Positions 1-64,000 of a DNA stretch of 64,000 nt are shown here, piece after piece; position 1 is the first letter of the stretch, and every line of letters starts with the position of its first letter. Source of the stretch: Alphaproteobacteria bacterium (GTDB lineage: Bacteria; Pseudomonadota; Alphaproteobacteria; Caulobacterales; Maricaulaceae); assembly GCA_024742735.1 (NCBI GenBank), contig JANSXV010000003.1, positions 124,001 to 188,000 on the forward strand, written 5' to 3'. The position numbers were made by a program, and so were the translations under genes. The notes under the pieces are model-generated. The model was not told the DNA's origin. It saw only the letters and a list, made by a program, of their open reading frames with translations, and did not search any database.

Positions 1-31
1 CGACACCGAGGATCCAGGCGAAATACCACAT
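1..31 (-). CDS. cydX: cytochrome bd oxidase small subunit CydX (5' end only)
   Basis: Only the first ten residues lie in the window (MWYFAWILGV), and the gene runs off the left edge. This start is the hallmark N-terminus of CydX/YbgT, a single-helix inner-membrane subunit of about 35-50 residues that stabilises the haem site of cytochrome bd oxidase. An AAAGGAG ribosome site lies just upstream (about 44-50). The gene follows cydB by about 23 bp on the same strand, the usual cydABX order. The identification rests on the short motif and its position. Confidence 0.85.
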   Translation of the reverse strand, partial: MWYFAWILGV

Positions 32-54
32 CGGTTCAAGCGCTCCTTTCGCGC

Positions 55-1197
55 CTAGTACATGTCGCCGCTGGTGACCTGCTCGCTCGTGACCCGGCCC
101 CACATCACCTTGAAGGCCCAGGCGGTGTAGAGCAGCACGATGGGCAGCAGGACCGCCGTCACGATCAGCATGATGAACAGGGTCACATGGCTGGACGAGC
201 TGTTCCACACCGTCAGGCTGGAGGCCGGATCAATGCTGGACGGCAGGATGAAGGGGAACATGGACACGCCCACCGTGGCGATGATCCCGAACACCGACAG
301 CTTGGATCCGGTGAAGGCGAGCCATTCGGAACTGATCCGCACGGCGATCAACGCCAGCAACGCGCCGCCGAAGCCCAGCACCGGCGCCAGCACCGTCCAG
401 GGGTGGGCGGCGTAATTGTTCAGCCAGGCGCCGGCCTCAGCCGTCGTTTCGGTCAGCAGCGGATTGGACGGGCCGTTCGGATCCACCGCGCTGGCCGAGT
501 AGCCCAGATCGCCGAAGGCGACCCACAGCCCGGCGCCGGCGAACAGAAGAATCGAGCCGACGGCGAAGATCGGGGCGAGTGCGCGAGCGCGGTCCCGCAC
601 CGGGCCATACTCGGCCTTCATGGACAACCAGGTCGCGCCGTGCAGGAACAGCATGGTCACAGACAACAGCCCGCAGACCAGGGCGAAGGGGTTGAGCAGG
701 CCGAAGAAGCTGCCCTCCCAGAAGATCCGCATGGTGTCGTCCAGCCGGAAGGGCGCGCCGACCAGCACATTGCCCACCGCCACGCCGAAGATCAGCGCCG
801 GCACGAAACCGCCGGTAAACAGCGCCCAGTCCCAGAAGGTCCGCCAGCGCGGATCGTTGCGCTTGGACCGGTACTTGAAGCCCACAGGTCTGAGGATCAG
901 CGCTGCGAGCACCACAAACATGGCGAGATAGAAGGCTGAGAAGCTGACCGCGTAGACCAGAGGCCAGGCGGCGAAGATCGCCCCGCCGCCGAGGATCAGC
1001 CAGACCTGATTGCCTTCCCAGGTCGGACCGACCGTGTTGATCGCCACCCGGCGCTCGGTGTCGGTCTTGGCCACGAAGGGCAGAAGGCCCGCGACCCCAA
1101 GGTCGAACCCGTCCGTGGCGGCGAAGCCGATCAGCAAGACGCCCAGAAGCCCCCACCACAGGACCCGGAGCAGCTCGTAAGAGAGAGGAATTTCCAT
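55..1197 (-). CDS. cydB: cytochrome bd ubiquinol oxidase subunit II
   Basis: This 380-residue polytopic inner-membrane protein is the same size as E. coli CydB (379). It is the structural partner of CydA in the quinol:oxygen oxidoreductase that reduces O2 to water without pumping protons, with high oxygen affinity. Family features visible include the N-terminal LRVLWWGLLG segment, GFDLGVAGLLPF near residues 30-42, and the WEGNQVW motif near residue 60. Several hydrophobic helices follow. An AGGAG site stands six bases before the ATG. The gene starts 9 bp after cydA ends, so the two are surely cotranscribed, with cydX next. Confidence 0.97.
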   Translation of the reverse strand: MEIPLSYELLRVLWWGLLGVLLIGFAATDGFDLGVAGLLPFVAKTDTERRVAINTVGPTWEGNQVWLILGGGAIFAAWPLVYAVSFSAFYLAMFVVLAALILRPVGFKYRSKRNDPRWRTFWDWALFTGGFVPALIFGVAVGNVLVGAPFRLDDTMRIFWEGSFFGLLNPFALVCGLLSVTMLFLHGATWLSMKAEYGPVRDRARALAPIFAVGSILLFAGAGLWVAFGDLGYSASAVDPNGPSNPLLTETTAEAGAWLNNYAAHPWTVLAPVLGFGGALLALIAVRISSEWLAFTGSKLSVFGIIATVGVSMFPFILPSSIDPASSLTVWNSSSSHVTLFIMLIVTAVLLPIVLLYTAWAFKVMWGRVTSEQVTSGDMY

Positions 1198-1206
1198 GGT
1201 TAGCTC

Positions 1207-2787
1207 CTATTCGGCCGGCAGGGGATCAGCCCCGGCGCCGGGCCTGGGCTCATAGACGGGACGGCCGTTCTCCTCCGGGTAGGGTCCTTTGCGGATGAAG
1301 TGGATCATCAGCATGACCTCCACGACGGCGAGCACGCCGTACAAGGCGGTGAAGCCGATGATGGTGGTCCAAAGCTGGCCCACGGTCAGGCTGGATACGC
1401 CCAGGAATGTCGGCAGCACGCCCTCGATGATCCAGGGCTGGCGGCCATATTCGGCCAGCAGCCAGCCCAGCTCCGCGGCGATCCACGGCAACGGAAGGGA
1501 CACCAGCGCCAGCTTCAGGAACCAGCGGGTCTGATGGCGGTTCGTGGAGGACAGGAAGAAGGCGATCCCGAACAAGGCGATGAAGTAGAAGCCCAGCCCC
1601 GCCATGGCGCGGAAACTCCAGAACATCACCGACACGTCCGGCACCGTATCGAAGGCGGCCCGACGGATATCCTCGGCCGTCGCATCCCTTGGGTCCTCCA
1701 TGTAGCGCGTCAGCAGCATGGCGTAGCCCAGATCGTATTTGGCTTCCTCAAACTCCGCCCACGCCTGAAGATCGTCAGGGTCGGCGCGCAGTCGCTGGAG
1801 CGCGTCATAGGCGCCGATCCCGTTTTCGACGCGCACTTCAGCATGGGCGACCAGCGGCAGGATGCCCTCCACCTCCTGATCGAAGGAGCGCGTGGCGATC
1901 AGGCCCAGAACCCAGGGCACGTTGATGGCGTGCTCGGTCTCGTGGGTCTCCTCGTTCGGGAAGCCGATCAGGGTCAGCGGCGCAGGCGGTTCGTGGGTCT
2001 CCCACATGGCCTCAAGGGCGGCGAGCTTCATTTTCTGGTTATCGGTCAGCGCATAGCCGCTCTCATCGCCCAGCACGACGACGGACAGCGCGCCGGCCAG
2101 GCCGAAGGCGCTGGCCACCGTCATGGAGCGCTTGGCGAAGCCGGTATAGCGCCGGTTGAGAAGGAAGAAGGCCGAGATCGCGAGCACGAACAGTGCGCCG
2201 GTCACATAGCCGGCCGAGACGGTGTGCACGAACTTGGCCTGGGCGACCGGATTGAACAGCACCGCCATGAAGTCCACGACTTCCATGCGCATGGTTTCAG
2301 GATTGAACTCGGCGCCGACCGGGTTCTGCATCCAGCCGTTGGCGATCAGGATCCACAGCGCCGACAGGTTTGTGCCCAGCGCCATCAGCCAGGTCGCGGC
2401 GAGGTGACCCACCTTGCTCATCCGGTCCCAGCCGAAGAAAAACAGCCCGACCAGCGTCGCCTCAAGGAAGAAGGCCATGAGGCCCTCGATCGCAAGAGGC
2501 GCACCGAACACATCGCCGACATAGTGCGAGTAATAGCTCCAGTTCATGCCGAACTGGAATTCCATCGTGATGCCGGTGGAGACGCCCAGCACGAAATTGA
2601 TGCCGAAGAGCGTGCCCCAGAACTTCGTCATGTCCTTCCAGACCTGACGCCCGGTCATGACATACACGCTCTCCATGATGGCGAGCATGAACGCCAGCCC
2701 CAGCGTGAGCGGCACGAACAGGAAGTGGTACATGGCGGTCAGCGCGAACTGCCACCGCGACAGGTCAACAACGTCCATATCGACCAT
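1207..2787 (-). CDS. cydA: cytochrome bd ubiquinol oxidase subunit I
   Basis: CydA carries haems b558, b595 and d and the quinol site. The 526-residue protein begins with the family's SRWQFALTAMYHFLF stretch, where His21 matches the conserved haem-ligand histidine. The GWDRMS motif follows near residue 120. GDESGY and QKMKLAALEAMWET mark the quinol-binding Q loop with its Lys and Glu, and the region after it is long, so this is the long-Q-loop (E. coli-like) subfamily. GGAGG lies seven bases before the first ATG; a second ATG three codons in is possible. It is the first gene of cydABX and divergent from cydDC. Confidence 0.97.
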   Translation of the reverse strand: MVDMDVVDLSRWQFALTAMYHFLFVPLTLGLAFMLAIMESVYVMTGRQVWKDMTKFWGTLFGINFVLGVSTGITMEFQFGMNWSYYSHYVGDVFGAPLAIEGLMAFFLEATLVGLFFFGWDRMSKVGHLAATWLMALGTNLSALWILIANGWMQNPVGAEFNPETMRMEVVDFMAVLFNPVAQAKFVHTVSAGYVTGALFVLAISAFFLLNRRYTGFAKRSMTVASAFGLAGALSVVVLGDESGYALTDNQKMKLAALEAMWETHEPPAPLTLIGFPNEETHETEHAINVPWVLGLIATRSFDQEVEGILPLVAHAEVRVENGIGAYDALQRLRADPDDLQAWAEFEEAKYDLGYAMLLTRYMEDPRDATAEDIRRAAFDTVPDVSVMFWSFRAMAGLGFYFIALFGIAFFLSSTNRHQTRWFLKLALVSLPLPWIAAELGWLLAEYGRQPWIIEGVLPTFLGVSSLTVGQLWTTIIGFTALYGVLAVVEVMLMIHFIRKGPYPEENGRPVYEPRPGAGADPLPAE

Positions 2788-2979
2788 AAGACGGCCTCCG
2801 TTCCGCCTCTCGCCTGGTGCTGTCGCCCAGACCGGCAGCGGTGATCACAAAAAGTCCGCACTGTTGATGCGGTTGTTCAAACTTATGCGCCGCTCTAATC
2901 ACGGATGCGCCCCCGCAAGCTGTCGCATGGGACGAGGCGCCGCAGACAAGCAGGGCTGAAGACGTGTATCGAAGGCTTG

Positions 2980-4689
2980 ATGACTGACGCCGCCGCCGCC
3001 CCCGCCGACCGCAAGGCCGAACAGACCGACCGCAAGGCGGCGCTCGCCAGCCTGTTGAAAGGCTGGGCGAAAGCCGGGGCCGAGCCCGAGCGGCTGGCCG
3101 CAGCGCTGGGCGTGGGTCAGATCCTGGCCTTCATCGGCTTCGCCTGGGGTGCGGCGAGCGCCGTGAGCGCTTTGGTCGCAGGGACCCCGCCGTGGTCAGG
3201 ACTGGTCCTGGCGCTGGTCTGCGCAGGCCTGCGCGCCGTCATGCAGTCGGCCGAGATCCGCTTCGGGTTCGAGGCGTCAGCCCAGGTGCGAGCCCATGTG
3301 CGCCGGTCTGCGGGCCAGGCGCTCGCCCGGCGCGGACCGGCCTTCGCAGAACGGACCAATTCCGGCGAAACCGCCAGCGCGCTGATCGACGCGGTGGAGA
3401 AGCTCGACGGATATTACGGCCGCTACCGCCCCCTCCTGCCCGTGGTGGTGCTGGGACCGGCGGCGATCCTGATCGCCGCGTTCAGCCAGTCCTATGTCGC
3501 CGGCCTGATCTTCCTGATCACGGCGCCGGCCCTGATCGTGTTCATGGGCATTGTCGGCGCAGGCGCGGCGGCGGCCTCCAAAGACCAGCTCGCCACGCTG
3601 CGCCGCCTGGCCGGGCGCTTCAACGACCGGCTCCAGGCGCTGGAGACGCTCAACGCCTTCAACGCGGCCAGACGCGAGCGCGACGGGCTGGAGTCCGCCA
3701 GCCAGGATTTCCGCAAGCGCACGATGAAGGTGCTGGCGCTGGCCTTTCTCAGCTCCGGCCTGCTGGAGTTCTTCGCCGCCATCGCGACGGCGGGCACGGC
3801 CATCTATATCGGCTTCTCGCTGCTGGGTGAGCTGCCCTTCGATCCGGGCGAGACGATCACGCTTCAAAGCGGGCTGTTCGTGCTGATCCTGGCGCCGGAA
3901 TACTACATGCCCCTGCGGCGCTATGCCGGCGCCTATCACGACCGGGCCGACGCTGAAGCCGGCGCGGAAGCCCTGGCCCCGCTCTTCGCCGGCGACGAAG
4001 ACGGCGCGCCCCCCGCGCCCGACCCGATCACGGCGGCCCCTGAGGTGCGCTTCATCGAGACCGGCGCGATCTACCGCGACGGCCGACGGGGCCTCGCCGA
4101 TCTGAGCTTCACCGCGGAGGCCGGGAAGATCACCGCCCTTTGGGGCGCGTCGGGCGCCGGCAAGTCCACCGCCCTGAAACTGCTCATGGGCTATGCGCCC
4201 TTGAGCGAGGGACGCATCGAGATCGACGGCGAGCCGCTGGCCGCGCCGCTGATCGGCCAGGCCGCCTGGATCGCCCAGCGCCCGCGCGTCTTTCATGGAT
4301 CCCTGCGCGACAACATCACCCTGTTCGATCCATCCGTGACTGAGGCGGCTGTGCAGGCCGCCGCCGAGGCCGCCGGCGTCATGGATTTCGCCGCCAGCCT
4401 GCCTGAGGGTCTGCAGACCAGGGTCGGCGAGCGCGGTCATGGCCTGTCCGGCGGTCAGGCCCAGCGTGTCGCGCTCGCAAGGGCGCTCGCGGTGGACATG
4501 AAGCTGGTCCTGCTGGACGAGCCCACCGCCCATCTGGACGGCGAGGCGGAGGCGCGCTTCCTCTCGACCCTGAAGCGCGCCGCTGAAGGCCGCACCGTCA
4601 TCATCGCCACCCATAGCCCGGCCGTGCGCGCGGTCTGCGATGCGGTCGTGGACATGGACGGCCTGGCTGTTGGACGCGGCGCGCCATGA
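2980..4689 (+). CDS. cydD: cysteine/glutathione ABC exporter subunit CydD
   Basis: CydD forms the heterodimeric CydDC ABC transporter of the inner membrane, needed for assembly of cytochrome bd. The 569-residue protein has an N-terminal transmembrane domain (about 60-330). Its nucleotide-binding domain has Walker A GASGAGKST, signature LSGGQAQRVALARAL and Walker B VLLDEPTAHLD. The frame is open further upstream, but the ATG at 2980 has an AAGG site and begins the plausible protein (MTDAAAAPADRK). The stop overlaps the cydC start in ATGA. The 192-bp gap to divergent cydA must hold both promoters; no clear FNR box was found in it. Confidence 0.94.
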   Translation: MTDAAAAPADRKAEQTDRKAALASLLKGWAKAGAEPERLAAALGVGQILAFIGFAWGAASAVSALVAGTPPWSGLVLALVCAGLRAVMQSAEIRFGFEASAQVRAHVRRSAGQALARRGPAFAERTNSGETASALIDAVEKLDGYYGRYRPLLPVVVLGPAAILIAAFSQSYVAGLIFLITAPALIVFMGIVGAGAAAASKDQLATLRRLAGRFNDRLQALETLNAFNAARRERDGLESASQDFRKRTMKVLALAFLSSGLLEFFAAIATAGTAIYIGFSLLGELPFDPGETITLQSGLFVLILAPEYYMPLRRYAGAYHDRADAEAGAEALAPLFAGDEDGAPPAPDPITAAPEVRFIETGAIYRDGRRGLADLSFTAEAGKITALWGASGAGKSTALKLLMGYAPLSEGRIEIDGEPLAAPLIGQAAWIAQRPRVFHGSLRDNITLFDPSVTEAAVQAAAEAAGVMDFAASLPEGLQTRVGERGHGLSGGQAQRVALARALAVDMKLVLLDEPTAHLDGEAEARFLSTLKRAAEGRTVIIATHSPAVRAVCDAVVDMDGLAVGRGAP

Positions 4690-6419
4690 AGGACCTGCAG
4701 TTCTTTCTGGGTCTGGCCCGGCCCGACCGATGGTGGCTGCGCCTGGGCGTGGCGCTGACCGCGCTGACCATTCTGGCGGGCATTGGCCTGTTGTCGCTGT
4801 CGGGATGGTTCATCACGGCCGCTTCAGTCGCCGGGCTCGCCGGCGCGGGCCGGGCGTTCAACTATCTGTTCGCCTCCGGCGGCGTGCGCGCCTTCGCCAT
4901 GAGCCGAACCGTCGGCCGCTATGCGGAGCGCATGACGACCCACCACGCCACGTTCCGGGTGCTGGCGCGCCTGCGCATCTGGGTGTTCGACATGGCCGCG
5001 CCCCTGGCGCCGGGCCGGCTGTCGGAGATGCGCTCCGGCGATGTGCTGTCGCGCGTGACCCAGGACGTGGACGCGCTGGATAATCTGTATCTGCGCATGG
5101 TCGCGCCCGTGATCGCCGCAGGCGTCGCGGCGCTGGCCGCCGGCGCGATCCTGGCCTTCGCCGCGCCGGCCGCCCTGCCCGCCGTGCTGGGCGTGTTCGT
5201 CCTGTCCAGCGCCGTGCTGCCCTGGTTCGCCGCGAAAGCCGGGCGAAGGCCGGGCGAAGACACCACGCGCCTGTCCGCCGATGCGCGCGCCGAAGCCGGC
5301 GACCTCGCCTCAGGCCTCGCCGAGCTGAAGGCCTATGGCGCGGATGCTCGGATCATCGAGCGTCTGGACGCCGCAAGCCTGGGCTGGATCGACGCCCAGC
5401 GCCAGGTCGCGCGCCTGGGCCTGACCAACGCGGCGATCCTCGCCCTCGCGGCGCCGGCGAGCTTCGTGCTGGGTGTCGGTTTGGCGGCCGCGTCCGGCGC
5501 CTCGGCGCCGCTGGCGGCTCTATCCGGCTTTGTCGCCTTCGCCCTGTTCGAGGCCGCCGCGCCGCTGGTGCAGGCCGCCGAGAATTACGGCCGGACCGCC
5601 GCCTCGGCCCGCCGCCTGCGCGCCCTGTCCGAGCTTGAGCCCGCCGCGAAGGACCCGCAGGCGCCTCAGGCTCTGCCGAAAGGCTGGGAGGTTCACGCCA
5701 GCGATCTGAGCTTCACCTATCCCGGCCGGTCCGGCCCGGTCCTGACCGATCTGGCGCTCACCCTGCCTGAGGGCGGGCGCCTGGCGCTGGTGGGGGCGTC
5801 CGGCTCGGGCAAGTCGACGCTGATCAAGCTGCTCATGCGCTTCTACGCGCCGGACTCAGGCACGCTGAGCCTGGGCGGGATACCGATCTCTCATCTGAGC
5901 GCGGAAGACATCCGCAGCCGCTTCGCCCTCGTCGACCAGCGCGCCGAGCTGTTGTCGACCACCGTGCGCGCCAATCTGCGCCTGGCCGATCCCGAGGCGA
6001 GCGAGGACGAGCTGTGGGAGGCGCTCGAGAAGGCGCGCGCGGCCGACTTCGTGCGCGCCATGCCCGACCAGCTGACCACCTGGATCGGAGAGCAGGGCGG
6101 GCTGGTCTCCGGCGGTCAGGCGCGCCGGCTGGCGCTGGCGAGGGCCTTCGTGAAGAAGTCGCCGGTCCTGCTGCTGGACGAACCCACCGAAGGCCTCGAC
6201 GAAACGACAGAAGCCGATTTCCTGGACGCCCTGGACCGCTGGCTGGACGAGGACCAGCGCCGCTCCGTCCTCATCGTCACCCACCGGGCGAAGCTGCTGG
6301 AGCGCGCCCGGGAGGCGGTCGTGCTGGAGGGTGGCCGCGTGGCCGAAGCCGGCCCGATTGATCAGCTCGCCGGCGCCGGCGGCGCGTTTGACCGGCTGTT
6401 CCCCGGCTTCAGGTCCTGA
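4686..6419 (+). CDS. cydC: cysteine/glutathione ABC exporter subunit CydC
   Basis: This is the second half of the CydDC exporter, 577 residues. A transmembrane domain (about 15-310, containing the typical GWFITAASVAGLAG stretch) precedes the ATPase domain. That domain has Walker A GASGSGKST, signature VSGGQARRLALARAF and Walker B LLLDEPTEGLD. It overlaps cydD by four bases, implying translational coupling. The order cydD-cydC next to cydABX matches many alphaproteobacteria. Loss of CydDC in other bacteria abolishes functional cytochrome bd, so the five genes form one functional unit. Confidence 0.94.
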   Translation: MKDLQFFLGLARPDRWWLRLGVALTALTILAGIGLLSLSGWFITAASVAGLAGAGRAFNYLFASGGVRAFAMSRTVGRYAERMTTHHATFRVLARLRIWVFDMAAPLAPGRLSEMRSGDVLSRVTQDVDALDNLYLRMVAPVIAAGVAALAAGAILAFAAPAALPAVLGVFVLSSAVLPWFAAKAGRRPGEDTTRLSADARAEAGDLASGLAELKAYGADARIIERLDAASLGWIDAQRQVARLGLTNAAILALAAPASFVLGVGLAAASGASAPLAALSGFVAFALFEAAAPLVQAAENYGRTAASARRLRALSELEPAAKDPQAPQALPKGWEVHASDLSFTYPGRSGPVLTDLALTLPEGGRLALVGASGSGKSTLIKLLMRFYAPDSGTLSLGGIPISHLSAEDIRSRFALVDQRAELLSTTVRANLRLADPEASEDELWEALEKARAADFVRAMPDQLTTWIGEQGGLVSGGQARRLALARAFVKKSPVLLLDEPTEGLDETTEADFLDALDRWLDEDQRRSVLIVTHRAKLLERAREAVVLEGGRVAEAGPIDQLAGAGGAFDRLFPGFRS

Positions 6420-6437
6420 GCCCTTAGTCCCTGAACC

Positions 6438-6659
6438 CTAATCCCAGAACTTCCACCAGGGCGAGTCTTCGACCGGTTGGTGGATGCCCAGCCAGGCGCG
6501 GATCTGGTCGATCACCGGATCCAGCCGGCCCCAGACCGGCACGTATTGCTGGATGAAGGCGTCCGCCGGCGGCCAGGCGACCGACGCGATGAAGGCGACG
6601 CCCAGTATGGTCACCAGGATCGTCAGAAGCGGCCGGAACAGATCAGCAATGAATTTCAT
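6438..6659 (-). CDS. small single-helix membrane protein, unknown function
   Basis: This 73-residue protein has one strong hydrophobic segment (about residues 8-28) followed by an amphipathic tail with several Trp (DSPWWKFWD at the C-terminus). A strong GGGGAGGG ribosome site lies four bases before the ATG, which supports a real gene. It is convergent with cydC and has no recognised family. It could be a membrane-anchored small protein associated with its neighbours, but nothing in the sequence shows this. Confidence 0.65.
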   Translation of the reverse strand: MKFIADLFRPLLTILVTILGVAFIASVAWPPADAFIQQYVPVWGRLDPVIDQIRAWLGIHQPVEDSPWWKFWD

Positions 6660-6750
6660 CTCGCCCTCCCCAAGGCTTGTGATGTCGTGAGGAGCTTAGC
6701 CGCCCGCGCGCTGAACCGTGAGTGAATTGTTTCAGGCGATTTCGCGGCGC

Positions 6751-7476
6751 CTAAAAAGAAGCGCCTGGCGCGACGGCCTCCTTCAGCGCCCTGCGGCGCG
6801 CCGCGCAATCGGGCATGACCTGCTCCATGAGAGCGTGGAAGCGCGGGGAATGGTCCATGACTTTCAGATGGCACGCCTCGTGGGCGCAGACATAGTCGAT
6901 CAACGGCTCGGGGAAGTGGATCAGGCGCGCATTCATGCGGATCGATCCGTCCTCCGAACAGCTGCCCCAGCGCGCCGCCTGCTCGCGGATCGACACCTTT
7001 GGACGCTTCGCGCCGATCCGCTCAGCGTAATGCTCCAGCTTCGGCGCCATCAGCTTGAGCGCCTCGTCCTTGCGCCAGCGATGCAGCGCGCGGCGCACCG
7101 CAGACCCCGCCATGGCCTCATCCAGGCGTTCATCGACGCGCACTTCAAGCCGGGAAGGTCCACGCTCCACGAGGGTGCGGGCGCGGTCATGGGCCGTAAC
7201 GGTCAGACGCAGCTCGCCGCCCATCCAGCCTATGATTTCGCCATCAACGCCAAGCAGCTTCGGCCGCGCCCGGGCCTTGGCGCGCTCAAGCCGGTCGAGC
7301 ACCCAGACCTGCTTTTCACGCACGGCCCGCTCGGCATGGTGCAGACCCAGACCGGACGGCAGCGTCACAACCAGGCCCTCATCGCCCACCTTCAGCCCGA
7401 TCGTGCGCCGCCGGCGCGAGCGGGCCACGGTGAAAGCGATCTCAGCATCGCCAAGACGTGTGGTGCGAGTCGTCAT
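6751..7476 (-). CDS. YgjP-like (DUF45/M48-type) zinc metallopeptidase
   Basis: This 241-residue cytosolic protein has the YgjP/DUF45 signature. RWGSCS lies near residues 169-174, and the zinc motif HEACH near 199-203 is followed by a third ligand His at about 214 (SPRFH). The family is related to SprT/wss metallopeptidases; its substrates are not established. The length fits the family (about 230-250). It stands alone on the minus strand and is divergent from the next membrane protein across a gap that contains a large dyad. Confidence 0.88.
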   Translation of the reverse strand: MTTRTTRLGDAEIAFTVARSRRRRTIGLKVGDEGLVVTLPSGLGLHHAERAVREKQVWVLDRLERAKARARPKLLGVDGEIIGWMGGELRLTVTAHDRARTLVERGPSRLEVRVDERLDEAMAGSAVRRALHRWRKDEALKLMAPKLEHYAERIGAKRPKVSIREQAARWGSCSEDGSIRMNARLIHFPEPLIDYVCAHEACHLKVMDHSPRFHALMEQVMPDCAARRRALKEAVAPGASF

Positions 7477-7551
7477 GGGAGGAGATTAGCCCAAGGTCCC
7501 GCGCTTCGCCCTCCCCCTGCGACACCCTGACGGATCGCTCTTGCCACACCC

Positions 7552-7583
7552 CTTCGATTAAATGGTATATCATTTGCTCGAAG
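7552..7583. promoter_or_regulatory. 32-bp dyad, probable operator
   Basis: Arms CTTCGA and AAATG on the left pair with CATTT and TCGAAG on the right with exactly symmetric spacing. That gives 11 perfect pairs plus the central TATA, with two mismatched positions per arm. The centre is about 60 bp before the ATG at 7627 and includes a TATAT stretch that could be a -10 element. It sits between divergent genes (7476 minus, 7627 plus), as expected for an operator. The binding protein is unknown. Confidence 0.5.
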
Positions 7584-7626
7584 ACGGGATATTCGCCCGC
7601 AAGCGGCGATGCATGGGGAGGCGTTC

Positions 7627-8319
7627 ATGGGCGAGTTCATCAGCCAGTACGAGCTGGAGATTCTGCGCTGGCTGCACATCCTGGCCATGGTCTACTGGCT
7701 GGGTGGGGAATGGGGCGTGTTCCAGACCAGCTACAAGGTGGTCAATCCGCGCCTGTCCTTTGAAGAGCGCATGCGCCACATGGACACCGCCTACCGCATC
7801 GACATCCTGGCGCGCACAGGCATCATCACGCTCCTGCCGCTGGGTCTGCACATGGGCTATCTGTGGGGGCTGCAGCCGCTGGGCGGGGGCTGGCTCGTCC
7901 TCATGTGGCTGGTCTGGGCTGCCTGGATGGGCGTGACCTGGGGCGCCTTCATGACCCGCGGCAAGCCAATCTGGCATGTCCTGTCCGGGATCGAGGACTG
8001 GTCGCGCTACCTGCTGATCCCGACGCTGATCATCACCGCCCTCACCTCGCTCTTCGGTCACGGCCCGTTCGAGGCCGGATCCGGCAGCAACTGGTACGCC
8101 GCCAAGATCCTGACCTACGGCACGGCCCTCATCATCGGCGTGATCCTGCGCCTGATCATGCATGAATGGCAGGGCACGTTCCGCATTCTGGCCGAAGGCC
8201 CGAACGCGGAACTGGAGGCCAAGCTGAAGCGCTCGATCAATCTGGGCCGATCGGTCGCCTACCTGTACTGGATCCTGATCTCGGCGACCTGCTTCTTCGC
8301 CTCGGTCAAACCCTTCTGA
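7627..8319 (+). CDS. polytopic membrane protein, unknown function
   Basis: This 230-residue inner-membrane protein has about five hydrophobic segments. It contains conserved-looking His and Trp residues near the first helix (ILRWLHILAMVYWLGGEW), a pattern seen in CopD/DUF2269-like membrane proteins. The ATG at 7627 is preferred over an upstream in-frame ATG at 7609 because GGGGAGG lies just before it. The function is not assigned. It could bind haem or metal through the helix-1 histidine, but this is inference. It is followed 28 bp later by a VOC lipoprotein. Confidence 0.75.
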   Translation: MGEFISQYELEILRWLHILAMVYWLGGEWGVFQTSYKVVNPRLSFEERMRHMDTAYRIDILARTGIITLLPLGLHMGYLWGLQPLGGGWLVLMWLVWAAWMGVTWGAFMTRGKPIWHVLSGIEDWSRYLLIPTLIITALTSLFGHGPFEAGSGSNWYAAKILTYGTALIIGVILRLIMHEWQGTFRILAEGPNAELEAKLKRSINLGRSVAYLYWILISATCFFASVKPF

Positions 8320-8347
8320 CCCGACTCGTTCCTGAAAGGACAAGCCC

Positions 8348-8944
8348 ATGAAGACTCTTGCTGCAGGCCTCGCCGCCCTCCTCGCCGCGCCGCTTCTGTC
8401 CGGCTGCCTCATCGTCAACGAGACCACGCGCAGCCCCGCCGCCGCGCCGGCCCCGGCCGCTCAAGCCGAGGCCGAGCCGCGCGGGCCGATCGACCTGCGC
8501 CGTACGACGCTGCTGGTGCGCGACATGGAGGCCTCGCTCGCCTTCTACGAGGGCGCACTGGGTCTGGAGAAATACTACGACCAGATCATCACCAGCCGGG
8601 ACGGAACCAGCCAGTCGCATCTGGTGCTGCTGCGCGCCAATGATCCCAATATCGGCGTGATCGGTTTGTGGGAGCTGGAAGGCGCAGCCGACGCCCCGGC
8701 GCCGCAGTTCACCGAGCAATGGGTCCCCGGCGAGATCGTGCTGCTGTTCAACACCTCCGAGCTGGACGACGTCTTCCCGCGCGCCGCCGCGGTCGAGGGC
8801 GTGACCGTCATCAGCGAACCGACCTATCGCGAGTACCCTGGCGACGGTGTGACCTATGAGGTGATGGTCTCCATGCTGCGAGACCCGGACGGCCACATCG
8901 TGGAGCTGAACAACCGGCTGAACCCGCCGCTTGAGTGGGATTAG
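8348..8944 (+). CDS. VOC/glyoxalase-fold lipoprotein
   Basis: This 198-residue protein starts with a lipoprotein signal ending in LLSGC, with lipidation predicted at Cys20. A Pro/Ala-rich linker leads into one VOC (glyoxalase/bleomycin-resistance) domain, about residues 50-195. RRTTLLVRDMEASLAFYEGALGL is split here as its first strand and helix (RTTLLVRDME, FYEGALGL). The end has VSMLRDPDGHIVELNN, with Glu as a typical metal ligand. An envelope-anchored VOC protein is uncommon. It directly precedes the acyl-CoA cluster and may belong to it or to the membrane gene upstream. Confidence 0.8.
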   Translation: MKTLAAGLAALLAAPLLSGCLIVNETTRSPAAAPAPAAQAEAEPRGPIDLRRTTLLVRDMEASLAFYEGALGLEKYYDQIITSRDGTSQSHLVLLRANDPNIGVIGLWELEGAADAPAPQFTEQWVPGEIVLLFNTSELDDVFPRAAAVEGVTVISEPTYREYPGDGVTYEVMVSMLRDPDGHIVELNNRLNPPLEWD

Positions 8945-8960
8945 TGCGCATTGGTTCACA

Positions 8961-8998
8961 TTGACCCGCTGACGGGGCCGGTCTATTTGTCCGGACAA
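8961..8998 (+). promoter_or_regulatory. promoter with overlapping operator for the acyl-CoA cluster
   Basis: TTGACC at 8961-8966, a 17-bp spacer and TATTTG at 8984-8989 make a plausible sigma-70-type promoter. A perfect palindrome TTGTCCGGACAA (8987-8998) overlaps the -10 and start region, 18 bp before the ATG at 9017. Such TTGTC/GACAA palindromes are typical sites of GntR-family (FadR/FCD subgroup) repressors, so repression lifted by an acyl-CoA or organic acid is a reasonable inference. No GntR gene is visible in the window. Confidence 0.6.
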
Positions 8999-9016
8999 GT
9001 TAAGCGGTGAGACTTC

Positions 9017-9829
9017 ATGCGCAGCCTGCTCTTCGTTCCCGGATCGCGTCCTGAACGCATCGCCAAGGCGCTGGACGCCGGGGCGGACGCCGTCGTGGTC
9101 GATCTGGAGGACGCCGTCGCGCCGCACGCGAAGGACGCCGCTCGCGCTGCGATTCTGTCTGAACTGAGCACAGCCCGCCGGTTCGCGGTCCGGGTCAATC
9201 CGCTGGAGATCGAATGGGGCCGCGACGACGCCGATGCGCTGGCGGCCCACGGCCATGCGCCCGCCTTCGTCATGCTGCCCAAGGCCGAGAGCGCCGGTCA
9301 GATCGAAGTGCTGAGCGCCGCGCTGGGCGATCAGGCGGCAGGCGGGATCGTCCCGATCATCGAGAGCGCGCTCGGCCTGAAGAACGCCTGGGAGATCTGC
9401 GCGGCCGACGGCGTGACCGCCGTGCTGTTCGGCGGCGGCGACATGGCCGCCGACCTGGGCGTCGCCATGGACTGGGAGCCGCTCTTCTTCGCCCGCTCCC
9501 AGGTGGTCGCCGCCTGCGCCGCGGCTCAGGTCCCCGCCATCGACGTGCCCTGGCTGGATGTGAAGGACGAGGCCGGGCTCATCGCTGAAACCGAGCGGGT
9601 CAAAGCGCTGGGCTATCAGGCCAAGGCCTGCATTCACCCCGCTCAGGCAAGCCCTGTGAACGCCGTGTTCACGCCGTCGCAGGCCGACATCTCTCATGCC
9701 GAGCGCGTCATCGCCGCGCTGAAGGACGCCGGCGGCGGCGCGGCGCTGCTGGACGGCAAACTCATTGAAGCGCCGATCATACGGCGCGCCCGGCGCGTGC
9801 TCGAAGCGGCGCGTGCGGCGAACCCTTAA
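9017..9829 (+). CDS. HpcH/HpaI (CitE-like) CoA-ester lyase
   Basis: This 270-residue TIM-barrel lyase is of the CitE/malyl-CoA type. Signature stretches are LFVPGSRPERIAKAL (N-terminus), VVDLEDAV near residue 35 with the metal-binding Glu, RVNP, LPKAES, IIESALGL and ACIHPAQ near the C-terminus. Relatives cleave citramalyl-CoA, malyl-CoA or beta-methylmalyl-CoA to acetyl-CoA or pyruvate plus an acyl-CoA or aldehyde. With the MaoC and CaiB neighbours, a citramalyl-CoA or malyl-CoA type lyase is likely. The exact substrate cannot be read from sequence. Confidence 0.88.
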   Translation: MRSLLFVPGSRPERIAKALDAGADAVVVDLEDAVAPHAKDAARAAILSELSTARRFAVRVNPLEIEWGRDDADALAAHGHAPAFVMLPKAESAGQIEVLSAALGDQAAGGIVPIIESALGLKNAWEICAADGVTAVLFGGGDMAADLGVAMDWEPLFFARSQVVAACAAAQVPAIDVPWLDVKDEAGLIAETERVKALGYQAKACIHPAQASPVNAVFTPSQADISHAERVIAALKDAGGGAALLDGKLIEAPIIRRARRVLEAARAANP

Positions 9830-9838
9830 GGAAAGACC

Positions 9839-10360
9839 ATGGTCCAGAACGTCAAGGAAGTCGGCCCCCAGCGCTATCGCGAAACCTTCGGACGCTATTT
9901 CGAGGATTTCGAGGTGGGCGACATCTATGAGCACCGTCCCGGCAAGACGGTGACCGAGTACGACAATCACCTGTTCACGCTGCTGACTCTGAACACCCAC
10001 CCGATGCATTTCGACGCCGAGTTCGCCAAGGAAAGCGAGTTCAAGCAGAACCTCGTGGTAAGCCCCTACACGCTCGCCCTTCTGATCGGCATGAGCGTCA
10101 CCGACGTCTCCCAGAAGGCCATCGCCAATCTGGGCATGGACGAGGTGAAGTTCACCGCGCCTGTGTTCGCAGGCGACACGATCTATGGCGAAAGCGAAGT
10201 GCTGGCCAAGCGCGAGAGCAAGTCCAGGCCAGGCCAGGGCATCGTCACCGTTCTGACCCGCGGCCTGAACCAGCGCGGCGAGATGGTCTGCACCTTCAAG
10301 CGCAACATGCTGATCCCGGGACGCGGCAACGCGGTCGAGGACAAGGTCGAGAATTACTAG
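9839..10360 (+). CDS. MaoC-family enoyl-CoA hydratase/dehydratase
   Basis: This 173-residue single hot-dog-domain protein starts 9 bp after the lyase. MaoC (R)-hydratases use an Asp-His pair in a GDxNPLH motif. Here the same place reads LNTHPMHFD (about residues 55-63), so the catalytic Asp is replaced by Asn while the His is kept. Similar motifs occur in MaoC proteins that sit in dicarboxylic acyl-CoA clusters. It probably hydrates an unsaturated dicarboxylyl-CoA (itaconyl- or mesaconyl-CoA are candidates), supplying the CitE-like lyase upstream. Confidence 0.85.
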   Translation: MVQNVKEVGPQRYRETFGRYFEDFEVGDIYEHRPGKTVTEYDNHLFTLLTLNTHPMHFDAEFAKESEFKQNLVVSPYTLALLIGMSVTDVSQKAIANLGMDEVKFTAPVFAGDTIYGESEVLAKRESKSRPGQGIVTVLTRGLNQRGEMVCTFKRNMLIPGRGNAVEDKVENY

Positions 10361-10372
10361 GAGGAGCGCCCC

Positions 10373-11569
10373 ATGGCCGCCGCTGAAAACTACGCGATGA
10401 CCGCCGAGGACGAGCGCCAGATGCTCGACGCCATCGGCAAGTGGATCGAGAAGAAGGTCGCGCCCGTCGCGATGGATCTCGAGCACGCCGATGAATGGCC
10501 GGCCGAGCTCGTTGAGGACATGAAGGAGCTGGGCCTGTTCGGCGCGCTGATCGACCCCGAGTATGGCGGTCTCGGCCTGTCGGCGACGACCTATTCCAAG
10601 ATCGTCATGATGATCGCGGAAGAATGGATGAGCCTGACCGGCATCTTCAACTCCCATCTGATGATGGCCCAGATCGTCCAGCGTTTCGGGACGGAGAAGC
10701 AGAAACAGTACTGGCTGCCGAAATTCGCGAGCGGCGAGATCCGCGGCGGGCTGGGGCTCACCGAACCCGACGCCGGCACCGACCTGCAGGCGATCCGCAC
10801 CACCGCGAAGCGCGCCGGCGACAAGTATGTCGTGGAAGGCGCGAAGACCTGGATCTCCAACGCCATCCAGGGACACGCCTGCGCGCTTCTGGTGAAGACC
10901 GATCCCAAGGCCGAGCCGCGCTACAAGGGCATGAGCATCCTGATCGTCTCCAAGATCGATCCCGAGACCGGTGAAGCGCTGCCTGGAATCCGCAACGGCA
11001 AGAAGCTGGAAAAGCTGGGCTATAAGGGCATCGATTCCGGCGAGTTCGTCTTCGACGGCTATGAGTGCGACGCCGAGCTCTCCCTTGTGGGCGGCGAAGA
11101 AGGCCAGGGCTTCTTCATGGCCACGGGCGGTCTGGAGATCGGCAGGATCAACATCGCGGCGCGCTCGGTCGGCATCGCCAAGCGGGCCCTGCGCGAATCC
11201 ATCGCCTATTCCCAGACCCGCAAGACCATGGGCAAGCCCATCTGCGAGCACCAGGCGATCCAGCTCAAGCTGGGCGAAATGGGCGCCAAGACCCGCGCCG
11301 CCGAGCTCCTGGTGGAGGACGCCGCGCGCGCCTACGACACCGGTCAGCGCATCGACATGGAGGCGGGCATGGCGAAATACTTCGCCTCGGAGACCGCCGT
11401 CGAAGTCGCCACCGAAGCCATGCGCATCCATGGCGGCTACGGCTATTCCAAGGAATACGTCATCGAGCGCCTGTATCGCGACGCGCCGCTGATGTGCATC
11501 GGAGAAGGCACGAACGAGATGCAGCGCATCATCATCGCCAAGCAGCTGGTGAAGCGGAACCCGGTCTGA
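10373..11569 (+). CDS. acyl-CoA dehydrogenase
   Basis: This 398-residue flavoprotein has the standard acyl-CoA dehydrogenase layout: an all-alpha N-domain, a beta domain with GLGLTEPDAGTDL and KTWISNA, and a C-terminal helical domain with IHGGYGYSKEY and CIGEGTNEMQR. It oxidises an acyl-CoA to the 2,3-enoyl-CoA and passes electrons to ETF. It follows the MaoC gene by 12 bp with a GGAGG site, so it is in the same operon. In this context it could make or use a branched or dicarboxylic acyl-CoA; the substrate is unknown. Confidence 0.92.
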   Translation: MAAAENYAMTAEDERQMLDAIGKWIEKKVAPVAMDLEHADEWPAELVEDMKELGLFGALIDPEYGGLGLSATTYSKIVMMIAEEWMSLTGIFNSHLMMAQIVQRFGTEKQKQYWLPKFASGEIRGGLGLTEPDAGTDLQAIRTTAKRAGDKYVVEGAKTWISNAIQGHACALLVKTDPKAEPRYKGMSILIVSKIDPETGEALPGIRNGKKLEKLGYKGIDSGEFVFDGYECDAELSLVGGEEGQGFFMATGGLEIGRINIAARSVGIAKRALRESIAYSQTRKTMGKPICEHQAIQLKLGEMGAKTRAAELLVEDAARAYDTGQRIDMEAGMAKYFASETAVEVATEAMRIHGGYGYSKEYVIERLYRDAPLMCIGEGTNEMQRIIIAKQLVKRNPV

Positions 11570-11688
11570 TCAGGCGCGGCCGGGCCCGGTTTTCATGGCG
11601 CCGGCCCTGGCGGACTGATATTATTGGGGTTCATTCAACGAAGTTGGCGCATCGTACGCGTGACGCCGGCTCGCAAAGGAGGACGGGC

Positions 11689-12861
11689 ATGCACAAGCCG
11701 CTGAAAGGCCTGCGCATCCTGACGATCGAACAGTACGGCGCCGGCCCCTACGGCACCCAGCTGCTCGCGTCGCTCGGCGCGGAAGTCATCAAGATCGAGA
11801 ACCCGGACGTGGGCGGGGACTCCTCGCGCCTTGCCGGGCCGTTCTTCCTGGGCGAGCACGACAGCCAGTTCTTCCAGACGTTCAATCGCGGCAAGAAGTC
11901 CGTCGCCCTGGACCTCAAGGACAAGGGCGACCGGCGCATCTTCGAGCGCCTTGTGAAGAGCGCCGACGCCGTGGCCAATAATCTGCGCGGCGACCTGCCG
12001 GGCAAGCTGAAGGTCGACTACGCCTCCTTGAAGGCCATCAAGCCGGAGATCGTCTGCGCCCACCTGTCCGCCTATGGCCGCGGCCATGAGCGCGAAGCCT
12101 GGCCGGGCTATGACTATCTCATGCAGGCCGAGGCCGGCTTCCTGTCGCTGACCGGCGAGCCGGACGGCCCGCCCTCACGCTTCGGGCTGTCCATGGTCGA
12201 CTTCATGACCGGAACGATGATGGCGGTGGGCCTGGTCAGCGCGATCCTGGGCGCGCGCACCAGCGGAAAGGGGTGCGATGTGGACACCTCCCTGCTGGAC
12301 ACCGCCCTGCACCAGCTGTCCTACCCGGCGACCTGGTTCCTCAACGAGGGCAAGGAGACCGCGCGCATCGAACGCTCCGCTCACCCGACCGTCGCGCCCA
12401 GCCAGCTGTTCAGGACTTCCGACGGCTGGGTCTTCCTCATGTGCCAGCTGCCGAAATTCTGGGGCGTGTTCTGCGAGACGGTCGGACGCGAGGACCTGCT
12501 GAGCAATCCTGACTTCGCCGACGTCGCCGCGCGCCGGAAGAACCGGGACACGCTGCAGGCCGAGCTGGACGCGCATTTCTCCACCCGGCCGACGGCGGAC
12601 TGGGTCGCCATGCTGGGCGGCAAGGTGCCGGTCGCGCCGGTCTACACCGTGGCTGAAGCGCTCACCGCCCCGACCGCCCAGCACCTGATCGAAATCGTCG
12701 ACCACCCCGACAAGCCGGACGGGCTCAAACTCTTGCGCGAACCCTTCGCCATCAACGGCGAACGCCCCAGCGGCCTGCGCGCGCCGAAGCTGGGCGAACA
12801 CACCCGCGAAATCCTCGACGAGCTGCTCGACGGCGACCGCGAGGACAAGGCGGCGGAGTGA
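11689..12861 (+). CDS. CaiB/BaiF family (class III) CoA transferase
   Basis: This 390-residue class III CoA transferase moves CoA between acyl-CoA and a carboxylic acid. It begins at an ATG with an AAAGGAGG site; the open frame extends far upstream over the dehydrogenase but only as a shadow. Family features are LKGLRILTIEQYGAGPYGTQLLA split as RILTIEQYGAGP and LASLGAEVIKIENP, then KKSVALDLKDKGD, and the catalytic-Asp region (SMVDFMTG). A 119-bp gap separates it from the dehydrogenase. It could activate the free acid that feeds this cluster. Confidence 0.9.
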   Translation: MHKPLKGLRILTIEQYGAGPYGTQLLASLGAEVIKIENPDVGGDSSRLAGPFFLGEHDSQFFQTFNRGKKSVALDLKDKGDRRIFERLVKSADAVANNLRGDLPGKLKVDYASLKAIKPEIVCAHLSAYGRGHEREAWPGYDYLMQAEAGFLSLTGEPDGPPSRFGLSMVDFMTGTMMAVGLVSAILGARTSGKGCDVDTSLLDTALHQLSYPATWFLNEGKETARIERSAHPTVAPSQLFRTSDGWVFLMCQLPKFWGVFCETVGREDLLSNPDFADVAARRKNRDTLQAELDAHFSTRPTADWVAMLGGKVPVAPVYTVAEALTAPTAQHLIEIVDHPDKPDGLKLLREPFAINGERPSGLRAPKLGEHTREILDELLDGDREDKAAE

Positions 12862-12875
12862 AGCGAAAACAGGTT

Positions 12876-12899
12876 TGCTCCCCCGTTCACGGGGGAGCA
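12876..12899. repeat. perfect intercistronic hairpin between the two CoA-transferase genes
   Basis: TGCTCCCCCG and CGGGGGAGCA form a perfect 10-bp stem with a TTCA tetraloop, 14 bp after one stop and 26 bp before the next ATG. There is no T run after it. It could be an attenuating or mRNA-stabilising hairpin, or one copy of a dispersed palindromic element. Confidence 0.6.
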
Positions 12900-12925
12900 C
12901 ATCTCCAGCACCAACGATCCCGCCC

Positions 12926-14095
12926 ATGAAACTCGCCGGCCTTAAAGTCATCGATCTGTCCGCCTTTCTGCCCGGACCTCATCTGACCATGATGATGGCC
13001 GACCAGGGCGCTGAGGTGATCATGGTGGAGCCGGCCAATGGCGTAGGCGAGCCCACGCGTCAGATCGGCTGGAAACACGCTGACGGCGTGTCGGTCTGGT
13101 TCCGCAATATCGCGCGCGGCAAGAAGTCCCTGAAGCTGAACCTGAAGGACGAGGACGGGCGCGCCCTGCTCCACGCCCTGGTGAAGGACGCCGACGTCGT
13201 GGTGGAGGCTTTCCGTCCCGGTGTCGCAAAGCGGCTGGCGGCTGATTACGAGACCCTGTCAGGGATCAATCCGCGGCTGGTCTACTGCTCCATCTCCGCC
13301 TTCGGGCAGGAGGGCGCGTACGCGCAGAAGCCCGCCCATGACCTGACGGTTCAGGCGCTGGCCGGGCTGGTGGACCTCAATCGCGGGCTGGAGGACGGCA
13401 AACCGGCCAGCCCCAACATGCCCGTGGCCGACATGGCCGCCTCACTCATGGCGCTCTCGGCGATCCTGATGGCGCTGTACCGCCGCCATGAAACCGGGCA
13501 AGGCGACTTCATCGACATGGCCATGTACGACGCCGCGCTTGCGTGGACGCCCAACGTCACCGGCCCGGTCTTTGCTGAAGACCGCGATCCGCCGGTGAAA
13601 GACATGCGCAGCTTCGGCGGGGCCGGCATGTACCATGTCTACGAAACGAAGGACGGCAAGCACCTGGTCCTTGGCGGCTCGGAGGTGAAGTTCGCGACAA
13701 ACCTCCTGACCGCGCTCGGCCGGGAAGACCTGATCGGGTACGCCAGGATCGAACCCGGCCCGGACCAGGAGCCGCTGCGGTCGTACTTCAAGGAGACGTT
13801 CGCAACGCGCACGCTGGCCGAGTGGGAGGCGTTCCTCTCAGAGATCGATGTGTGCTGGGCGCCGGTGCGCAGCCTCAAGGACGCGTTTGACGACCCCCAC
13901 ACCGCGGCGCGGGGCCTGGTCTTCACCGACGGGGCCGGCAACCGCCATATCGGTCCGCCTCTGAAGTTCGCCAAGGAGCCCGGTCAGCCGGATCCGGCCA
14001 CGCCCGCGTTCGGGGAGCATTCCGAGGCGCTGGCGCGCGAAGCGGGATTTGACCCGGACCGCATCAGGGCGATGAAGGATCGCGGCGTTATATAA
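12926..14095 (+). CDS. CaiB/BaiF family (class III) CoA transferase, second paralogue
   Basis: This 389-residue class III CoA transferase is distinct from its neighbour. It has the N-terminal KVIDLSAFLPGPHLTMMMAD stretch, KKSLKLNLKDEDG, a catalytic-Asp region at PVADMAASLMAL and a C-terminal LGGSEVKFATNLLTALG stretch. The start is the ATG at 12926, since upstream residues in frame come from the hairpin. Two adjacent divergent paralogues suggest two acids or two CoA donors, for example an intermolecular activating transferase and a racemase-like or intramolecular enzyme (alpha-methylacyl-CoA racemases belong to this fold). Confidence 0.88.
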   Translation: MKLAGLKVIDLSAFLPGPHLTMMMADQGAEVIMVEPANGVGEPTRQIGWKHADGVSVWFRNIARGKKSLKLNLKDEDGRALLHALVKDADVVVEAFRPGVAKRLAADYETLSGINPRLVYCSISAFGQEGAYAQKPAHDLTVQALAGLVDLNRGLEDGKPASPNMPVADMAASLMALSAILMALYRRHETGQGDFIDMAMYDAALAWTPNVTGPVFAEDRDPPVKDMRSFGGAGMYHVYETKDGKHLVLGGSEVKFATNLLTALGREDLIGYARIEPGPDQEPLRSYFKETFATRTLAEWEAFLSEIDVCWAPVRSLKDAFDDPHTAARGLVFTDGAGNRHIGPPLKFAKEPGQPDPATPAFGEHSEALAREAGFDPDRIRAMKDRGVI

Positions 14096-14191
14096 GCGAG
14101 CGTGTTTCCAGCCACCCTGTGCAACGAGCATCGCAGGGGCAGGACCCTGCGCTCATCGCCGGTTCAGCAAAGCCCGGCCAGACTGACCGCC

Positions 14192-14479
14192 ATGCTCGAG
14201 CTACTCCTGATATCCGCCGATCCGGCCATCGCTGAAAACTGCACGCTGAACGGCGTGCCGCTCCATGGCGATGTCCAGGTGGTGGAGAGCTTCGCCGACT
14301 TCGAAGTCGAGATCGTCGACAGCTTTCCCGATCTGAAAGTGAAGCCGGTCGACAGCTTCCCTGACGACTGCGGCGAATGGCGCTTCGTCGACAGCTTCCC
14401 GGACTTCACCGTCAAATTCGTGGACAGCTTCGGTGATTTCGAGATCGAGTTGGTGGAAAGCTTTCCAGGTCTGCCCTGA
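14192..14479 (+). CDS. VDSFPD-repeat protein, probable 7(1) septoil-knot family (DUF6150)
   Basis: This small protein (95 residues from the ATG at 14192) is made almost entirely of a 9-13-residue repeat around V(D/E)SF(P)D: VVESFADF, IVDSFPDL, PVDSFPDD, FVDSFPDF, FVDSFGDF, LVESFPGL. A short hydrophobic N-terminus ending AIAENC suggests export, possibly from an upstream start (GTG at 14102) since no ribosome site stands before 14192. From memory the repeat pattern matches the family whose predicted and solved structure has a 7(1) knot. The biological role of the family is unknown. It lies between a CoA transferase and an alpha/beta hydrolase. Confidence 0.75.
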   Translation: MLELLLISADPAIAENCTLNGVPLHGDVQVVESFADFEVEIVDSFPDLKVKPVDSFPDDCGEWRFVDSFPDFTVKFVDSFGDFEIELVESFPGLP

Positions 14480-14587
14480 AGGGTGTCCCGCACGCCGCAC
14501 CCGGACCGAATTCGCCCGTCCCGCCATGGACTCCCGCCCTGACCCGCGCTTTCCATAGCCTGGGGACACGCCGGAGGGGGCGAGGCG

Positions 14588-15562
14588 TTGGGGGCTGACA
14601 CGGCGATATCGCGCGCAGGCGAGCTGGCGCAGGCGGTCTGGACTGCGGCGCCGGGCTGGGCGCTTTATGCGCTGGCGGCCCTTGGCGGCGTGTATCTGGT
14701 CTGGGCGATCCTGTTCATCGTTCAGGCACGGATCCTGTACTTCACAGATCCCACGCGCCGGGATCCGGCCGAGCTGGGCCTTGCGCGGGCCCGCGAAGAG
14801 GAGGTGACGACCGCAGACCGCCAGACCCTGGTGCTCTGGCGCGCCGACCCGGTCCATGAAGGTGCGCCGCATATCCTCTACCTGCACGGCAACCGGCGGG
14901 CCCTGTGGCGCCGCGCGCGCTTCTTCCGCATGTTCCTGGCCGCCGGCTGGGGCTTCACCGCGCTCGCCCATCGCGGCTTCAACGGCTCCACGGGCCGGCC
15001 CAGCGAAAAGAACAATGTCGCCGATGCTCTGCGGGTCTGCGACCGGCTGATCGAGTCCGGCGTGCCGGCGTCGTCGATCGTGGTCTATGGCGAGTCCCTG
15101 GGGTCCGGCACCGCCGTGCAGGTCGCCGCCGCGCGCGCCGTCGGCGGGGTCATCCTGCATGCGCCCTATGATTCCCTGCGCGACATCGTTCGGGCGCGCT
15201 CGGCCTTTCTGCTGCCGCGGGCGATCTTCCGGGAGCGCTATGATTCCATCCGCCAGATCGCCCGCGTCACCGCCCCGATCCTGTGGATCCATGGCGATGA
15301 CGACCGGATCATCCCTCTCAAGCGCGGCCGGCGCCTATATGACGCCGCCCGCGGGCCGAAATACGCAGCCCTGGTGAAGGGCGCGAACCATTTCGGCATC
15401 TACACCCAGCAGGTCTTCAACCAGCATATCCGCTTCTTTGCAGAAAGCTGCGCGCGCGAAGGCGCCGATCCGCGCACATCCGCCGAGATGAGCGTCATCG
15501 ATCCGGTCGTGCCCGAAGAGGATGGGCGCCCGGAGCTGGCGCGCGGACGCGGGCGGCGCTAG
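14588..15562 (+). CDS. membrane-anchored alpha/beta hydrolase
   Basis: This 324-residue protein has one N-terminal membrane helix (about 24-47) and an alpha/beta hydrolase domain like the ABHD13/Bem46 group. The oxyanion region is LYLHGN (about 97-102) and the nucleophile elbow YGESLGSG has Ser near 170. The acid lies in IHGDDDRI (near 238) and the His in GANHFG (near 268). The start is a TTG with a GGAGGGGG-type site upstream. The substrate is unknown; esterase or thioesterase activity is likely. It is followed 9 bp later by a methyltransferase, so probably cotranscribed. Confidence 0.85.
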   Translation: MGADTAISRAGELAQAVWTAAPGWALYALAALGGVYLVWAILFIVQARILYFTDPTRRDPAELGLARAREEEVTTADRQTLVLWRADPVHEGAPHILYLHGNRRALWRRARFFRMFLAAGWGFTALAHRGFNGSTGRPSEKNNVADALRVCDRLIESGVPASSIVVYGESLGSGTAVQVAAARAVGGVILHAPYDSLRDIVRARSAFLLPRAIFRERYDSIRQIARVTAPILWIHGDDDRIIPLKRGRRLYDAARGPKYAALVKGANHFGIYTQQVFNQHIRFFAESCAREGADPRTSAEMSVIDPVVPEEDGRPELARGRGRR

Positions 15563-15571
15563 CGTTCATCC

Positions 15572-16186
15572 ATGTCCTTCTACGAAAACCACATCCTGCC
15601 CCACCTGATCGGCTTCGCCTGCGCGACCCCGCAGATCATGAAGCAGCGCTCGCTACTGGTCCCCGCCGCAGAAGGCCGGGTGCTGGAGGTTGGCTTCGGA
15701 TCGGGCACGAACCTGTCCTTCTACGATCCGGTCAAAGTGGACCGCCTGTTCGCCCTGGAGCCGAGCGAGGGCATGCGGCGCAAGGCCGCCAAGGCGGTCG
15801 CCGCCAGCCCGCTGGACATTGAATGGCTGGGCCTTCCTGGCGAGGAGATCCCGCTGGATGATGACAGCGTGGATACGGTCGTCCTGACCTACACCGCCTG
15901 CACCATCCCCGACGCCGCAGCTGCCCTCGCCCAGATGCGCCGGGTGCTGAAGCCTGGCGGGCGGCTTCTGTTCTCAGAGCATGGCGCGGCGCCGGATGAG
16001 GGCGTCGCGAAATGGCAGCGCCGGATCGAGCCGGTCTGGAAGCCCATGGCCGGCGGCTGTCACCTGACTCGCAAGCCCGACCAGATGATCCGCGAGGCCG
16101 GCTTCACCATCGACCGGCTGACGGCGGACTACCTGCCGAAATCGCCGAAATTCGCGGCCTTCAATTATGCGGGCAGCGCGGTTTGA
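15572..16186 (+). CDS. class I SAM-dependent methyltransferase (METTL7/TMT1-like)
   Basis: This 204-residue Rossmann-fold methyltransferase has motif I VLEVGFGSGTNLSFY, a LEPSEGM acidic loop, motif IV-like SVDTVVLTYTACTIPD and LKPGGRLLFSEHG. The later RIEPVWKPMAGGCHLTRK stretch resembles METTL7-type thiol methyltransferases. The methyl acceptor is not known; small thiols or lipids are possible. It probably shares a transcript with the hydrolase upstream. Confidence 0.85.
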   Translation: MSFYENHILPHLIGFACATPQIMKQRSLLVPAAEGRVLEVGFGSGTNLSFYDPVKVDRLFALEPSEGMRRKAAKAVAASPLDIEWLGLPGEEIPLDDDSVDTVVLTYTACTIPDAAAALAQMRRVLKPGGRLLFSEHGAAPDEGVAKWQRRIEPVWKPMAGGCHLTRKPDQMIREAGFTIDRLTADYLPKSPKFAAFNYAGSAV

Positions 16187-16280
16187 GTCGCGATTGAATT
16201 CCCAGACGACGCGCGGAGGAAGTCCGGGCGCAGATCCGGGACCTTTCAGAACCCGGGCCGCACGGTCCCGGCTCGGCGCG

Positions 16281-16310
16281 CTGAGCGCTTGACCGGGAAC
16301 TCAGTTTTTT
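16281..16310 (+). terminator. weak candidate terminator after the methyltransferase
   Basis: CTGAG and CTCAG pair across a 14-base loop and are followed directly by six T residues. The stem is short. An upstream GC-rich stretch (about 16253-16272) may add structure. It lies between a plus-strand gene and the convergent DksA-like gene, where a terminator is expected. Confidence 0.35.
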
Positions 16311-16317
16311 CTTTCCC

Positions 16318-16647
16318 TCAAGCACACGCCCGGCGCCGCGGCGCGGCCGGGTCGATCTCCAGGCGCCTGGCGTCGATCGCCTCGCCGCATTCCACGCACC
16401 AGCCGTACTCGCCCTCCTGCAGCCTCGCCAGAGCCGCATCGATACGACGCAGCTCACCGGCCCGCCGGGCGTCGGCGGCTTTGGCCATGGCCTGGACCTG
16501 CAGGCTGTCCTGGCGGGACAGCCGCCCGACCGATTGCTGGTCCAGACTGACCGGCTTGCGATCTTCAGCCGCCGTCCGGGACAGGGCCAGGATTTCGTCA
16601 CGCAGCGCTTCAAGCCGGGCGCGGGCGGTGTTTTCAGCTTCACTCAT
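16318..16647 (-). CDS. TraR/DksA-family protein with an incomplete zinc finger
   Basis: This 109-residue protein has an N-terminal helical coiled region and the DksA-type C-terminal finger (GEYGWCVECGEAID, then RRLEIDPAAP). The family finger is C-x2-C-x17-C-x2-C. Here the third Cys is an Arg encoded by CGC, one transition from TGC, leaving CVEC plus one terminal Cys. DksA proteins act in the RNA polymerase secondary channel, while short TraR-like members have varied roles. Function may persist without tight zinc binding, as in Cys-poor DksA paralogues. Confidence 0.85.
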   Translation of the reverse strand: MSEAENTARARLEALRDEILALSRTAAEDRKPVSLDQQSVGRLSRQDSLQVQAMAKAADARRAGELRRIDAALARLQEGEYGWCVECGEAIDARRLEIDPAAPRRRACA

Positions 16648-16695
16648 GGGCTAAGAGCTATCAGACTGAGATGAGTTCGAGAAAGAGCGACCGCC

Positions 16696-17193
16696 GTGCA
16701 AGAGCATTTCAAACGCTTCGCCGCCTATAACGCCTGGGCCAATGCGCGGCTTTACGACGCCGCCACCGCCCTGACCGATTTCGAGCGCAAGCGCGACATC
16801 AAGGGGTATTTCGCCAGCCTGCATGGAACGCTGAACCATCTGATGGTCGCCGATCGCATCTGGCTGAAGCGCCTGACCGGAACCGGCGAGGCGCCGGCGG
16901 CCCTGGGTACGATCCTCTATGACGTTTTCACCGAGCTGCGCGATGCGCGCGAGGCCGAGGACGAACGCCTGTCAGCCTATGTCTCCTCGCTGAACAGCGA
17001 CGCCTTTGACCAGACGCTCGCCTATACCGATACGCGCGGGGAGGACAAGGCTCTGCCGGTCAAGGTCATCCTGACCCACATGTTCAATCACCAGACCCAC
17101 CATCGCGGCCAGGCGACCCAGATGCTGCGCCAGCTCGGCGTCGCCGAGCCGCCGGCTCTGGACCTTCTGTATTTCGCCCTTCCGACCAGCTAG
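16696..17193 (+). CDS. DinB family protein (putative metal-dependent hydrolase)
   Basis: This 165-residue four-helix-bundle protein has the DinB metal-site pattern: His in GTLNHLMVADRIW (about 48) and the His pair in FNHQTHHRGQ (about 130-137). Members include bacillithiol- or mycothiol-type transferases and proteins of unknown role; the name reflects DNA-damage induction in Bacillus and does not prove a repair role. The start codon is a GTG with a GAGAAAGAG site. It is divergent from the DksA-like gene. Confidence 0.88.
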   Translation: MQEHFKRFAAYNAWANARLYDAATALTDFERKRDIKGYFASLHGTLNHLMVADRIWLKRLTGTGEAPAALGTILYDVFTELRDAREAEDERLSAYVSSLNSDAFDQTLAYTDTRGEDKALPVKVILTHMFNHQTHHRGQATQMLRQLGVAEPPALDLLYFALPTS

Positions 17194-17200
17194 GCGACGG

Positions 17201-17608
17201 TCAGCGGCAGCTCGCGTCGGCGAGCGCATTGAGCCAGGCCCGGACCCGCTTGGCGTTTACGCCAAGGTCGGAGTAGCCGACGGTCGAACGCGAATAAACG
17301 CATAGCGATGAGGAGCTTGTCCCGGTGGCGACGGCCATCACGGTGACATAGTCGCGAAAGCGGAAAAGGGCGCTGCGCTGAACCAGCTCGATCTGTTCAC
17401 CGCCCTGCCTGACGAGCGAGGTGCGAGGGGTGGCGAGAGCCACCGTCCTGAAGCGATCAAGAACGGCCTCCGGACCGCCGGGAAAGACCGGGCTTTCCAG
17501 ATCCGCCGACGCCGTCGATTGAAATCCGGCTGGAAGCACGAGGAAGGTGTTCGGGCTGGACGGCCTTTCAAGGTTGGCGAAGTCGAGGGGAAAGGGGCGA
17601 TCCGTCAT
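17201..17608 (-). CDS. DUF1499 family protein
   Basis: This 135-residue protein matches DUF1499 in its second half: DRFRTVALATPRTSL, a central FRFRDYVTVMAV and the end SRSTVGYSDLGVNAKRV. Most DUF1499 proteins are small and of unknown function, often in alphaproteobacteria and plastids. The frame is open for 29 codons upstream, but the ATG at 17608 has a good AGGAG site and begins a sensible protein. It is convergent with DinB, whose stop is 8 bp away. Confidence 0.8.
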   Translation of the reverse strand: MTDRPFPLDFANLERPSSPNTFLVLPAGFQSTASADLESPVFPGGPEAVLDRFRTVALATPRTSLVRQGGEQIELVQRSALFRFRDYVTVMAVATGTSSSSLCVYSRSTVGYSDLGVNAKRVRAWLNALADASCR

Positions 17609-17712
17609 GGGCTTGGACTCCTGTCGGTGGGGCGCTGAATCTTTCCAATACATAACTGGATCGGTCCGGCCTGACAGCCTAAACAGGGCAGGCAATCTAG
17701 CGGGGAGCGGGC

Positions 17713-18672
17713 ATGACCGACTACGCCCTTGAAGTGGAAGGCCTGACCAAACGGTTCGGCGGCAAGCCGGCTGTCCAGGACGTGTCGTTCAAGGCCGCGT
17801 GCGGGGAGATCACCGGCTTTCTCGGCCCCAATGGCGCGGGCAAGACCACGACGCTGCGCATGAGCCTGGGCGTCATTTCGCCCGATCAGGGCACGGCGCG
17901 GCTGTTCGGTCAGGCGCCGGACGCGGCCGGCATGGACCGGGTCGGCTTCCTGCCGGAGGAGCGCGGCGTCTACCGCAAGATGACGGCGGAGTCCGTGATC
18001 GTCTTCTTCGCGCGCCTGAAGGGCGTTCCGGCCGGTGAAGCCCGGCGCCGCGCCGCTGTGATGCTGGAACGCTTCGGCCTGGCTGATGCAGCGAAAAAGA
18101 AGATCAAGGAGCTTTCCAAGGGCATGGCCCAGAAGGTCCAGATCATCTCCGCGATCGTGCACGAACCTGATTTCGTCATCCTCGACGAGCCGTTCTCAGG
18201 GCTGGACCCGGTCAACCAGTCCCTGCTGGAGCAGGTGATCCGCGAGCAGGCCGAGGCCGGGCGGACCGTTCTGTTCTCCACCCATGTCATGGAGCACGCC
18301 GAGCGGCTGTGTAACCGCATCATCCTGATGGCGCGCGGGCGCAAGGTGTTCGATGGGACGGTGGATGAGGCCCTCGCCCAGGTGCCCCGACAGGTCACGC
18401 TTGGCGCGCCGGAAGGCGAGCCCATGGAGAGCGTCCTGTCCGGTTTCGGCGATCTGGAGCGCACAGGCGTGGAAGCCGACGGGGCCGTTGTCTGGCGCCT
18501 GACCCTGAAACCTGGCGCCGACGCCCAGCAGGTGCTGCGCGCCTGTGTGGAGGCCGGGCTGAAGCTGACCCGGTTCGAGCCCCGCCGCCCCCATCTGCAC
18601 GACGCCTTCGTCGCCCTGGTCGGCGAAGAAGGCGCACGCGATCTTGACGCCCCCGAACTGAGCGAGGCCTGA
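17713..18672 (+). CDS. ABC transporter ATP-binding protein (NatA/YhaQ-like)
   Basis: This 319-residue ATPase has Walker A GPNGAGKTTT near residue 40, signature ELSKGMAQKVQ and Walker B FVILDEPFSGLDP. A C-terminal DUF4162-like extension of about 80 residues is typical of NatA/YhaQ exporters. It energises the permease encoded 3 bp downstream. Substrates of this type are often Na+ or small toxic compounds, but none can be assigned here. Confidence 0.9.
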   Translation: MTDYALEVEGLTKRFGGKPAVQDVSFKAACGEITGFLGPNGAGKTTTLRMSLGVISPDQGTARLFGQAPDAAGMDRVGFLPEERGVYRKMTAESVIVFFARLKGVPAGEARRRAAVMLERFGLADAAKKKIKELSKGMAQKVQIISAIVHEPDFVILDEPFSGLDPVNQSLLEQVIREQAEAGRTVLFSTHVMEHAERLCNRIILMARGRKVFDGTVDEALAQVPRQVTLGAPEGEPMESVLSGFGDLERTGVEADGAVVWRLTLKPGADAQQVLRACVEAGLKLTRFEPRRPHLHDAFVALVGEEGARDLDAPELSEA

Positions 18673-18675
18673 GCC

Positions 18676-20145
18676 ATGCGCGCGATCTTCCTCATCGCCC
18701 GGCGGGAATACCTTTCGTATGTAGCGACCGTCGGCTTCTGGCTGTCGCTGCTGGCCGTGCCGGTCTTCGCCATCATCGGGGGCGCCATTCCGGCGCTCAT
18801 CGAAGGCTCCCAGCCCACACGCTACTACGCCGTGATCGACCAGACCGGACAGAACCTGGACGAAGTGATCCGGATCAATCAGCGCGCCGAGCGCCGTGAG
18901 CAGGCCCGGCGCATGCTGGAGGTCCTTGTCGAGGGGCGCGGCGAAGCCGTGACCGAGCGGGCGCTGGCGGCTTTTGACACCGACCCCGACGGCTTGGGCG
19001 GACTGGACGCCGCGCTTGAGGAAGCCGATATGGCCGGGGCCCGGGGCCTTGTCGCGCCTGAGCGCGCAGACGCGGTGATGGTCGATGCGCCCGGCTCCAC
19101 CGTGGAGACGCTGCGGCCCTACCTGACCGGCGATCAGACCATATCCACGCCCGAAGGCGAGAGGCCGCTGTTCGCCGTCTTCGTCATCGATGAGGCGCGC
19201 GATGTGCCCCTGTCCGTCACCTATCTGTCCGCGAACATCACCGCGCGCGAGCTGCGCAATGACGTGGTCTCCACGCTTCGCAGTCACCTGCGCGAGCAGG
19301 CCTTCATAGAGCGTGGACTGAGCCCCGACGAGATCGATGAAGTCCTGTCCCTGTCGCCCAGCGTGACCACCATCGACGCCCGGCCCAACGCGGCTGAGAA
19401 CGCCGAGGTCACGCGGGCCGACCGGGCGCCCTTCGTGGTGGCGATCGTGCTGGCCTTCATTCTTTGGGTCGCGGTTTTCTCTGTGGCCAACATGCTGCTG
19501 ACGAGCCTGGTGGAGGAGAAAGGCGGCAAGATCATCGAGCTGCTGCTGTCCACCGCGCGCTTCTATGACATCCTGATCGGCAAGCTGGCCGGCGTCGCCG
19601 GCGTGTCGGCGACCCTTTTCCTGATCTGGGGCGGGGTCGGCACGCTCCTGTCCGTGGTCGGCGGCGCAGCTCTGCAGAGCTTTGATCCGCGCATCGCAGA
19701 ACTTCTGGGATCGGTCTTCGATCCGGTGCTTCTGGCCGCCGCCCTGTTCTTCTTTGCAGCCGGCTATCTCATGTACGGGTCTATCTTCCTGGCCATGGGC
19801 TCGCTTTGCGACACGCTGCAGGACGCCCAGACCCTCATGGGACCGGTGATCTGGACCCTGATGCTGCCTCTGCTCTTCCTGTTCTTCTCGCTAGAGGCCA
19901 GCGATTCGATGCTCGTGCGCGCGGCCAGCTGGGTTCCGCTCTGGACGCCCTTCGTCATGATGGCCCGCCTGCCCGCCGACCCGCCGCTGTGGGAGGTTCT
20001 CGGCGCGAGCGCGCTGATGCTGGTGACCATGCTCCTGGTGCTGTGGGGCGCGGCCGCTGTGTTCCGCCAGGGCGCCCTGCGCCAGGCCGATGCCGACACC
20101 GTGCGGCGCTGGTTCAAGCTGGGCGGGAAGAAGAAGAGCGCCTGA
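18676..20145 (+). CDS. ABC transporter permease (ABC-2/NatB-like)
   Basis: This 489-residue membrane protein has one N-terminal helix (about 20-40), a large periplasmic domain (about 45-250) and five or six C-terminal helices. VEEKGGKIIELLLST near residue 280 is the conserved ABC-2 coupling motif. This layout matches NatB/YhaP permeases. It is cotranscribed with the ATPase upstream and ends just before a strong bidirectional hairpin terminator. Confidence 0.9.
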   Translation: MRAIFLIARREYLSYVATVGFWLSLLAVPVFAIIGGAIPALIEGSQPTRYYAVIDQTGQNLDEVIRINQRAERREQARRMLEVLVEGRGEAVTERALAAFDTDPDGLGGLDAALEEADMAGARGLVAPERADAVMVDAPGSTVETLRPYLTGDQTISTPEGERPLFAVFVIDEARDVPLSVTYLSANITARELRNDVVSTLRSHLREQAFIERGLSPDEIDEVLSLSPSVTTIDARPNAAENAEVTRADRAPFVVAIVLAFILWVAVFSVANMLLTSLVEEKGGKIIELLLSTARFYDILIGKLAGVAGVSATLFLIWGGVGTLLSVVGGAALQSFDPRIAELLGSVFDPVLLAAALFFFAAGYLMYGSIFLAMGSLCDTLQDAQTLMGPVIWTLMLPLLFLFFSLEASDSMLVRAASWVPLWTPFVMMARLPADPPLWEVLGASALMLVTMLLVLWGAAAVFRQGALRQADADTVRRWFKLGGKKKSA

Positions 20146-20171
20146 GCCGCCTCCCATCTCCGCAAACACAA

Positions 20172-20201
20172 GCGCCGCGCTGAGTCTCCTCAGCGCGGCG
20201 C
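20172..20201. terminator. strong convergent hairpin terminator
   Basis: A perfect 13-bp stem (GCGCCGCGCTGAG with CTCAGCGCGGCGC) closes a TCTC loop. It lies between the permease (plus) and rpsU (minus), which converge here, so it can serve both. There is no long T run on either side. Confidence 0.75.
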
Positions 20202-20245
20202 AATGTCAGTCGTTCTGTAAAGCGTCGCGGCGCTTTGTCAGCGCC

Positions 20246-20479
20246 CTAGCGGCGTCCGCCGCCGCGCTTGGGCAGCAGGCCTTCACGCTGTGCGCGCTTG
20301 CGAGCCAGCTTGCGCGCCCGGCGCACGGCTTCCGCCTTCTGGCGGGCGCGCTTCTCGGACGGCTTTTCGTAATGGTTGCGACGCTTCATCTCGCGGAAGG
20401 TTCCCTCCCGCTGCATCTTCTTTTTCAACGCCTTGAGCGCTTGCTCGACGTTGTTATCGCGAACGACGATCTGAACGAT
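20246..20479 (-). CDS. rpsU: 30S ribosomal protein bS21, apparent AUC start codon
   Basis: The protein is alphaproteobacterial bS21. It reads VQIVVRDNN, then [16 protein letters not shown], and ends in a basic tail. The conserved N-terminus is encoded, but codon by codon upstream of it the reading is TAG ACC ATC GTT CAG: no ATG, GTG or TTG lies between the in-frame stop and the conserved region. The first canonical start (TTG at 20428) would delete 17 conserved residues. A GGGAG site lies eight bases before ATC (20479-20477), so ATC is the best start, giving 77 residues. S21 helps initiate translation on the small subunit. Confidence 0.85.
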
Positions 20480-20523
20480 GGTCTACTCTCCCAAGTCTCT
20501 TCAAGTCAGGCTGTGAGCCTAGC

Positions 20524-20529
20524 ACTATA
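20524..20529 (-). promoter_or_regulatory. candidate -10 element of rpsU
   Basis: TATAGT on the minus strand lies about 45 bp upstream of the rpsU start. No convincing -35 sequence is visible at 17 bp. Its position and AT-rich context in GC-rich DNA make it a reasonable -10 for rpsU. Confidence 0.35.
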
Positions 20530-20690
20530 ACACAATGCGCGGCCCCGACCCATGGAGATCAGATCGAGTTCGCGCCGGATCGCTTCCAACAGAGGCGCGG
20601 GAGTTACCAGAGGCTAAGCTCCCTGTCCAGCGCCCAAACGCGGCGAAACGCCCCGTGACGCAAGGCGATCGGCGTCCTACATACATATCC

Positions 20691-21371
20691 ATGACCGAAG
20701 AAACTCAGACCCGCAGCGATCCCCCGCCGACCCGCGCTGACCGCGCGCGGGCGGCCATGCTCGCGGAAGCCCTGCCCGAAGCCGCCTTTGAGGGGTGGAA
20801 CGAAGCCACCTTGCGCCGGGCGGCTGAAGCCGCCGGCTACAGCGAGGGCGAAGTGCAGCTCTATTGCCCGGGCGGCGTGCTGGACCTTTTGGAGACCTGG
20901 TCGCGAAACGCAGACGAGGCCGCCCGCGAGGCCATCGCCGCCAACGGCGCCAACCGGATCCGCGACAAGGTCACCCAGGCCGTGCTGATCCGGCTGGAGC
21001 AGTATGCCGGCGAGGAAGAAGCCGCCGGGCGCGCCCGCGCCCGCCTTCTGCTGCCCGATGCAGTGGATCGCGGCGCGCGGCTTCTTTGGTCGACCTCGGA
21101 CATGATCTGGCGCGCCATCGGGGATCGCTCGACCGACGCGAACTTCTATTCCAAGCGCGCGATCCTGTCCGGCGTCTACGCCTCCACGCTCGCAATCTGG
21201 CTGGACGAACGCGACCCGGACAAGCCGAAGACCCGGGAATTTCTCGACCGCCGCATCGACAATGTCATGCAGTTCGAGAAGGTGAAGGGCCAGTGGCGCA
21301 AGGCCAGCGCCAACTTCCCCGATCTGGCGGGTCTGGCGAGCACGCTGCGCTACGGATTCGACCGGCGCTAG
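20691..21371 (+). CDS. COQ9 family protein
   Basis: This 226-residue protein has the alphaproteobacterial COQ9 pattern: a TetR-like helical start (FEGWNEATLRRAAEAAGYS) and a C-terminal domain with DMIWRAIGDRSTDANFYSKR and FLDRRIDNVMQFEK. COQ9 is a lipid-binding factor that works with COQ7 in ubiquinone synthesis. The start is the ATG at 20691; the frame is open upstream without a start context. Its divergent position beside rpsU is a common arrangement in alphaproteobacteria. Confidence 0.9.
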   Translation: MTEETQTRSDPPPTRADRARAAMLAEALPEAAFEGWNEATLRRAAEAAGYSEGEVQLYCPGGVLDLLETWSRNADEAAREAIAANGANRIRDKVTQAVLIRLEQYAGEEEAAGRARARLLLPDAVDRGARLLWSTSDMIWRAIGDRSTDANFYSKRAILSGVYASTLAIWLDERDPDKPKTREFLDRRIDNVMQFEKVKGQWRKASANFPDLAGLASTLRYGFDRR

Positions 21372-21486
21372 CACCTGCATCCAGACGCACGTTCAGACGC
21401 ATCATTCTGGTCGACGCGGGCGCGCTAGCGCCCCCGTCAGCCCGTCCCCGCGGGCGCGGGTCTCGTCGGAAACGCTCCCCAAGCCT

Positions 21487-23007
21487 TCAGGCGAGGCCCG
21501 CCGCCCGACGGGCGGCGGACAGCACCGCCTCAGCCCCGTCCGAAGCGTTGATGCGGATCCAGCCGATCTCGCCGGCGTCATAATCGGCCTGCTTGTCCAC
21601 GACCTCCAGATCGGCATCGCTCGGATCATTACGCCGGGACGCCACCCGGGCGCGGATAACTTGCGCCCCGGCATCCAGCCAGAGCCCCAGAAACGAGGCG
21701 TCGGCATCGGCGGAGACCTGCTCCAGCGCCGCACGCTCTTCCGGCCGGCTGTGGACCGCATCCATGACGACCGGAAGTCCGGCGCAGAGCGCCCATGCCG
21801 CCTTCTCTCGCTGGCGGTCGTACACCCGGCGCGAGGCGTCTCTGGTGTAGGCGGACCTGGGCAGCTGGCTTCGCCAGCTCACGCCTTCAAGCACCTTGCG
21901 TTCGAGATCGGCCCGGATCACCAACGCGCCAGGCGGCGGGCCGAGCGCGGGCGCGAGCGCTTCAGCCAGCGTGGATTTGCCCGTTCCCGACAGCCCGCCG
22001 ACCCCGACCAGACGGGTAAAGACCGGCTGGGCGCAGCGCTCGGCCAGTGAAAGATAGGCCTGCGCCTCCTCGCCATCGCCGTGCCCACCGCGCTCCAGGC
22101 AGACCATGGCCTTGATCAGGGCGCGCACGCCGCAGAAGGCCGGCAGCAGCGCCAGGCCCTCGACCGCCAGCTGGCTGTCGAGGCGGGCTGCATATTGGGA
22201 GATCAGTGCTGCGGCGCTGCGCTCAAGGCCGCGATGGACAAGGTCCATGATCAGGAAGGCGAGATCATACAGCGTGTCGATCGTGGCCAGCGCCTCGTCA
22301 AACTCCAGCGCGTCGAACAGGACCGGCCGGCCGTCGAGCAGAACGATATTCTTCAGATGCAGATCACCATGGCAGCGCCGCAGGAAGCCGGACCTCGCGC
22401 GCGCGTCCAGAAGTGCGCCATGCTCCGTCAGCCGCAGATTCAAAGCTTTCGACACGACGTCGATCCGGCGGACCGGCGCGCCCTGCTCCCGGCGGCACCG
22501 CTCAGCCGCCTTGAACAGCACGGTGCGTATGCGGTCAGCGCCGGAGCCTGTGCTGACTTCAGCGCGCTCATGGCTGTCGAACACGGCGTCAGCAAGGTCG
22601 CGCGCAAGGGCGCCGTCGACCTCGCCCTTCAGCGCCAGCCGGTCCAGCAGGAGATCCTGGTCAAATCGGGTCATCTCCAGCACCGGCTCGACCGGCTCAC
22701 CTCCCCCGGCCAGGGCGAGCGCGCCGTCATCCTCGCGCGTAATCCAGATCAGCCGGCGATAGAGCTGCGGCGCGGCGGGACGGTTCAAGGCCAGCTCAGC
22801 TACAAGGGCGGTCCGACGCGCCTCCACCGTCGAAAAATCAAGAAATCCCAGATCGACCGGCTTCTTGATCTTGTAGGCCCGATCCCCGGCCAGGAAGACA
22901 CGCGCGGCGTGAGTTTCGACGCGCTCGACGCCATCAACTCCGCCGGAATAGGTCTCCGGGTCGCCCATAAGCTCGAGCACTGCGGGATCGAGGTCGGCGC
23001 CGCTCAT
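21487..23007 (-). CDS. bifunctional aminoglycoside-phosphotransferase-like/P-loop kinase protein
   Basis: This 506-residue two-domain protein has an APH-like N-terminal half with the catalytic HGDLHLKN loop at about 213-220 and a metal-binding FDALEFDE stretch near 231. The C-terminal P-loop domain has GLSGTGKST at about 338-346. This fusion is widespread and of unknown substrate; antibiotic resistance should not be assumed from the name. Its start overlaps the stop of the flavoprotein gene upstream by four bases, so the two are translationally coupled. Confidence 0.88.
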   Translation of the reverse strand: MSGADLDPAVLELMGDPETYSGGVDGVERVETHAARVFLAGDRAYKIKKPVDLGFLDFSTVEARRTALVAELALNRPAAPQLYRRLIWITREDDGALALAGGGEPVEPVLEMTRFDQDLLLDRLALKGEVDGALARDLADAVFDSHERAEVSTGSGADRIRTVLFKAAERCRREQGAPVRRIDVVSKALNLRLTEHGALLDARARSGFLRRCHGDLHLKNIVLLDGRPVLFDALEFDEALATIDTLYDLAFLIMDLVHRGLERSAAALISQYAARLDSQLAVEGLALLPAFCGVRALIKAMVCLERGGHGDGEEAQAYLSLAERCAQPVFTRLVGVGGLSGTGKSTLAEALAPALGPPPGALVIRADLERKVLEGVSWRSQLPRSAYTRDASRRVYDRQREKAAWALCAGLPVVMDAVHSRPEERAALEQVSADADASFLGLWLDAGAQVIRARVASRRNDPSDADLEVVDKQADYDAGEIGWIRINASDGAEAVLSAARRAAGLA

Positions 23008-24116
23008 GCCGTGCGGCGGGCGCGGATGAAGGCGAGTCGTCCGTCGCGCCAGCCCGGCGTTCCGGCCAGGAAACGCAGGGCTGCTTCGGGATCAGCTTCC
23101 TCCAGGACTGCAGCCAGCCAGGCCGACGCCGCCTCCGGTCCCTGCCCGAGGCGCGACAGGGCAAGCGCGGCGGCCGCGCGCGCCTGGGCCGGAGGACCGG
23201 GCGGCGCGCTGATCCGGCCTGTCTCAGCAAAGCGGGCGGCCGCCCCGTCGGCCCAGCGCGCCAGCCGCACAGCCGCCGTGCCCACGGAAAACCGCAAGCC
23301 GCCGATGCCGGCGCGTGCTTCAATCGCAGGGGAGGACGAGCCGGGGGAGGCAGGCTCCGTCAGCGGCATGACCAGCCTTCGCAGCTCCACGGTCTGCGGA
23401 TCGGCGCCCAGGCTTGCGGCCAGAGCCGCCGCACGCATTTCAACGCCGGTCCCCTTCTCGCCGGGCGGTGCGAAGCGGACCGCTTCGATCAGCGCCTCGC
23501 CGCCGGGCAGCACCATGACCTGATCGAGGCCCACGCCCGCGCGGTCGGCGAAGGGCCGGGTCAGGGAGAAGCCCGGCGCGGCGTCGACATTCTCGAGCAC
23601 ACCCGCATAGGCGATCTGGGTCCAGCTTCCCGAAACCACCGCGCCCGCCGGGCCGGGCCGGGTGTCGATCACTGCACGGGCGCGCAGGCGGCCAAGGCTG
23701 GTCTCAACCGTCACTGCGCCGGGCTTGCCGCCGATCTCCCCGATCGTCACGCCCTCCTCGACTTGAGCGAGCGGCGAATCCGCAAGCCTCTCAAGGGCGC
23801 GCTGCTGAACCAGCCCGGCCCTGACATGGTGAATTCGGGCCCTCAAAAGCGGGTGGCGCCGGCCCGCCAGATCAACCGTGTCAAAGCGCGCATCAGCCAT
23901 ATCCGTCAGACCATGGCCAGGCTCGGCCGCGATCAACCATCGCCGGGGATTGGGCGTGATGGCGCGCGGTTCCAGCACGATCAGACGCAGGCGCCGGGCC
24001 GGGTGGGCCAGAGCCGAGGCGATCGCAAGCCCGGCCGCGCCTGCGCCGATGACGACGGCGTCCGCCTCGAACGTGTGAGGCGCGATCAGATCAGGAGCAG
24101 GCGGCGAGACAGGCAT
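23004..24116 (-). CDS. lycopene-cyclase-like FAD-binding protein
   Basis: This 370-residue protein begins with a dinucleotide fold (VVIGAGAAGLAIASAL at about 20-35). Its overall layout resembles CrtY/CrtL lycopene cyclases: LTRPFADR followed by VMVLPGGEALIEAVRFAPP, matching the cyclase core strands, and a later GGLRFSVGTAAV stretch. No other carotenoid genes are in the window, so a true cyclase role is uncertain. It is the first gene of a two-gene operon with the APH/P-loop kinase. Confidence 0.65.
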   Translation of the reverse strand: MPVSPPAPDLIAPHTFEADAVVIGAGAAGLAIASALAHPARRLRLIVLEPRAITPNPRRWLIAAEPGHGLTDMADARFDTVDLAGRRHPLLRARIHHVRAGLVQQRALERLADSPLAQVEEGVTIGEIGGKPGAVTVETSLGRLRARAVIDTRPGPAGAVVSGSWTQIAYAGVLENVDAAPGFSLTRPFADRAGVGLDQVMVLPGGEALIEAVRFAPPGEKGTGVEMRAAALAASLGADPQTVELRRLVMPLTEPASPGSSSPAIEARAGIGGLRFSVGTAAVRLARWADGAAARFAETGRISAPPGPPAQARAAAALALSRLGQGPEAASAWLAAVLEEADPEAALRFLAGTPGWRDGRLAFIRARRTA

Positions 24117-24281
24117 GGCCTTGATCCAAGGCCAGGCGCCCGCGCGCCGTCAAGGCGGCATCTCCCTACAGCGAGTGCGGCGATCCGGCGCGCTGACCTG
24201 CGTCCGCGTCTGCGTCTAATCTGCAAAACCCTGCACCATGCTAGGGAAAGCTGGGAGAACGCCGATCGCGGCCGACCATCC

Positions 24282-24896
24282 ATGGACAAACCCTTGACCA
24301 AGCGCGCCCTGCGCAAGGCCGCCACCCACGCCGCTGTGGTGGAAGCCGCCCGCCGGGTCTTTAAGGCCCGAGGCTATGAGGGCGCGACCATCGCAGAGAT
24401 CGCCAGGGCCGCCGATGTGTCCGCCGGTACGGTGCTGAATGCGGCCCCGACAAAGATCGCCTTGCTCAACGCGGTGATGGTGGGGGATTTCGAGGCGCTC
24501 GGAGCTGATTGCGAAACGCTGGCGGTCTCGCTCACCTCCACCTATCGCGACAAGCTCGCCGCCCTTCTGGAGCTTCATCTGCATCGCCATTGCGCCGAGC
24601 TGGATCTGATCGGCGCCTTGCTGGGGCATACCTGGCTTGATGGCGGAGCCGAGTTCGAAGCGTTCTACGACAATCTGGACCGCGCCTGGGCGCCGATCAT
24701 CGCGCTGACCCGCCAGGAACAGGCCGCGGGTTCGCTGCAGGACGGCGTCGAGGCTGACCGGCTCGTGGATCTGCTGCAGGATCTCTATATCGGTGTCGTG
24801 CGGCGGTGTGCGGCGACAGGCAGGAAAGACATGCTCGAGGCCAGCGCCCGAATGCGCGCCGGGCTCGACCTGTTGCTGGACGGCGCGTTGGCCTAG
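24282..24896 (+). CDS. TetR/AcrR family transcriptional regulator
   Basis: This 204-residue regulator has an N-terminal TetR DNA-binding domain (AARRVFKARGYEGATIAEIA, then AADVSAGTVLNAAPTK) and a helical ligand domain. The start is the ATG at 24282. It is divergent from the lycopene-cyclase-like gene, its likely target, and convergent with the acylase gene. The stop codons of the two convergent genes share the palindrome CTAG at 24893-24896. The ligand is unknown. Confidence 0.88.
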   Translation: MDKPLTKRALRKAATHAAVVEAARRVFKARGYEGATIAEIARAADVSAGTVLNAAPTKIALLNAVMVGDFEALGADCETLAVSLTSTYRDKLAALLELHLHRHCAELDLIGALLGHTWLDGGAEFEAFYDNLDRAWAPIIALTRQEQAAGSLQDGVEADRLVDLLQDLYIGVVRRCAATGRKDMLEASARMRAGLDLLLDGALA

Positions 24897-27055
24897 GGCG
24901 TTTCGCCGGGCCGGTAGATCGCCACGGCCTCCGCACGCACCTCGGCCGCCTGCATGGGCACGCGCCGCAATTGCTGCGCCGCAAAGGCTTCCATCTGATC
25001 GGTATAGTGGGGCGAGGCCGGATCGTTGCTGGCGCCGAACTGGTGCACGGCGAAGACATCCGGAAACTCAGCGCCCGGCGCCCACTCGGCCAGCATGTGC
25101 AGCCCGTCGCCGGAGACCATGGAGAGGGTCCCGGTCTCCTCATCAATGATGGAGTTCACAGCCCGCAGCGTATCCGGGCCACCGGCCAGAGCGACGCGTT
25201 CCCCACCGCGGTGCAGGAAATTCACTTCGGCCCAGGCCGGGTCGATCCGGCCGTGATGGGTGCGCAGCAACTCGGCGGTATCGGTCAGAGCGTTGCGAAG
25301 CTGAGCCTCGGTCAAGGCCTCAACGGACTCGGCGGCGTCGAACAAGCGCAGGGCCGTCATAACCGACAGGGCCGCCTCCCGGTTCTCCAGATCCGTCGCC
25401 CGATCCCAGGCGGCGACGACTGCGGCGGCCTGCGCGCCTGCCCCGTCCCAGTCCATGGCAACGATCCGGGCCTGCAGGTGGCCCGCGAAGCTGTCCGGGT
25501 CGTAGACGCCGTCATATTTCACGCCCAGCAGATCGTCCCGGCTGACCTGATCAAAGGCGGCCATGAGCGCGGTGGCGCGCAGACCGCGATTGGTCATCCC
25601 GGTCTCGATCCCGAACCGGTCGGGATAGGCTGCCGGGTCGGGATCCTCGCCTGTCAGCGTGACCTGGAACGGGGAATGGTTGGCGTCCAGCACGTAGCCG
25701 GCCCGCGGCTCGATCATGTGCGGCAGGGCGTCGAACGGCTCGAACCGGGTCCAGATGAGGTCGGAGCGATCACCGGGCAGAACCCCGGACCAGTCCACAT
25801 CGGCATTGGCCGGCCGCGCCGGCATGCGGGCGACATAATAGCGCGCGATCCGGCCCTCGCGGGTGGCGACGATCCGGTTGGTGTTCCCCATGGCGCCCAA
25901 GCGCAATGCGGCTTCAAAGTCTTCGAGCGTCTCGGCGCGCATCATGCGATAGGCCTGCTCGATGAAGCGAATATCGCCCATCGTGGCGTAGCGGATGGCG
26001 TAGGCGCCATTTTCGGTGCGCAAGACCGGACCATGCTCCGACCAGTCCGCCGGACGCGTGACCCGCCAGGCGAACGGGCCCCAGATCCGCACCGTCATGG
26101 AGGCGGTCCGGCCGTCAAAGGCGCGCGTTTCGCCATCGAGCCGATAGCCGTCGCCCTCAAGCGTCAGCGCATAGACATCGATCAGGTCCGGCCGGTTGAC
26201 GGTGGCGGCCTGCGCGAGCCCCGGATTGACGCCCAGATGCACCGCCGGAGCGCCGGGGAACATGCCGCCGGCGATGTTCAGGCCGTCGCGGGAGATGAGG
26301 TGACCTTCATACCAGGCCAGCGCGCCATCAACGGGCTGGTGGGAATTCACGATGGCGCGGGTCCAGCCGTCAGTGGATTTGTCCGGGGCCACGGCGAAGG
26401 CGTTCGAACCCAGCTCCGTCGCCGGGCCGTCCTGCAGCATGACCTGCAACTCCTGACCCCTTGACGGATCACGCTCGGCGTCCGGCGCGGCGAGCCCGGC
26501 CAGCGTCTCGCCCAGACCATAGAAGAGCGGGGAAAAGAAGCCCGAAAGCGTCGCCACGTCCCGGCCCGTGACGGGGAACAGATCAGGCGAAGCCTCGTCT
26601 TCATGCTGCGCAGCATAATAATTCAGGCCCGCAGCATACCCTTCGAGTACAGCACGGACTTCCGATGATAATTCAGTCTCATAGTCTGCTTCGACCTGCT
26701 CACGGATGCGCAGCAACTGCACCAGATAGGCGGTGCGGGCCTCGCTCTCGTTTGCTGCAAGCATCTCAGGTCCAAGACTGGCGCGAAGGGATTCTTGAAT
26801 GGTGGCGAAGTCATCCTCGGCGTGGGCCCAGGCGATGGCGAAGGCGGCGTCCGCGTCGGTCTCTCCGATCACGCGCGGCACGCCCAGCGCGTCGCGCGTG
26901 ATCTCCGCGTCATAGGCGGCGGCTGCGGCGATGGCGGCCCCAGGATCAAAGTCGCGCACATGGAACGGCGTCAGGCGCAGCCCCGCCAGAAACAGCGCGG
27001 CGCTGACCCCCGCCAGCAGAACAAGGCCCGCGCCGAGCCAATGGATGCGTTTCAT
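24893..27055 (-). CDS. penicillin acylase family Ntn-hydrolase
   Basis: This 720-residue exported or membrane-anchored protein has an N-terminal hydrophobic helix (about 5-25), an alpha-chain region with AFAIAWAHAEDDF, a spacer and the autocatalytic processing site GSNAFAV with nucleophile Ser near 217. IVNSHQP follows. Members cleave amide bonds of penicillins, acyl-homoserine lactones, cyclic lipopeptides or N-acyl amino acids. The neighbour is a D-aminoacylase-like enzyme, so acylated amino acids are a possible substrate class. The 30-bp gap suggests cotranscription. Confidence 0.9.
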   Translation of the reverse strand: MKRIHWLGAGLVLLAGVSAALFLAGLRLTPFHVRDFDPGAAIAAAAAYDAEITRDALGVPRVIGETDADAAFAIAWAHAEDDFATIQESLRASLGPEMLAANESEARTAYLVQLLRIREQVEADYETELSSEVRAVLEGYAAGLNYYAAQHEDEASPDLFPVTGRDVATLSGFFSPLFYGLGETLAGLAAPDAERDPSRGQELQVMLQDGPATELGSNAFAVAPDKSTDGWTRAIVNSHQPVDGALAWYEGHLISRDGLNIAGGMFPGAPAVHLGVNPGLAQAATVNRPDLIDVYALTLEGDGYRLDGETRAFDGRTASMTVRIWGPFAWRVTRPADWSEHGPVLRTENGAYAIRYATMGDIRFIEQAYRMMRAETLEDFEAALRLGAMGNTNRIVATREGRIARYYVARMPARPANADVDWSGVLPGDRSDLIWTRFEPFDALPHMIEPRAGYVLDANHSPFQVTLTGEDPDPAAYPDRFGIETGMTNRGLRATALMAAFDQVSRDDLLGVKYDGVYDPDSFAGHLQARIVAMDWDGAGAQAAAVVAAWDRATDLENREAALSVMTALRLFDAAESVEALTEAQLRNALTDTAELLRTHHGRIDPAWAEVNFLHRGGERVALAGGPDTLRAVNSIIDEETGTLSMVSGDGLHMLAEWAPGAEFPDVFAVHQFGASNDPASPHYTDQMEAFAAQQLRRVPMQAAEVRAEAVAIYRPGETP

Positions 27056-27085
27056 GATGATCCCTTCACGGCTGCCGCCGTTTCG

Positions 27086-28993
27086 TTACTCCGCCGCGAT
27101 GGCCGGGCGTGCGCGCTCCGGCGACCAGCTTCTATGGCGCAGAGCCCGGCCGAGCGTTCGCTGACCGGCCACAGGCGTGAAGCGAAGCCCGTCCCAGACC
27201 TGTTCGCCGCCCACGAAGACGCCAGAGACCACGCCGTCGGAGCGGTTGACCATCTGCTCATGCTCGTAATCGTCCCGCCAGATGAAGCGCGAGTTCGCTT
27301 CGCTGTCATAGGCGGCGAGCGCCTCGGGATCGATCAGGGTGATGTCGGCGCGGTCGCCCACGCCGATGCGCCCGGCATCCACCCCGATGAACTCGGCCGG
27401 CTCAGCGGTCAGGCGGCGCACCTGGGAGGCGACCCGCTCCATCCCCTCCTCCTGGGCGATCTGCAGGCAGCGCAGATTGCCGTCATAGAAGGCCATGTTG
27501 GTGATGTGAGCGCCGGAATCGTTGAAGCCGGGCAACATGTTCGGATTGTTGAGGAGATCGCGGACGACGTCGGGGTCGCGATTGGCGGAGATCGTCCACC
27601 AGCGAAGGCCCAGATCATACTCGCGGAACAGGTGGAGCATGAACCCAGGCTCCTCCAGCGCCGCATCGGGCATGGCCGCGAAAGCCTCGCGCTCATCCTC
27701 GCTGCGGGCCTGGGACGGGTCCGAACGCCAGGCCTGGAAGCGGCCCAGCACCTGGGCGAAGGTCTCCCCGGTCCAGATGTCCGGCCCGCCGGAGTGAAAG
27801 ACCATCTCGTCGAAGTCCCGGTCGAAGGCCAGCGTCTCAGCCTTCATCAGGCGCTTCAGGCGCGCCAGCCCGAAGCCGGTCTTGCCGGTCATCCACATCC
27901 TGGCGAAGCGGGCCTGGTAGGCGGGATCGTTCAGCAGCTTCAGGCGGCCCTCGCGGTCCTCAAGATCGAGCTCGTTGATCTCGCGCAGGGCCGGCAGCTC
28001 CTCGGCCAGCGGATTGATGGGACCATCCCAGTAGACCTTGAAGGGCGCGGCCAGGGCCTGCAGCCGGAAGCGGCCATCCACCAGTTTTGAGTTGAAGACC
28101 TTCGACAGGATCAGCGCCAGGCGCTTGATGGATGTGTTGGCCGCCACATCCAGCGCCGCGACCGCCGTCACCTTCAGCGGCTTGCCGTAGAGCCGGCCGG
28201 ACGTGAGCAGGAAGTTGCGGATCACCGCCAGCGGCGAATCCTTGGGCGGCGTCGCCTGCCAGATCCGGTCGTGTTTGCGCAGGATGGCGGTCAGGCGTTT
28301 GAGCTCGCGATACTGGCCGAACTGGGAGGGGATTTTCACCTTCCGGTTCGGGTCTTCCGACAGGAAATGGAAGGGCAGCGCGTCGGTGGAGAAGCCTGGA
28401 TACCCCTCCTCCATGGCCTGCTCCAGAAGGGCCTCCATGCGCTTGAGGTCCTCTTCCTTCGCCGCGCGGCTGACCGAGCCGTTCAGCCCCATCACCTCGG
28501 CGCGCAGCATGGAATGGGGAATCATCGGGATGACATTGCAGCCCAGCGGCAATTCATCGAGATGCTGGTAATACCCTGCAGAGCTGGACCAGCTGGCCTT
28601 GTCGGCGAGCTTCTTCAGGACCGGCTTGGGCATGTTCTCCACGCGCGCGAAGCAGTCCACCAGCGGGTCTTCGCCATTGCGCCGCTGGGCGCCGTAAGCC
28701 AGACCCAGCGAGCAATTGGACATGAGGACGGTCGTCGTGCCGTGGCGCACCGCTTCCTTCAGCGCGGGATCGAACTCCACCTCCAGATCGAGATGGGTGT
28801 GGATGTCCAGCATGCCGGGGATCACCCAGCGGCCGTCCGCATCTATGACCTTTGTCGCTGATGAGGCGTCGAGATTTTCGCCGCGGGCCGCGACCCGCCC
28901 GCCGGCGATGGCGACGTCCTCAGGCTTCGGCGCCGTCCCGGTCCCGTCGATGACGAGCCCGCCCCTGATGAGATAGTCCCAGGCCTGCGCCAT
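27086..28993 (-). CDS. N-acyl-D-amino-acid deacylase-like amidohydrolase
   Basis: This 635-residue metal-dependent hydrolase of the D-aminoacylase subgroup has an N-terminal beta domain, HTHLD at about 65-69 as first metal ligands and a Cys ligand in SNCSLG near 94. Later regions include FNDSGAHI and GDRADITLIDPEAL at the C-terminal beta domain. Related enzymes deacylate N-acyl-D-amino acids. It is about 100 residues longer than typical D-aminoacylase. It lies directly upstream of the acylase gene on the same strand. Confidence 0.88.
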   Translation of the reverse strand: MAQAWDYLIRGGLVIDGTGTAPKPEDVAIAGGRVAARGENLDASSATKVIDADGRWVIPGMLDIHTHLDLEVEFDPALKEAVRHGTTTVLMSNCSLGLAYGAQRRNGEDPLVDCFARVENMPKPVLKKLADKASWSSSAGYYQHLDELPLGCNVIPMIPHSMLRAEVMGLNGSVSRAAKEEDLKRMEALLEQAMEEGYPGFSTDALPFHFLSEDPNRKVKIPSQFGQYRELKRLTAILRKHDRIWQATPPKDSPLAVIRNFLLTSGRLYGKPLKVTAVAALDVAANTSIKRLALILSKVFNSKLVDGRFRLQALAAPFKVYWDGPINPLAEELPALREINELDLEDREGRLKLLNDPAYQARFARMWMTGKTGFGLARLKRLMKAETLAFDRDFDEMVFHSGGPDIWTGETFAQVLGRFQAWRSDPSQARSEDEREAFAAMPDAALEEPGFMLHLFREYDLGLRWWTISANRDPDVVRDLLNNPNMLPGFNDSGAHITNMAFYDGNLRCLQIAQEEGMERVASQVRRLTAEPAEFIGVDAGRIGVGDRADITLIDPEALAAYDSEANSRFIWRDDYEHEQMVNRSDGVVSGVFVGGEQVWDGLRFTPVAGQRTLGRALRHRSWSPERARPAIAAE

Positions 28994-29052
28994 GGTCTGT
29001 CCCCTCCCCTGATCCAGACCGGCGGATGTCCACCGGCAGGCCCGATCTGTCG

Positions 29053-30045
29053 TCAGGCTGTCGCAATAGCGGACTGGAAATCGAGGAAGGCGTCAAGCAC
29101 CAGGTCGGGCGCTTCAAGCTGGGGATAGTGGCCGACAAAGTCGATGACGACCGTATCCGGGTTTGGAACCAGGGCCTTGTAATGCTCGACCATGTGCCGG
29201 CCCGACACCGGGTCCAGCGCGCCGTCCACGACCCTTAAGGGGACCGGGCTGTTCACAAGCGCACCCACCCAGCGATCCCGCGTGGCGCGGCGCTCTGCGA
29301 TATAGCGGATCAGCTTGTGGCCGATGGCCGGCATGCCGCCATGTTCGCTCGCCAGGCGCCAGAAGGCGTCATAGACCTCCTTGGGCGGCTGGGTATGGGG
29401 GCCGAACACCTCGCTCAGACCCTTTTCGAACCGCTTCCGCGTCATGGCCCGCGACAGAAAGCCGCCGATGGGGGAGTGCAGGAGGCGCTGGGTCAGCGTC
29501 GCGCGATGCTGCTCGGGAAACAGCCCGCCATTGAGGAAGCAGACCGAAGCGATCTCCACGCCCGCCTCGCCTGCCGCGCTTCGGTCAATGAAACGCGCAA
29601 GCAGCTCCTGGGCGACCGTGTCGCCGTAGTCATGGGCCAGGATGTGGACCCGGCTCACGTCCAGATACTCCAGATAAGCCTCGTGCAGATCGGCCTGGTC
29701 CTGGATCGAGTAGGCGTAATTGCGCGGCTTGGCGGAGAAGCCGAAGCCGATCATGTCGAGGGCGGCCACACGATAGCGCTCGCACAGCGGCCCCCACTGA
29801 TGGGCCCAGTCCCAGCTGGCCGTCGGGAAGCCGTGGATCAACAGGACGGCGTCGCGGCCCTTGTCGCTCCAGTCTCCGCCCGTGCGATGAAAGATGGGGT
29901 GGCCGTGATGGCCGAACATCTGTCCGGCCTTGCGCCAGTCTTCAAGCGGTATCGGCGGACTCAACAGCCCCTCCCTGAACTCGGCCGCGCGCGTGCGCCG
30001 TTTCGGCGAGGTTAGGCCGGGCCGGGCGAAGCTTGCAAAGGTCAT
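29053..30045 (-). CDS. alpha/beta hydrolase, bacterial MEST/PEG1 homologue
   Basis: This 330-residue alpha/beta hydrolase has LLIHGFPTASWDW as its oxyanion loop and a nucleophile elbow AHDYGDTVAQELL with Asp near 139, as in epoxide hydrolases and haloalkane dehalogenases. Later stretches NGGLFPEQHR, RWVGAL and GHYPQLEAPD (His near 311) closely resemble vertebrate MEST. The substrate is unknown. It is upstream of the amidohydrolase on the same strand with a 59-bp gap and may be part of its operon. Confidence 0.85.
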   Translation of the reverse strand: MTFASFARPGLTSPKRRTRAAEFREGLLSPPIPLEDWRKAGQMFGHHGHPIFHRTGGDWSDKGRDAVLLIHGFPTASWDWAHQWGPLCERYRVAALDMIGFGFSAKPRNYAYSIQDQADLHEAYLEYLDVSRVHILAHDYGDTVAQELLARFIDRSAAGEAGVEIASVCFLNGGLFPEQHRATLTQRLLHSPIGGFLSRAMTRKRFEKGLSEVFGPHTQPPKEVYDAFWRLASEHGGMPAIGHKLIRYIAERRATRDRWVGALVNSPVPLRVVDGALDPVSGRHMVEHYKALVPNPDTVVIDFVGHYPQLEAPDLVLDAFLDFQSAIATA

Positions 30046-30172
30046 GGGCCAGACGTTCCAACTTGAATGACCGGTTGAGGGCCACCCGTCCTCAGCTTTC
30101 CCGCGCCTCGTTTAAGCGGCGATGAAGAAGCGTGCCTAAGCTCGCCTTAACTCTATCCCGCTGACGCTTCGC

Positions 30173-31327
30173 TCATTCGACCATGATCACGTCGTCTTCC
30201 GGCGCATCCCAGGGCAGGTGGTGGTCCTTCAGGATCGCCATGTTCTCCGCCGAAATGATCCGGGCCGCCGCACTGTAGCCGAGCAGATCGAACGGGCTCT
30301 GATCCGGGTTCCGGCATAGGAGCAGGGTCTCCGCCGCAGTGAAGTTCGACATGCCGCGTGCGAGCTCCTCGCCGGCTTCGTCGAAGATATGCAGCACGTC
30401 ACCCTTGGTGAATTCACCCTGGACCGAGACGATATCCTCGCGCCCGATGGCGGTGCGGCCCGCGCTGAGCCGTTCCGCCGCGTCCGGCCCGACAACGAGG
30501 CCGCCGACCTGCACCAGCCGGTCGGTCAGCCAGATGCGCCAGCTGGAATCGGGGTCGCCGATGGCGACGCAGCGCGTGTGCCGGCGTTCGCCGGACAGGA
30601 TCGCCGTGATGGGCCGGTCCACCAGGCCTTCGCCGATCCGCGTGGTCACGCCGGCGTTCTGGGCCATGTTGGCCGCGCGCATCTTGGTGAGCATGCCGCC
30701 GGAGCCCAGCTCGGACACCTGGCTGGTGACCTCCAGATACTCCGACACGTCGCTCACTTCCGGCACGTGCTGAGCGTCGGGATCATCGGGATTGCGGTCA
30801 TACAGACCGTCAATGCTGGTCAGCATGACGAACTCGTCGGCCTGGATCATCTGGGCGACCTTGGCGGCCAGACGGTCATTGTCGCCGACCTTGATCTCCT
30901 GCGTCGTCACGGAATCGTTCTCGTTCACGATCGGCAGAATGCCGTGCTCGAGCAGGCGCGAGATCGTGTTCTTCACGTTCAGGAAGCGGCGACGGTCTTC
31001 GAGATCCTCCAGCGTCACCAGGACCTGGGCGATGTCAAAGCCGTATTCCTGGGCGATCTGCTTGTAGGCGTGCATCAGCAGGGGCTGGCCGCACGCGGCC
31101 GCCGCCTGCTTGTCCAGCAGGCCTGCAGTCTCGGGCGTCTTGCCGATGGTCGATAGCCCGATGGCGACCGATCCCGACGAGGTCAGCACGACGTCGACGC
31201 CGTCCTCGCGCATCCGCGCGATATCCTCCATAACGCCATGCATGAAGGCATAGCGCAGGGTCAGGTGTTCGGCGTTGGCCAGCAGGGAGGATCCAATTTT
31301 CACGACGACGCGTTGGCGGTCCTGCAA
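30173..31327 (-). CDS. proB: glutamate 5-kinase (with PUA domain)
   Basis: This enzyme catalyses the first step of proline synthesis, ATP-dependent phosphorylation of glutamate. The 384-residue protein has an amino-acid-kinase domain (VVVKIGSSLLA at the start, LTSSGSVAIGL, VNENDSVTTQEIKVGDND) and a C-terminal PUA domain (about 285-370). Length and domains match the standard enzyme. It is divergent from proC and proA with a 245-bp gap. Feedback inhibition by proline is expected for the family. Confidence 0.96.
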   Translation of the reverse strand: MQDRQRVVVKIGSSLLANAEHLTLRYAFMHGVMEDIARMREDGVDVVLTSSGSVAIGLSTIGKTPETAGLLDKQAAAACGQPLLMHAYKQIAQEYGFDIAQVLVTLEDLEDRRRFLNVKNTISRLLEHGILPIVNENDSVTTQEIKVGDNDRLAAKVAQMIQADEFVMLTSIDGLYDRNPDDPDAQHVPEVSDVSEYLEVTSQVSELGSGGMLTKMRAANMAQNAGVTTRIGEGLVDRPITAILSGERRHTRCVAIGDPDSSWRIWLTDRLVQVGGLVVGPDAAERLSAGRTAIGREDIVSVQGEFTKGDVLHIFDEAGEELARGMSNFTAAETLLLCRNPDQSPFDLLGYSAAARIISAENMAILKDHHLPWDAPEDDVIMVE

Positions 31328-31572
31328 AACATGCTCCTTGAGTCGGTTGGGGCGAAGTGCGGCGCAAAACTTACTTTGCCGTCGAAGGATTACAAGGGCG
31401 TCAGCTCAGGAAAGCGACAGCTCATATACGCATATCTGCCATGCAAAGCTTGCACTTTGGGGCGGAGGAGTTGAAGAAAAGTGTTTCGTGACCTAAATGA
31501 TGAACCGCCACGCGCCGGCTGGGACCTCCACGCCGGTGCGGCGCATTGTGACCTGGCCTGAGGAGACCGGAT

Positions 31573-32364
31573 TTGACGACGCGCATTGTGATGATCGGCT
31601 GCGGAAACATGGGCGGCGCGCTGCTGGCGCGCTGGGCCCGGCTCGACGGCCTGGACTTCACTGTCATCGATCCGGCCGACCCGGAAGTCCCCGCCGGGGT
31701 CGCGGTGAAGACCAGCCTGGATGGCCTGGACGAAGGTTCCTTCGACGCGCTCATCGTCGCGGTGAAGCCTCAGCTGATCGACAAGGCGATCCCGCCAGCC
31801 GCCGCGCTGATCAAGACCGGCGGCGTGGCGATCTCCATCGCCGCCGGGACCAGCGCCGCGACGGTGTCGAACGCCGCCGCAGACGCGCCAGCGATCCGCC
31901 TGATGCCGAACATGCCCGCCCGTATCGGTCAGGGCGTGTCCGGTCTTTACGCTGATCCCGCCTGCAGCGCCGACCACAAGGCGCTCGCCGAACAGCTGGG
32001 CGAAGCTGTCGGAACTGCGCTCTGGCTGGCCGACGAGGACCAGGTCGATCGCATTACGGCCGCCGCCGGCTCAGGACCTGGCTATGTGTTCGACTTCGCC
32101 CGCGCGTATCAGGAAGCCGCTGAAGCGCTCGGCTTCGACAACGACCAGGCCCGTGCGCTGGTCCTGCAAACCATCGCGGGTTGCATGGCGCTCGCCGAGG
32201 AGACCGGCCAGCCGTTCGAGGACTTGCGCGATTCCATCATGAGCAAGGGCGGCACGACCGCCGCCGGCGTCGGCGTCCTCAATGAGGGCGGCGAGATGGA
32301 TACCCGCCTGCGCGCCGCGCTGGGCGCGGCCTACGCCCGGGCGCTTGAGCTGCGCGGCGACTAG
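31573..32364 (+). CDS. proC: pyrroline-5-carboxylate reductase
   Basis: This enzyme catalyses the last step of proline synthesis, NAD(P)H-dependent reduction of pyrroline-5-carboxylate. The 263-residue protein has the N-terminal dinucleotide motif IGCGNMGGAL, VAVKPQ, LMPNMPARIGQG and the signature SGPGYVFDF with GGTTAAGV near the C-terminus. The start codon is TTG, preceded by GAGGAG. It is followed 36 bp later by proA. Confidence 0.95.
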   Translation: MTTRIVMIGCGNMGGALLARWARLDGLDFTVIDPADPEVPAGVAVKTSLDGLDEGSFDALIVAVKPQLIDKAIPPAAALIKTGGVAISIAAGTSAATVSNAAADAPAIRLMPNMPARIGQGVSGLYADPACSADHKALAEQLGEAVGTALWLADEDQVDRITAAAGSGPGYVFDFARAYQEAAEALGFDNDQARALVLQTIAGCMALAEETGQPFEDLRDSIMSKGGTTAAGVGVLNEGGEMDTRLRAALGAAYARALELRGD

Positions 32365-32400
32365 AAACCCGCTATCCTCCACCTCAACACAAGGACGCCC

Positions 32401-33675
32401 ATGACCGCTGAAACCCGCACTGAATTCGACGCCTGCGCCTATGTCGACGCGATCGCCGCCAAGGCCGAACAGGCCGCCCGCGTGCTCGCCTCGGCCGACA
32501 CTGCGCAGAAGAACGCCGCCCTGACCCGCGCCGCGAAGGCGCTGCGGGACAACGCCGCGCGTCTGGTCGAAGCCAACGGGCTGGATGTGGACGCGGCCAA
32601 GGCCGCCGGGCGCACGGACGCTTTCATCGACCGGCTGACGCTGGACGGGGATCGCGTGGAAGCCATGGCGACCGCGCTGGAGCAGATCGCCGGGCTGCCT
32701 GATCCGATCGGGCGGATCCTGCACGAAACCGACCGCCCCAACGGGCTGAAGATTCAGCGGGTCGCGACGCCCATCGGCGTCATCGGGATGATCTATGAAA
32801 GCCGTCCGAATGTCGGCGCGGACGCCGGCGCGCTGTGCCTGAAGTCAGGCAACGCCGTCATCCTGCGCGGCGGCTCGGAAAGCCTGAACTCGACCCGCAT
32901 CATCATCGAGTGCATGCGCGAGGGGCTGGCCGAGGCCGGCCTGCCGGAAGCCGCGATCAGCCTGATCGACACGCCGGACCGGGCCGCCGTCGGCGCGCTC
33001 CTGTCCTGCACCGAGCACGTCGATCTGGTGATTCCGCGCGGCGGCAAGTCGCTGGTCGCCCGCGTGCGCGACGAGGCCAAGGTGCCCACGCTTCTGCACC
33101 TGGACGGCAATTGCCATTTCTACGTCCACGAGGCCGCCGACCTGGACAAGGCCGCCACGGTGCTCACCAACGCCAAGCTGCGCCGGACCGGTGTCTGCGG
33201 CGCCACGGAGAGCCTGGTCGTCGACCGTAAGGTCGCCGGCGACTTCCTGCCGAAGGCCCTCGACTCGCTGGGCGCCTGTGAAGTGCGCGGCGAAGCCGAT
33301 GCGGTGAAGATCGACGGCCGCATCAAGCCGGCGGCGGCCAATGACTTTGACACCGAGTACCTCGACGCCATTCTGTCGGTGAAGGTCGTGGACGGGATCG
33401 ACGAGGCGCTGGACTTCATCGCCGCCCACTCCTCCAGCCACACCGAATCCATCCTCACCGAGGACGCCGAGGCGGCGGAGCGCTTCCTGACTGAAGTGGA
33501 TTCCGCCGTCGTCATGCACAACGCCTCCACCCAGTTCTCCGACGGGGGCGAATTCGGCATGGGCGCAGAGATCGGCATCGCCACGGGCAAGATGCATGCG
33601 CGCGGGCCGGTGGGCCTGGAGCAGCTGACCAGCTTCAAGTACCGGGTGCGCGGTAGCGGCCAGACACGGCCGTAA
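32401..33675 (+). CDS. proA: glutamate-5-semialdehyde dehydrogenase (gamma-glutamyl phosphate reductase)
   Basis: This enzyme reduces gamma-glutamyl phosphate to glutamate semialdehyde with NADPH, the second step of proline synthesis. The 424-residue aldehyde-dehydrogenase-fold protein has [32 protein letters not shown], the catalytic Cys region [13 protein letters not shown] and [20 protein letters not shown] at the end. Length matches the family. A strong terminator follows, separating it from putP. Confidence 0.96.
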
Positions 33676-33691
33676 CCGTCAGCCTGACAGA

Positions 33692-33731
33692 GCGGCGCGC
33701 CGGCGGACGACCTCCGCCGACGCGCTTTTTT
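33692..33731 (+). terminator. Rho-independent terminator of proCA
   Basis: A GC-rich hairpin with arms around GCGCGCCGGCGGA and TCCGCCGACGCGC (one mismatch) and loop CGACC is followed by six T residues. It lies 17 bp after the proA stop and 18 bp before putP. Confidence 0.85.
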
Positions 33732-33748
33732 ACGTTCGAACATAGGGG

Positions 33749-35305
33749 GTGCAGCCCATGCAGATCGAAGCGCTCGTCTCGCTGGCGGGATATTTCGTGT
33801 TGATGCTCGGCATCGGCTTCTACGCGTACAAGAAATCCACTGACGACGTCTCCGGCTACATGCTGGGCGGCCGTCAGCTTCACCCGGCTGTGGGGGCGCT
33901 GTCCGCCGGCGCGTCGGACATGTCCGGCTGGATGCTCATGGGCCTTCCCGGCGCGATCTATGTCTCGGGCCTGGGCGCGGCGTGGATCGCCGTGGGCCTC
34001 GTGATCGGGGCGTATTTCAACTACCTGCTGGTGGCGCCGCGTCTACGCGTCTTCACCGAGGTGGCCGACGACGCGATCACCATCCCCGACTATTTCGAGA
34101 AGCGCTTCAATGACGACACGCGGATCCTGAGGATCCTGTCCTCGGTCGTCATCGTGATCTTCTTCACCCTCTACACCTCCTCCGGCGTCGTGGCCGGCGG
34201 CAAGCTGTTCGAAGCCAGCTTCGGGCTCAACTACTACGCCGGTCTGTTCCTGACCGCCGGGGTGGTGATCGTTTACACGCTCATTGGCGGCTTCCTGGCG
34301 GTGAGCCTGACTGACTTCGTCCAAGGCGTGATCATGTTCATCGCCCTGATCATGGTGCCCATCGTGGCGTTCATGCAGCTGGGCAGCCTGGGCGATATCG
34401 CCGAGGTCACGCGGACCGCCGCAGAGTCGCCCGGCTATCTGTCCATGATCCCGGAGACGGTCACAGCCGTGAGCGTTATCGGCATCATTTCGGCCATGAG
34501 CTGGGGTCTGGGCTATTTCGGCCAGCCGCACATCATCGTGCGTTTCATGGCGATCCGGACCCTGAAGGAAGTCGCCACAGCGCGCCTGATCGGCATGACC
34601 TGGATGATCATCACGGTGATCGGCGCAGTGCTGACCGGCATTCTGGGCCTGGCCTTCGTGACGGTGAACACCGGCGCCATCGAAGCGGCCGCCATCGAGT
34701 TCACCGATCCGGAGACCATCTTCATCCTGATGAGCCAGATCCTGTTCCACCCGCTGGTGGGCGGCTTCCTTCTGGCCGCGATCCTGGCCGCGATCATGTC
34801 GACGATCTCCAGCCAGCTACTGGTCTCCTCGAGCTCGCTGACGGAAGACTTCTACAAGACCTTCCTGCGCCGCAGCGCCAGCCAGAAGGAGCTCGTCCTG
34901 ATCGGGCGTCTTTCGGTGCTGGCGGTGTCGCTGGTGGCGATCTTCCTGGCGTTCGACCGGTCCAGCACGATCCTGGATCTGGTCTCCAACGCCTGGGCGG
35001 GCTTCGGCTCGGCCTTCGGCCCGCTGATCCTGTTCAGCCTGTTCCGCAAGGATATGAGCCGCAGCGCGGCGATCGCCGGCATGGTGACCGGCGCAGTCGT
35101 GGTCCTGGTCTGGCTGTACGCGCCGATCACCGTGATGTGGGGTGGCGAGGAGACCGGCCTGTCCGGCGTGATCTACGAGATCATCCCCGGCTTCCTGGCC
35201 TCCACCGCCGCCATCCTCGTGGTCGACGCCCTGACCAAGGCCCCCAAGGGCAAGGTCAAGGAGCAGTACGAGGCCATGGAGGCCGAGATCGAGGCGCGCA
35301 GCTAG
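33749..35305 (+). CDS. putP: sodium/proline symporter
   Basis: This 518-residue SSSF-family transporter is very close in layout to PutP: LGGRQLHPAVGALSAGASDM split by the Na-binding helix (SAGASDMSGWMLMGLPGA), SWGLGYFGQPHIIVRFMA in the middle and LAAIMSTISSQLLVSSSSL later. About 13 membrane helices are expected. It imports proline with Na+. The location next to proBCA links uptake and synthesis, useful for osmoprotection in saline habitats; the habitat inference is mine. Confidence 0.95.
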   Translation: MQPMQIEALVSLAGYFVLMLGIGFYAYKKSTDDVSGYMLGGRQLHPAVGALSAGASDMSGWMLMGLPGAIYVSGLGAAWIAVGLVIGAYFNYLLVAPRLRVFTEVADDAITIPDYFEKRFNDDTRILRILSSVVIVIFFTLYTSSGVVAGGKLFEASFGLNYYAGLFLTAGVVIVYTLIGGFLAVSLTDFVQGVIMFIALIMVPIVAFMQLGSLGDIAEVTRTAAESPGYLSMIPETVTAVSVIGIISAMSWGLGYFGQPHIIVRFMAIRTLKEVATARLIGMTWMIITVIGAVLTGILGLAFVTVNTGAIEAAAIEFTDPETIFILMSQILFHPLVGGFLLAAILAAIMSTISSQLLVSSSSLTEDFYKTFLRRSASQKELVLIGRLSVLAVSLVAIFLAFDRSSTILDLVSNAWAGFGSAFGPLILFSLFRKDMSRSAAIAGMVTGAVVVLVWLYAPITVMWGGEETGLSGVIYEIIPGFLASTAAILVVDALTKAPKGKVKEQYEAMEAEIEARS

Positions 35306-35331
35306 TCTTGTCTAAGGATGCCGATCGTTCG

Positions 35332-35373
35332 AACCGGGACCGTCCAAGCAATGATGCTTGGGCGGTCCCGGTT
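35332..35373 (+). terminator. strong hairpin terminator after putP
   Basis: A 19-bp stem with one G-T pair (arms start AACCGGGACCG and end CGGTCCCGGTT) closes an ATGA loop, 26 bp after the putP stop. There is no long T run, but the stem is very stable. Confidence 0.75.
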
Positions 35374-35501
35374 TCGGGCTTCGGGGGACCCTTGAAGCTG
35401 GAAACCTCCAAAGGCGCAAGAGGCGACACACGGCCCGCTGGTCGATACGGTCGGCGGCAGGCGCTGTCGCTCCGTCTCGCTCGACTGCAAAGACGCTGAG
35501 G

Positions 35502-35526
35502 CGATACCCCCCCAAAAGGGCTATCG
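35502..35526 (-). terminator. hairpin at the end of the 35521-37350 gene
   Basis: On the minus strand CGATAGCCC pairs imperfectly with GGGTATCG across a T/G-rich loop, and the left arm includes the stop codon of the upstream gene. It is a candidate terminator between two converging genes. Confidence 0.4.
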
Positions 35527-37350
35527 ACTGATTTCCGCGTTTTGCGAAGTAAGGTGAACAGTCCGCGCAGGCACAGCGCGAGCGATAGGCGTTTCATTGC
35601 CTCGCCGTGATCGAATGACAAAGTCGATCTCACCACCCACGTCGCACAATTGTACTGCATCGGTCCGCGTCGGGCGCAACGCAACGCTCAGGCGGATAAA
35701 CCGTCGTCCGTTCGACGTGATCAAGTTAATGTTGGTTGTAAAGTCAGGAAAATCCGATCCGTCGCAACGCAGCTCCGGCCTGAATTCATACAGTCTTCCT
35801 ACAAGCGGATTGTCGGTGCTCTCTTCGATTGGATATTCGAGAGTGAACTCACGGGTCTGAGGATCGACAGCGGTGAGTGACGGTCGGGCCAAGCGAGGTT
35901 TCGTTACGGTGCTGAAGCGCAGCTCCTCAACGGCAAGGTCTAGATATTCGACGCCGCCGGAAACCTGGACCGGTAGCGCAGGCCGAAGACTGAAGCCGAC
36001 TGTTCTGGTGTTCGGATCAAGTTCGGAGGCCGCTCCAGTCACACCATTCGGCGACAGACTCAGCGCCATGAAACAGCCGTAACCGACATGGTCAATATCG
36101 AGGATATTGATGGCGCCACGCTCAAATCCACTAGGATCTGACACACTCCATTCCGAAGTCGATTGGCACATGAAAGACGGTATGCCGTCAGCCCTGACAA
36201 CGATGGTGCCGGATTGATCGTCGATAAGGCTAAGGTCAGCGCGGGATGCATTCTGGGTCATTGCCACACCATCGACCGCCTCGGTCACAATCTCGAAAAC
36301 GGGCCGCTCCCGAAACTCCGCTTGCAGGCGCGCCACCGTTGGCAGACTGAACAGCTTTACATCCTGGGACAGCCGCATCTCGGAGCGCGCTAGGCGCGGC
36401 GCAACGGAAAACTCGCTCGCATCGCCGCCTGTGACGAACTCAAGTCCCGCATCCAGATCCGCTTCACCACCTCCGAAAGGCGTGCGTGCGTCAGCCTCAA
36501 TCACGGTGCGTAATCGATTTGAGTTCGCGTTCACCCGCTGGCGTTCCAGATAATATCCGCTGAAAGACTCTACCAGCTGCAGCGCATTGTCTGGCTCACC
36601 GCCGTTCAAATGAAAATAGTTCCAGAACTCCAACCCGCTGAATATGCGGGCAGAACGCCGGAGTTCTGGGGCTATACGCTGCCCCTGAACCTCTCCATTC
36701 CACATCAGCGCAATAGGCGAGCGGAAGGTGCCTGAGAATATCCGTATTTCGCTACCCAGGCGACGCCCCGTGTCGGCATCGATCACGGCGCGTAAGTGGG
36801 CGGCCGGCTCAACGCCGATCCTGGCGTTCGCGCTGATCGCCGCGCTCAAAGTACTCGTACAATTGGCGGCGAACGCAGTTGCGGTCACACCCGGCGTGAG
36901 AAGGGCTCGCCCGTCGACTGGCTGATCGGAGTTCTCAAAGGAAATCACCTTGTCGCTTAACGCCAACGGCTCGACCTGAGCGACCACGTGAGTGAACAGC
37001 CGCATCAGACTACCTGTCTGAAGGGGCTGGACCAAGCCGCCCTGATCGCGTTCCTGCAACTCAAACTCAGATACGAGGAAATCAGGCACCGCGGTGACTG
37101 GCAAGATTTCATCGGCGCCCCAACGTCTCAATCGAACCCTGGGTCGCGAATCTGGGACGCCAATACAGGCTTCGTAGTGGCGGCCGAAATGGCTTTCAAG
37201 CCAGTATCCGAGCGATGCCGCGCCTGTCTGCGCCAGCGCGTCGCTCACATTCTCTTCAAAGGGCCGTATAGGTTCAGCGAAGGACGGGACTGTTGAGCCC
37301 ACCAATAGACCGAATACAGCTGCGGCCGCTCTTAGTCGATTGCTCTGCAT
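35521..37350 (-). CDS. large secreted protein of unknown family
   Basis: This protein of about 609 residues begins with a clear Sec signal (RLRAAAAVFGLLVG, then STVPSFAEP). The ATG at 37350 is chosen over the frame start 16 codons earlier because the signal peptide begins there and GGGGG precedes it. The rest is rich in beta-type sequence with scattered Cys, and no known domain was recognised. Codon use is less GC-biased than in neighbours, hinting at acquisition. It lies just outside the island, next to its tRNA attachment site. Confidence 0.75.
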   Translation of the reverse strand: MQSNRLRAAAAVFGLLVGSTVPSFAEPIRPFEENVSDALAQTGAASLGYWLESHFGRHYEACIGVPDSRPRVRLRRWGADEILPVTAVPDFLVSEFELQERDQGGLVQPLQTGSLMRLFTHVVAQVEPLALSDKVISFENSDQPVDGRALLTPGVTATAFAANCTSTLSAAISANARIGVEPAAHLRAVIDADTGRRLGSEIRIFSGTFRSPIALMWNGEVQGQRIAPELRRSARIFSGLEFWNYFHLNGGEPDNALQLVESFSGYYLERQRVNANSNRLRTVIEADARTPFGGGEADLDAGLEFVTGGDASEFSVAPRLARSEMRLSQDVKLFSLPTVARLQAEFRERPVFEIVTEAVDGVAMTQNASRADLSLIDDQSGTIVVRADGIPSFMCQSTSEWSVSDPSGFERGAINILDIDHVGYGCFMALSLSPNGVTGAASELDPNTRTVGFSLRPALPVQVSGGVEYLDLAVEELRFSTVTKPRLARPSLTAVDPQTREFTLEYPIEESTDNPLVGRLYEFRPELRCDGSDFPDFTTNINLITSNGRRFIRLSVALRPTRTDAVQLCDVGGEIDFVIRSRRGNETPIARAVPARTVHLTSQNAEISR

Positions 37351-37515
37351 ACGCCCCCACCAATCCGCGCAAAAAATATACCTCTGACTGCGTTTCACAA
37401 TGCCTGAACATAATCAAATTCGCCTCCAGCTCAATAACTGATTGAGCCGCCGCGATGACGCCCTGTGACAAAGAACGATCTGCAGCATGCCGCGGAATGT
37501 CAAAATGCGGAAAAC

Positions 37516-37592
37516 TGGCGTCCCCGACAGGATTCGAACCTGTGACCCTCAGATTAGGAATCTGATGCTCTATCCTGCTGAGCTACGGGGAC
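37516..37592 (-). tRNA. tRNA-Arg (anticodon CCT)
   Basis: The full cloverleaf is readable on the minus strand. The acceptor GTCCCCG pairs with CGGGGAC, the D stem is GCTC/GAGC, and the anticodon stem TCAGA/TCTGA has loop TTCCTAA (anticodon CCT, reads AGG). The T stem ACAGG/CCTGT has loop TTCGAAT, with discriminator G and encoded CCA. It is the left attachment site of the island; the 5' 48 nucleotides recur at 56968-57015. Its upstream leader is now island DNA. Confidence 0.97.
37545..37592. repeat. att site, left copy (inside intact tRNA-Arg)
   Basis: This is the left copy of the 48-bp direct repeat. It covers tRNA nucleotides 1 to 48 (acceptor 5' strand, D arm, anticodon arm and four variable-loop bases). 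Identity stops exactly at the first tRNA base. Confidence 0.9.
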
Positions 37593-37603
37593 CCAATCGA
37601 ACA

Positions 37604-37635
37604 AGCGTCTCAATTCATTGATGAATTCAGACGCT
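37604..37635. repeat. 32-bp inverted repeat next to the tRNA 5' end
   Basis: Arms AGCGTCT and AATTCAT pair with ATGAATT and AGACGCT, 14 pairs with one mismatch per side and a TG centre. It begins 12 bp from the tRNA 5' end on the island side. It could bind the recombination complex or act as a terminator upstream of the tRNA. Confidence 0.6.
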
Positions 37636-37679
37636 CGAAGCGCGATAGATACCGGTTTCTAACAGCTTACGTATCAGCT

Positions 37680-37698
37680 TGGAAGCACTGTGGAAGCA
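37680..37698. promoter_or_regulatory. paired TGGAAGCA sites, left end (candidate integrase arm sites)
   Basis: Two TGGAAGCA units start 11 bp apart. The same arrangement recurs at 56827-56845 near the other end, in the same orientation, with 19 of 20 bases identical. One-helical-turn spacing and position near both att sites fit arm-type integrase or excisionase binding sites. Confidence 0.55.
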
Positions 37699-37840
37699 GC
37701 CGCGCTCATTCGATGGTGTCATGGTCTGCGAGCATCGGTCGCAGGGGAGGAAGTCTTAGAAGAATAGCCGCTCAAGGACCCTGATGCCTCGGGTTCGCAC
37801 CGCATCCCGAATCGATCCGGCCCATATGGCGCTGAAACGC

Positions 37841-37868
37841 AAACCGCCCCCGGCATGACCGAGGGCGG
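37841..37868 (-). terminator. terminator of the monooxygenase gene
   Basis: The minus strand has stem CCGCCCTCGG/CCGGGGGCGG (one mismatch) with loop TCATG, followed by TTT, about 30 bp after the stop at 37899. An almost identical hairpin lies at 41150-41178. Confidence 0.65.
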
Positions 37869-37898
37869 CTCGTCGTGCATTCAGCAAGTTTGAGCGTG

Positions 37899-39461
37899 TC
37901 AGGCGGAGATGGCTGCGCGCAATCCTGCCTGCTCAGGCGTGAACTCTGTGCCGACGATGTGTCCGAATGCTTCAGCCGACCTGATGGTCCGCTCGTAGGC
38001 CGTCGCCTCAGCATCCGAGCCGGTCAGCCTGAACGATGCTGGTGAAAGCGGACCGAACAGAAGCGCGCGCTCAAGGTCCGGGTACTCCGTTAGGTCAGGC
38101 TCGACCCCGCCGAGACGTGAAAAGAGCATCGCCATCATATGCATCGGCACGCCTGCGCCACGTACCGGTTGGTATGCCCCGGTCGTGAGTGCATGACGCA
38201 TCTGATCAGTTTCGGGTTCCCCCTCAGCCCAAGTCGAGGCCAGCCAGCGCGCCTGCAATTCCAAAACCGGGAAGTACGGCCCGGTCAAATTGAACTGGCC
38301 GAGGAAAGCCAGTCCCGGCAGGTCCGGGTGGAGAGTTTCGGCGTAGAGATCAATTCCCTGATCGTCCACCTTAAGCGTTGATGCTGTCTCAGGGTCAAGG
38401 AAAGGCAGCGACAGTTTGAACCCGGTGCCGAACAGGATCGCGTCGGCGGTCTCCTGAGTCCCGTCAGCAAAGCGAACAACCGGTCCCTCGACCGCATCGA
38501 TCCACGGCGCAGTACGGATGCGCCCCTCTGCCACAGCAGGCAGGAAGCCCTGGGCCTGAGTGACGCCCGCCTTCATGATGTCCTCGTCCGGTGTCAGCGC
38601 GCCCCACTGTTCAGGACTGCCGTTCACGGCCACAATCTTCTGCTTCAGGCCTTCCGCAGCGACTTCAGCGGGTAAGTGCTCGCCCGCCAGTGCGGCGGCG
38701 CGTGTAAACATCACATGCTCTGTCGGCACGCCGGATTGCAGCTTGGGCAGAATGTAGCGCTGACGCCGAAAGGCCGTGATGACGCGCGCCCCTGAGTGGG
38801 CGAGATCGGTCGCGATCTCCAACGCGCTGATGGAGCATCCGCCAATCACGACTGTTGCGTCTTTATAGGCCGAAGCTCCCTCGTACTGGCTCGTGTGCTT
38901 CACGCCGAGCTTGCCCGCGAAAGTGTCAAGGCCGGGGACGCGCGGGATGTCCGGTGCAGTCTGACGACCGGTGGCGACGACCACATGGGCAAAGCGCGCG
39001 CTCGTTTGTCCAGTGATCTTGCCCAGCCAGTCTGAAAGATGGGAGGTCCAGCTGTGGTTTGCGTCGCTGCCAGACACCGACCATTCCATCAGCCATGCCC
39101 CATTCGCGTCGCGTGACAGGCGTTCGATCCGGGCTCCGAAGCGGATGCGCTGCGAGAGACCGAACGTCTCCGCATACTCAACGAGGTAGGCGTGCATCGC
39201 CTCGCGCGTGGGATACGTCGGTGTGCCCTCTGGATGATCAAGGTCCGAGAAGGCGGTCATGACCCGGCTGGTGTTCGTCACCATGCCGGGCCAAGTTGCG
39301 CTCGTCGCGCATGCAGCGTTCCACTGCCCGCCGAGATCATAGGACGCTTCGAAGATCACGGGCTCGAAGCCTCGCGCCAGCAGCCAGCGTGCGCAAACAA
39401 GGCCAGCGGGTCCGGCTCCGATGATGGCGACCAGTTTCGGGTCGAGGGCGTCATTGAACAT
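37899..39461 (-). CDS. flavin-containing monooxygenase (class B, FMO-like)
   Basis: This 520-residue flavoprotein has an FAD fold at the start (AIIGAGPAGLVCARWLLARG), a second NADP-type fold (VVIGGCSISALEIATDLA near 190) and an FMO-like FAGKLGVKHTSQY stretch. VVVATGR and LFGTGF are typical of FMO/BVMO enzymes. Such enzymes oxygenate soft nucleophiles (N, S) or ketones using NADPH and O2. A GGAGA site precedes the ATG. It lies 59 bp after the cupin gene in one operon, with a LysR regulator divergent upstream. Confidence 0.88.
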   Translation of the reverse strand: MFNDALDPKLVAIIGAGPAGLVCARWLLARGFEPVIFEASYDLGGQWNAACATSATWPGMVTNTSRVMTAFSDLDHPEGTPTYPTREAMHAYLVEYAETFGLSQRIRFGARIERLSRDANGAWLMEWSVSGSDANHSWTSHLSDWLGKITGQTSARFAHVVVATGRQTAPDIPRVPGLDTFAGKLGVKHTSQYEGASAYKDATVVIGGCSISALEIATDLAHSGARVITAFRRQRYILPKLQSGVPTEHVMFTRAAALAGEHLPAEVAAEGLKQKIVAVNGSPEQWGALTPDEDIMKAGVTQAQGFLPAVAEGRIRTAPWIDAVEGPVVRFADGTQETADAILFGTGFKLSLPFLDPETASTLKVDDQGIDLYAETLHPDLPGLAFLGQFNLTGPYFPVLELQARWLASTWAEGEPETDQMRHALTTGAYQPVRGAGVPMHMMAMLFSRLGGVEPDLTEYPDLERALLFGPLSPASFRLTGSDAEATAYERTIRSAEAFGHIVGTEFTPEQAGLRAAISA

Positions 39462-39520
39462 GTCGAGTCTCCAAAAAATGGGTGCGCCACACCCCGAGGG
39501 ATGAAAGCGCGCCTCAGCGA

Positions 39521-40084
39521 TCAGTTCGGCTGATAGATCGAGCGCGCTTCAGTCGCGAGGCGGCCCATTTCGATGGTGATGCCGCTCGCCTCTGCAAGCG
39601 CCGCCATGCGGGCCTCAAACGGCTCCGGGTTGTCCATTTCTGTGGCTGCGGTCTCAACGCCATCAAAGAAGGCTTCGAAGTCTCCTTCCCCGCTCACAGT
39701 CAGCAGAAGGCGGGCCGGTGCGTCGGAACCATTCCAGAAGGCATGGAGCTGACCGCGCGGCTTGATGACCATCGCGCCTTCACTCACCTGATGCGCTTCG
39801 TCCTCGATCTGGACGGAGACCTCGCCCTCAATCACGTAGAGGAACTCGTCTTCATTCGCATGGATGTGCGGCGGCGTGCCAGGCGAGCGAGGCTCAAGCG
39901 CAATCTCGTAGACGCTCAGGCCGGAAGCGGTTGCAGCCGCCGGAACGACATGCCGCGTGGGGTGCATCGGGACGATGATCTGACGCCCTTGCGTTGGCTC
40001 CACCACTTGAGTCGGATTCGCATATGACACTTCTGAGACAGTTATGACCATGAGTGCAGTGAGTACAGAGGCGGCCTTCAACAT
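39521..40084 (-). CDS. exported cupin-domain protein
   Basis: This protein of 187 residues from the ATG at 40084 (GGGGGA upstream) starts with a signal peptide ending near SYA. The cupin core (about 60-140) has PPHIHANEDEFLYVIEGEVSV, here read as HxH...E metal ligands, and KPRGQLHAFWN with the last His. It could be a metal-dependent dioxygenase, isomerase or binding protein. It is the first gene of the cupin-monooxygenase operon and divergent from LysR. Confidence 0.85.
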   Translation of the reverse strand: MLKAASVLTALMVITVSEVSYANPTQVVEPTQGRQIIVPMHPTRHVVPAAATASGLSVYEIALEPRSPGTPPHIHANEDEFLYVIEGEVSVQIEDEAHQVSEGAMVIKPRGQLHAFWNGSDAPARLLLTVSGEGDFEAFFDGVETAATEMDNPEPFEARMAALAEASGITIEMGRLATEARSIYQPN

Positions 40085-40211
40085 GGTGTATTCCCCCTTA
40101 ACGGAATGATCTGGACCTTCATTTCGTGGCGACTTGCCCAACGACGCCCCTGATCTATGCTCCACCTGCGCCTTCGGAAAATTGTATCTCGTCATAGAGG
40201 GTATCGACCGC

Positions 40212-41138
40212 ATGAATTTCCGGACTTTCGATCTGAACCTGCTCAAGGTTCTCGATGCCCTGCTGCGGGAAGGCTCGACTGTCGGCGCGGCAAGGCGGCT
40301 CGGTCTGTCACAGTCGGCGGTTTCGGCGGCGCTCAACCGTCTCCGACAATCCATCGGCGATGAGCTGCTCGTGCGCCGAGGTGGGCGGCTCGAACCCACA
40401 GATTTCGCGCTCGGTCTGGCTGATCCGCTGCGAAAGACCCTTGGCGAGCTTGAAAGTCTGCTTGAAGCTGATGCGTTCGAACCGGCGACCTCAGACGCCT
40501 GCATCCGGATTTCGGGGCCAGACTACTATTCCGACATGATCCTGCCGCGCCTCGCCGAGATCGTTGAGGCCGAGGCCCCGAACATGCGCTTGCAGATGTT
40601 CGATCTCGTGCCCGAGGATCATTTCGCGACGCTTGACCGGTATGAGGTCGACATCATTCTGATGCCGGAAGGAGCGCTGCCGGACTGGGCCATGTCACGG
40701 CGCATCTTCAACTCAGCCTTCGGACTGCTGGTCAGACGTGGTCATCCCATGTTGGAAGAGGCGGATGGTGAGCCGGCCTTGTCGCTCGACGCTTTCTGCA
40801 AGCTCGGGCACATCCTCTATTCTCCGTCGGGGGAACTCCGGTCCTTCACGGATGACGCGCTCGACCGGCTCGGGCTTACCCGCCGCGTGGCGATGACCCT
40901 TCCGAAGTTCAGCGCCATCGCACACACGGTCAGCCGGACCGACCTGATCGGAACCATGCCACGCACCCTTGCCGAGGAACTGGCGAAGGGCCTCGACCTG
41001 GTCGTATTGAGCCCGCCAGTGGACATCGGCCCGCACCCGATGCTGATGGTGTGGAGCAAGCGATCCCACGAAAACCCCGCCCAAAAGTGGGTGCGCGACC
41101 GCATTGCCGAACTGGTCAGACCGCTTGATGCAAAATAG
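40212..41138 (+). CDS. LysR family transcriptional regulator
   Basis: This 308-residue regulator has an N-terminal winged helix (FDLNLLKVLDALLREGSTV, then AARRLGLSQSAVSAALNRLR) and a C-terminal periplasmic-binding-like effector domain of the NodD/SyrM-like type (MRLQMFDLVPEDHF, DIILMPEG). The ATG at 40212 is used. It is divergent from cupin-FMO, so it most likely controls that operon and itself. The inducer is unknown. Confidence 0.9.
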   Translation: MNFRTFDLNLLKVLDALLREGSTVGAARRLGLSQSAVSAALNRLRQSIGDELLVRRGGRLEPTDFALGLADPLRKTLGELESLLEADAFEPATSDACIRISGPDYYSDMILPRLAEIVEAEAPNMRLQMFDLVPEDHFATLDRYEVDIILMPEGALPDWAMSRRIFNSAFGLLVRRGHPMLEEADGEPALSLDAFCKLGHILYSPSGELRSFTDDALDRLGLTRRVAMTLPKFSAIAHTVSRTDLIGTMPRTLAEELAKGLDLVVLSPPVDIGPHPMLMVWSKRSHENPAQKWVRDRIAELVRPLDAK

Positions 41139-41149
41139 CGGGTGAAACG

Positions 41150-41178
41150 AAAACCGCCCCCGGCAACACCGAGGGCGG
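41150..41178. terminator. hairpin terminator between LysR and the AlpA-like gene
   Basis: CCGCCCCCGG pairs with CCGAGGGCGG (one mismatch) around loop CAACA, and on the minus side TTTT follows. It is nearly identical to the hairpin at 37841-37868, which suggests duplication of a terminator within the island or a shared origin. Confidence 0.65.
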
Positions 41179-41202
41179 CTCACTTTCGTTCGTGGAACCA
41201 GC

Positions 41203-41397
41203 CTACGCGGCTTTGGGCTCCAATCCTTGTTCGATCCATTCAATCAGGTCCTGTTGCCGGTAGCGGATGCGACCATTGGGCAGCTCGATGTAACACGGCC
41301 CACCACCCCGGGACCGCATCCCCTCGAGGGTCCGGTGCGAAAAGCCCACGATCCGGGCCGCTTCCTTGGTGGTCAGGTACACGTGATTGTCGTTCAT
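41203..41397 (-). CDS. AlpA-like excisionase/regulator (MerR-type winged helix)
   Basis: This protein of 64 residues from the ATG at 41397 has the helix-turn-helix pattern LTTKEAARIVGFSHRTLEGM and then GPCYIELPNGRIRYRQQDLIEWIE. This is typical of AlpA/Xis-type DNA-binding proteins on prophages and islands, which direct excision or regulate early genes. An AGGAG lies just upstream. It is divergent from the Rep-like gene, across an AT-rich region. Confidence 0.85.
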   Translation of the reverse strand: MNDNHVYLTTKEAARIVGFSHRTLEGMRSRGGGPCYIELPNGRIRYRQQDLIEWIEQGLEPKAA

Positions 41398-41479
41398 ACG
41401 CACTCCTTTCTCCTGCTGCGGTTCCTTTCGCTTGAGTTCGCCGCGTCGGCGGCACGGCTTGAAGAAAGCATACGAGCCG

Positions 41480-41570
41480 CCTTATGTCTCTTGGGAAAAA
41501 TCGTCGATATTTGCCATATAAAACAATATCTTAAATTTCGTGTAATGATATGTATCGGTTATGTTCGTGC
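41480..41570. other. AT-rich stretch upstream of the Rep-like gene
   Basis: About 90 bp of markedly AT-rich DNA (for example ATAAAACAATATCTTAAATT) in a GC-rich island, lying between the divergent AlpA-like and Rep-like genes. It holds their promoters and could be a DNA-unwinding or origin region for the Rep-like protein; no nick site was recognised. Confidence 0.45.
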
Positions 41571-41584
41571 GGCAGGAGGGTGAA

Positions 41585-42829
41585 ATGAGTCATGTAGCGG
41601 GTTTGAGCAGCGGGTTGCCTGCGCATCTACGAGGCCGGGACCTTCATCTGCACGAAATTCATGGTCGCGCGCAGTTCAGGAAGGTCCTTCGCGGCTGGCT
41701 TCGCGATGCTCGTGGCTATTACTACGGCGCGCTCGATGTCGCCGAAGGTATTGCTCGACAGGCAGGCAAGCCGCCGCTCGTCACCATCAGCCAAGACCAG
41801 CTCGATCACAAAGTGGCCGAGGCTGCTATTGAAGCTTTCTGGATCGCCGAACGCGCAAGGCCTTCACGATTCAGAGACAGGCTGAACAAGGCCAAGACCG
41901 CGTGGAAAGCCGATCCGGTCAACAACCCCGGACCGGATGAAGAATTCGGCGTAACGGTAGAAGTCGACAACCCCGCACTCGTGTCCGTCACCGGCACTGG
42001 CTCAGATGATGGGGATCGGCTGGCATGGGTCGCCGCGCTAAAGCTGGCGGACGCCTATCGCGCCGCTTTGGAGTTCGAGGCTAAGCGCCAGAAAGACCGT
42101 GACTGGAATGAGCGCCACCTTGAGCGGCTTGAGAAGATCAAGGCGGTGAACTCCGGCAAATCGGCGACGCCTGTCCGGCTGCCGAGCGGGCATGTCATCT
42201 GGCCGGACGGCATACCAGCAAAGGCTAAGCGCAAGCGCAGCAGAAAGCGCTCCACGAGCCGTACAGTTACCTCCCCTTCCTCTTCTTCGACCGACACGAC
42301 CGACACACCGCCCCGGCAGTGGCGTGATCTCAGTCTCGAACAGAAGTGCGGGCTGATGGCTCAAAGCATCGAGTCCGAAGGGCGTGGTCTGTCGATCACG
42401 ATCAAGCTCGATCAGAAGGTTGTGAAAGCAGCTCACTCTGCAAAGAAAGGCCCCGTTTCGCACCTTCGGGAGCGCTTCGCGAGGGTCATTGATCGGTCCC
42501 TTGGTCGGGTGCCGGATTTTGTGATCGTGGCCGAACAGGGTCTTGGTCAGGAGCCGCACCTGCATGGGGTGATCGACCTCGAAGACACGCCAGAGAACCG
42601 CAAGGCTGTCAGACACGCTGGTGAGGTGCTGTCGGGATTGCCGCTTTACGGACCGGGGCGTGCTCGGATCGTGGATATTCAGCGGTTGGAAAACGGTGGG
42701 TTCTGGCCCGGTGACTACACCAAGAAATTCCGTCGCAGCACCCGGAGGCAGATGAAGATCGACCGGGTCATGGCACATACGCAGAATCTTGGACGCCGGG
42801 CCAAGGCAAGACACCAACAGACCAAGTGA
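41585..42829 (+). CDS. HUH-type replication initiation protein-like
   Basis: This protein of 414 residues from the ATG at 41585 has an AGGAGGG site. The C-terminal part carries a Rep-like core: VIVAEQGLGQEPHLHGVID with the HUH pair at about 325-327, and GDYTKKF with a possible catalytic Tyr near 378. A basic, Ser/Thr-rich linker (about 212-245) separates it from an N-terminal region of unknown fold. Similar genes occur beside alpA in integrated elements. It probably nicks the element's origin for rolling-circle replication; HUH relaxase is an alternative. Confidence 0.7.
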   Translation: MSHVAGLSSGLPAHLRGRDLHLHEIHGRAQFRKVLRGWLRDARGYYYGALDVAEGIARQAGKPPLVTISQDQLDHKVAEAAIEAFWIAERARPSRFRDRLNKAKTAWKADPVNNPGPDEEFGVTVEVDNPALVSVTGTGSDDGDRLAWVAALKLADAYRAALEFEAKRQKDRDWNERHLERLEKIKAVNSGKSATPVRLPSGHVIWPDGIPAKAKRKRSRKRSTSRTVTSPSSSSTDTTDTPPRQWRDLSLEQKCGLMAQSIESEGRGLSITIKLDQKVVKAAHSAKKGPVSHLRERFARVIDRSLGRVPDFVIVAEQGLGQEPHLHGVIDLEDTPENRKAVRHAGEVLSGLPLYGPGRARIVDIQRLENGGFWPGDYTKKFRRSTRRQMKIDRVMAHTQNLGRRAKARHQQTK

Positions 42830-42838
42830 TGCGGATGC

Positions 42839-42894
42839 ATTGAGACCGGACCAGTCTCAATCATGCTGCGGCGTGGGCGAGCTTGCCGCAGCAT
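42839..42894. repeat. two perfect hairpins after the Rep-like gene
   Basis: The first has an 8-bp stem, ATTGAGAC with GTCTCAAT (42839-42861), and a 7-base loop. The second has a 10-bp stem, ATGCTGCGGC with GCCGCAGCAT (42863-42894), and a 12-base loop. They may be terminators or part of a replication origin for the HUH protein. Confidence 0.55.
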
Positions 42895-43073
42895 CTTGAC
42901 GGCTCTCGATGATCCACTGAGGCTACACCCTGTTTCCGGCCCCTAGCCTTCAGGTTTCATGAGCGACATCAAGCTATTCAGACCTCCACGTCTTCTGTCG
43001 ATGAGCTTCCCGGTTCCTCGGTTTCCCGCTTGCGCAACTGCGGCCTTGCTTAGAAGGAGATGTCTATCCGGGC

Positions 43074-43955
43074 CTACCGCTCGACCGACTCCGGGCCAAC
43101 ACCCTCGAACCCAGTGAACATGCCATTCGTGTTTGCGAGGCCCTCGGTCGGGACAGGCTGGATCACATCCCAGTGCTCCACGATCATGCCGTCTTCCATC
43201 CGGAACAGGTCGTAAAAGGCGTTGGTGGTGCCGTTCCATTGACCTTCGCTGACGGTCAGAACAAAGTTGCCCTCGCCCAGCACTGCGTGGATTTCAGTGT
43301 ACTGGAACATGTTGTTCTGAGCCGTCAGGGTCTCTACGGCAGCGATGATCCCCTCAAGCCCGTCCGCGATGTTCGGATTGTGCTGGGCGTAGCTCTCGGC
43401 GCTGATGTAGTCGGTGATCCGTGAAGGATCGCGGCCCATCAGCACATCCTGGACCAGACCGACGGCCAGAGCCTTGTTCTCTTCTGTCTTGTCGAGATCA
43501 GTGACTTCGGTCGGCCCGTCCGTTTGTGTCCGGCCGCTGACCGTTTCCGAGACCAGAGGCTGAAGCGCATCCCAGTGCTCAGCGACCTTGCCGTTCTCGT
43601 CCACGCGGATGATGTCGAAGGCCACCATCTCTGCGGCCCCGAAAGGCTCGGCGTTGCGCCAGATATTGTGCATGAACACGTAATCGCCGTCCTGGAACAT
43701 GCGGATGTTTTCGGCCGTCGTTCCGGCCTCTTGGAGCACGGGCAACAACTCGATGAACGGCTCCAACCCGGTCGGGATGAAGGGGTTGTGCTGAATGTAA
43801 TCCGGGCTCGCGACGGCGCGGATGGTGTCAACGTCCCCTTGCGAAACGGCGCCCAGAAAAGTCCCGACGATTTCCTTGTTCGACATAGTGTCCTCGGCAA
43901 GCGCGCCAGTCGCGATGGCGACGGCAGTGGTGGCGACAAGAAAGGTGCTTTTCAT
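43074..43955 (-). CDS. exported tandem SnoaL/NTF2-like protein
   Basis: This 293-residue protein has a signal peptide (ATTAVAIATGALA) and two SnoaL-like domains, about 25-140 and 150-285. The repeats are visible as QHNPFIPTGLE and QHNPNIADGLEG, and as AEHWDALQP and VEHWDVIQP. SnoaL-like proteins bind or transform small hydrophobic molecules. The gene starts 3 bp after the quinone-reductase-like gene and is cotranscribed with it under the neighbouring TetR gene's region. Confidence 0.82.
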   Translation of the reverse strand: MKSTFLVATTAVAIATGALAEDTMSNKEIVGTFLGAVSQGDVDTIRAVASPDYIQHNPFIPTGLEPFIELLPVLQEAGTTAENIRMFQDGDYVFMHNIWRNAEPFGAAEMVAFDIIRVDENGKVAEHWDALQPLVSETVSGRTQTDGPTEVTDLDKTEENKALAVGLVQDVLMGRDPSRITDYISAESYAQHNPNIADGLEGIIAAVETLTAQNNMFQYTEIHAVLGEGNFVLTVSEGQWNGTTNAFYDLFRMEDGMIVEHWDVIQPVPTEGLANTNGMFTGFEGVGPESVER

Positions 43956-43958
43956 GGA

Positions 43959-44570
43959 TCAGGTCCTTTCAGGGGAAGAAGCAGGTTGGAAATGCGCCGC
44001 GATGTGTGCGTCGAACCGCGCGAAATCGCGGTCCAGCTCGGGGTTCTTCATAACGTCATGGGCGCTGAAGGTCGGCATAGGCGTCATGCCGAAAAATTTC
44101 GCGTTCAGATGGACCGGCGCCAGAAGGTCATCGAGGCTGATGCCAGCGAAGAACGGCTCGGCCGGGTCGTCGAACGCTTCCGACGGCGAGTTGAGGGTGC
44201 AGGACAGCATGTAGGTTGTGCCCGTGAGCGTCCCTCCCATGCCGTAATTCTTCTTCGGGGCTTCCGCCGTGCGTCCATCCCCATTGCAAAGTCGCCCATC
44301 CATGCCGGCCGTGTAGACCTCGTCCATGTATTTCTTGAACGACCACGGCGCGCCCATCCAGTTGACGGGAAACTGCATGATGACCGTATCGGCCCAGCGA
44401 TGGTTCTCGACCTCGGCATCGACATCAAAGTCTTCGGCTGAAGCCGTCATGCGAACCGTGTGACCCATGTTCGTCAGGTTGCGGGTGGCGCGTTCGACGA
44501 ATGAGGCGTTCAGCTTGCCGGGGGCGAACCCGTAAGGCTGTGCCCCGTTCAGGATGAAAACATTGCTCAA
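43959..44570 (-). CDS. MdaB-like NAD(P)H-dependent quinone oxidoreductase
   Basis: This 203-residue flavodoxin-fold protein is close to MdaB. It has FILNGAQPYGFAPGKLNASF at the N-terminus, FPVNWMGAPWSFKKYMDEV in the middle and GMGGTLTGTTYMLS. MdaB reduces quinones by two electrons, protecting against quinone stress. It starts at a TTG with AAAGGAA upstream. It is divergent from a TetR gene across a region with two TACC-N4-GGTA sites, suggesting induction by an electrophile or quinone. Confidence 0.88.
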   Translation of the reverse strand: MSNVFILNGAQPYGFAPGKLNASFVERATRNLTNMGHTVRMTASAEDFDVDAEVENHRWADTVIMQFPVNWMGAPWSFKKYMDEVYTAGMDGRLCNGDGRTAEAPKKNYGMGGTLTGTTYMLSCTLNSPSEAFDDPAEPFFAGISLDDLLAPVHLNAKFFGMTPMPTFSAHDVMKNPELDRDFARFDAHIAAHFQPASSPERT

Positions 44571-44688
44571 CTTTTCTTGTTCCTTTCAGGGGTAGTGGTT
44601 TGCCGCGCCGGGTCCGCGGTTCACGCCTGCGGCGACGACTGTTGTGCCCGTCTGTGCTCTCGGTCACTTCCAAGCTTGTCCAGAGCGT

Positions 44689-44745
44689 TACCAACCGGTA
44701 CGAATAAAAGAGGCATTCCGTCAAGATATAAAATACCGCACGGTA
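44689..44745. promoter_or_regulatory. two TACC-N4-GGTA sites, candidate TetR operators
   Basis: Sites at 44689-44700 and 44734-44745 share TACC-N4-GGTA; the second extends to the palindrome ATACCG-CA-CGGTAT (44733-44746). Their centres are 45 bp apart, and the second lies just before the TetR ATG. They sit between the divergent MdaB-like and TetR genes, as expected for autoregulated control of both. Confidence 0.6.
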
Positions 44746-44750
44746 TCAAA

Positions 44751-45356
44751 ATGAGTGATGAGCAGCCGAAATCGGCGCGTGGGCGTCCCCGGACGATGAA
44801 CGCCGAAAACGTGCTCGATGTCGCGATGACCGCCTACTGGCACAGCGATCCGGCTGACGTGTCAGTCAACGCGATCTGCCAGTTGGCGGGTGTCTCCAAA
44901 CCCTCGCTATACCGAGAGTTCGGAAGCGAGGACGGGCTGTCGCGCGCAGTGCTAGACCACTATGCTCAACGGGTTCTCTCTGACGTGTTCGCGATCCTAC
45001 AGGGCGGAAACGGATTACAGGACACGCTGGACGCACTGATCGACTTCGCGAGTTCAGACCTGCGAATGGAGACGGGCTGTCTCTTCTATAAGATGCGCGC
45101 GGGCAAGCATCGGCTGGGGCCGTTGACCCTCGCACGGGTAGACGAAATAGATGCCATGGCGCACGCGGCCTACTCGGCCTTCCTTCGTTCGTTTCGCGAT
45201 GGCGAGGACTGGGCACCTGGCCTCTCGGTCGAGGCCGCAGCCAAGTATCTCAGCGAGCAGTTCGCCCTAGCCATCACCCAACGCGCCTCGGGCGAAAATC
45301 CGTCACGCGTCCGGGAGATGATGACGCTGAGCCTGTCAGTATTGCTACGCACGTGA
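44751..45356 (+). CDS. TetR/AcrR family transcriptional regulator
   Basis: This 201-residue regulator has the N-terminal HTH (ADVSVNAICQLAGVSKPSLYREF) split as VSVNAICQLAG and SKPSLYREFGSEDGL. Its C-terminal domain has ETGCLFYKMRAG with a Cys that could sense electrophiles, which is inference. The start is the ATG at 44751, directly after a candidate operator. It is likely a repressor of the divergent MdaB-SnoaL operon. Confidence 0.88.
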   Translation: MSDEQPKSARGRPRTMNAENVLDVAMTAYWHSDPADVSVNAICQLAGVSKPSLYREFGSEDGLSRAVLDHYAQRVLSDVFAILQGGNGLQDTLDALIDFASSDLRMETGCLFYKMRAGKHRLGPLTLARVDEIDAMAHAAYSAFLRSFRDGEDWAPGLSVEAAAKYLSEQFALAITQRASGENPSRVREMMTLSLSVLLRT

Positions 45357-45645
45357 TCGAAGCCCCCGCGCTGGATGGCGTCAAAGAAATGGCCAGATAC
45401 CGTGCCGCAAAGCCTGCCCGTGAGCACTTGACCAGATGCTCCGGCTCGGGCCGAGATTGAGCAGTGCGACCCGGGTCCAACACCTCAACGGTCAACGGTG
45501 ACCCGCACCCGGTGCACATCAGCGACTGAAGCTCTTCGATTACTTCTTCGCGCTGGTGGCCGGGAGCGGCCAGCCACTTCCGCGCCTTGCCTCCGCAACG
45601 CTCGCAGCTCACCTGAAACATCATCGGGATCGCGTCTTCGGTCAT
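45274..45645 (-). CDS. small zinc-ribbon-like protein
   Basis: This 123-residue frame has two CxxC pairs, CERCGG near residue 14 and CTGCGS near 44, separated by a charged helix, which look like a zinc ribbon. CAGGAG precedes the ATG. Its 3' 83 bp overlap the TetR gene on the other strand, and the C-terminal part looks unstructured, so the true end or even the gene is uncertain. The function is unknown. Confidence 0.5.
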   Translation of the reverse strand: MTEDAIPMMFQVSCERCGGKARKWLAAPGHQREEVIEELQSLMCTGCGSPLTVEVLDPGRTAQSRPEPEHLVKCSRAGFAARYLAISLTPSSAGASITCVAILTGSASSSPGRVTDFRPRRVG

Positions 45646-45722
45646 GGCCTCACGCTCCTGACAATTCCTCCGGTATCGATAGACTGGCTCAAGCCAGCGC
45701 CGGACAGAGATAGGATCACCTC

Positions 45723-45899
45723 ATGCGTTTCGCAGCCCTTTCGGCTCTGCCGTTCATCCTCCTGCTGTCCGGCTGCCAGACCTTCGTTCAGAACGTCTAC
45801 GACGAGCAAGCTGAGCAGGAGTGCTATGACCTGCCCGGTATCGAGGCTCAGCGTGCTTGTTTGAACGAGCTTGAGCGTGACCGGCTGGAACGAAACTGA
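45723..45899 (+). CDS. small lipoprotein, unknown function
   Basis: This 58-residue protein has a clear lipobox, FILLLSGC with Cys18, then a short charged tail with two further Cys and coiled-coil-like ends (EAQRACLNELERDRLERN). It resembles small entericidin-like or phage-type lipoproteins only in size. The upstream AGGA is weak. It is 77 bp from the divergent zinc-ribbon gene. Confidence 0.65.
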   Translation: MRFAALSALPFILLLSGCQTFVQNVYDEQAEQECYDLPGIEAQRACLNELERDRLERN

Positions 45900-46141
45900 T
45901 CAACGTCGGAGTAATGACCGGAAACATACCGTCATTCGCGCTCAGAAGCTCACAGGCGCGCGTTTCGGGTCCCGGATAGGCCGACCTACCTGAAATACAG
46001 AATCACGCTCTACGCGCCTCGGGGGGCATTTTACGAAGTGCAGCGCGTTCTCATTTCCCACGAGACGCCCACCTCATCATGAATACACTCTCCTTCGTGA
46101 CGCGATTTCAAGCGTCAAGATCAACAGATGAAGGAGAAGAC

Positions 46142-46600
46142 ATGAAGAAGACTGGCCCCGGTCGTCCGCCGACTTCCATCAACACCGGCACGAGCTATGC
46201 GCTCGCAGAATGGATGATGGAGAATCTCAACGAGCTGTCAGGCATGACCAACGCCGAGATCGCCGCCGAGCTTGGCTATGAGCGTTCGAACATCGTTGCG
46301 ATGTGGAAGACCGGTAAAACCCGCGTCGCGCTCCACGCGCTTAAGGGCATCGCCCGGCTTACGAATACGCCGCTCGAATTCCTGTTTCCGCTTTGGGTCG
46401 AGCAATACGCCAGGGAGAAGGGCGTGACAGCGCAGCCCTACACGGAGATGCTGTCGCGGATCGTGACGCCTGCGGAGTTCCGGCACATTCAGGCGATCCG
46501 GGACGCAGGATTGACCTGCGAGCACCTCACCGATGACCACAAGCACATCATGTCCCTGATGCTGATCGGTCCGGAGGGACGCGCGGAACTGTTCACGTAG
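46142..46600 (+). CDS. Cro/CI-like helix-turn-helix regulator
   Basis: This protein of 152 residues from the ATG at 46142 has an AAGGAG site. The HTH lies at about 35-75: MTNAEIAAELGYERSNIVAM, then LHALKGIARLTNTPLEFLF. The rest is helical with no known domain. It precedes the duplicated 228-bp block and is a candidate for the protein that binds the TATCGA-N3-TCGATA sites found in both block copies; this is inference. Confidence 0.75.
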   Translation: MKKTGPGRPPTSINTGTSYALAEWMMENLNELSGMTNAEIAAELGYERSNIVAMWKTGKTRVALHALKGIARLTNTPLEFLFPLWVEQYAREKGVTAQPYTEMLSRIVTPAEFRHIQAIRDAGLTCEHLTDDHKHIMSLMLIGPEGRAELFT

Positions 46601-46663
46601 ACCTCCGCCCGGAGTTGGGTGGCCTCAAACCGGCCACCCGCTCGCTTCGGCTAAAGTGCGCTA

Positions 46664-46890
46664 ATTGTTGGGGCAAAGTTCACCGCTTTTCGGCGGTTTT
46701 GCCCTGACACCCTCACCGAACACCTCGCCATTCGCTCCCTGGCGGTCATAGGCGCGCGCCGTTAAATCGTCCGCTGTTCACCATACCGAACCACGCCTCG
46801 CGCCCCTATGAGCGTCTGGCGAGGATTGGCGGTGTATATGCCCGCCTTATCGAAATTCGATATGGCGCTTGTGCAGTGCCGGCTCACGAA
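46664..46890 (+). repeat. 228-bp imperfect direct repeat, copy 1
   Basis: This block closely matches 48163-48392; most of the sequence aligns, with long identical runs such as GAGCGTCTGGCGAGGATTGG. It starts with a terminator-like hairpin (ACCGC/GCGGT, then TTTT) and ends with a TATCGA-N3-TCGATA palindrome. It thus pairs a terminator for the gene before it with an operator region for the gene after it. Confidence 0.85.
46848..46862. promoter_or_regulatory. palindromic operator TATCGA-N3-TCGATA, copy 1
   Basis: A perfect 15-bp palindrome TATCGA-AAT-TCGATA within repeat copy 1, about 163 bp before the secreted-protein gene. The same arms recur in copy 2 with AAA in the centre, so the arms are conserved while the centre varies. 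Confidence 0.6.
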
Positions 46891-47024
46891 GCTTTGCCGC
46901 CCCGCGTCAAGTTATACCCACCCGCATCATCAATGACGCACGGTCGCCTGCTGCAAAGCCGAATTCCTATGGATGACAATCCATTCCGGCTTTAAGGTGT
47001 GCAGACATTTGGGGGGAAATCACG

Positions 47025-48116
47025 ATGAAGCTTGTTTTTCGCGCCGCCGCTGCGGTTGTTGTTACGCCAGCGCTCTCTGTTGGCGCGCTCCTTGCCGCTG
47101 ACCAATTGACGCCAGCAGAAGGAAACGCTGCCGGGACACCTGTTTATGGAGACCGGCAGGCTTCACCTTCCCGATATGATCTATTCAGCCCCCCTTCGCC
47201 GGATGAGGCTGCGGCGGTCAACGCGGCATGTGGGTTCTCCCGCTCGCTGACCGGCGGTGGACACTTGGTCCGCCTCAATGGTGATCCGGTAGATACCGTT
47301 CTGATCGACGCCGCCGACGATGGTGGAGCTGGTGAGGACGGCACGCTGAGGCGGTTTTATGCTCGCGCCGATGCTGTTCATGCCTTTGCTTATGAGGGAG
47401 AGCTGTACATTCAGGCCGGACATACTGACCGTGACGGCTTTGATGGCCGGGTGTGGCTGCTGAACGATAATGGTGAGGCAAGTTTCAGCGGGCCGCTTCT
47501 CTCGCGTGGACGGATCGCTCTTCCATGCGACGATGCATACTCTGCGGCTGAGCTGTTCAACGATGTGATTGCGTCTGGCGACGACCTGGTGGCGGACCCG
47601 ATACGCGCCGCAGTCCGCGCTTTCGAAATCGGAGATGGCGTGCCGGAGTGGGAACTCCCCCGCGTTGACGCTCTGGTCAGCGCTTGCACGCCAGATGCAG
47701 CGCTCGCAGACCTGCCTTCAGACGCGCCGTTCGTCCTGACCGCCGAGTATGATGCTGATGCGCGTTTGGGCGAAGAGATTGTACACGACATGTCCGGCGA
47801 GAGCCTTGCGGGCGTGGCTGAACCCATGGTTCAAGTCGTAATCGCAGACCTTACAGATACGCCGGATTACGGCTATATCCGGAACCTGAGCATCCCCTTG
47901 AGCTGGTCTTTCTTACCGCAGGGCGACGGCGCCGTTTCCCCCGTCTTCCGGTTCGAGGCCATAGAGACTCGTGAATGGCTGATCGAGGCGAATGGCGCGA
48001 GACTTCATGGCATGGGGACGGGCGCGGTTTCCGATGCAAGCATTCCTTGCGCCGACCCCGAAGCAGGGGCGGCAGCACTCCAAGCGCTTCGCGAACGGGA
48101 AATCGCTGGCGGCTAA
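47025..48116 (+). CDS. secreted protein of unknown family (island cargo)
   Basis: This 363-residue protein has an N-terminal signal (VFRAAAAVVVTPALSVGALLA). The mature part is acidic and rich in Asp and Ala, with a few Cys that could form disulfides (ACGFSRS, LVSACTPD, SIPCADPE). No domain was recognised. It sits alone between two copies of a 228-bp terminator-operator block, so it looks like an inserted cassette. A role in defence or in the cell envelope cannot be decided. Confidence 0.75.
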   Translation: MKLVFRAAAAVVVTPALSVGALLAADQLTPAEGNAAGTPVYGDRQASPSRYDLFSPPSPDEAAAVNAACGFSRSLTGGGHLVRLNGDPVDTVLIDAADDGGAGEDGTLRRFYARADAVHAFAYEGELYIQAGHTDRDGFDGRVWLLNDNGEASFSGPLLSRGRIALPCDDAYSAAELFNDVIASGDDLVADPIRAAVRAFEIGDGVPEWELPRVDALVSACTPDAALADLPSDAPFVLTAEYDADARLGEEIVHDMSGESLAGVAEPMVQVVIADLTDTPDYGYIRNLSIPLSWSFLPQGDGAVSPVFRFEAIETREWLIEANGARLHGMGTGAVSDASIPCADPEAGAAALQALREREIAGG

Positions 48117-48162
48117 ACGGAGCACTTGCTGGAAGCTCTCATTGCGCGAGCAGTGCGTCGTC

Positions 48163-48392
48163 ATTGTTGTCGGCTGTAAGTTCACCGCTTGTCGGCGGTT
48201 TCAGCCTGACTCCCACACCCAACCCTACGCCATTCGCTCCCTGACGGTCACAGGCGCGCGCCGTGAGGTCGTCCGCTGGTCAGTATGTCGAACCACGCCT
48301 CGCGCCCCTGTGAGCGTCTGGCGAGGATTGGCGGTGTATAAGCTAAATTTATCGAAAATCGATATGACGCTTTCGCGGCGCCGGCGCACGAA
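48163..48392 (+). repeat. 228-bp imperfect direct repeat, copy 2
   Basis: This copy matches 46664-46890. The hairpin ACCGC/GCGGT lies at 48184-48199, and the palindrome at 48350-48364. It directly precedes the restriction-modification operon, so it is likely the original control region of that operon. Confidence 0.85.
48350..48364. promoter_or_regulatory. palindromic operator TATCGA-N3-TCGATA, copy 2
   Basis: A 15-bp palindrome TATCGA-AAA-TCGATA, 146 bp before the hsdM start. Conservation of both arms between the diverged copies suggests selection for protein binding. Confidence 0.6.
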
Positions 48393-48509
48393 TACGCAGC
48401 CGCTTTGACGCGCTCGAACCCATACGCTGCGCGCACCTCCCGGCTTCCCACCGCCCCGCCGACTCCGCTACATGTGGCGTCGGATACAACACGGGGGAGA
48501 AACGCGGCG

Positions 48510-50048
48510 ATGGTGACCGGGGAGATAAAGGGCCAGATCGATCAGATATGGAATGCGTTCTGGTCGGGCGGGGTGTCCAATCCGCTCTCGGTGATCGAGC
48601 AGATCACCTACCTGCTCTTCATCAAGCGGCTCGACGAGCTTCACACGATGGAAGAGAGCAAGTCGAACCGGCTCAAGAAGCCGATGGAGCGCCGCTATTT
48701 TCCCAAGGGTGAGGACGAGCTGGGCCTTCCATACGAGGACATGCGCTGGTCCCGGTTCAAAGGCTATGACGCCGCGCGAATGTTCGTGATCGTCGACCGG
48801 CACGTCTTCCCTTACCTGCGCAACATGAACGGGCACGGCACCGCCTATTCTCAGCACATGAAAGACGCGCGGCTCGGCTTTTCCAGCCCGGCGCTCCTGG
48901 CGAAGGTCGTCGACCTCCTCGACAAGGTGAAAATGGACGACCGCGACACCAAGGGCGACGTGTACGAATACATGCTCGCCAAGATCGCGAGCGCCGGACA
49001 GAACGGGCAGTTCCGCACCCCGCGCCACATCATCCAGCTCATCGTCGAGATGGTGAAGCCGACGCCCAAGGACGTGATCTGCGATCCGGCGGCGGGCACG
49101 GCGGGTTTCCTCGTGGCGGCGGGCGAATACCTGCGCGATCACCACAAGGACCTTTTCAGCGATCCCGATCTGCGCGCGCACTTCAACGAGGGCCTGTTCC
49201 ACGGGTTCGAGTTCGACAACACCATGCTGCGCATCGGCGCCATGAACATGATCCTGCACGGGGTCGAGAACCCGAACATCACCTATCGCGACAGCCTGTC
49301 TGAAGACCATGCCGAAGATAAGGGCGCGTATTCGCTCATCCTCGCCAACCCGCCCTTCGCCGGATCGCTCGACTATGAGGCGACGGCGGCGGACCTTCAG
49401 CGCATCGTGAAGACCAAGAAGACCGAGCTGCTGTTCCTCGCGCTCTTCCTGCGTCTGCTCCGTACCGGTGGCCGCGCGGCGGTGATCGTGCCGGACGGGG
49501 TGCTGTTCGGCTCATCGAAAGCGCACAAGACGATCCGCGAAACGCTGGTGGAGAAGCACAAGCTCGATGCGGTGGTGAAGCTGCCGTCGGGCGTGTTCCG
49601 CCCCTATGCCGGGGTGTCGACCGCCATCCTGTTCTTCACCAAGACCGATGTGGGCGGCACCGATCAGGTCTGGTTCTACGATGTCCAGGCCGACGGGGTT
49701 TCGCTGGACGACAAGCGCACGCCGCTCCTGCCCGAAGATAAGCTCGGCCCGTGCCCGGATACGACGCTGACCGAAGACGAGCACGCCAAGAACAATCTGC
49801 CCGACGTGCTGCTGCGCTGGTCGCTGCGCAATGCATCCGAATTGGACCGGCCCCGCACCGCGCAAAGCTTCTGCGTATCGAAGGATGAGATCGCGGCGGC
49901 GGGCTATGACCTCTCGCTCAACCGCTACAAGGAGGTCGAGCACGAGGCGGTCGAATACGACCCGCCGGAGACCATCATCGCCCAGCTGCGCGAGATCGAG
50001 GCCGAGATCGCCGACGGCCTGACCGAGCTTGAGGAGATGCTGCGGTGA
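48510..50048 (+). CDS. hsdM: type I restriction-modification system, methyltransferase subunit
   Basis: This protein of 512 residues from the ATG at 48510 has a GGGGGAG site. It methylates adenine in the recognised sequence. An N-terminal HsdM helical domain (about 5-140) is followed by the N6-adenine methyltransferase core, with the SAM motif DPAAGTAGF at about 192-200 and the catalytic NPPF at 280-283. It overlaps hsdS by four bases. It is the first gene of the hsd operon. Confidence 0.95.
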   Translation: MVTGEIKGQIDQIWNAFWSGGVSNPLSVIEQITYLLFIKRLDELHTMEESKSNRLKKPMERRYFPKGEDELGLPYEDMRWSRFKGYDAARMFVIVDRHVFPYLRNMNGHGTAYSQHMKDARLGFSSPALLAKVVDLLDKVKMDDRDTKGDVYEYMLAKIASAGQNGQFRTPRHIIQLIVEMVKPTPKDVICDPAAGTAGFLVAAGEYLRDHHKDLFSDPDLRAHFNEGLFHGFEFDNTMLRIGAMNMILHGVENPNITYRDSLSEDHAEDKGAYSLILANPPFAGSLDYEATAADLQRIVKTKKTELLFLALFLRLLRTGGRAAVIVPDGVLFGSSKAHKTIRETLVEKHKLDAVVKLPSGVFRPYAGVSTAILFFTKTDVGGTDQVWFYDVQADGVSLDDKRTPLLPEDKLGPCPDTTLTEDEHAKNNLPDVLLRWSLRNASELDRPRTAQSFCVSKDEIAAAGYDLSLNRYKEVEHEAVEYDPPETIIAQLREIEAEIADGLTELEEMLR

Positions 50049-51217
50049 GTTGGCCAATGGTGGCGTTGGGGGAGGTGGCGGAGATCGACCGCTCCGGGAT
50101 CGACCCCGGAAAGATCGAAGACGGAACCGCATATCTCGGCCTCGAACATATTGAGTCAGGCGGCCGGATCATCGGCTCTGAGGCGGTCGGCCCCGGCGAC
50201 CTCAAAAGCATGAAGTTCGCCTTCACTCCCGACCACGTCCTGTTCGGAAAGCTGCGTCCATACCTCGGCAAGATCGCTCTTCCAGAGGAGCCAGGCATAT
50301 GCAGCACGGACATCGTGCCTATTAAGCCCGGTCCGAAACTCGACCGTGCTTTCCTCGCGTATTGTCTTCGTCAGCCGCAGATGGTGGCGAAAGCTGCCGA
50401 GCGGGCCACTGGGGCCAACCTTCCGCGTCTCAGCCCCAAAGAGCTTGAACGCCTCGAAATCCCCCTCCCGCCCCTCGACGAGCAGAAGCGGATCGCGGCG
50501 ATCCTCGACAAGGCGGATGCACTGCGGCGGGCGCGGGAAGCCAAGACCGACATCTATGACGATCTGTCTGTATCAGTTTTCTACGACCTGTTCGGCGACC
50601 CATTCCTGAATGACCGCAATTGGGATGATAGCGTTCAACTCGGCGCGGTTTCTGAGATCGCCTCTGGCATCACCAAAGGCCGAAAGACAAACGGTGCTGA
50701 GTTGGTTGAAACGCCTTACCTTGCGGTCTCCAATGTTCAGGATCGAAGGATCGACCTCTCCGTCGTGAAGACGATCGCCGCAACAGAGACTGAGCGGGCA
50801 AGATTCAAGCTTCGACCTGACGATCTGCTCCTCACTGAAGGGGGTGATCCTGACAAGCTCGGACGGGGCGCTCTATGGGACGGCCAGATTTCTGTCTGTA
50901 TCCATCAGAACCATGTGTTCCGCGTCCGGTTCGACACGGCGAAGGTCGTGCCGGTTTTTGGAATGTGGCTCATTGGGAGCGTGCGAGGCAGGCGGTACTT
51001 TTTGAAGTCGGCAAAGCAGACAACCGGCATCGCATCCATCAACAAGACCCAGCTGCGTGAGTTTCCGATGCTGTGTCCGCCCATTGAGCTTCAACAGACA
51101 TTTGCCGAACGTATCGCGCGGATCGTGCAGGCCAGGAGGCGCGCTGAGGACGCTCTGGTCAAGGCTCAAAGCCTCTTCACCTCCCTTCAACACCGCGCCT
51201 TCGCAGGCGAGCTATGA
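50045..51217 (+). CDS. hsdS: type I restriction-modification system, specificity subunit
   Basis: This 390-residue protein has two target-recognition domains (about 5-150 and 200-350), each followed by a conserved helix (IPLPPLDEQKRIAAILDKAD after the first; LCPPIELQQTFAERIARIV after the second). It sets the DNA sequence recognised by the complex with HsdM and HsdR. The GTG start overlaps the hsdM stop (GTGA). The target cannot be predicted by eye. Confidence 0.94.
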   Translation: MSWPMVALGEVAEIDRSGIDPGKIEDGTAYLGLEHIESGGRIIGSEAVGPGDLKSMKFAFTPDHVLFGKLRPYLGKIALPEEPGICSTDIVPIKPGPKLDRAFLAYCLRQPQMVAKAAERATGANLPRLSPKELERLEIPLPPLDEQKRIAAILDKADALRRAREAKTDIYDDLSVSVFYDLFGDPFLNDRNWDDSVQLGAVSEIASGITKGRKTNGAELVETPYLAVSNVQDRRIDLSVVKTIAATETERARFKLRPDDLLLTEGGDPDKLGRGALWDGQISVCIHQNHVFRVRFDTAKVVPVFGMWLIGSVRGRRYFLKSAKQTTGIASINKTQLREFPMLCPPIELQQTFAERIARIVQARRRAEDALVKAQSLFTSLQHRAFAGEL

Positions 51218-51234
51218 AACCGATCCGCTTGCCA

Positions 51235-51258
51235 ATTGGTAACATATAAGGTACCAAT
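51235..51258. promoter_or_regulatory. operator/promoter of the toxin-antitoxin pair
   Basis: ATTGGTA (51235-51241) and TACCAAT (51252-51258) form an inverted repeat with a 10-bp spacer that contains TATAAG, a good -10 element. It ends at the base before the toxin ATG. This is the usual form of an autoregulated toxin-antitoxin operator. Confidence 0.6.
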
Positions 51259-51648
51259 ATGACGCGAGAGGCTCAGCCGCGATCCATTACGGTCTATGAG
51301 GACGCCGACGGCAATGCGGCGTTCGACACTTGGTTCAACGGACTTGAGGCTCGTGCAGCGGCCCGCGTGACCCGTGCGCTCACCCAGCTTGAACGGGGCG
51401 GCGGCGATCTGAAAGCCCTGGGCGAAGGCGTGGCGGAGCTGCGCATCAACTACGGCCCCGGCTACCGGGTCTATTTCGGGCAGGACGGCGAGACGCTGAT
51501 CATCCTGCTTTGTGGAGGCACAAAGAAGCGTCAGCAGAAGGACATCGAGCACGCCAAGGCGCTTTGGGCCGACTACAAGGCCCGGAAGGCGCAAGCGGCG
51601 GCGGACGCGACACCGAAGACGAAGATCAAGAAGAACAAGAAGAGCTGA
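51259..51648 (+). CDS. RelE/HigB-type toxin (addiction module killer protein family)
   Basis: This 129-residue toxin has the ParE/RelE-fold pattern of the Gp49/HigB-like group: AAFDTWFNGLEARAAARVTR, then VAELRINYGPGYRVYFGQDG and LCGGTKKRQQKDIEHAK. A Lys-rich tail follows (KTKIKKNKKS). Members are usually ribosome-dependent mRNA nucleases. It precedes its antitoxin by 11 bp, the toxin-first order of this family, and is inside the hsd operon. Confidence 0.88.
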   Translation: MTREAQPRSITVYEDADGNAAFDTWFNGLEARAAARVTRALTQLERGGGDLKALGEGVAELRINYGPGYRVYFGQDGETLIILLCGGTKKRQQKDIEHAKALWADYKARKAQAAADATPKTKIKKNKKS

Positions 51649-51659
51649 ACGAGGCGATT

Positions 51660-51974
51660 ATGCCCCTGACCCGAGATTTCAAGGCGACCATCAAGGCGCG
51701 CGCCGACCGTGATGCAGCGTTCCGCGCTGCCCTCTACGCCGAAGCGCTCGACGCGCTGGTGGAGGGCGACACCGTCACGGCGAAAGCCATGCTGCGCGAC
51801 TATGTGAACGCCACCATCGGCTTCGAACGCCTCGAAGCGGTGACCGGCACCTCGCGTAAGAGCCTGATGCGCATGCTGAGCGAAAAGGGCAATCCGACGC
51901 TGGACAAGCTCGGCCCGGTCCTGAAAGCGATCAACGCCGAAACCAAGCTCAAGCCGGAAGTGCAAGTCGCGTAA
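51660..51974 (+). CDS. antitoxin of the HigA/addiction-module antidote family
   Basis: This protein of 104 residues from the ATG at 51660 has an HTH at about 55-95 (FERLEAVTGTSRKSLMRMLS, then GNPTLDKLGPVLKAINAET). It would neutralise the toxin and bind the operator upstream of the pair. Upstream residues in frame overlap the toxin gene and are not part of it. A 119-bp gap follows before hsdR. Confidence 0.88.
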   Translation: MPLTRDFKATIKARADRDAAFRAALYAEALDALVEGDTVTAKAMLRDYVNATIGFERLEAVTGTSRKSLMRMLSEKGNPTLDKLGPVLKAINAETKLKPEVQVA

Positions 51975-52093
51975 GGATTGCGCGAGACGCCAGTATCGGG
52001 ATAGCTTCGCCGTCAACGGGTTACGGGGACGGATTTGCGGATGACACCGCACGAACGGGTTCAGGATCATTCGCGCGCTGGTGGGTTCGTGGC

Positions 52094-55000
52094 ATGAGCC
52101 AGTTCGCCTTCCTCAAAGCCGACTTCCCGGAGGTCTACGCCAACGCCGAGCGCGCTGAGAGGCTGGTGAAGGGTGATCCGCGCGGGGCGTCCTTCTACGC
52201 CCGGCTCGCGCTGGAAACGGCTGTGAAGTGGATATACCGGCACGACGGCGCGCTGGGCGATCCGTATCAGGATACGCTCTCGGCGATGGTCCATCATTCC
52301 AGCTTCCGGGCGGTGGCGGGCGAAGCGCTGGTCGCCAAGGCGCGGGTGGTCATCAAGCGCGGCAATTTCGCGGCCCATGACAGCCGGGCGATCTCCGAGA
52401 CCGACGCGATCTCGGCGGTGCGCGAGCTGTTCCATTTCACTTACTGGCTTCAGCGCACCTATGGCCGCAGCGTCCCGGACGACGGGCTTCAATTCGCGGT
52501 CGATGCGCTGCCCCAACTGGCGGAGGTCAAAGCCTCGACGCTCGGCCAGCTCACCACGCTGGCGAAGAACTATCGCGAACAGTCCGAGAAGCTGAAAGCC
52601 GCCGAAGCGGCGCGTCTGAAGGACGAAGAGGCGCGCGCCAAGCTTGAGGCCGAGCTGGCCGCGCTTCGCGCGCTGGTCGCTGAGCGCAAGGCTGAGAACG
52701 CGACGGTGCCAGACCGGCACGACTACAACGAAGCCGCCACGCGCGACGCGTTGATCGACGTGCTGCTGCGCGAAGCCGGATGGGCGCTGGATCGCCCCGA
52801 AGACATCGAGTTCGAAGTCGACGGCATGCCGAAACGCGAGCCGACCAGCACCGGCAAGGGCCGCATCGACTACGTGCTGTGGGGCGATGACGGCAAGCCG
52901 CTCGGTCTGGTCGAAGCCAAACGCACCAAGCGCGATCCACGCGAGGGCCAGCACCAGGCCAAGCTCTATGCCGACTGTCTGGAAGCCCGCTACGGTCAGC
53001 GTCCGGTGATCTTCTATTCGAACGGCTATGACCACTGGATGTGGGACGACGAAGCCCATCCGCCGCGCGAGGTGCAGGGCTTCTACAAGAAGGACGAGCT
53101 GGCTCTGCTGATCCAGCGCCGCAGTCGGGCGAAGTCGCCCGCGACGCTCGACATCGACGCGGACATCGCAGGCCGCTCCTACCAGATGCGCGCGATCCGG
53201 CGCGTGTGTGAAAGCTTCGAAGTGGAGGGCCGTCGCCGGGCCTTGCTCGTCATGGCGACCGGCACCGGCAAGACGCGCACAACGATTGCGCTGGTGGATT
53301 TGCTGATGCGCGCCAATTGGGTGCGCCGCGTCCTGTTCATTGCCGACCGCCGCGCGCTGGTGAAGCAGGCCTACAACGCGTTCAAGAAGCACCTGCCGAG
53401 CACCACGCTCGCCACGACGAACGCCGGTCACGATCCGGCGGGCGGAAACGATCTCTACAATTCGCGGGTCGTGGTCGCGACCTACCCATCCATGATGAAA
53501 CGGATCGACGCCATTGAAGAAGGCGAGCGCCCCTATGGCGTCGGGCATTTCGATCTGATCGTCGTCGATGAGGCGCACCGGTCGATCTACAAGAAATTCG
53601 GGTCGATCTTCGAGTATTTCGACGGTCATCTGCTCGGCCTGACCGCGACGCCGAAGGACGAGGTCGACCGCGACACCTACAAGACGTTCGAGCTTGAGAA
53701 CGGCGTGCCGACCGACGCCTATCCGCTCGAAGAAGCGGTCGAGGACGGGCACCTTGTCCCGCCGATCCCGTATTCGGTGCCGCTGAAATTCCAGCGCGAG
53801 GGTATCAAGTACGACGACCTCTCCGACGAGGAGAAGGATCAATGGGACGCGCTGGAATGGAATGAAGAGGGCGAGGTCCCCGACGAGGTCGACCCCGACG
53901 CGGTCAACAAATGGCTGTTCAACACTGACACCGTCGACAAGGTGCTCGCGCACCTGATGGAGCATGGCGTCCGGGTCAATGAGGGCGACCGGCTCGGCAA
54001 GACGATCATTTTCGCGAAATCGAACGAGCACGCCTATTTCATCGCCAAGCGTTTCGATGCGAACTACCCGCACCTCAAGGGCAAGTTCGCGCAGGTCATC
54101 ACCTATAAGACCGAGCACGCCCAATCGCTGATCGACAACTTCTCGGACCCCGAGAAGGACCCGCACATCGCGATCTCGGTCGACATGCTCGACACCGGCA
54201 TCGACGTGCCGGAGGTGGTGAACCTCGTCTTCTTCAAGCTGGTCCGGTCCAAGACGAAATTCTGGCAGATGATCGGTCGCGGCACGCGTCTGTGTGAGGA
54301 CTTGTTCGGCCCAGGCCGCAACAAGGATCACTTCGCGATCTTCGACTTCTGCCAGAATTTCGAGTTCTTCAACCAGAACCCGGACCTGCGCGAGCCGAAG
54401 TCCCCCGACACGATCACCAAGCGCCTGTTCGTCAAACGCCTCGACCTGATCGCCAAGCTTTCTCCTGAAACGGCGACGCGGTCCGGCGATGGTGTCGCCG
54501 AGGAGGGTGAGCGGTTTCTTTCCGAAGAAGAGGAAGCCCGCCAGATGCTGAAGACGCAGCTCGCTGACCTCCTGCATTACGAGGTCGCGGCGATGAGCCT
54601 CGACAACTTCATCGTCCGCGCCAAGCGCAAGACCGTCGAACCGTTTCAGGATCGCGAGCGCTGGTCTGATCTCTCGCAGGAAGACCGTCATCAGCTCGCG
54701 GAACATGTCGCCGGACTGCCCTCTGCGCAGAAGCCGGAGCACATCACGGCCAAGCAATTCGACAGCCTGATCCTCAGCGCTCAACTCGCACTGCTCTCCG
54801 GCGAGGCCTCCTTCGCCAAGCTGGCCGACCGCATCCGCCTCATCGCGGGCGAGCTGGCCGAGCGCTCAAACATCCCGACCGTCGCGGCGCGCATCGACCT
54901 GATCGAAGAAATCCAGACCGACACCTTTTGGGAGGGCGTGAACGTCGTCTTGCTTGAAGACGTGCGTTTGAAGCTCCGCGCGTTGGTCCAGCTCATTGAG

Positions 55001-55585
55001 CCGAAGTCGCGCAAGCCGGTCTATACAGATTTCGAGGATGAGATCGGTCCGGCTACTGAAGCGACGTTGACGAACAGCGCGGTGGGCACCGACCTTGTCC
55101 GTTTCCGGGCGAAGACGCGCCGCTTCCTCGAAGATCACCGTGATCACATCGCGGTGCGGAAGCTGCATCGGAACGAACACCTCACGCCCACCGACCTCGA
55201 TGAGCTTGAAAAGATTATGCGGTCCGAAGGCGTGGGCGATGACGACGCGTTCAACCGCGTGCGGTCCGACCTCGGGGGATTGGGCCGGTTCGTGCGCAGC
55301 CTGATCGGCCTGGACCGGGAAGCGGCGAAGGAGGCCTTTTCAACGCTGCTGGCCGGGTCTTCGCTCTCCGCGAGCCAGATCGACTTCATCGAGCTGCTGA
55401 TCGAAGAGCTGACGCGCTCCGGCGTGGTCGAGGCGGGGCGTCTCTATGAGCCGCCGTTTACAGACACCAGCCCCCTCGGCATCGACGGCCTGTTCAAGGA
55501 CGCCGACGCCGAAAAGGTGGTGAGCATACTTGGAGAAATCGAACGCAGGACGCTTCCGAGCGAACCGCAGGAAGCGGCAGTTTGA
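52094..55585 (+). CDS. hsdR: type I restriction-modification system, restriction/translocase subunit (EcoEI-like)
   Basis: This 1163-residue protein has an N-terminal DUF4145 domain (about 1-115), a coiled segment (about 155-205), and a PD-(D/E)xK nuclease with D259, E274 and K276 in GRIDYVLWGD and GLVEAKR. The helicase motor has Walker A MATGTGKT at 387-394, DEAH at 492-495 and later motifs (MIGRGTRLCEDLFG). A C-terminal EcoEI-type domain ends the protein. It cleaves unmodified DNA after ATP-driven translocation. Confidence 0.94.
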   Translation: MSQFAFLKADFPEVYANAERAERLVKGDPRGASFYARLALETAVKWIYRHDGALGDPYQDTLSAMVHHSSFRAVAGEALVAKARVVIKRGNFAAHDSRAISETDAISAVRELFHFTYWLQRTYGRSVPDDGLQFAVDALPQLAEVKASTLGQLTTLAKNYREQSEKLKAAEAARLKDEEARAKLEAELAALRALVAERKAENATVPDRHDYNEAATRDALIDVLLREAGWALDRPEDIEFEVDGMPKREPTSTGKGRIDYVLWGDDGKPLGLVEAKRTKRDPREGQHQAKLYADCLEARYGQRPVIFYSNGYDHWMWDDEAHPPREVQGFYKKDELALLIQRRSRAKSPATLDIDADIAGRSYQMRAIRRVCESFEVEGRRRALLVMATGTGKTRTTIALVDLLMRANWVRRVLFIADRRALVKQAYNAFKKHLPSTTLATTNAGHDPAGGNDLYNSRVVVATYPSMMKRIDAIEEGERPYGVGHFDLIVVDEAHRSIYKKFGSIFEYFDGHLLGLTATPKDEVDRDTYKTFELENGVPTDAYPLEEAVEDGHLVPPIPYSVPLKFQREGIKYDDLSDEEKDQWDALEWNEEGEVPDEVDPDAVNKWLFNTDTVDKVLAHLMEHGVRVNEGDRLGKTIIFAKSNEHAYFIAKRFDANYPHLKGKFAQVITYKTEHAQSLIDNFSDPEKDPHIAISVDMLDTGIDVPEVVNLVFFKLVRSKTKFWQMIGRGTRLCEDLFGPGRNKDHFAIFDFCQNFEFFNQNPDLREPKSPDTITKRLFVKRLDLIAKLSPETATRSGDGVAEEGERFLSEEEEARQMLKTQLADLLHYEVAAMSLDNFIVRAKRKTVEPFQDRERWSDLSQEDRHQLAEHVAGLPSAQKPEHITAKQFDSLILSAQLALLSGEASFAKLADRIRLIAGELAERSNIPTVAARIDLIEEIQTDTFWEGVNVVLLEDVRLKLRALVQLIEPKSRKPVYTDFEDEIGPATEATLTNSAVGTDLVRFRAKTRRFLEDHRDHIAVRKLHRNEHLTPTDLDELEKIMRSEGVGDDDAFNRVRSDLGGLGRFVRSLIGLDREAAKEAFSTLLAGSSLSASQIDFIELLIEELTRSGVVEAGRLYEPPFTDTSPLGIDGLFKDADAEKVVSILGEIERRTLPSEPQEAAV

Positions 55586-55589
55586 GGCC

Positions 55590-56777
55590 TCACCGCCCCC
55601 GGAACGATCCGACAAGCGCGCCGACACCAGAAGCGACCCCACGCACGGTCTCGTCCGTCAGGTGAGCGTAACGCTGCGTCGTCTTCACGTCCTTGTGCCC
55701 AAGCGCTCCCCCAACCGCGTAAAGCGGTGCGCCATTGTTCACGGCGAATGAGGCGAATGAGTGCCGGAGATCGTGAATCCGCACATCATTCAAGTTCGCG
55801 CGGCGACGGATGCGATCCCAAGCGCCCTTGATACAGGGCACCGGCTGCTCCGGCTTCCGGGGTGACGGAAAGACATACCGGACCGAGGGCGTCGGGCACT
55901 CACGCTTCCAACGCCGGAGAAGGTCAGCCGCTTCGGGAGAAAGCTGACGGGCAAAAGCTTTGCGCGTAAGGCGCTCGCCCTTCTGCTGCCCCACCGGGAT
56001 CAGCCACGTAGGCGTCTCGGTCGCCAGACCTTTCAGGTCCCGCCACTCCATCGAGAAGACCTCGCTCTTGCGAGCACCGGTAAGGATAAGGAATTCCACG
56101 ATCCGCGCTGCGGTCTGGTTTTCGTCCGCGTCACAGGCCGCGAGAAGGCGTTCGGTCTCCTCCGCCGAAAGATAACGTTCAATCTGGTTCTCCGGGTACT
56201 TCTTGACCGCACGGCAGGGGTTGGTCTCGCGCCACTCGTTCTGGATCGCGAAAGTGAACATCATCGACAAGAGCGCAAACGAGCGATTGGCGGCTCCGGG
56301 GGTGTCGTGCATCTTGGACATCATGGCCCGGACCTCGGCCACGCTGACGTTGGCCACCTTCTCCTTGGCGAAACGGGGCGCGAGGTGCATGCGCCAGAGG
56401 CGTTCATCCTCGGCGACGCTCCGGGGTTTCTTGTTGGGCTTGGCGTGCTGCTCAAGATACGCGTCCCACAGGTCCGCCATTGTCGGCGCAGTGAGACGCC
56501 CCTTACGCTCCTGAGACGGGTCCTCGCCTTGATCCACCTGAACACGCAGCGCACGGGCACGCTCGCGGGCCTCGGTGACGGTCATCGTGGTCTTGCCGAT
56601 CCGGGTAGAGCGCTGGCGGCCATCCGCCGTGCGGTAGAAGAAGGCGAAGGACTTCGACCCGGCCTTGGTCACGCGGACATGAAGGCCTGAGACCTCGGTG
56701 TCCCATACCTTGTAGTCCTGTCCGGTCGTAGCGAGCGCGCGGACATTGGTGTTGGTGAGTTTCAGCTTGTTGGGCAC
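55590..56777 (-). CDS. tyrosine-type site-specific integrase
   Basis: This protein of 395 residues from a GTG at 56777 has an AGGAGGGG site. It has an arm-binding DUF4102-like N-terminus (about 1-95), a SAM-like core-binding domain (about 100-195) and a catalytic domain with Arg236 (TGARKSE), H335-x-x-R338 (HDLRHS), His361 (LGHKD) and Tyr370. It integrates the island at tRNA-Arg(CCT). It converges on hsdR (stops 4 bp apart). The tRNA's original promoter may now read into it. Confidence 0.93.
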   Translation of the reverse strand: MPNKLKLTNTNVRALATTGQDYKVWDTEVSGLHVRVTKAGSKSFAFFYRTADGRQRSTRIGKTTMTVTEARERARALRVQVDQGEDPSQERKGRLTAPTMADLWDAYLEQHAKPNKKPRSVAEDERLWRMHLAPRFAKEKVANVSVAEVRAMMSKMHDTPGAANRSFALLSMMFTFAIQNEWRETNPCRAVKKYPENQIERYLSAEETERLLAACDADENQTAARIVEFLILTGARKSEVFSMEWRDLKGLATETPTWLIPVGQQKGERLTRKAFARQLSPEAADLLRRWKRECPTPSVRYVFPSPRKPEQPVPCIKGAWDRIRRRANLNDVRIHDLRHSFASFAVNNGAPLYAVGGALGHKDVKTTQRYAHLTDETVRGVASGVGALVGSFRGR

Positions 56778-56826
56778 GTTCCCCTCCTGTTCTTTCGGGC
56801 CTCTGACATGCGTCCCGGAAGCTTCG

Positions 56827-56845
56827 TGGAAGCACCGTGGAAGCA
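56827..56845. promoter_or_regulatory. paired TGGAAGCA sites, right end (candidate integrase arm sites)
   Basis: Two TGGAAGCA units start 11 bp apart, matching 37680-37698 in orientation and spacing. They lie 50 bp upstream of the integrase start, so bound integrase could also repress its own gene. Confidence 0.55.
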
Positions 56846-56967
56846 GTTCGGATCGAAAATTCGCGTATCCGAACGAGATCGAAAGTACCGAGGGGGCCGG
56901 AAAAGCCAATACTGATCAGAGATTTGGCGTATGCGTGCGTAGACGAGAGAACAAGCGCGAAGGAGAA

Positions 56968-57015
56968 ACCCTCAGATTAGGAATCTGATGCTCTATCCTG
57001 CTGAGCTACGGGGAC
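56968..57015 (-). pseudogene. att site, right copy: 5' half of tRNA-Arg(CCT)
   Basis: The exact 48-bp copy of tRNA nucleotides 1-48, ending in the variable loop; the T arm and 3' acceptor strand are missing. Its upstream flank (57016 onward) is probably the original chromosomal leader of the tRNA. If transcribed it would yield a truncated 5' tRNA RNA. Confidence 0.9.
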
Positions 57016-57019
57016 GCGT

Positions 57020-57055
57020 TGGGTGCAAACTAGCGAGGTTCGAGGCCGGTTTGAA
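57020..57055 (-). promoter_or_regulatory. candidate original promoter of tRNA-Arg(CCT)
   Basis: On the minus strand TTCAAA, a 17-bp spacer and TAGTTT lie so that transcription would begin about five bases before the first tRNA base of the right att copy. The match to consensus is partial. It now faces the truncated tRNA and the integrase gene. Confidence 0.35.
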
Positions 57056-57085
57056 GCATTGAGCCGCTCTCGAAGGCGAGTTCGC

Positions 57086-59308
57086 TCACTCGCACATATC
57101 CAGCGCGAACTCACCATAGCGGTTCAGGCCGGAGCCGCCGTTCGAGCCGGCGTCGTAGACATAGCGATACACTGAACCGCCCTGCCCGTCCGGATGCACT
57201 GCGCCGCGCACCCAGGAGCCGAGGATGCCGTCGACGCGCAGAACCGTTTCGCTCCATCCCGCGCCGCACTCATGGACGCTGTAGATCGCGCGGGTTTCCG
57301 TATCGACCAACAGGACGTGCAGCGTCGCGCCGTCGCTGACGAGATCGGCGGCGGCCTGCTGAGAGTCCACCGCGTTGGTGATCACCGGTCCCGTAGCGAT
57401 CTGCGCTGCATCGGTGAGCGTGCCGCTGACGAGGCGGCGTTCCCACAGCGTCCCGTCGGCGAGGCGGTAGGCGATGACCAGCGCGCCGGTCTCATCGAGA
57501 ATTACAAGCGGCAGCACAGCGCCGTAATCATCTTCGCCGGTGACCGCGCCATCGGCGATACGCCTGCGCGGGCCGAGCCCGCGGTCGGGGTCAATCGTGC
57601 GCAGCCAGACCGACCCGCTGGTGTCGGCGTAGGCGACATGGACCACGCCGTCCGCGCCGGAGACGGCCTGGGGCCCGACAGTGATCGCGCCGGTGTCGGG
57701 GTCGAGCGGCGCCATCGGCGACCATGCGCCCTCTGGGGACCGGCGCGTCATGTAAAGCTGATCGCCCAGGAAGATCGCCGTCATTGCGCCGTCAGGGCGC
57801 GCAGCCAGGGTCGCCATCTGCGAGATCGCCTCGACTTCAGCGACCGGCGCGTCGGTGACGGCCCACTGGTCGGGCGCCGAGGGATGATCAGCGGTGTTGA
57901 AGCTGTGCAGCACGACCCGGTCGGTGATCTGGTGCAGGATATGGATCGTCCCGTCGATCAGGCGCGCGTCGACAGCCTCCAGATCGCCGGTGGCGGGCCG
58001 ACCGTCGCCGTCGACCTCGCGCCAGGTGCGCCCGCCATCCTCGGACTTGACCATCATGAAAAGATTGTCGGTCTCGGCCGGCTCCATGATGAAGTAGAGC
58101 GCGCCGGTCTCGCTGAGGAACGGCCCGATCCGGCCGGGCGTCTCCACGAAGGTTCCGCCCAGATGGCCGTCCGGGACACGCAGCGTGATCGCCGGATCCG
58201 CGCCAAGACTGGCGCGAGCGCCGTCGGCGTCCACCATGCGGAACTCGAACACGTCGCCGTCCTCGTTCAGCAGGGCGCCATCGGCGAAACGCCGGATCAC
58301 CAGCGACCAGACGAATTCGCCCACCGCGCCCGGGGCAGTGCTCCAGACCGGCGTGACGTCCCGCGTCGACACCGCGAAGCCATCGGCGTCGCCGGCGAAC
58401 ACGGCCGCAGCCGCCTCGCCATGATCAAACGCCGGGCTCGACACCAGGCTCACCCGCGGCGTGCTCGCCTCCCCGGCCAGCTCGACCCAATGGATGTCCA
58501 CAACGGAGCCAGCGGTGAGATGGAGACCCAGCGCCTCGGCGGGAACGCCCGCGGGATGAGCGACGGAGACCACAGCGACGCCGTCGCCGACGTCCGCCTC
58601 CAGGACCCCGTCTTCGCTCTTTACTTCCACAAGCACGCCCTCGCCCGGAGCGATGGGGGCCTCGGCCTCGCCAAGCACTGTAACGACGCCGGCCTGCACC
58701 AGCTCCAGCCGGATCACGCCTGCCTCGGCGTCGAACACCAGCCGGCCCTCATCAGATGCGCTCTGGTGGCCGAACACCAGCGACGCCGCGCCCTGTTCGG
58801 GCAAATCGAGCTCGACGGCGAAGCTGAACGCCTCCAGCGGCCAGGGCGGAACGAGAAAGGCGTAGGCTGGGTCCGCGCCCGCCTCGACGCGCAGCGCGCT
58901 GGACTCGTCCGGGCCAGCGATCATGGCGCGCGCGGAGCCGTCCGCCCGCCAGTCAGGCGCAGCGCCCCCCGGTTCAGCCCGGCGATAGTCGATCTCCAAC
59001 TCGCGCTTGGGCAGCGGGAAGTCATGAGCCTCGACCGGGGTCCAGGCGCCGCCGTTGCGGCGATACTCCAGGGCGAAGACCTGGTCTGCGCCGCCGCTGC
59101 GGGCGGCCATGCGCAGCCGGAAGGGGGCGTCGGCGTTGATGACAGGACGATCATCCGGCGCCGCGTCGAACGGTGCGTCGAGCGCCGCCGCAGCGTCCGT
59201 CTGGATCCGGAAGGCCGGCTCCTCGTCCGGCGCCGCGCTCGAGACAGGCATGGCGCACGCAGCCAGACTCAATACCGCCGACCCGGCCAGACACATCCCC
59301 CGAACCAT
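57086..59308 (-). CDS. BNR-repeat (sialidase-fold-like) lipoprotein
   Basis: This protein of 740 residues from the ATG at 59308 (AGGGAG upstream) has a lipobox LSLAAC. An N-terminal beta region is followed by a LamG-like segment (about 150-270) and a propeller-like domain with an Asp box (SEDGGRTWREVDGDG, about 440) and several strand repeats. Such proteins bind or cleave glycans, but a catalytic site was not seen. It is divergent from a TonB receptor, hinting at joint substrate capture at the outer membrane. Confidence 0.75.
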   Translation of the reverse strand: MVRGMCLAGSAVLSLAACAMPVSSAAPDEEPAFRIQTDAAAALDAPFDAAPDDRPVINADAPFRLRMAARSGGADQVFALEYRRNGGAWTPVEAHDFPLPKRELEIDYRRAEPGGAAPDWRADGSARAMIAGPDESSALRVEAGADPAYAFLVPPWPLEAFSFAVELDLPEQGAASLVFGHQSASDEGRLVFDAEAGVIRLELVQAGVVTVLGEAEAPIAPGEGVLVEVKSEDGVLEADVGDGVAVVSVAHPAGVPAEALGLHLTAGSVVDIHWVELAGEASTPRVSLVSSPAFDHGEAAAAVFAGDADGFAVSTRDVTPVWSTAPGAVGEFVWSLVIRRFADGALLNEDGDVFEFRMVDADGARASLGADPAITLRVPDGHLGGTFVETPGRIGPFLSETGALYFIMEPAETDNLFMMVKSEDGGRTWREVDGDGRPATGDLEAVDARLIDGTIHILHQITDRVVLHSFNTADHPSAPDQWAVTDAPVAEVEAISQMATLAARPDGAMTAIFLGDQLYMTRRSPEGAWSPMAPLDPDTGAITVGPQAVSGADGVVHVAYADTSGSVWLRTIDPDRGLGPRRRIADGAVTGEDDYGAVLPLVILDETGALVIAYRLADGTLWERRLVSGTLTDAAQIATGPVITNAVDSQQAAADLVSDGATLHVLLVDTETRAIYSVHECGAGWSETVLRVDGILGSWVRGAVHPDGQGGSVYRYVYDAGSNGGSGLNRYGEFALDMCE

Positions 59309-59572
59309 GGTGATACTCCCTGGTTGATACCCGCGCCGCGACCCACAGTCCCCGGCCATGGCCCAGCTTCTGCGCGATGGCGGACCGGGCGGCAAGGGGT
59401 GCGCGAGAGCGCCGCAGCGGTTTCACAAGCCTTAAACGAATCCGTCGCGCAGCTGTCACGCAGGGCGCTCATAAACCCATTCCGACGCGGGGGTCATGCC
59501 GATTCCCGCGCGGTCCGTCGTGGCGTGACCACTCGGGCCATAGAGCAATCGGGTTCTTTAGGGGGAATCGCC

Positions 59573-62368
59573 ATGAAGCGTTTCGCATCCATGCTCGGCA
59601 CGGCTTCCGTGCTGGCGCTCACCGCCGCCGGCTTCGCGCAGGCTGGCGAAATCGTTGGCCGCGTCACTGAAGCGACGGGCGATGTCGGGCTTGAGGGCGC
59701 CATCGTGCGCATCACCGAGACCGGCCAGACCGTGGCGGCGGGCCGCGATGGCGCGTTCCGCTTCGCGGGCGTTCCCGCCGGCGATTACACGCTGACCATC
59801 TCCTATCTCGGCGCAGACGTTGAAACGCGCAACGTCTCGCTGGCCACTGACGCCAGCGAAGCGAACCTGGCCATCGCGCTCGGCGCGGATGTGGCGGTCA
59901 CCGACAACATCCTCATCGTCGGTCAACGCGGTCAGCTGACCAGCGCCATCAACCGCCAGCGCGCCGCCGACGGTCTGGTCGCGGTGCTCGCCGCCGACAG
60001 CGTCGACCGCCTGCCCGACGAAAACGTCGCCGAAGCCGCGCGCCGCATCTCCGGCGTCAACGTGCTGAACGACCAGGGCGAAGGCCGCTTCGTCTCGATC
60101 CGCGGCATCGACCCGAACCTGAACACCACGACGGTCAACGGCGTGCGCCTGCCGTCCCCGGAAGCCGACAACCGCCAGGTTCCGCTGGACGTGCTGGACA
60201 GCGACGTGCTGTCCTCCATCGTCATCTCCAAGTCGCTGACCCCGGACATGCCGGGCGACACGATCGGCGGCAATATCGAGATCGAGACCCTGTCGGGCCT
60301 GGATCAGGATGACCGCCTGTTCCAGATCAGCGCGCGCGGCATCTACGCCGACATCGTAGAAGATTACGGCTATCGCGGCTCTGTGACCTTCGCCGACAAC
60401 TTCATGGACGGCCGCCTGGGTCTGGCGTTCTCGCTGTCTGATCAGAAGCGCGAGTTCGGCTCCGACAACGCCGAGACCGACGGCGGATGGGAAACCGGCG
60501 AGAGCGTGCCCTATCCCGGCGAGTTCGAGCTGCGCAATTACGACATCACCCGCGAGCGCACCTCCATCGTGTTCAACCTGGACTTCGACGCCAGAGAGAG
60601 CACGAACCTGTACCTGCGCACCACCTATTCGGACTTCTCCGACCAGGAGTACCGCTCGCGCGTCGAGAACAAGTTTGAAGATCCCGACTTCGACCCGGTC
60701 CGCTCCAGCGGCGGCGGCGCCTTCTTCGATCCGGCCTCCGGCGACGAGTTCGAAGTGGACCGCGACATCAAGGATCGTCTGGAAGAACAGACCATCTACG
60801 CCATCGCCGTTGGCGGCGAGACCGTGACCGGCCCCTGGTCGTTCGATTATCAGCTGGCTTACGCCTTCGCCGAGGAAAGTGAACCGGACCGCATCGACTC
60901 CGGCTTCCGCGCCAAGTTCGACACCGGCATTTTCGGCGTGAACGTCAATGACGCCCAGCTGCCCCAGGTCATCTTCGGCGACGCCGCGTCCGAGGCGGCT
61001 TATCTGGACGCGTCCAACTACGAGTTCGACGACCTGGAATTCCTGAACGGGACGGCTCAGGACGAAGAATGGTCGTTCGAGTTCAACGCCCGCCGCGACA
61101 CGCGCTTCGGCCAGCACTACGGCCACGTGCAGGCTGGCTTCCAGTACCGGACCCGGGACAAGTCCTACGACGCGACGACCCTGGTGTTCGACGGCTATGA
61201 CGACGGGTCTGGCAACGACCTGACGCTCGCAAGCTTCGCCCAAATGGTGGACTACGCCTTGGCCACCGATTTCGGCCCGGCGCCGGATCCGGCGGCGGTG
61301 CGCAGCTTCTTCAACACCAACCGCGGCAATTTCGAGCTCAATGACGACGACACGTTGTTCGCCAGCGCCGGCGACGACTACTCGGCGGCCGAAGACGTGC
61401 TGTCGGGCTATGTCATGGGCTCTGTGGACATCGACGCCCTGCGCATCGTGGCCGGCGTGCGGGTGGAGAAAACCGAGTTCGAAACCACCGGCAACCAGAT
61501 CGATGAAGACACGGTCACGGTGACCTCGGTCAGCGCGTCCAACGACTACACCGACGTTCTGCCCAGCGTGAACCTGCGTTACGAAGCGTCCGAGCGGATG
61601 GTCCTGCGCGGCGCCTACTACGCCTCGATCTCCCGCCCGAACCTGGCGCAGACCGCCCCGCGCATCGTCATCGACGACGATGACGAGGCCGAAGCCGGCA
61701 ACCCGGATCTTGACCGTCAGCAGGCCCACAACTTCGATGCGGCGATCGAATACTACCCCAACCGCGACGCGGTGGTGTCCGGCGGCGTGTTCTACAAGTC
61801 GATCGACAACCTGATCGCCACCTTCGTGGACAGCAATCCGGGCCCGATCAACGGCGCCCCGATCCAGGAGCTGACCACCTTCGCCAATATCGAGGAAGCC
61901 GACCTGCTCGGCGTGGAGCTGAACTATCAGCAGGCCCTGACCATGCTGCCCAGCGTGCTCCAACACGTCATCATCGGCGCCAACTACACCTATGTGGACT
62001 CCGAAGCGACGCTTCCGGACGGCCGCACGGTGACGCTGCCGCTGCAGTCGCAGAACATCTACAACCTGATCCTGGGTTATGATGACGGCCGGCTCGATCT
62101 GCGCGCCGCGGTGTCCTATCGCGACGACTATATCGACGAGCTCGGCGATGCGGCGAACGAGGACCGCATCGTGCTGGAGCACACCCAGCTCGACCTGTCG
62201 GCCCGCTACGATGTGACCGAGGCCCTGCGCCTGTACTTCGACGCGAAGAACGTGTTCGACGAGCCGTTCCGCGCCGCCTTCCGCGACGGCGGCCGCGAGC
62301 TGAACAGCCAGTATGAAGAGTATGGCTGGCAGCTCCAGTTCGGCTTCCGCTACACCTTCGGGAACTAA
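59573..62368 (+). CDS. TonB-dependent receptor with N-terminal carboxypeptidase-regulatory-like domain
   Basis: This 931-residue outer-membrane receptor has a signal peptide (to about 24), a beta-sandwich CarboxypepD-reg-like domain (about 25-105), the plug (about 110-235, with RLPDENVAEAARRISGVNVL) and a beta barrel ending in FGFRYTFGN with the C-terminal aromatic signature. This is the class common in Caulobacter and Xanthomonas, often for sugars or peptides. The ATG at 59573 follows a GGGGG site. A strong terminator follows. Confidence 0.93.
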   Translation: MKRFASMLGTASVLALTAAGFAQAGEIVGRVTEATGDVGLEGAIVRITETGQTVAAGRDGAFRFAGVPAGDYTLTISYLGADVETRNVSLATDASEANLAIALGADVAVTDNILIVGQRGQLTSAINRQRAADGLVAVLAADSVDRLPDENVAEAARRISGVNVLNDQGEGRFVSIRGIDPNLNTTTVNGVRLPSPEADNRQVPLDVLDSDVLSSIVISKSLTPDMPGDTIGGNIEIETLSGLDQDDRLFQISARGIYADIVEDYGYRGSVTFADNFMDGRLGLAFSLSDQKREFGSDNAETDGGWETGESVPYPGEFELRNYDITRERTSIVFNLDFDARESTNLYLRTTYSDFSDQEYRSRVENKFEDPDFDPVRSSGGGAFFDPASGDEFEVDRDIKDRLEEQTIYAIAVGGETVTGPWSFDYQLAYAFAEESEPDRIDSGFRAKFDTGIFGVNVNDAQLPQVIFGDAASEAAYLDASNYEFDDLEFLNGTAQDEEWSFEFNARRDTRFGQHYGHVQAGFQYRTRDKSYDATTLVFDGYDDGSGNDLTLASFAQMVDYALATDFGPAPDPAAVRSFFNTNRGNFELNDDDTLFASAGDDYSAAEDVLSGYVMGSVDIDALRIVAGVRVEKTEFETTGNQIDEDTVTVTSVSASNDYTDVLPSVNLRYEASERMVLRGAYYASISRPNLAQTAPRIVIDDDDEAEAGNPDLDRQQAHNFDAAIEYYPNRDAVVSGGVFYKSIDNLIATFVDSNPGPINGAPIQELTTFANIEEADLLGVELNYQQALTMLPSVLQHVIIGANYTYVDSEATLPDGRTVTLPLQSQNIYNLILGYDDGRLDLRAAVSYRDDYIDELGDAANEDRIVLEHTQLDLSARYDVTEALRLYFDAKNVFDEPFRAAFRDGGRELNSQYEEYGWQLQFGFRYTFGN

Positions 62369-62395
62369 ACCGAAACTGAAGCCTGCGCCTGTCGA

Positions 62396-62432
62396 AGCCC
62401 CCGGAAGCGCCGCTTCCGGGGGCTTTCCTTTT
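62396..62432 (+). terminator. Rho-independent terminator after the TonB receptor
   Basis: A perfect 13-bp stem (AGCCCCCGGAAGC with GCTTCCGGGGGCT) and GCC loop, then TTCCTTTT, 28 bp after the stop codon. Confidence 0.9.
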
Positions 62433-62485
62433 GGGCGCCGCGCAAGTCTTGCCTGCTCGTCTTCCGCGCCGTATGTCCCGTCCTT

Positions 62486-62890
62486 GTGAACCTGATCCTT
62501 CGCCTCCTCTGCGCCGCACTGGTGGCGCAGCTTTCGCTCATGGCTCCGGCCATGGGTGGAGCGACGGCGCAAGGTCATGGGGTCGATCCGGCCGAGCTGA
62601 TCTGTTCCAGCCATGCCGACTCCCCCGAGATTCGCGCTGCGCTCGCTGAACTGAGCGAAGCTGTCGGGCATGGACGCGCCCATGGGTCTCATGACCCGGC
62701 GCCCCATGACCATGACGAACATTGCCCGGCCTGCGCGCTCGCCAAGGCGATGAGCCTGCCGGAGGCGGCGACGCTCGCAGCGCTGACCGCCCTGTCCTTC
62801 CCGTGCGCCACCCCGCGTGCTGACCGCGCGTCGCCGCGTCAGACCGCCGGCCCGCCGGTGGGCCTGCGCGCCCCGCCCCTGACCGTCTGA
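62486..62890 (+). CDS. DUF2946-like small exported protein
   Basis: This 134-residue protein starts at a GTG with an N-terminal signal (LILRLLCAALVAQLSLMAPA). It has a His-rich middle (HGRAHGSHDPAPHDHDEHCPACALA), split here as HDPAPHDHDEH and HCPACA. DUF2946 proteins have such HxxxxxHCxxC motifs and lie beside TonB receptors for metals such as copper. It sits 82 bp before the next TonB receptor and probably forms an operon with it. Confidence 0.75.
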   Translation: MNLILRLLCAALVAQLSLMAPAMGGATAQGHGVDPAELICSSHADSPEIRAALAELSEAVGHGRAHGSHDPAPHDHDEHCPACALAKAMSLPEAATLAALTALSFPCATPRADRASPRQTAGPPVGLRAPPLTV

Positions 62891-62972
62891 TCTCTCCCGA
62901 TAGAGCGCCGCCGGCCAGTCCGGCGGCCCGCTGGCGCGTGCTGCGCCGATCAGATGTTCAAGGACTCTTTCC

Positions 62973-64000
62973 ATGACCTCCGCTTTATTGCTGAGCGCGG
63001 CTGCGCTCGCCCTTCAGGCCGGCGCCGACGCTCCGGCCGCCGAACAGCAGGCCCGCCCGGCCTGGGTCGACGTGATCACCGTCACCGGACGCCCGGTCGA
63101 CCAGGCCGCTGACGCCGTCATCGCCCTTTCCGCCCCGCCCGCCGAGCCGGATGCGGCCGCCCTGATCGCCCGCCTGCCCGGCGCGGCCCTCATCGACAAC
63201 GGCGCGCTGTCAGGACAGGTGCAGTATCGCGGCCTGTTCGGCCCGCGCGTGGCCGTGGCCATCAACGGCCAGCGCTTCGCCTCCGGCGGGCCGAACCTGA
63301 TGGACCCGCCGCTGCACTATGCGCCGGCGCCGCTTCTGGACCGCATTGAACTGACCCGAGGCCCGGCCCCGGTCAGCGCCGGCCCGGCCTTGAGCGCGCG
63401 GGCGAACGCCGTGCTGAAGTCCATCGACTACGCCCCTGGCGCCGAACCGGTTTTCTCCGCCGATCTGACCAGCATCGTGAGGTCGGTGGATGAAAGCATC
63501 GCCGTAGGAGGCGTGGCCGGCGTCGCCACAAGGCGCCAGCGCGTTCAGGTGCTGGCCTCGGTTGAGGAAGGCGGCGATCTGCAAACGCCCGTGGCGACCC
63601 TCGACGGCACGCAGCACGAGCGCGTGGTCTATGGCGCAGGCTACGCCGCGCGCCTCACTGAGGCGGTGGAGTTCACCCTGGACCTGCGCCGTCAGGAGAC
63701 CGGGCCGACGGGCAATCCGCCCTTCCCCATGGACATCCGCTATTTCGACACCAACACCGCGCGCGCCGGGCTGAGCTTCGATGATGGCGGCGTGTGGCGG
63801 TTCAACGCGGCGCTGAGCCATGCCCGCGTCGACCATGCCATGAACAATTTCGACCTGCGGCCCGCGCCCATGGCGATGAGCCTGCGCGAAACCTTCGCTT
63901 CGGCCGAAACCGCAGCGCTGGAAGCTCAGGCTGAACGTGATCTCGCCGGCGGCGTCCTGCGCATGGGTGCGGACCACGAAGCGAGCCGTCACGATGTGAC
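62973..64000 (+). CDS. TonB-dependent receptor, 3' end beyond the window
   Basis: The frame is open to the window edge (342 codons seen). A short signal (LLLSAAALALQAGADA) is followed by a TonB-box-like DVITVTG and the plug, with SGQVQYRGLFGPRVAVAING and LDRIELTRGPAPVSAG. The early barrel strands follow. It lacks the N-terminal extension of the other receptor. With the His-rich DUF2946 protein just upstream, metal (copper-type) uptake is a plausible role. Confidence 0.88.
   Translation, partial: MTSALLLSAAALALQAGADAPAAEQQARPAWVDVITVTGRPVDQAADAVIALSAPPAEPDAAALIARLPGAALIDNGALSGQVQYRGLFGPRVAVAINGQRFASGGPNLMDPPLHYAPAPLLDRIELTRGPAPVSAGPALSARANAVLKSIDYAPGAEPVFSADLTSIVRSVDESIAVGGVAGVATRRQRVQVLASVEEGGDLQTPVATLDGTQHERVVYGAGYAARLTEAVEFTLDLRRQETGPTGNPPFPMDIRYFDTNTARAGLSFDDGGVWRFNAALSHARVDHAMNNFDLRPAPMAMSLRETFASAETAALEAQAERDLAGGVLRMGADHEASRHDV

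Follow-up and report, generated by a model that had tools for sequence, protein, structure and literature searches.

A duplicated structured block ahead of exchanged defence genes is a candidate cargo-control region of a tRNA-Arg island

The window, a stretch of 64,000 nucleotides from a bacterium of the Maricaulaceae, contains an island of about 19.5 kb that is flanked by 48-bp direct repeats of tRNA-Arg (CCT) sequence and encodes a tyrosine integrase, an excisionase-like protein, a HUH-motif protein and an HTH regulator (Table 1). A related tRNA-Arg island with these same genes is present in a second genome of the same genus, G010, where it measures about 8.6 kb and is enclosed by 52-bp repeats (ACG). 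The two islands are collinear over positions 37677-37871, the excisionase region (41143-41499), the HUH-motif gene, the HTH gene, a non-coding block and positions 55362-56987. DNA identity amounts to 71% for the HUH-motif gene (41688-42757), to 85% for the HTH gene (46054-46596) and to 89.6% for 55362-56987, which comprises the end of hsdR and the integrase gene. Genes found only in the island of the window lie at 37.9-41.1 kb (monooxygenase, LysR) and at 42.8-46 kb (SnoaL, flavodoxin-like, TetR). The islands sit in tRNA-Arg genes with opposite polarity, the repeat corresponding to the 5' part of the tRNA in the window and to the 3' part in G010.

The HUH-motif protein had no match in phage and plasmid records or in the viral_contigs collection. 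For the HTH protein, nothing was found in the genome_contigs and viral_contigs collections, and plasmid records gave four weak matches (30-34%); its structure model reached a mean pLDDT of 40.2, too poor for use. The defence genes of the island comprise hsdM, hsdS and hsdR, which together make up a type I restriction-modification system. The start of hsdM was placed at 48510 by comparison with its relative in genome G006. A Gp49-like (toxin-type) gene is located between hsdS and hsdR (51259-51648).

Table 1 Features of the island, its block copies and the related sites
Feature	Position	Strand	Basis or remark
tRNA-Arg (CCT), left island end	37516..37592	-	contains the left direct repeat
Left 48-bp direct repeat (att)	37545..37592	.	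repeat comparison
Excisionase-like HTH_17 protein	41203..41403	-	domain match
HUH-motif protein P0002	41561..42829	+	motif seen by eye; weak Pfam match to a replication protein (E = 0.11); identity to G010 60%
HTH regulator P0001	46079..46600	+	88% identical in G010; start 46142 likelier from ribosome site, by eye
Block copy 1	46665..46890	+	between HTH gene and 363-aa protein gene; sequence comparison
Small hairpin, copy 1	46682..46697	+	arms ACCGCT/GGCGGT; terminator-like by eye only, not called by terminator scan
Long hairpin, copy 1	46720..46835	+	fold better than shuffles; covariation not above shuffles
Dyad TATCGAAATTCGATA, operator-like, copy 1	46848..46862	.	pattern scan
363-aa protein, secreted-looking	47025..48116	+	signal-like N-terminus by eye; relatives chromosomal
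Block copy 2	48167..48392	+	upstream of hsdM; sequence comparison
Small hairpin, copy 2	48184..48199	+	alignment/fold
Long hairpin, copy 2	48222..48337	+	fold vs shuffles
Dyad TATCGAAAATCGATA, operator-like, copy 2	48350..48364	.	pattern scan
hsdM leader common to G006 (block-free)	48428..48509	+	sequence comparison
hsdM, type I methylase	48510..50048	+	domain match
hsdS, type I specificity subunit	50045..51217	+	domain match
hsdR, type I restriction subunit	52094..55585	+	domain match
hsdR part with counterpart scar in G010 (73 codons compared)	55364..55585	+	sequence comparison
Tyrosine integrase of island	55590..56909	-	Phage_integrase 1.1e-25, Arm-DNA-bind_3 1.6e-17
Right 48-bp direct repeat (att)	56968..57015	.	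repeat comparison
G010 52-bp repeats	C1:2179917-2179968 and 2188480-2188531		repeat comparison
Chromosomal TATCG-N5-CGATA sites	G000 C19:44824, C30:483990 and 484008, C30:548794; L070, L071, L107		DUF2975/HTH_26 locus, bactofilin-like gene, Imm_superinfect protein

The block occurs in the window as two direct, gap-free copies that start 1502 nt apart. They are identical at 187 of 226 positions (82.7%), which confirms the original prediction of two diverged copies flanking one gene, with copy 2 directly ahead of hsdMSR; the repeat is real as well, at a measured length of 226 nt instead of the 228 bp given there. In each copy, a small hairpin is followed by a long one of about 116 nt and then by a TATCG-N5-CGATA dyad. 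The terminator-like hairpin proposed for the start of each copy is thus present, but it was not called by a terminator scan, which was uninformative; the palindrome proposed for the end is also there, but the similarity between the copies extends 28 nt beyond it. In the own genome (3.23 Mb, 34 contigs) a third strong match to the block is absent, the third of the best 10 matches listed having E = 0.42. A further strong hairpin, seen by eye, lies directly upstream of the gene for the 363-aa protein (46957-46996).

Folding of a 147-nt core was compared with dinucleotide shuffles. The two copies of the window gave z = -4.40 and -4.31 and the single copy of G010 gave z = -3.16, and among 200 shuffles 0, 2 and 0, respectively, folded as well as the core. 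On the minus strand the values were -3.80, -3.86 and -1.57, so that two copies fold nearly as well as on the plus strand. Standard pairs make up 96.6% of the pair cells. Covariation did not exceed that of shuffles (174 of 500 shuffles), and the hairpin, a putative RNA structure, is therefore conserved mainly by sequence. Variable pair columns are kept by G-U in five cases on the plus strand versus one on the minus strand (manual count, p about 0.11), and there is one compensatory change; the G-U count is a weak hint that the plus strand is the structured one. A promoter scan, likewise uninformative, recognized no promoter. Rfam searched on 45900-48700 pointed to no known structured RNA family, giving a single chance-level match elsewhere (E = 2.6).

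BLAST detected the block in 2 of 61 genomes and, among 137 genomes of the family, in two. The same two of the 137 were recovered with a covariance model of the block, which matched the known copies and one reverse strand only; in 21 sources, some of which overlap or adjoin the window, nothing but the known copies and their reverse strands scored below E = 0.5. The own genome holds two copies and G010 one. The block had no DNA match in phage and plasmid records, and two 21-base block patterns, searched once each in the genome_contigs and viral_contigs collections, gave no match; diverged copies escape such exact patterns, and the collections may not include near genomes. No description of the block was found in the open-licence literature among the matches listed, and neither the dyad sequence nor a conserved promoter ahead of cargo genes was mentioned in the open-licence literature found.

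In local alignments, copy 1 is 85.5% identical to the G010 block (200 aligned columns) and copy 2 89.5% (191 columns); the corresponding BLAST stretches show 87.3% over 189 nt for copy 1 and 81.7% over 263 nt, including the downstream region, for copy 2. For third codon positions of the same two islands, identity is 68% in the HTH gene, 77% in the part of hsdR shared with G010 and 78% in the integrase gene. The block hence evolves more slowly than third codon positions, which is clearest in the core; because of the 81.7% identity, the margin is smaller for the 263-nt stretch. Recombination between islands could be a source of this likeness.

Behind its single block, G010 carries different cargo, namely the gene of a small RHH protein and a type II restriction-modification module in which a C5 methylase is paired with a NotI-like endonuclease. 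Between the stop codon of the NotI-like gene and the integrase gene, 73 codons of hsdR are left that are open in frame and 89.5% identical to the window at the DNA level. It is therefore very likely that the G010 island descends from one with this hsdR, the rest of which was replaced while the block was retained. On the left side, similarity between the window and G010 reaches about 48447, some 20 nt into the hsd leader as defined by G006; this stretch may be a second scar, its roughly 20 nt being too short to be sure. The different restriction systems behind the block together with the hsdR scar indicate that defence cargo was exchanged behind it, and the replacement of the hsd cargo by another defence system behind a retained block is well supported by the sequence comparison. 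The scar documents directly, at the sequence level, the replacement of one defence system by another inside a mobile island.

Both cargo modules also exist without the block. G006 has the same hsd operon (84% in the hsdM region, 81% in hsdR) in another setting, where the homology starts at 48428 and no block is present. Relatives of the NotI-like module occur at 67-68% in G001, G027 and G062, and as a short piece in G025, all of them genomes without the block. Swapping of defence cargo behind the block, as originally proposed, is thus borne out by the two restriction systems and the scar; for the block itself mediating the swap there is no sign, because the right-hand border falls inside hsdR.

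The gene enclosed by the two copies codes for a 363-aa protein that, at the limits used, matched nothing in Pfam, PHROG, PADLOC or NCBIfam and whose structure model had a mean pLDDT of 35.9, too poor for use. Its earlier description as an unknown secreted protein agrees with this result and, by eye, with its N-terminus. Relatives were found in six other of 398 genomes of the order, all in the same family and at best 63% identical. In the six stretches fetched around them, no integrase was recognized by eye and the dyad was absent throughout; one contains a transposase-like ORF 2.7 kb from the relative. Blastn of 46600-48520 against these stretches yielded matches in three, inside the gene, besides one 38-nt match at chance level. 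Judged from these relatives, the gene looks like a captured chromosomal gene. Had the duplication been recent, copies 1 and 2 should be more alike than either is to G010, so copy 1 is probably older or derived from another island. Copy 1 with its gene represents an added unit, for which an older or imported copy is a better reading than a fresh duplication.

The original prediction further held that the gene had been inserted together with a copy of the control region, as in a cassette. This was not upheld, since no other genome shows the duplication and the relatives of the enclosed gene make up a chromosomal family. The arrangement of one gene flanked by two copies was seen once, and the suggested genome search for cargo between copies ended with 2 of 137 family genomes and the duplication only here, an outcome that had been named beforehand as speaking against the idea. 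In G010, the stretch from the HTH gene to the block holds a 93-aa ORF (no Pfam match) and a metallophosphoesterase gene, neither with a block of its own. With two copies in one genome only and a swap border inside hsdR, the arrangement also differs from an integron-type cassette array, in which every cargo border has a recombination site and the cargo between copies varies.

We also searched for the dyad in the window and beyond. Within the window, the pattern with up to three mismatches gave three matches at two places versus 0.05 expected. The minus strand of the block reads CATATCG-N4-TCGAT, and this sequence occurs exactly at five sites in the own genome (reversed control pattern, 0). Two of them are the blocks, one lies at a DUF2975/HTH_26 locus and two form a tandem pair near a gene with a below-cutoff bactofilin match. 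With at most one mismatch, sites were present in all 15 genomes of the genus, 192 in total versus 18 for the reversed control (manual sums), many of the 192 being counted twice because the pattern is nearly palindromic. The site in the G010 block is the same as that at the DUF2975 locus of G000 and G010, and the site of copy 2 is, among the matches listed, identical to sites in G007 and G008. The block site thus agrees with the chromosomal sites in sequence, and it is by sequence only that block and chromosomal loci share this operator-like site.

At the DUF2975 locus, the site is located beside an RdgB-like gene (named by eye) in at least 10 genomes, and the DUF2975 protein was identified there in G000, G007, G009, G010 and G012. 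A close dyad lies upstream of a 60-aa protein in G000, G001, G009 and G011; the protein of G000, the only one tested, matches Imm_superinfect (PF14373, 6.2e-20). Another 17 stretches around sites with at most one mismatch were picked mainly for AT-rich dyads, two GC-rich ones (L105, L106) being included as likely chance matches. Genes in the fetched loci were called with a crude ORF picker and are sometimes on the wrong strand. A scan of 21 other loci, comprising distant islands and relatives of the hsd, NotI-type and 363-aa genes, did not reveal the N5 dyad; two of these loci show variants in which the spacer is 4 and 3 bases long. Upstream of the HTH gene of the island, such a dyad is missing as well.

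The chromosomal HTH_26 protein (domain match 1.1e-22) is a natural candidate reader of the dyad because the site lies at its own locus; as the site sits there between divergent genes, either of them may be the target. Another candidate is the HTH protein of the island, which shows weak similarity to HTH_26 (0.013; distant relative 2.4e-4). Since both block copies carry the same dyad, it is plausible that a single regulator reads both.

We consider it moderately probable that the block is a cargo-control region of the tRNA-Arg integrative island, which is kept while the defence genes behind it change; this reading draws on two islands. The hairpins would separate an upstream transcript from the cargo, and the TATCG-N5-CGATA dyad would be the operator for an HTH_26/XRE-type repressor, either the chromosomal HTH_26 protein with the same site at its own locus or the HTH protein of the island. 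With a promoter placed at or after the dyad, the block would set the expression of the 363-aa gene behind copy 1, of hsdMSR behind copy 2 and of the NotI-like module in G010. Against this speak the lack of a recognized promoter, the two block-free genes of G010 and the island HTH gene without an upstream dyad. A more far-reaching version, in which a fixed structured leader with an operator of the chromosomal DUF2975/HTH_26 regulon puts any landing defence module under a host circuit, is tentative and rather doubtful. If it held, this regulon may in some genomes also cover a superinfection-immunity-type membrane protein.

Other explanations have to be weighed against control of the cargo. The block might be a structured RNA gene (a small RNA or a long 3' UTR element) rather than mainly an operator, with its position at the cargo being incidental. 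Strong folding in all three copies, the compensatory change and the G-U columns (p about 0.11) are in line with this; yet covariation does not rise above shuffles, a DNA dyad would fold equally well, and neither an Rfam match nor a promoter was found, so that we regard an RNA gene as unlikely. Similarly unlikely is an ordinary leftover of recombination between two related islands, with two intergenic copies devoid of any role and a likeness due to recent exchange. Such recombination would explain why copies 1 and 2 resemble each other less than either resembles G010, and the duplication is confined to one genome; however, the block is more alike than the third codon positions of the same islands, and its dyad is common to conserved chromosomal loci.

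The island encodes a HUH-motif protein, and a block that combines a long hairpin with a dyad behind it and is confined to the two islands would suit a replication or transfer site at which this protein recognizes a single-stranded hairpin, the cargo being inserted beside it. We take this to be improbable, as in both islands the block is found directly before the cargo, at a distance of about 4 kb from the HUH gene, one island carries it twice, and the dyad has counterparts in chromosomal promoter regions; in addition, the HUH assignment is weak (Pfam E = 0.11), and distant HUH islands that were searched lack the block. As to a dispersed palindromic repeat or small transposon, the block is palindromic, non-coding and present twice, but neither the own genome nor the remaining 135 genomes of the family contain further copies. 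This copy number nearly refutes the idea and renders it highly improbable, and a MITE with several copies at unrelated places was dismissed as a candidate for the same reason.

A cargo-control block may be compared with several known systems. P4-like satellites carry Psu or other capsid-hijacking genes and a P4 replication gene. A PHROGs search on part of the island ORFs gave no Psu, capsid-hijacking or P4 replication match among those proteins; the island does have a tyrosine integrase with a P4-type arm-binding domain, and it is integrated in a tRNA gene with att repeats. The defence hotspot of P4-like satellites is located between psu and int, and the native promoters were included when systems were cloned (Rousset et al. 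2022, PMC9122126). These are likewise small integrase-bearing islands with exchangeable defence genes adjoining the integrase, but the available part of that report describes no shared control block and lacks the word 'terminator', whereas here a non-coding block stays while the cargo changes. In the BrxR-regulated pEFER island, as far as the accessible sections of the paper show, one repressor has inverted-repeat sites at two places in one defence island (PMC9122601). There, the repressor is an island-encoded WYL-domain protein; here, the candidates are of the HTH_26/XRE type, one of them chromosomal, and the predicted site lies inside a longer structured block. Listeria immigration control regions (ICR) also hold different R-M types at one locus, which is a fixed chromosomal one without mention of a shared leader in the portion of the text at hand (PMC10059834), in contrast to the mobile island here. 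A further likeness is offered by Caulobacter and its phage phiCbK, where phage and chromosomal XRE regulators have overlapping binding sites; these are different XRE proteins, and in the part of the text available neither a defence cargo leader nor DUF2975 is mentioned (PMC10688885). Defence hotspots in small islands are thus known, while it is less clear how a newly arrived restriction system comes under control. A leader retained through a cargo change, with a site common to chromosomal loci, would for one island family give an answer that is concrete and can be tested.

Finally, HUH-motif matches were obtained in nine other of the 398 genomes of the order, the two weakest with E = 0.0003-0.0007 and one of those with stop codons. 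In two of the nine, G041 and G405, an HTH match lies about 7 kb from the HUH match. The covariance model did not find the block in the distant HUH islands searched, these two included. The G041 island contains a reverse transcriptase gene (RVT_1, 2e-21; L039:10446-11693), which is possibly defence cargo. In the G405 island the HTH gene occurs twice (L040:2502-2900 and 9333-9779; 86% over 408 bp), and the second copy directly precedes an Eco57I-type methylase gene. In G109 (L042:7600-11188), long direct repeats that are 99.7-99.9% identical lie inside a large ORF.
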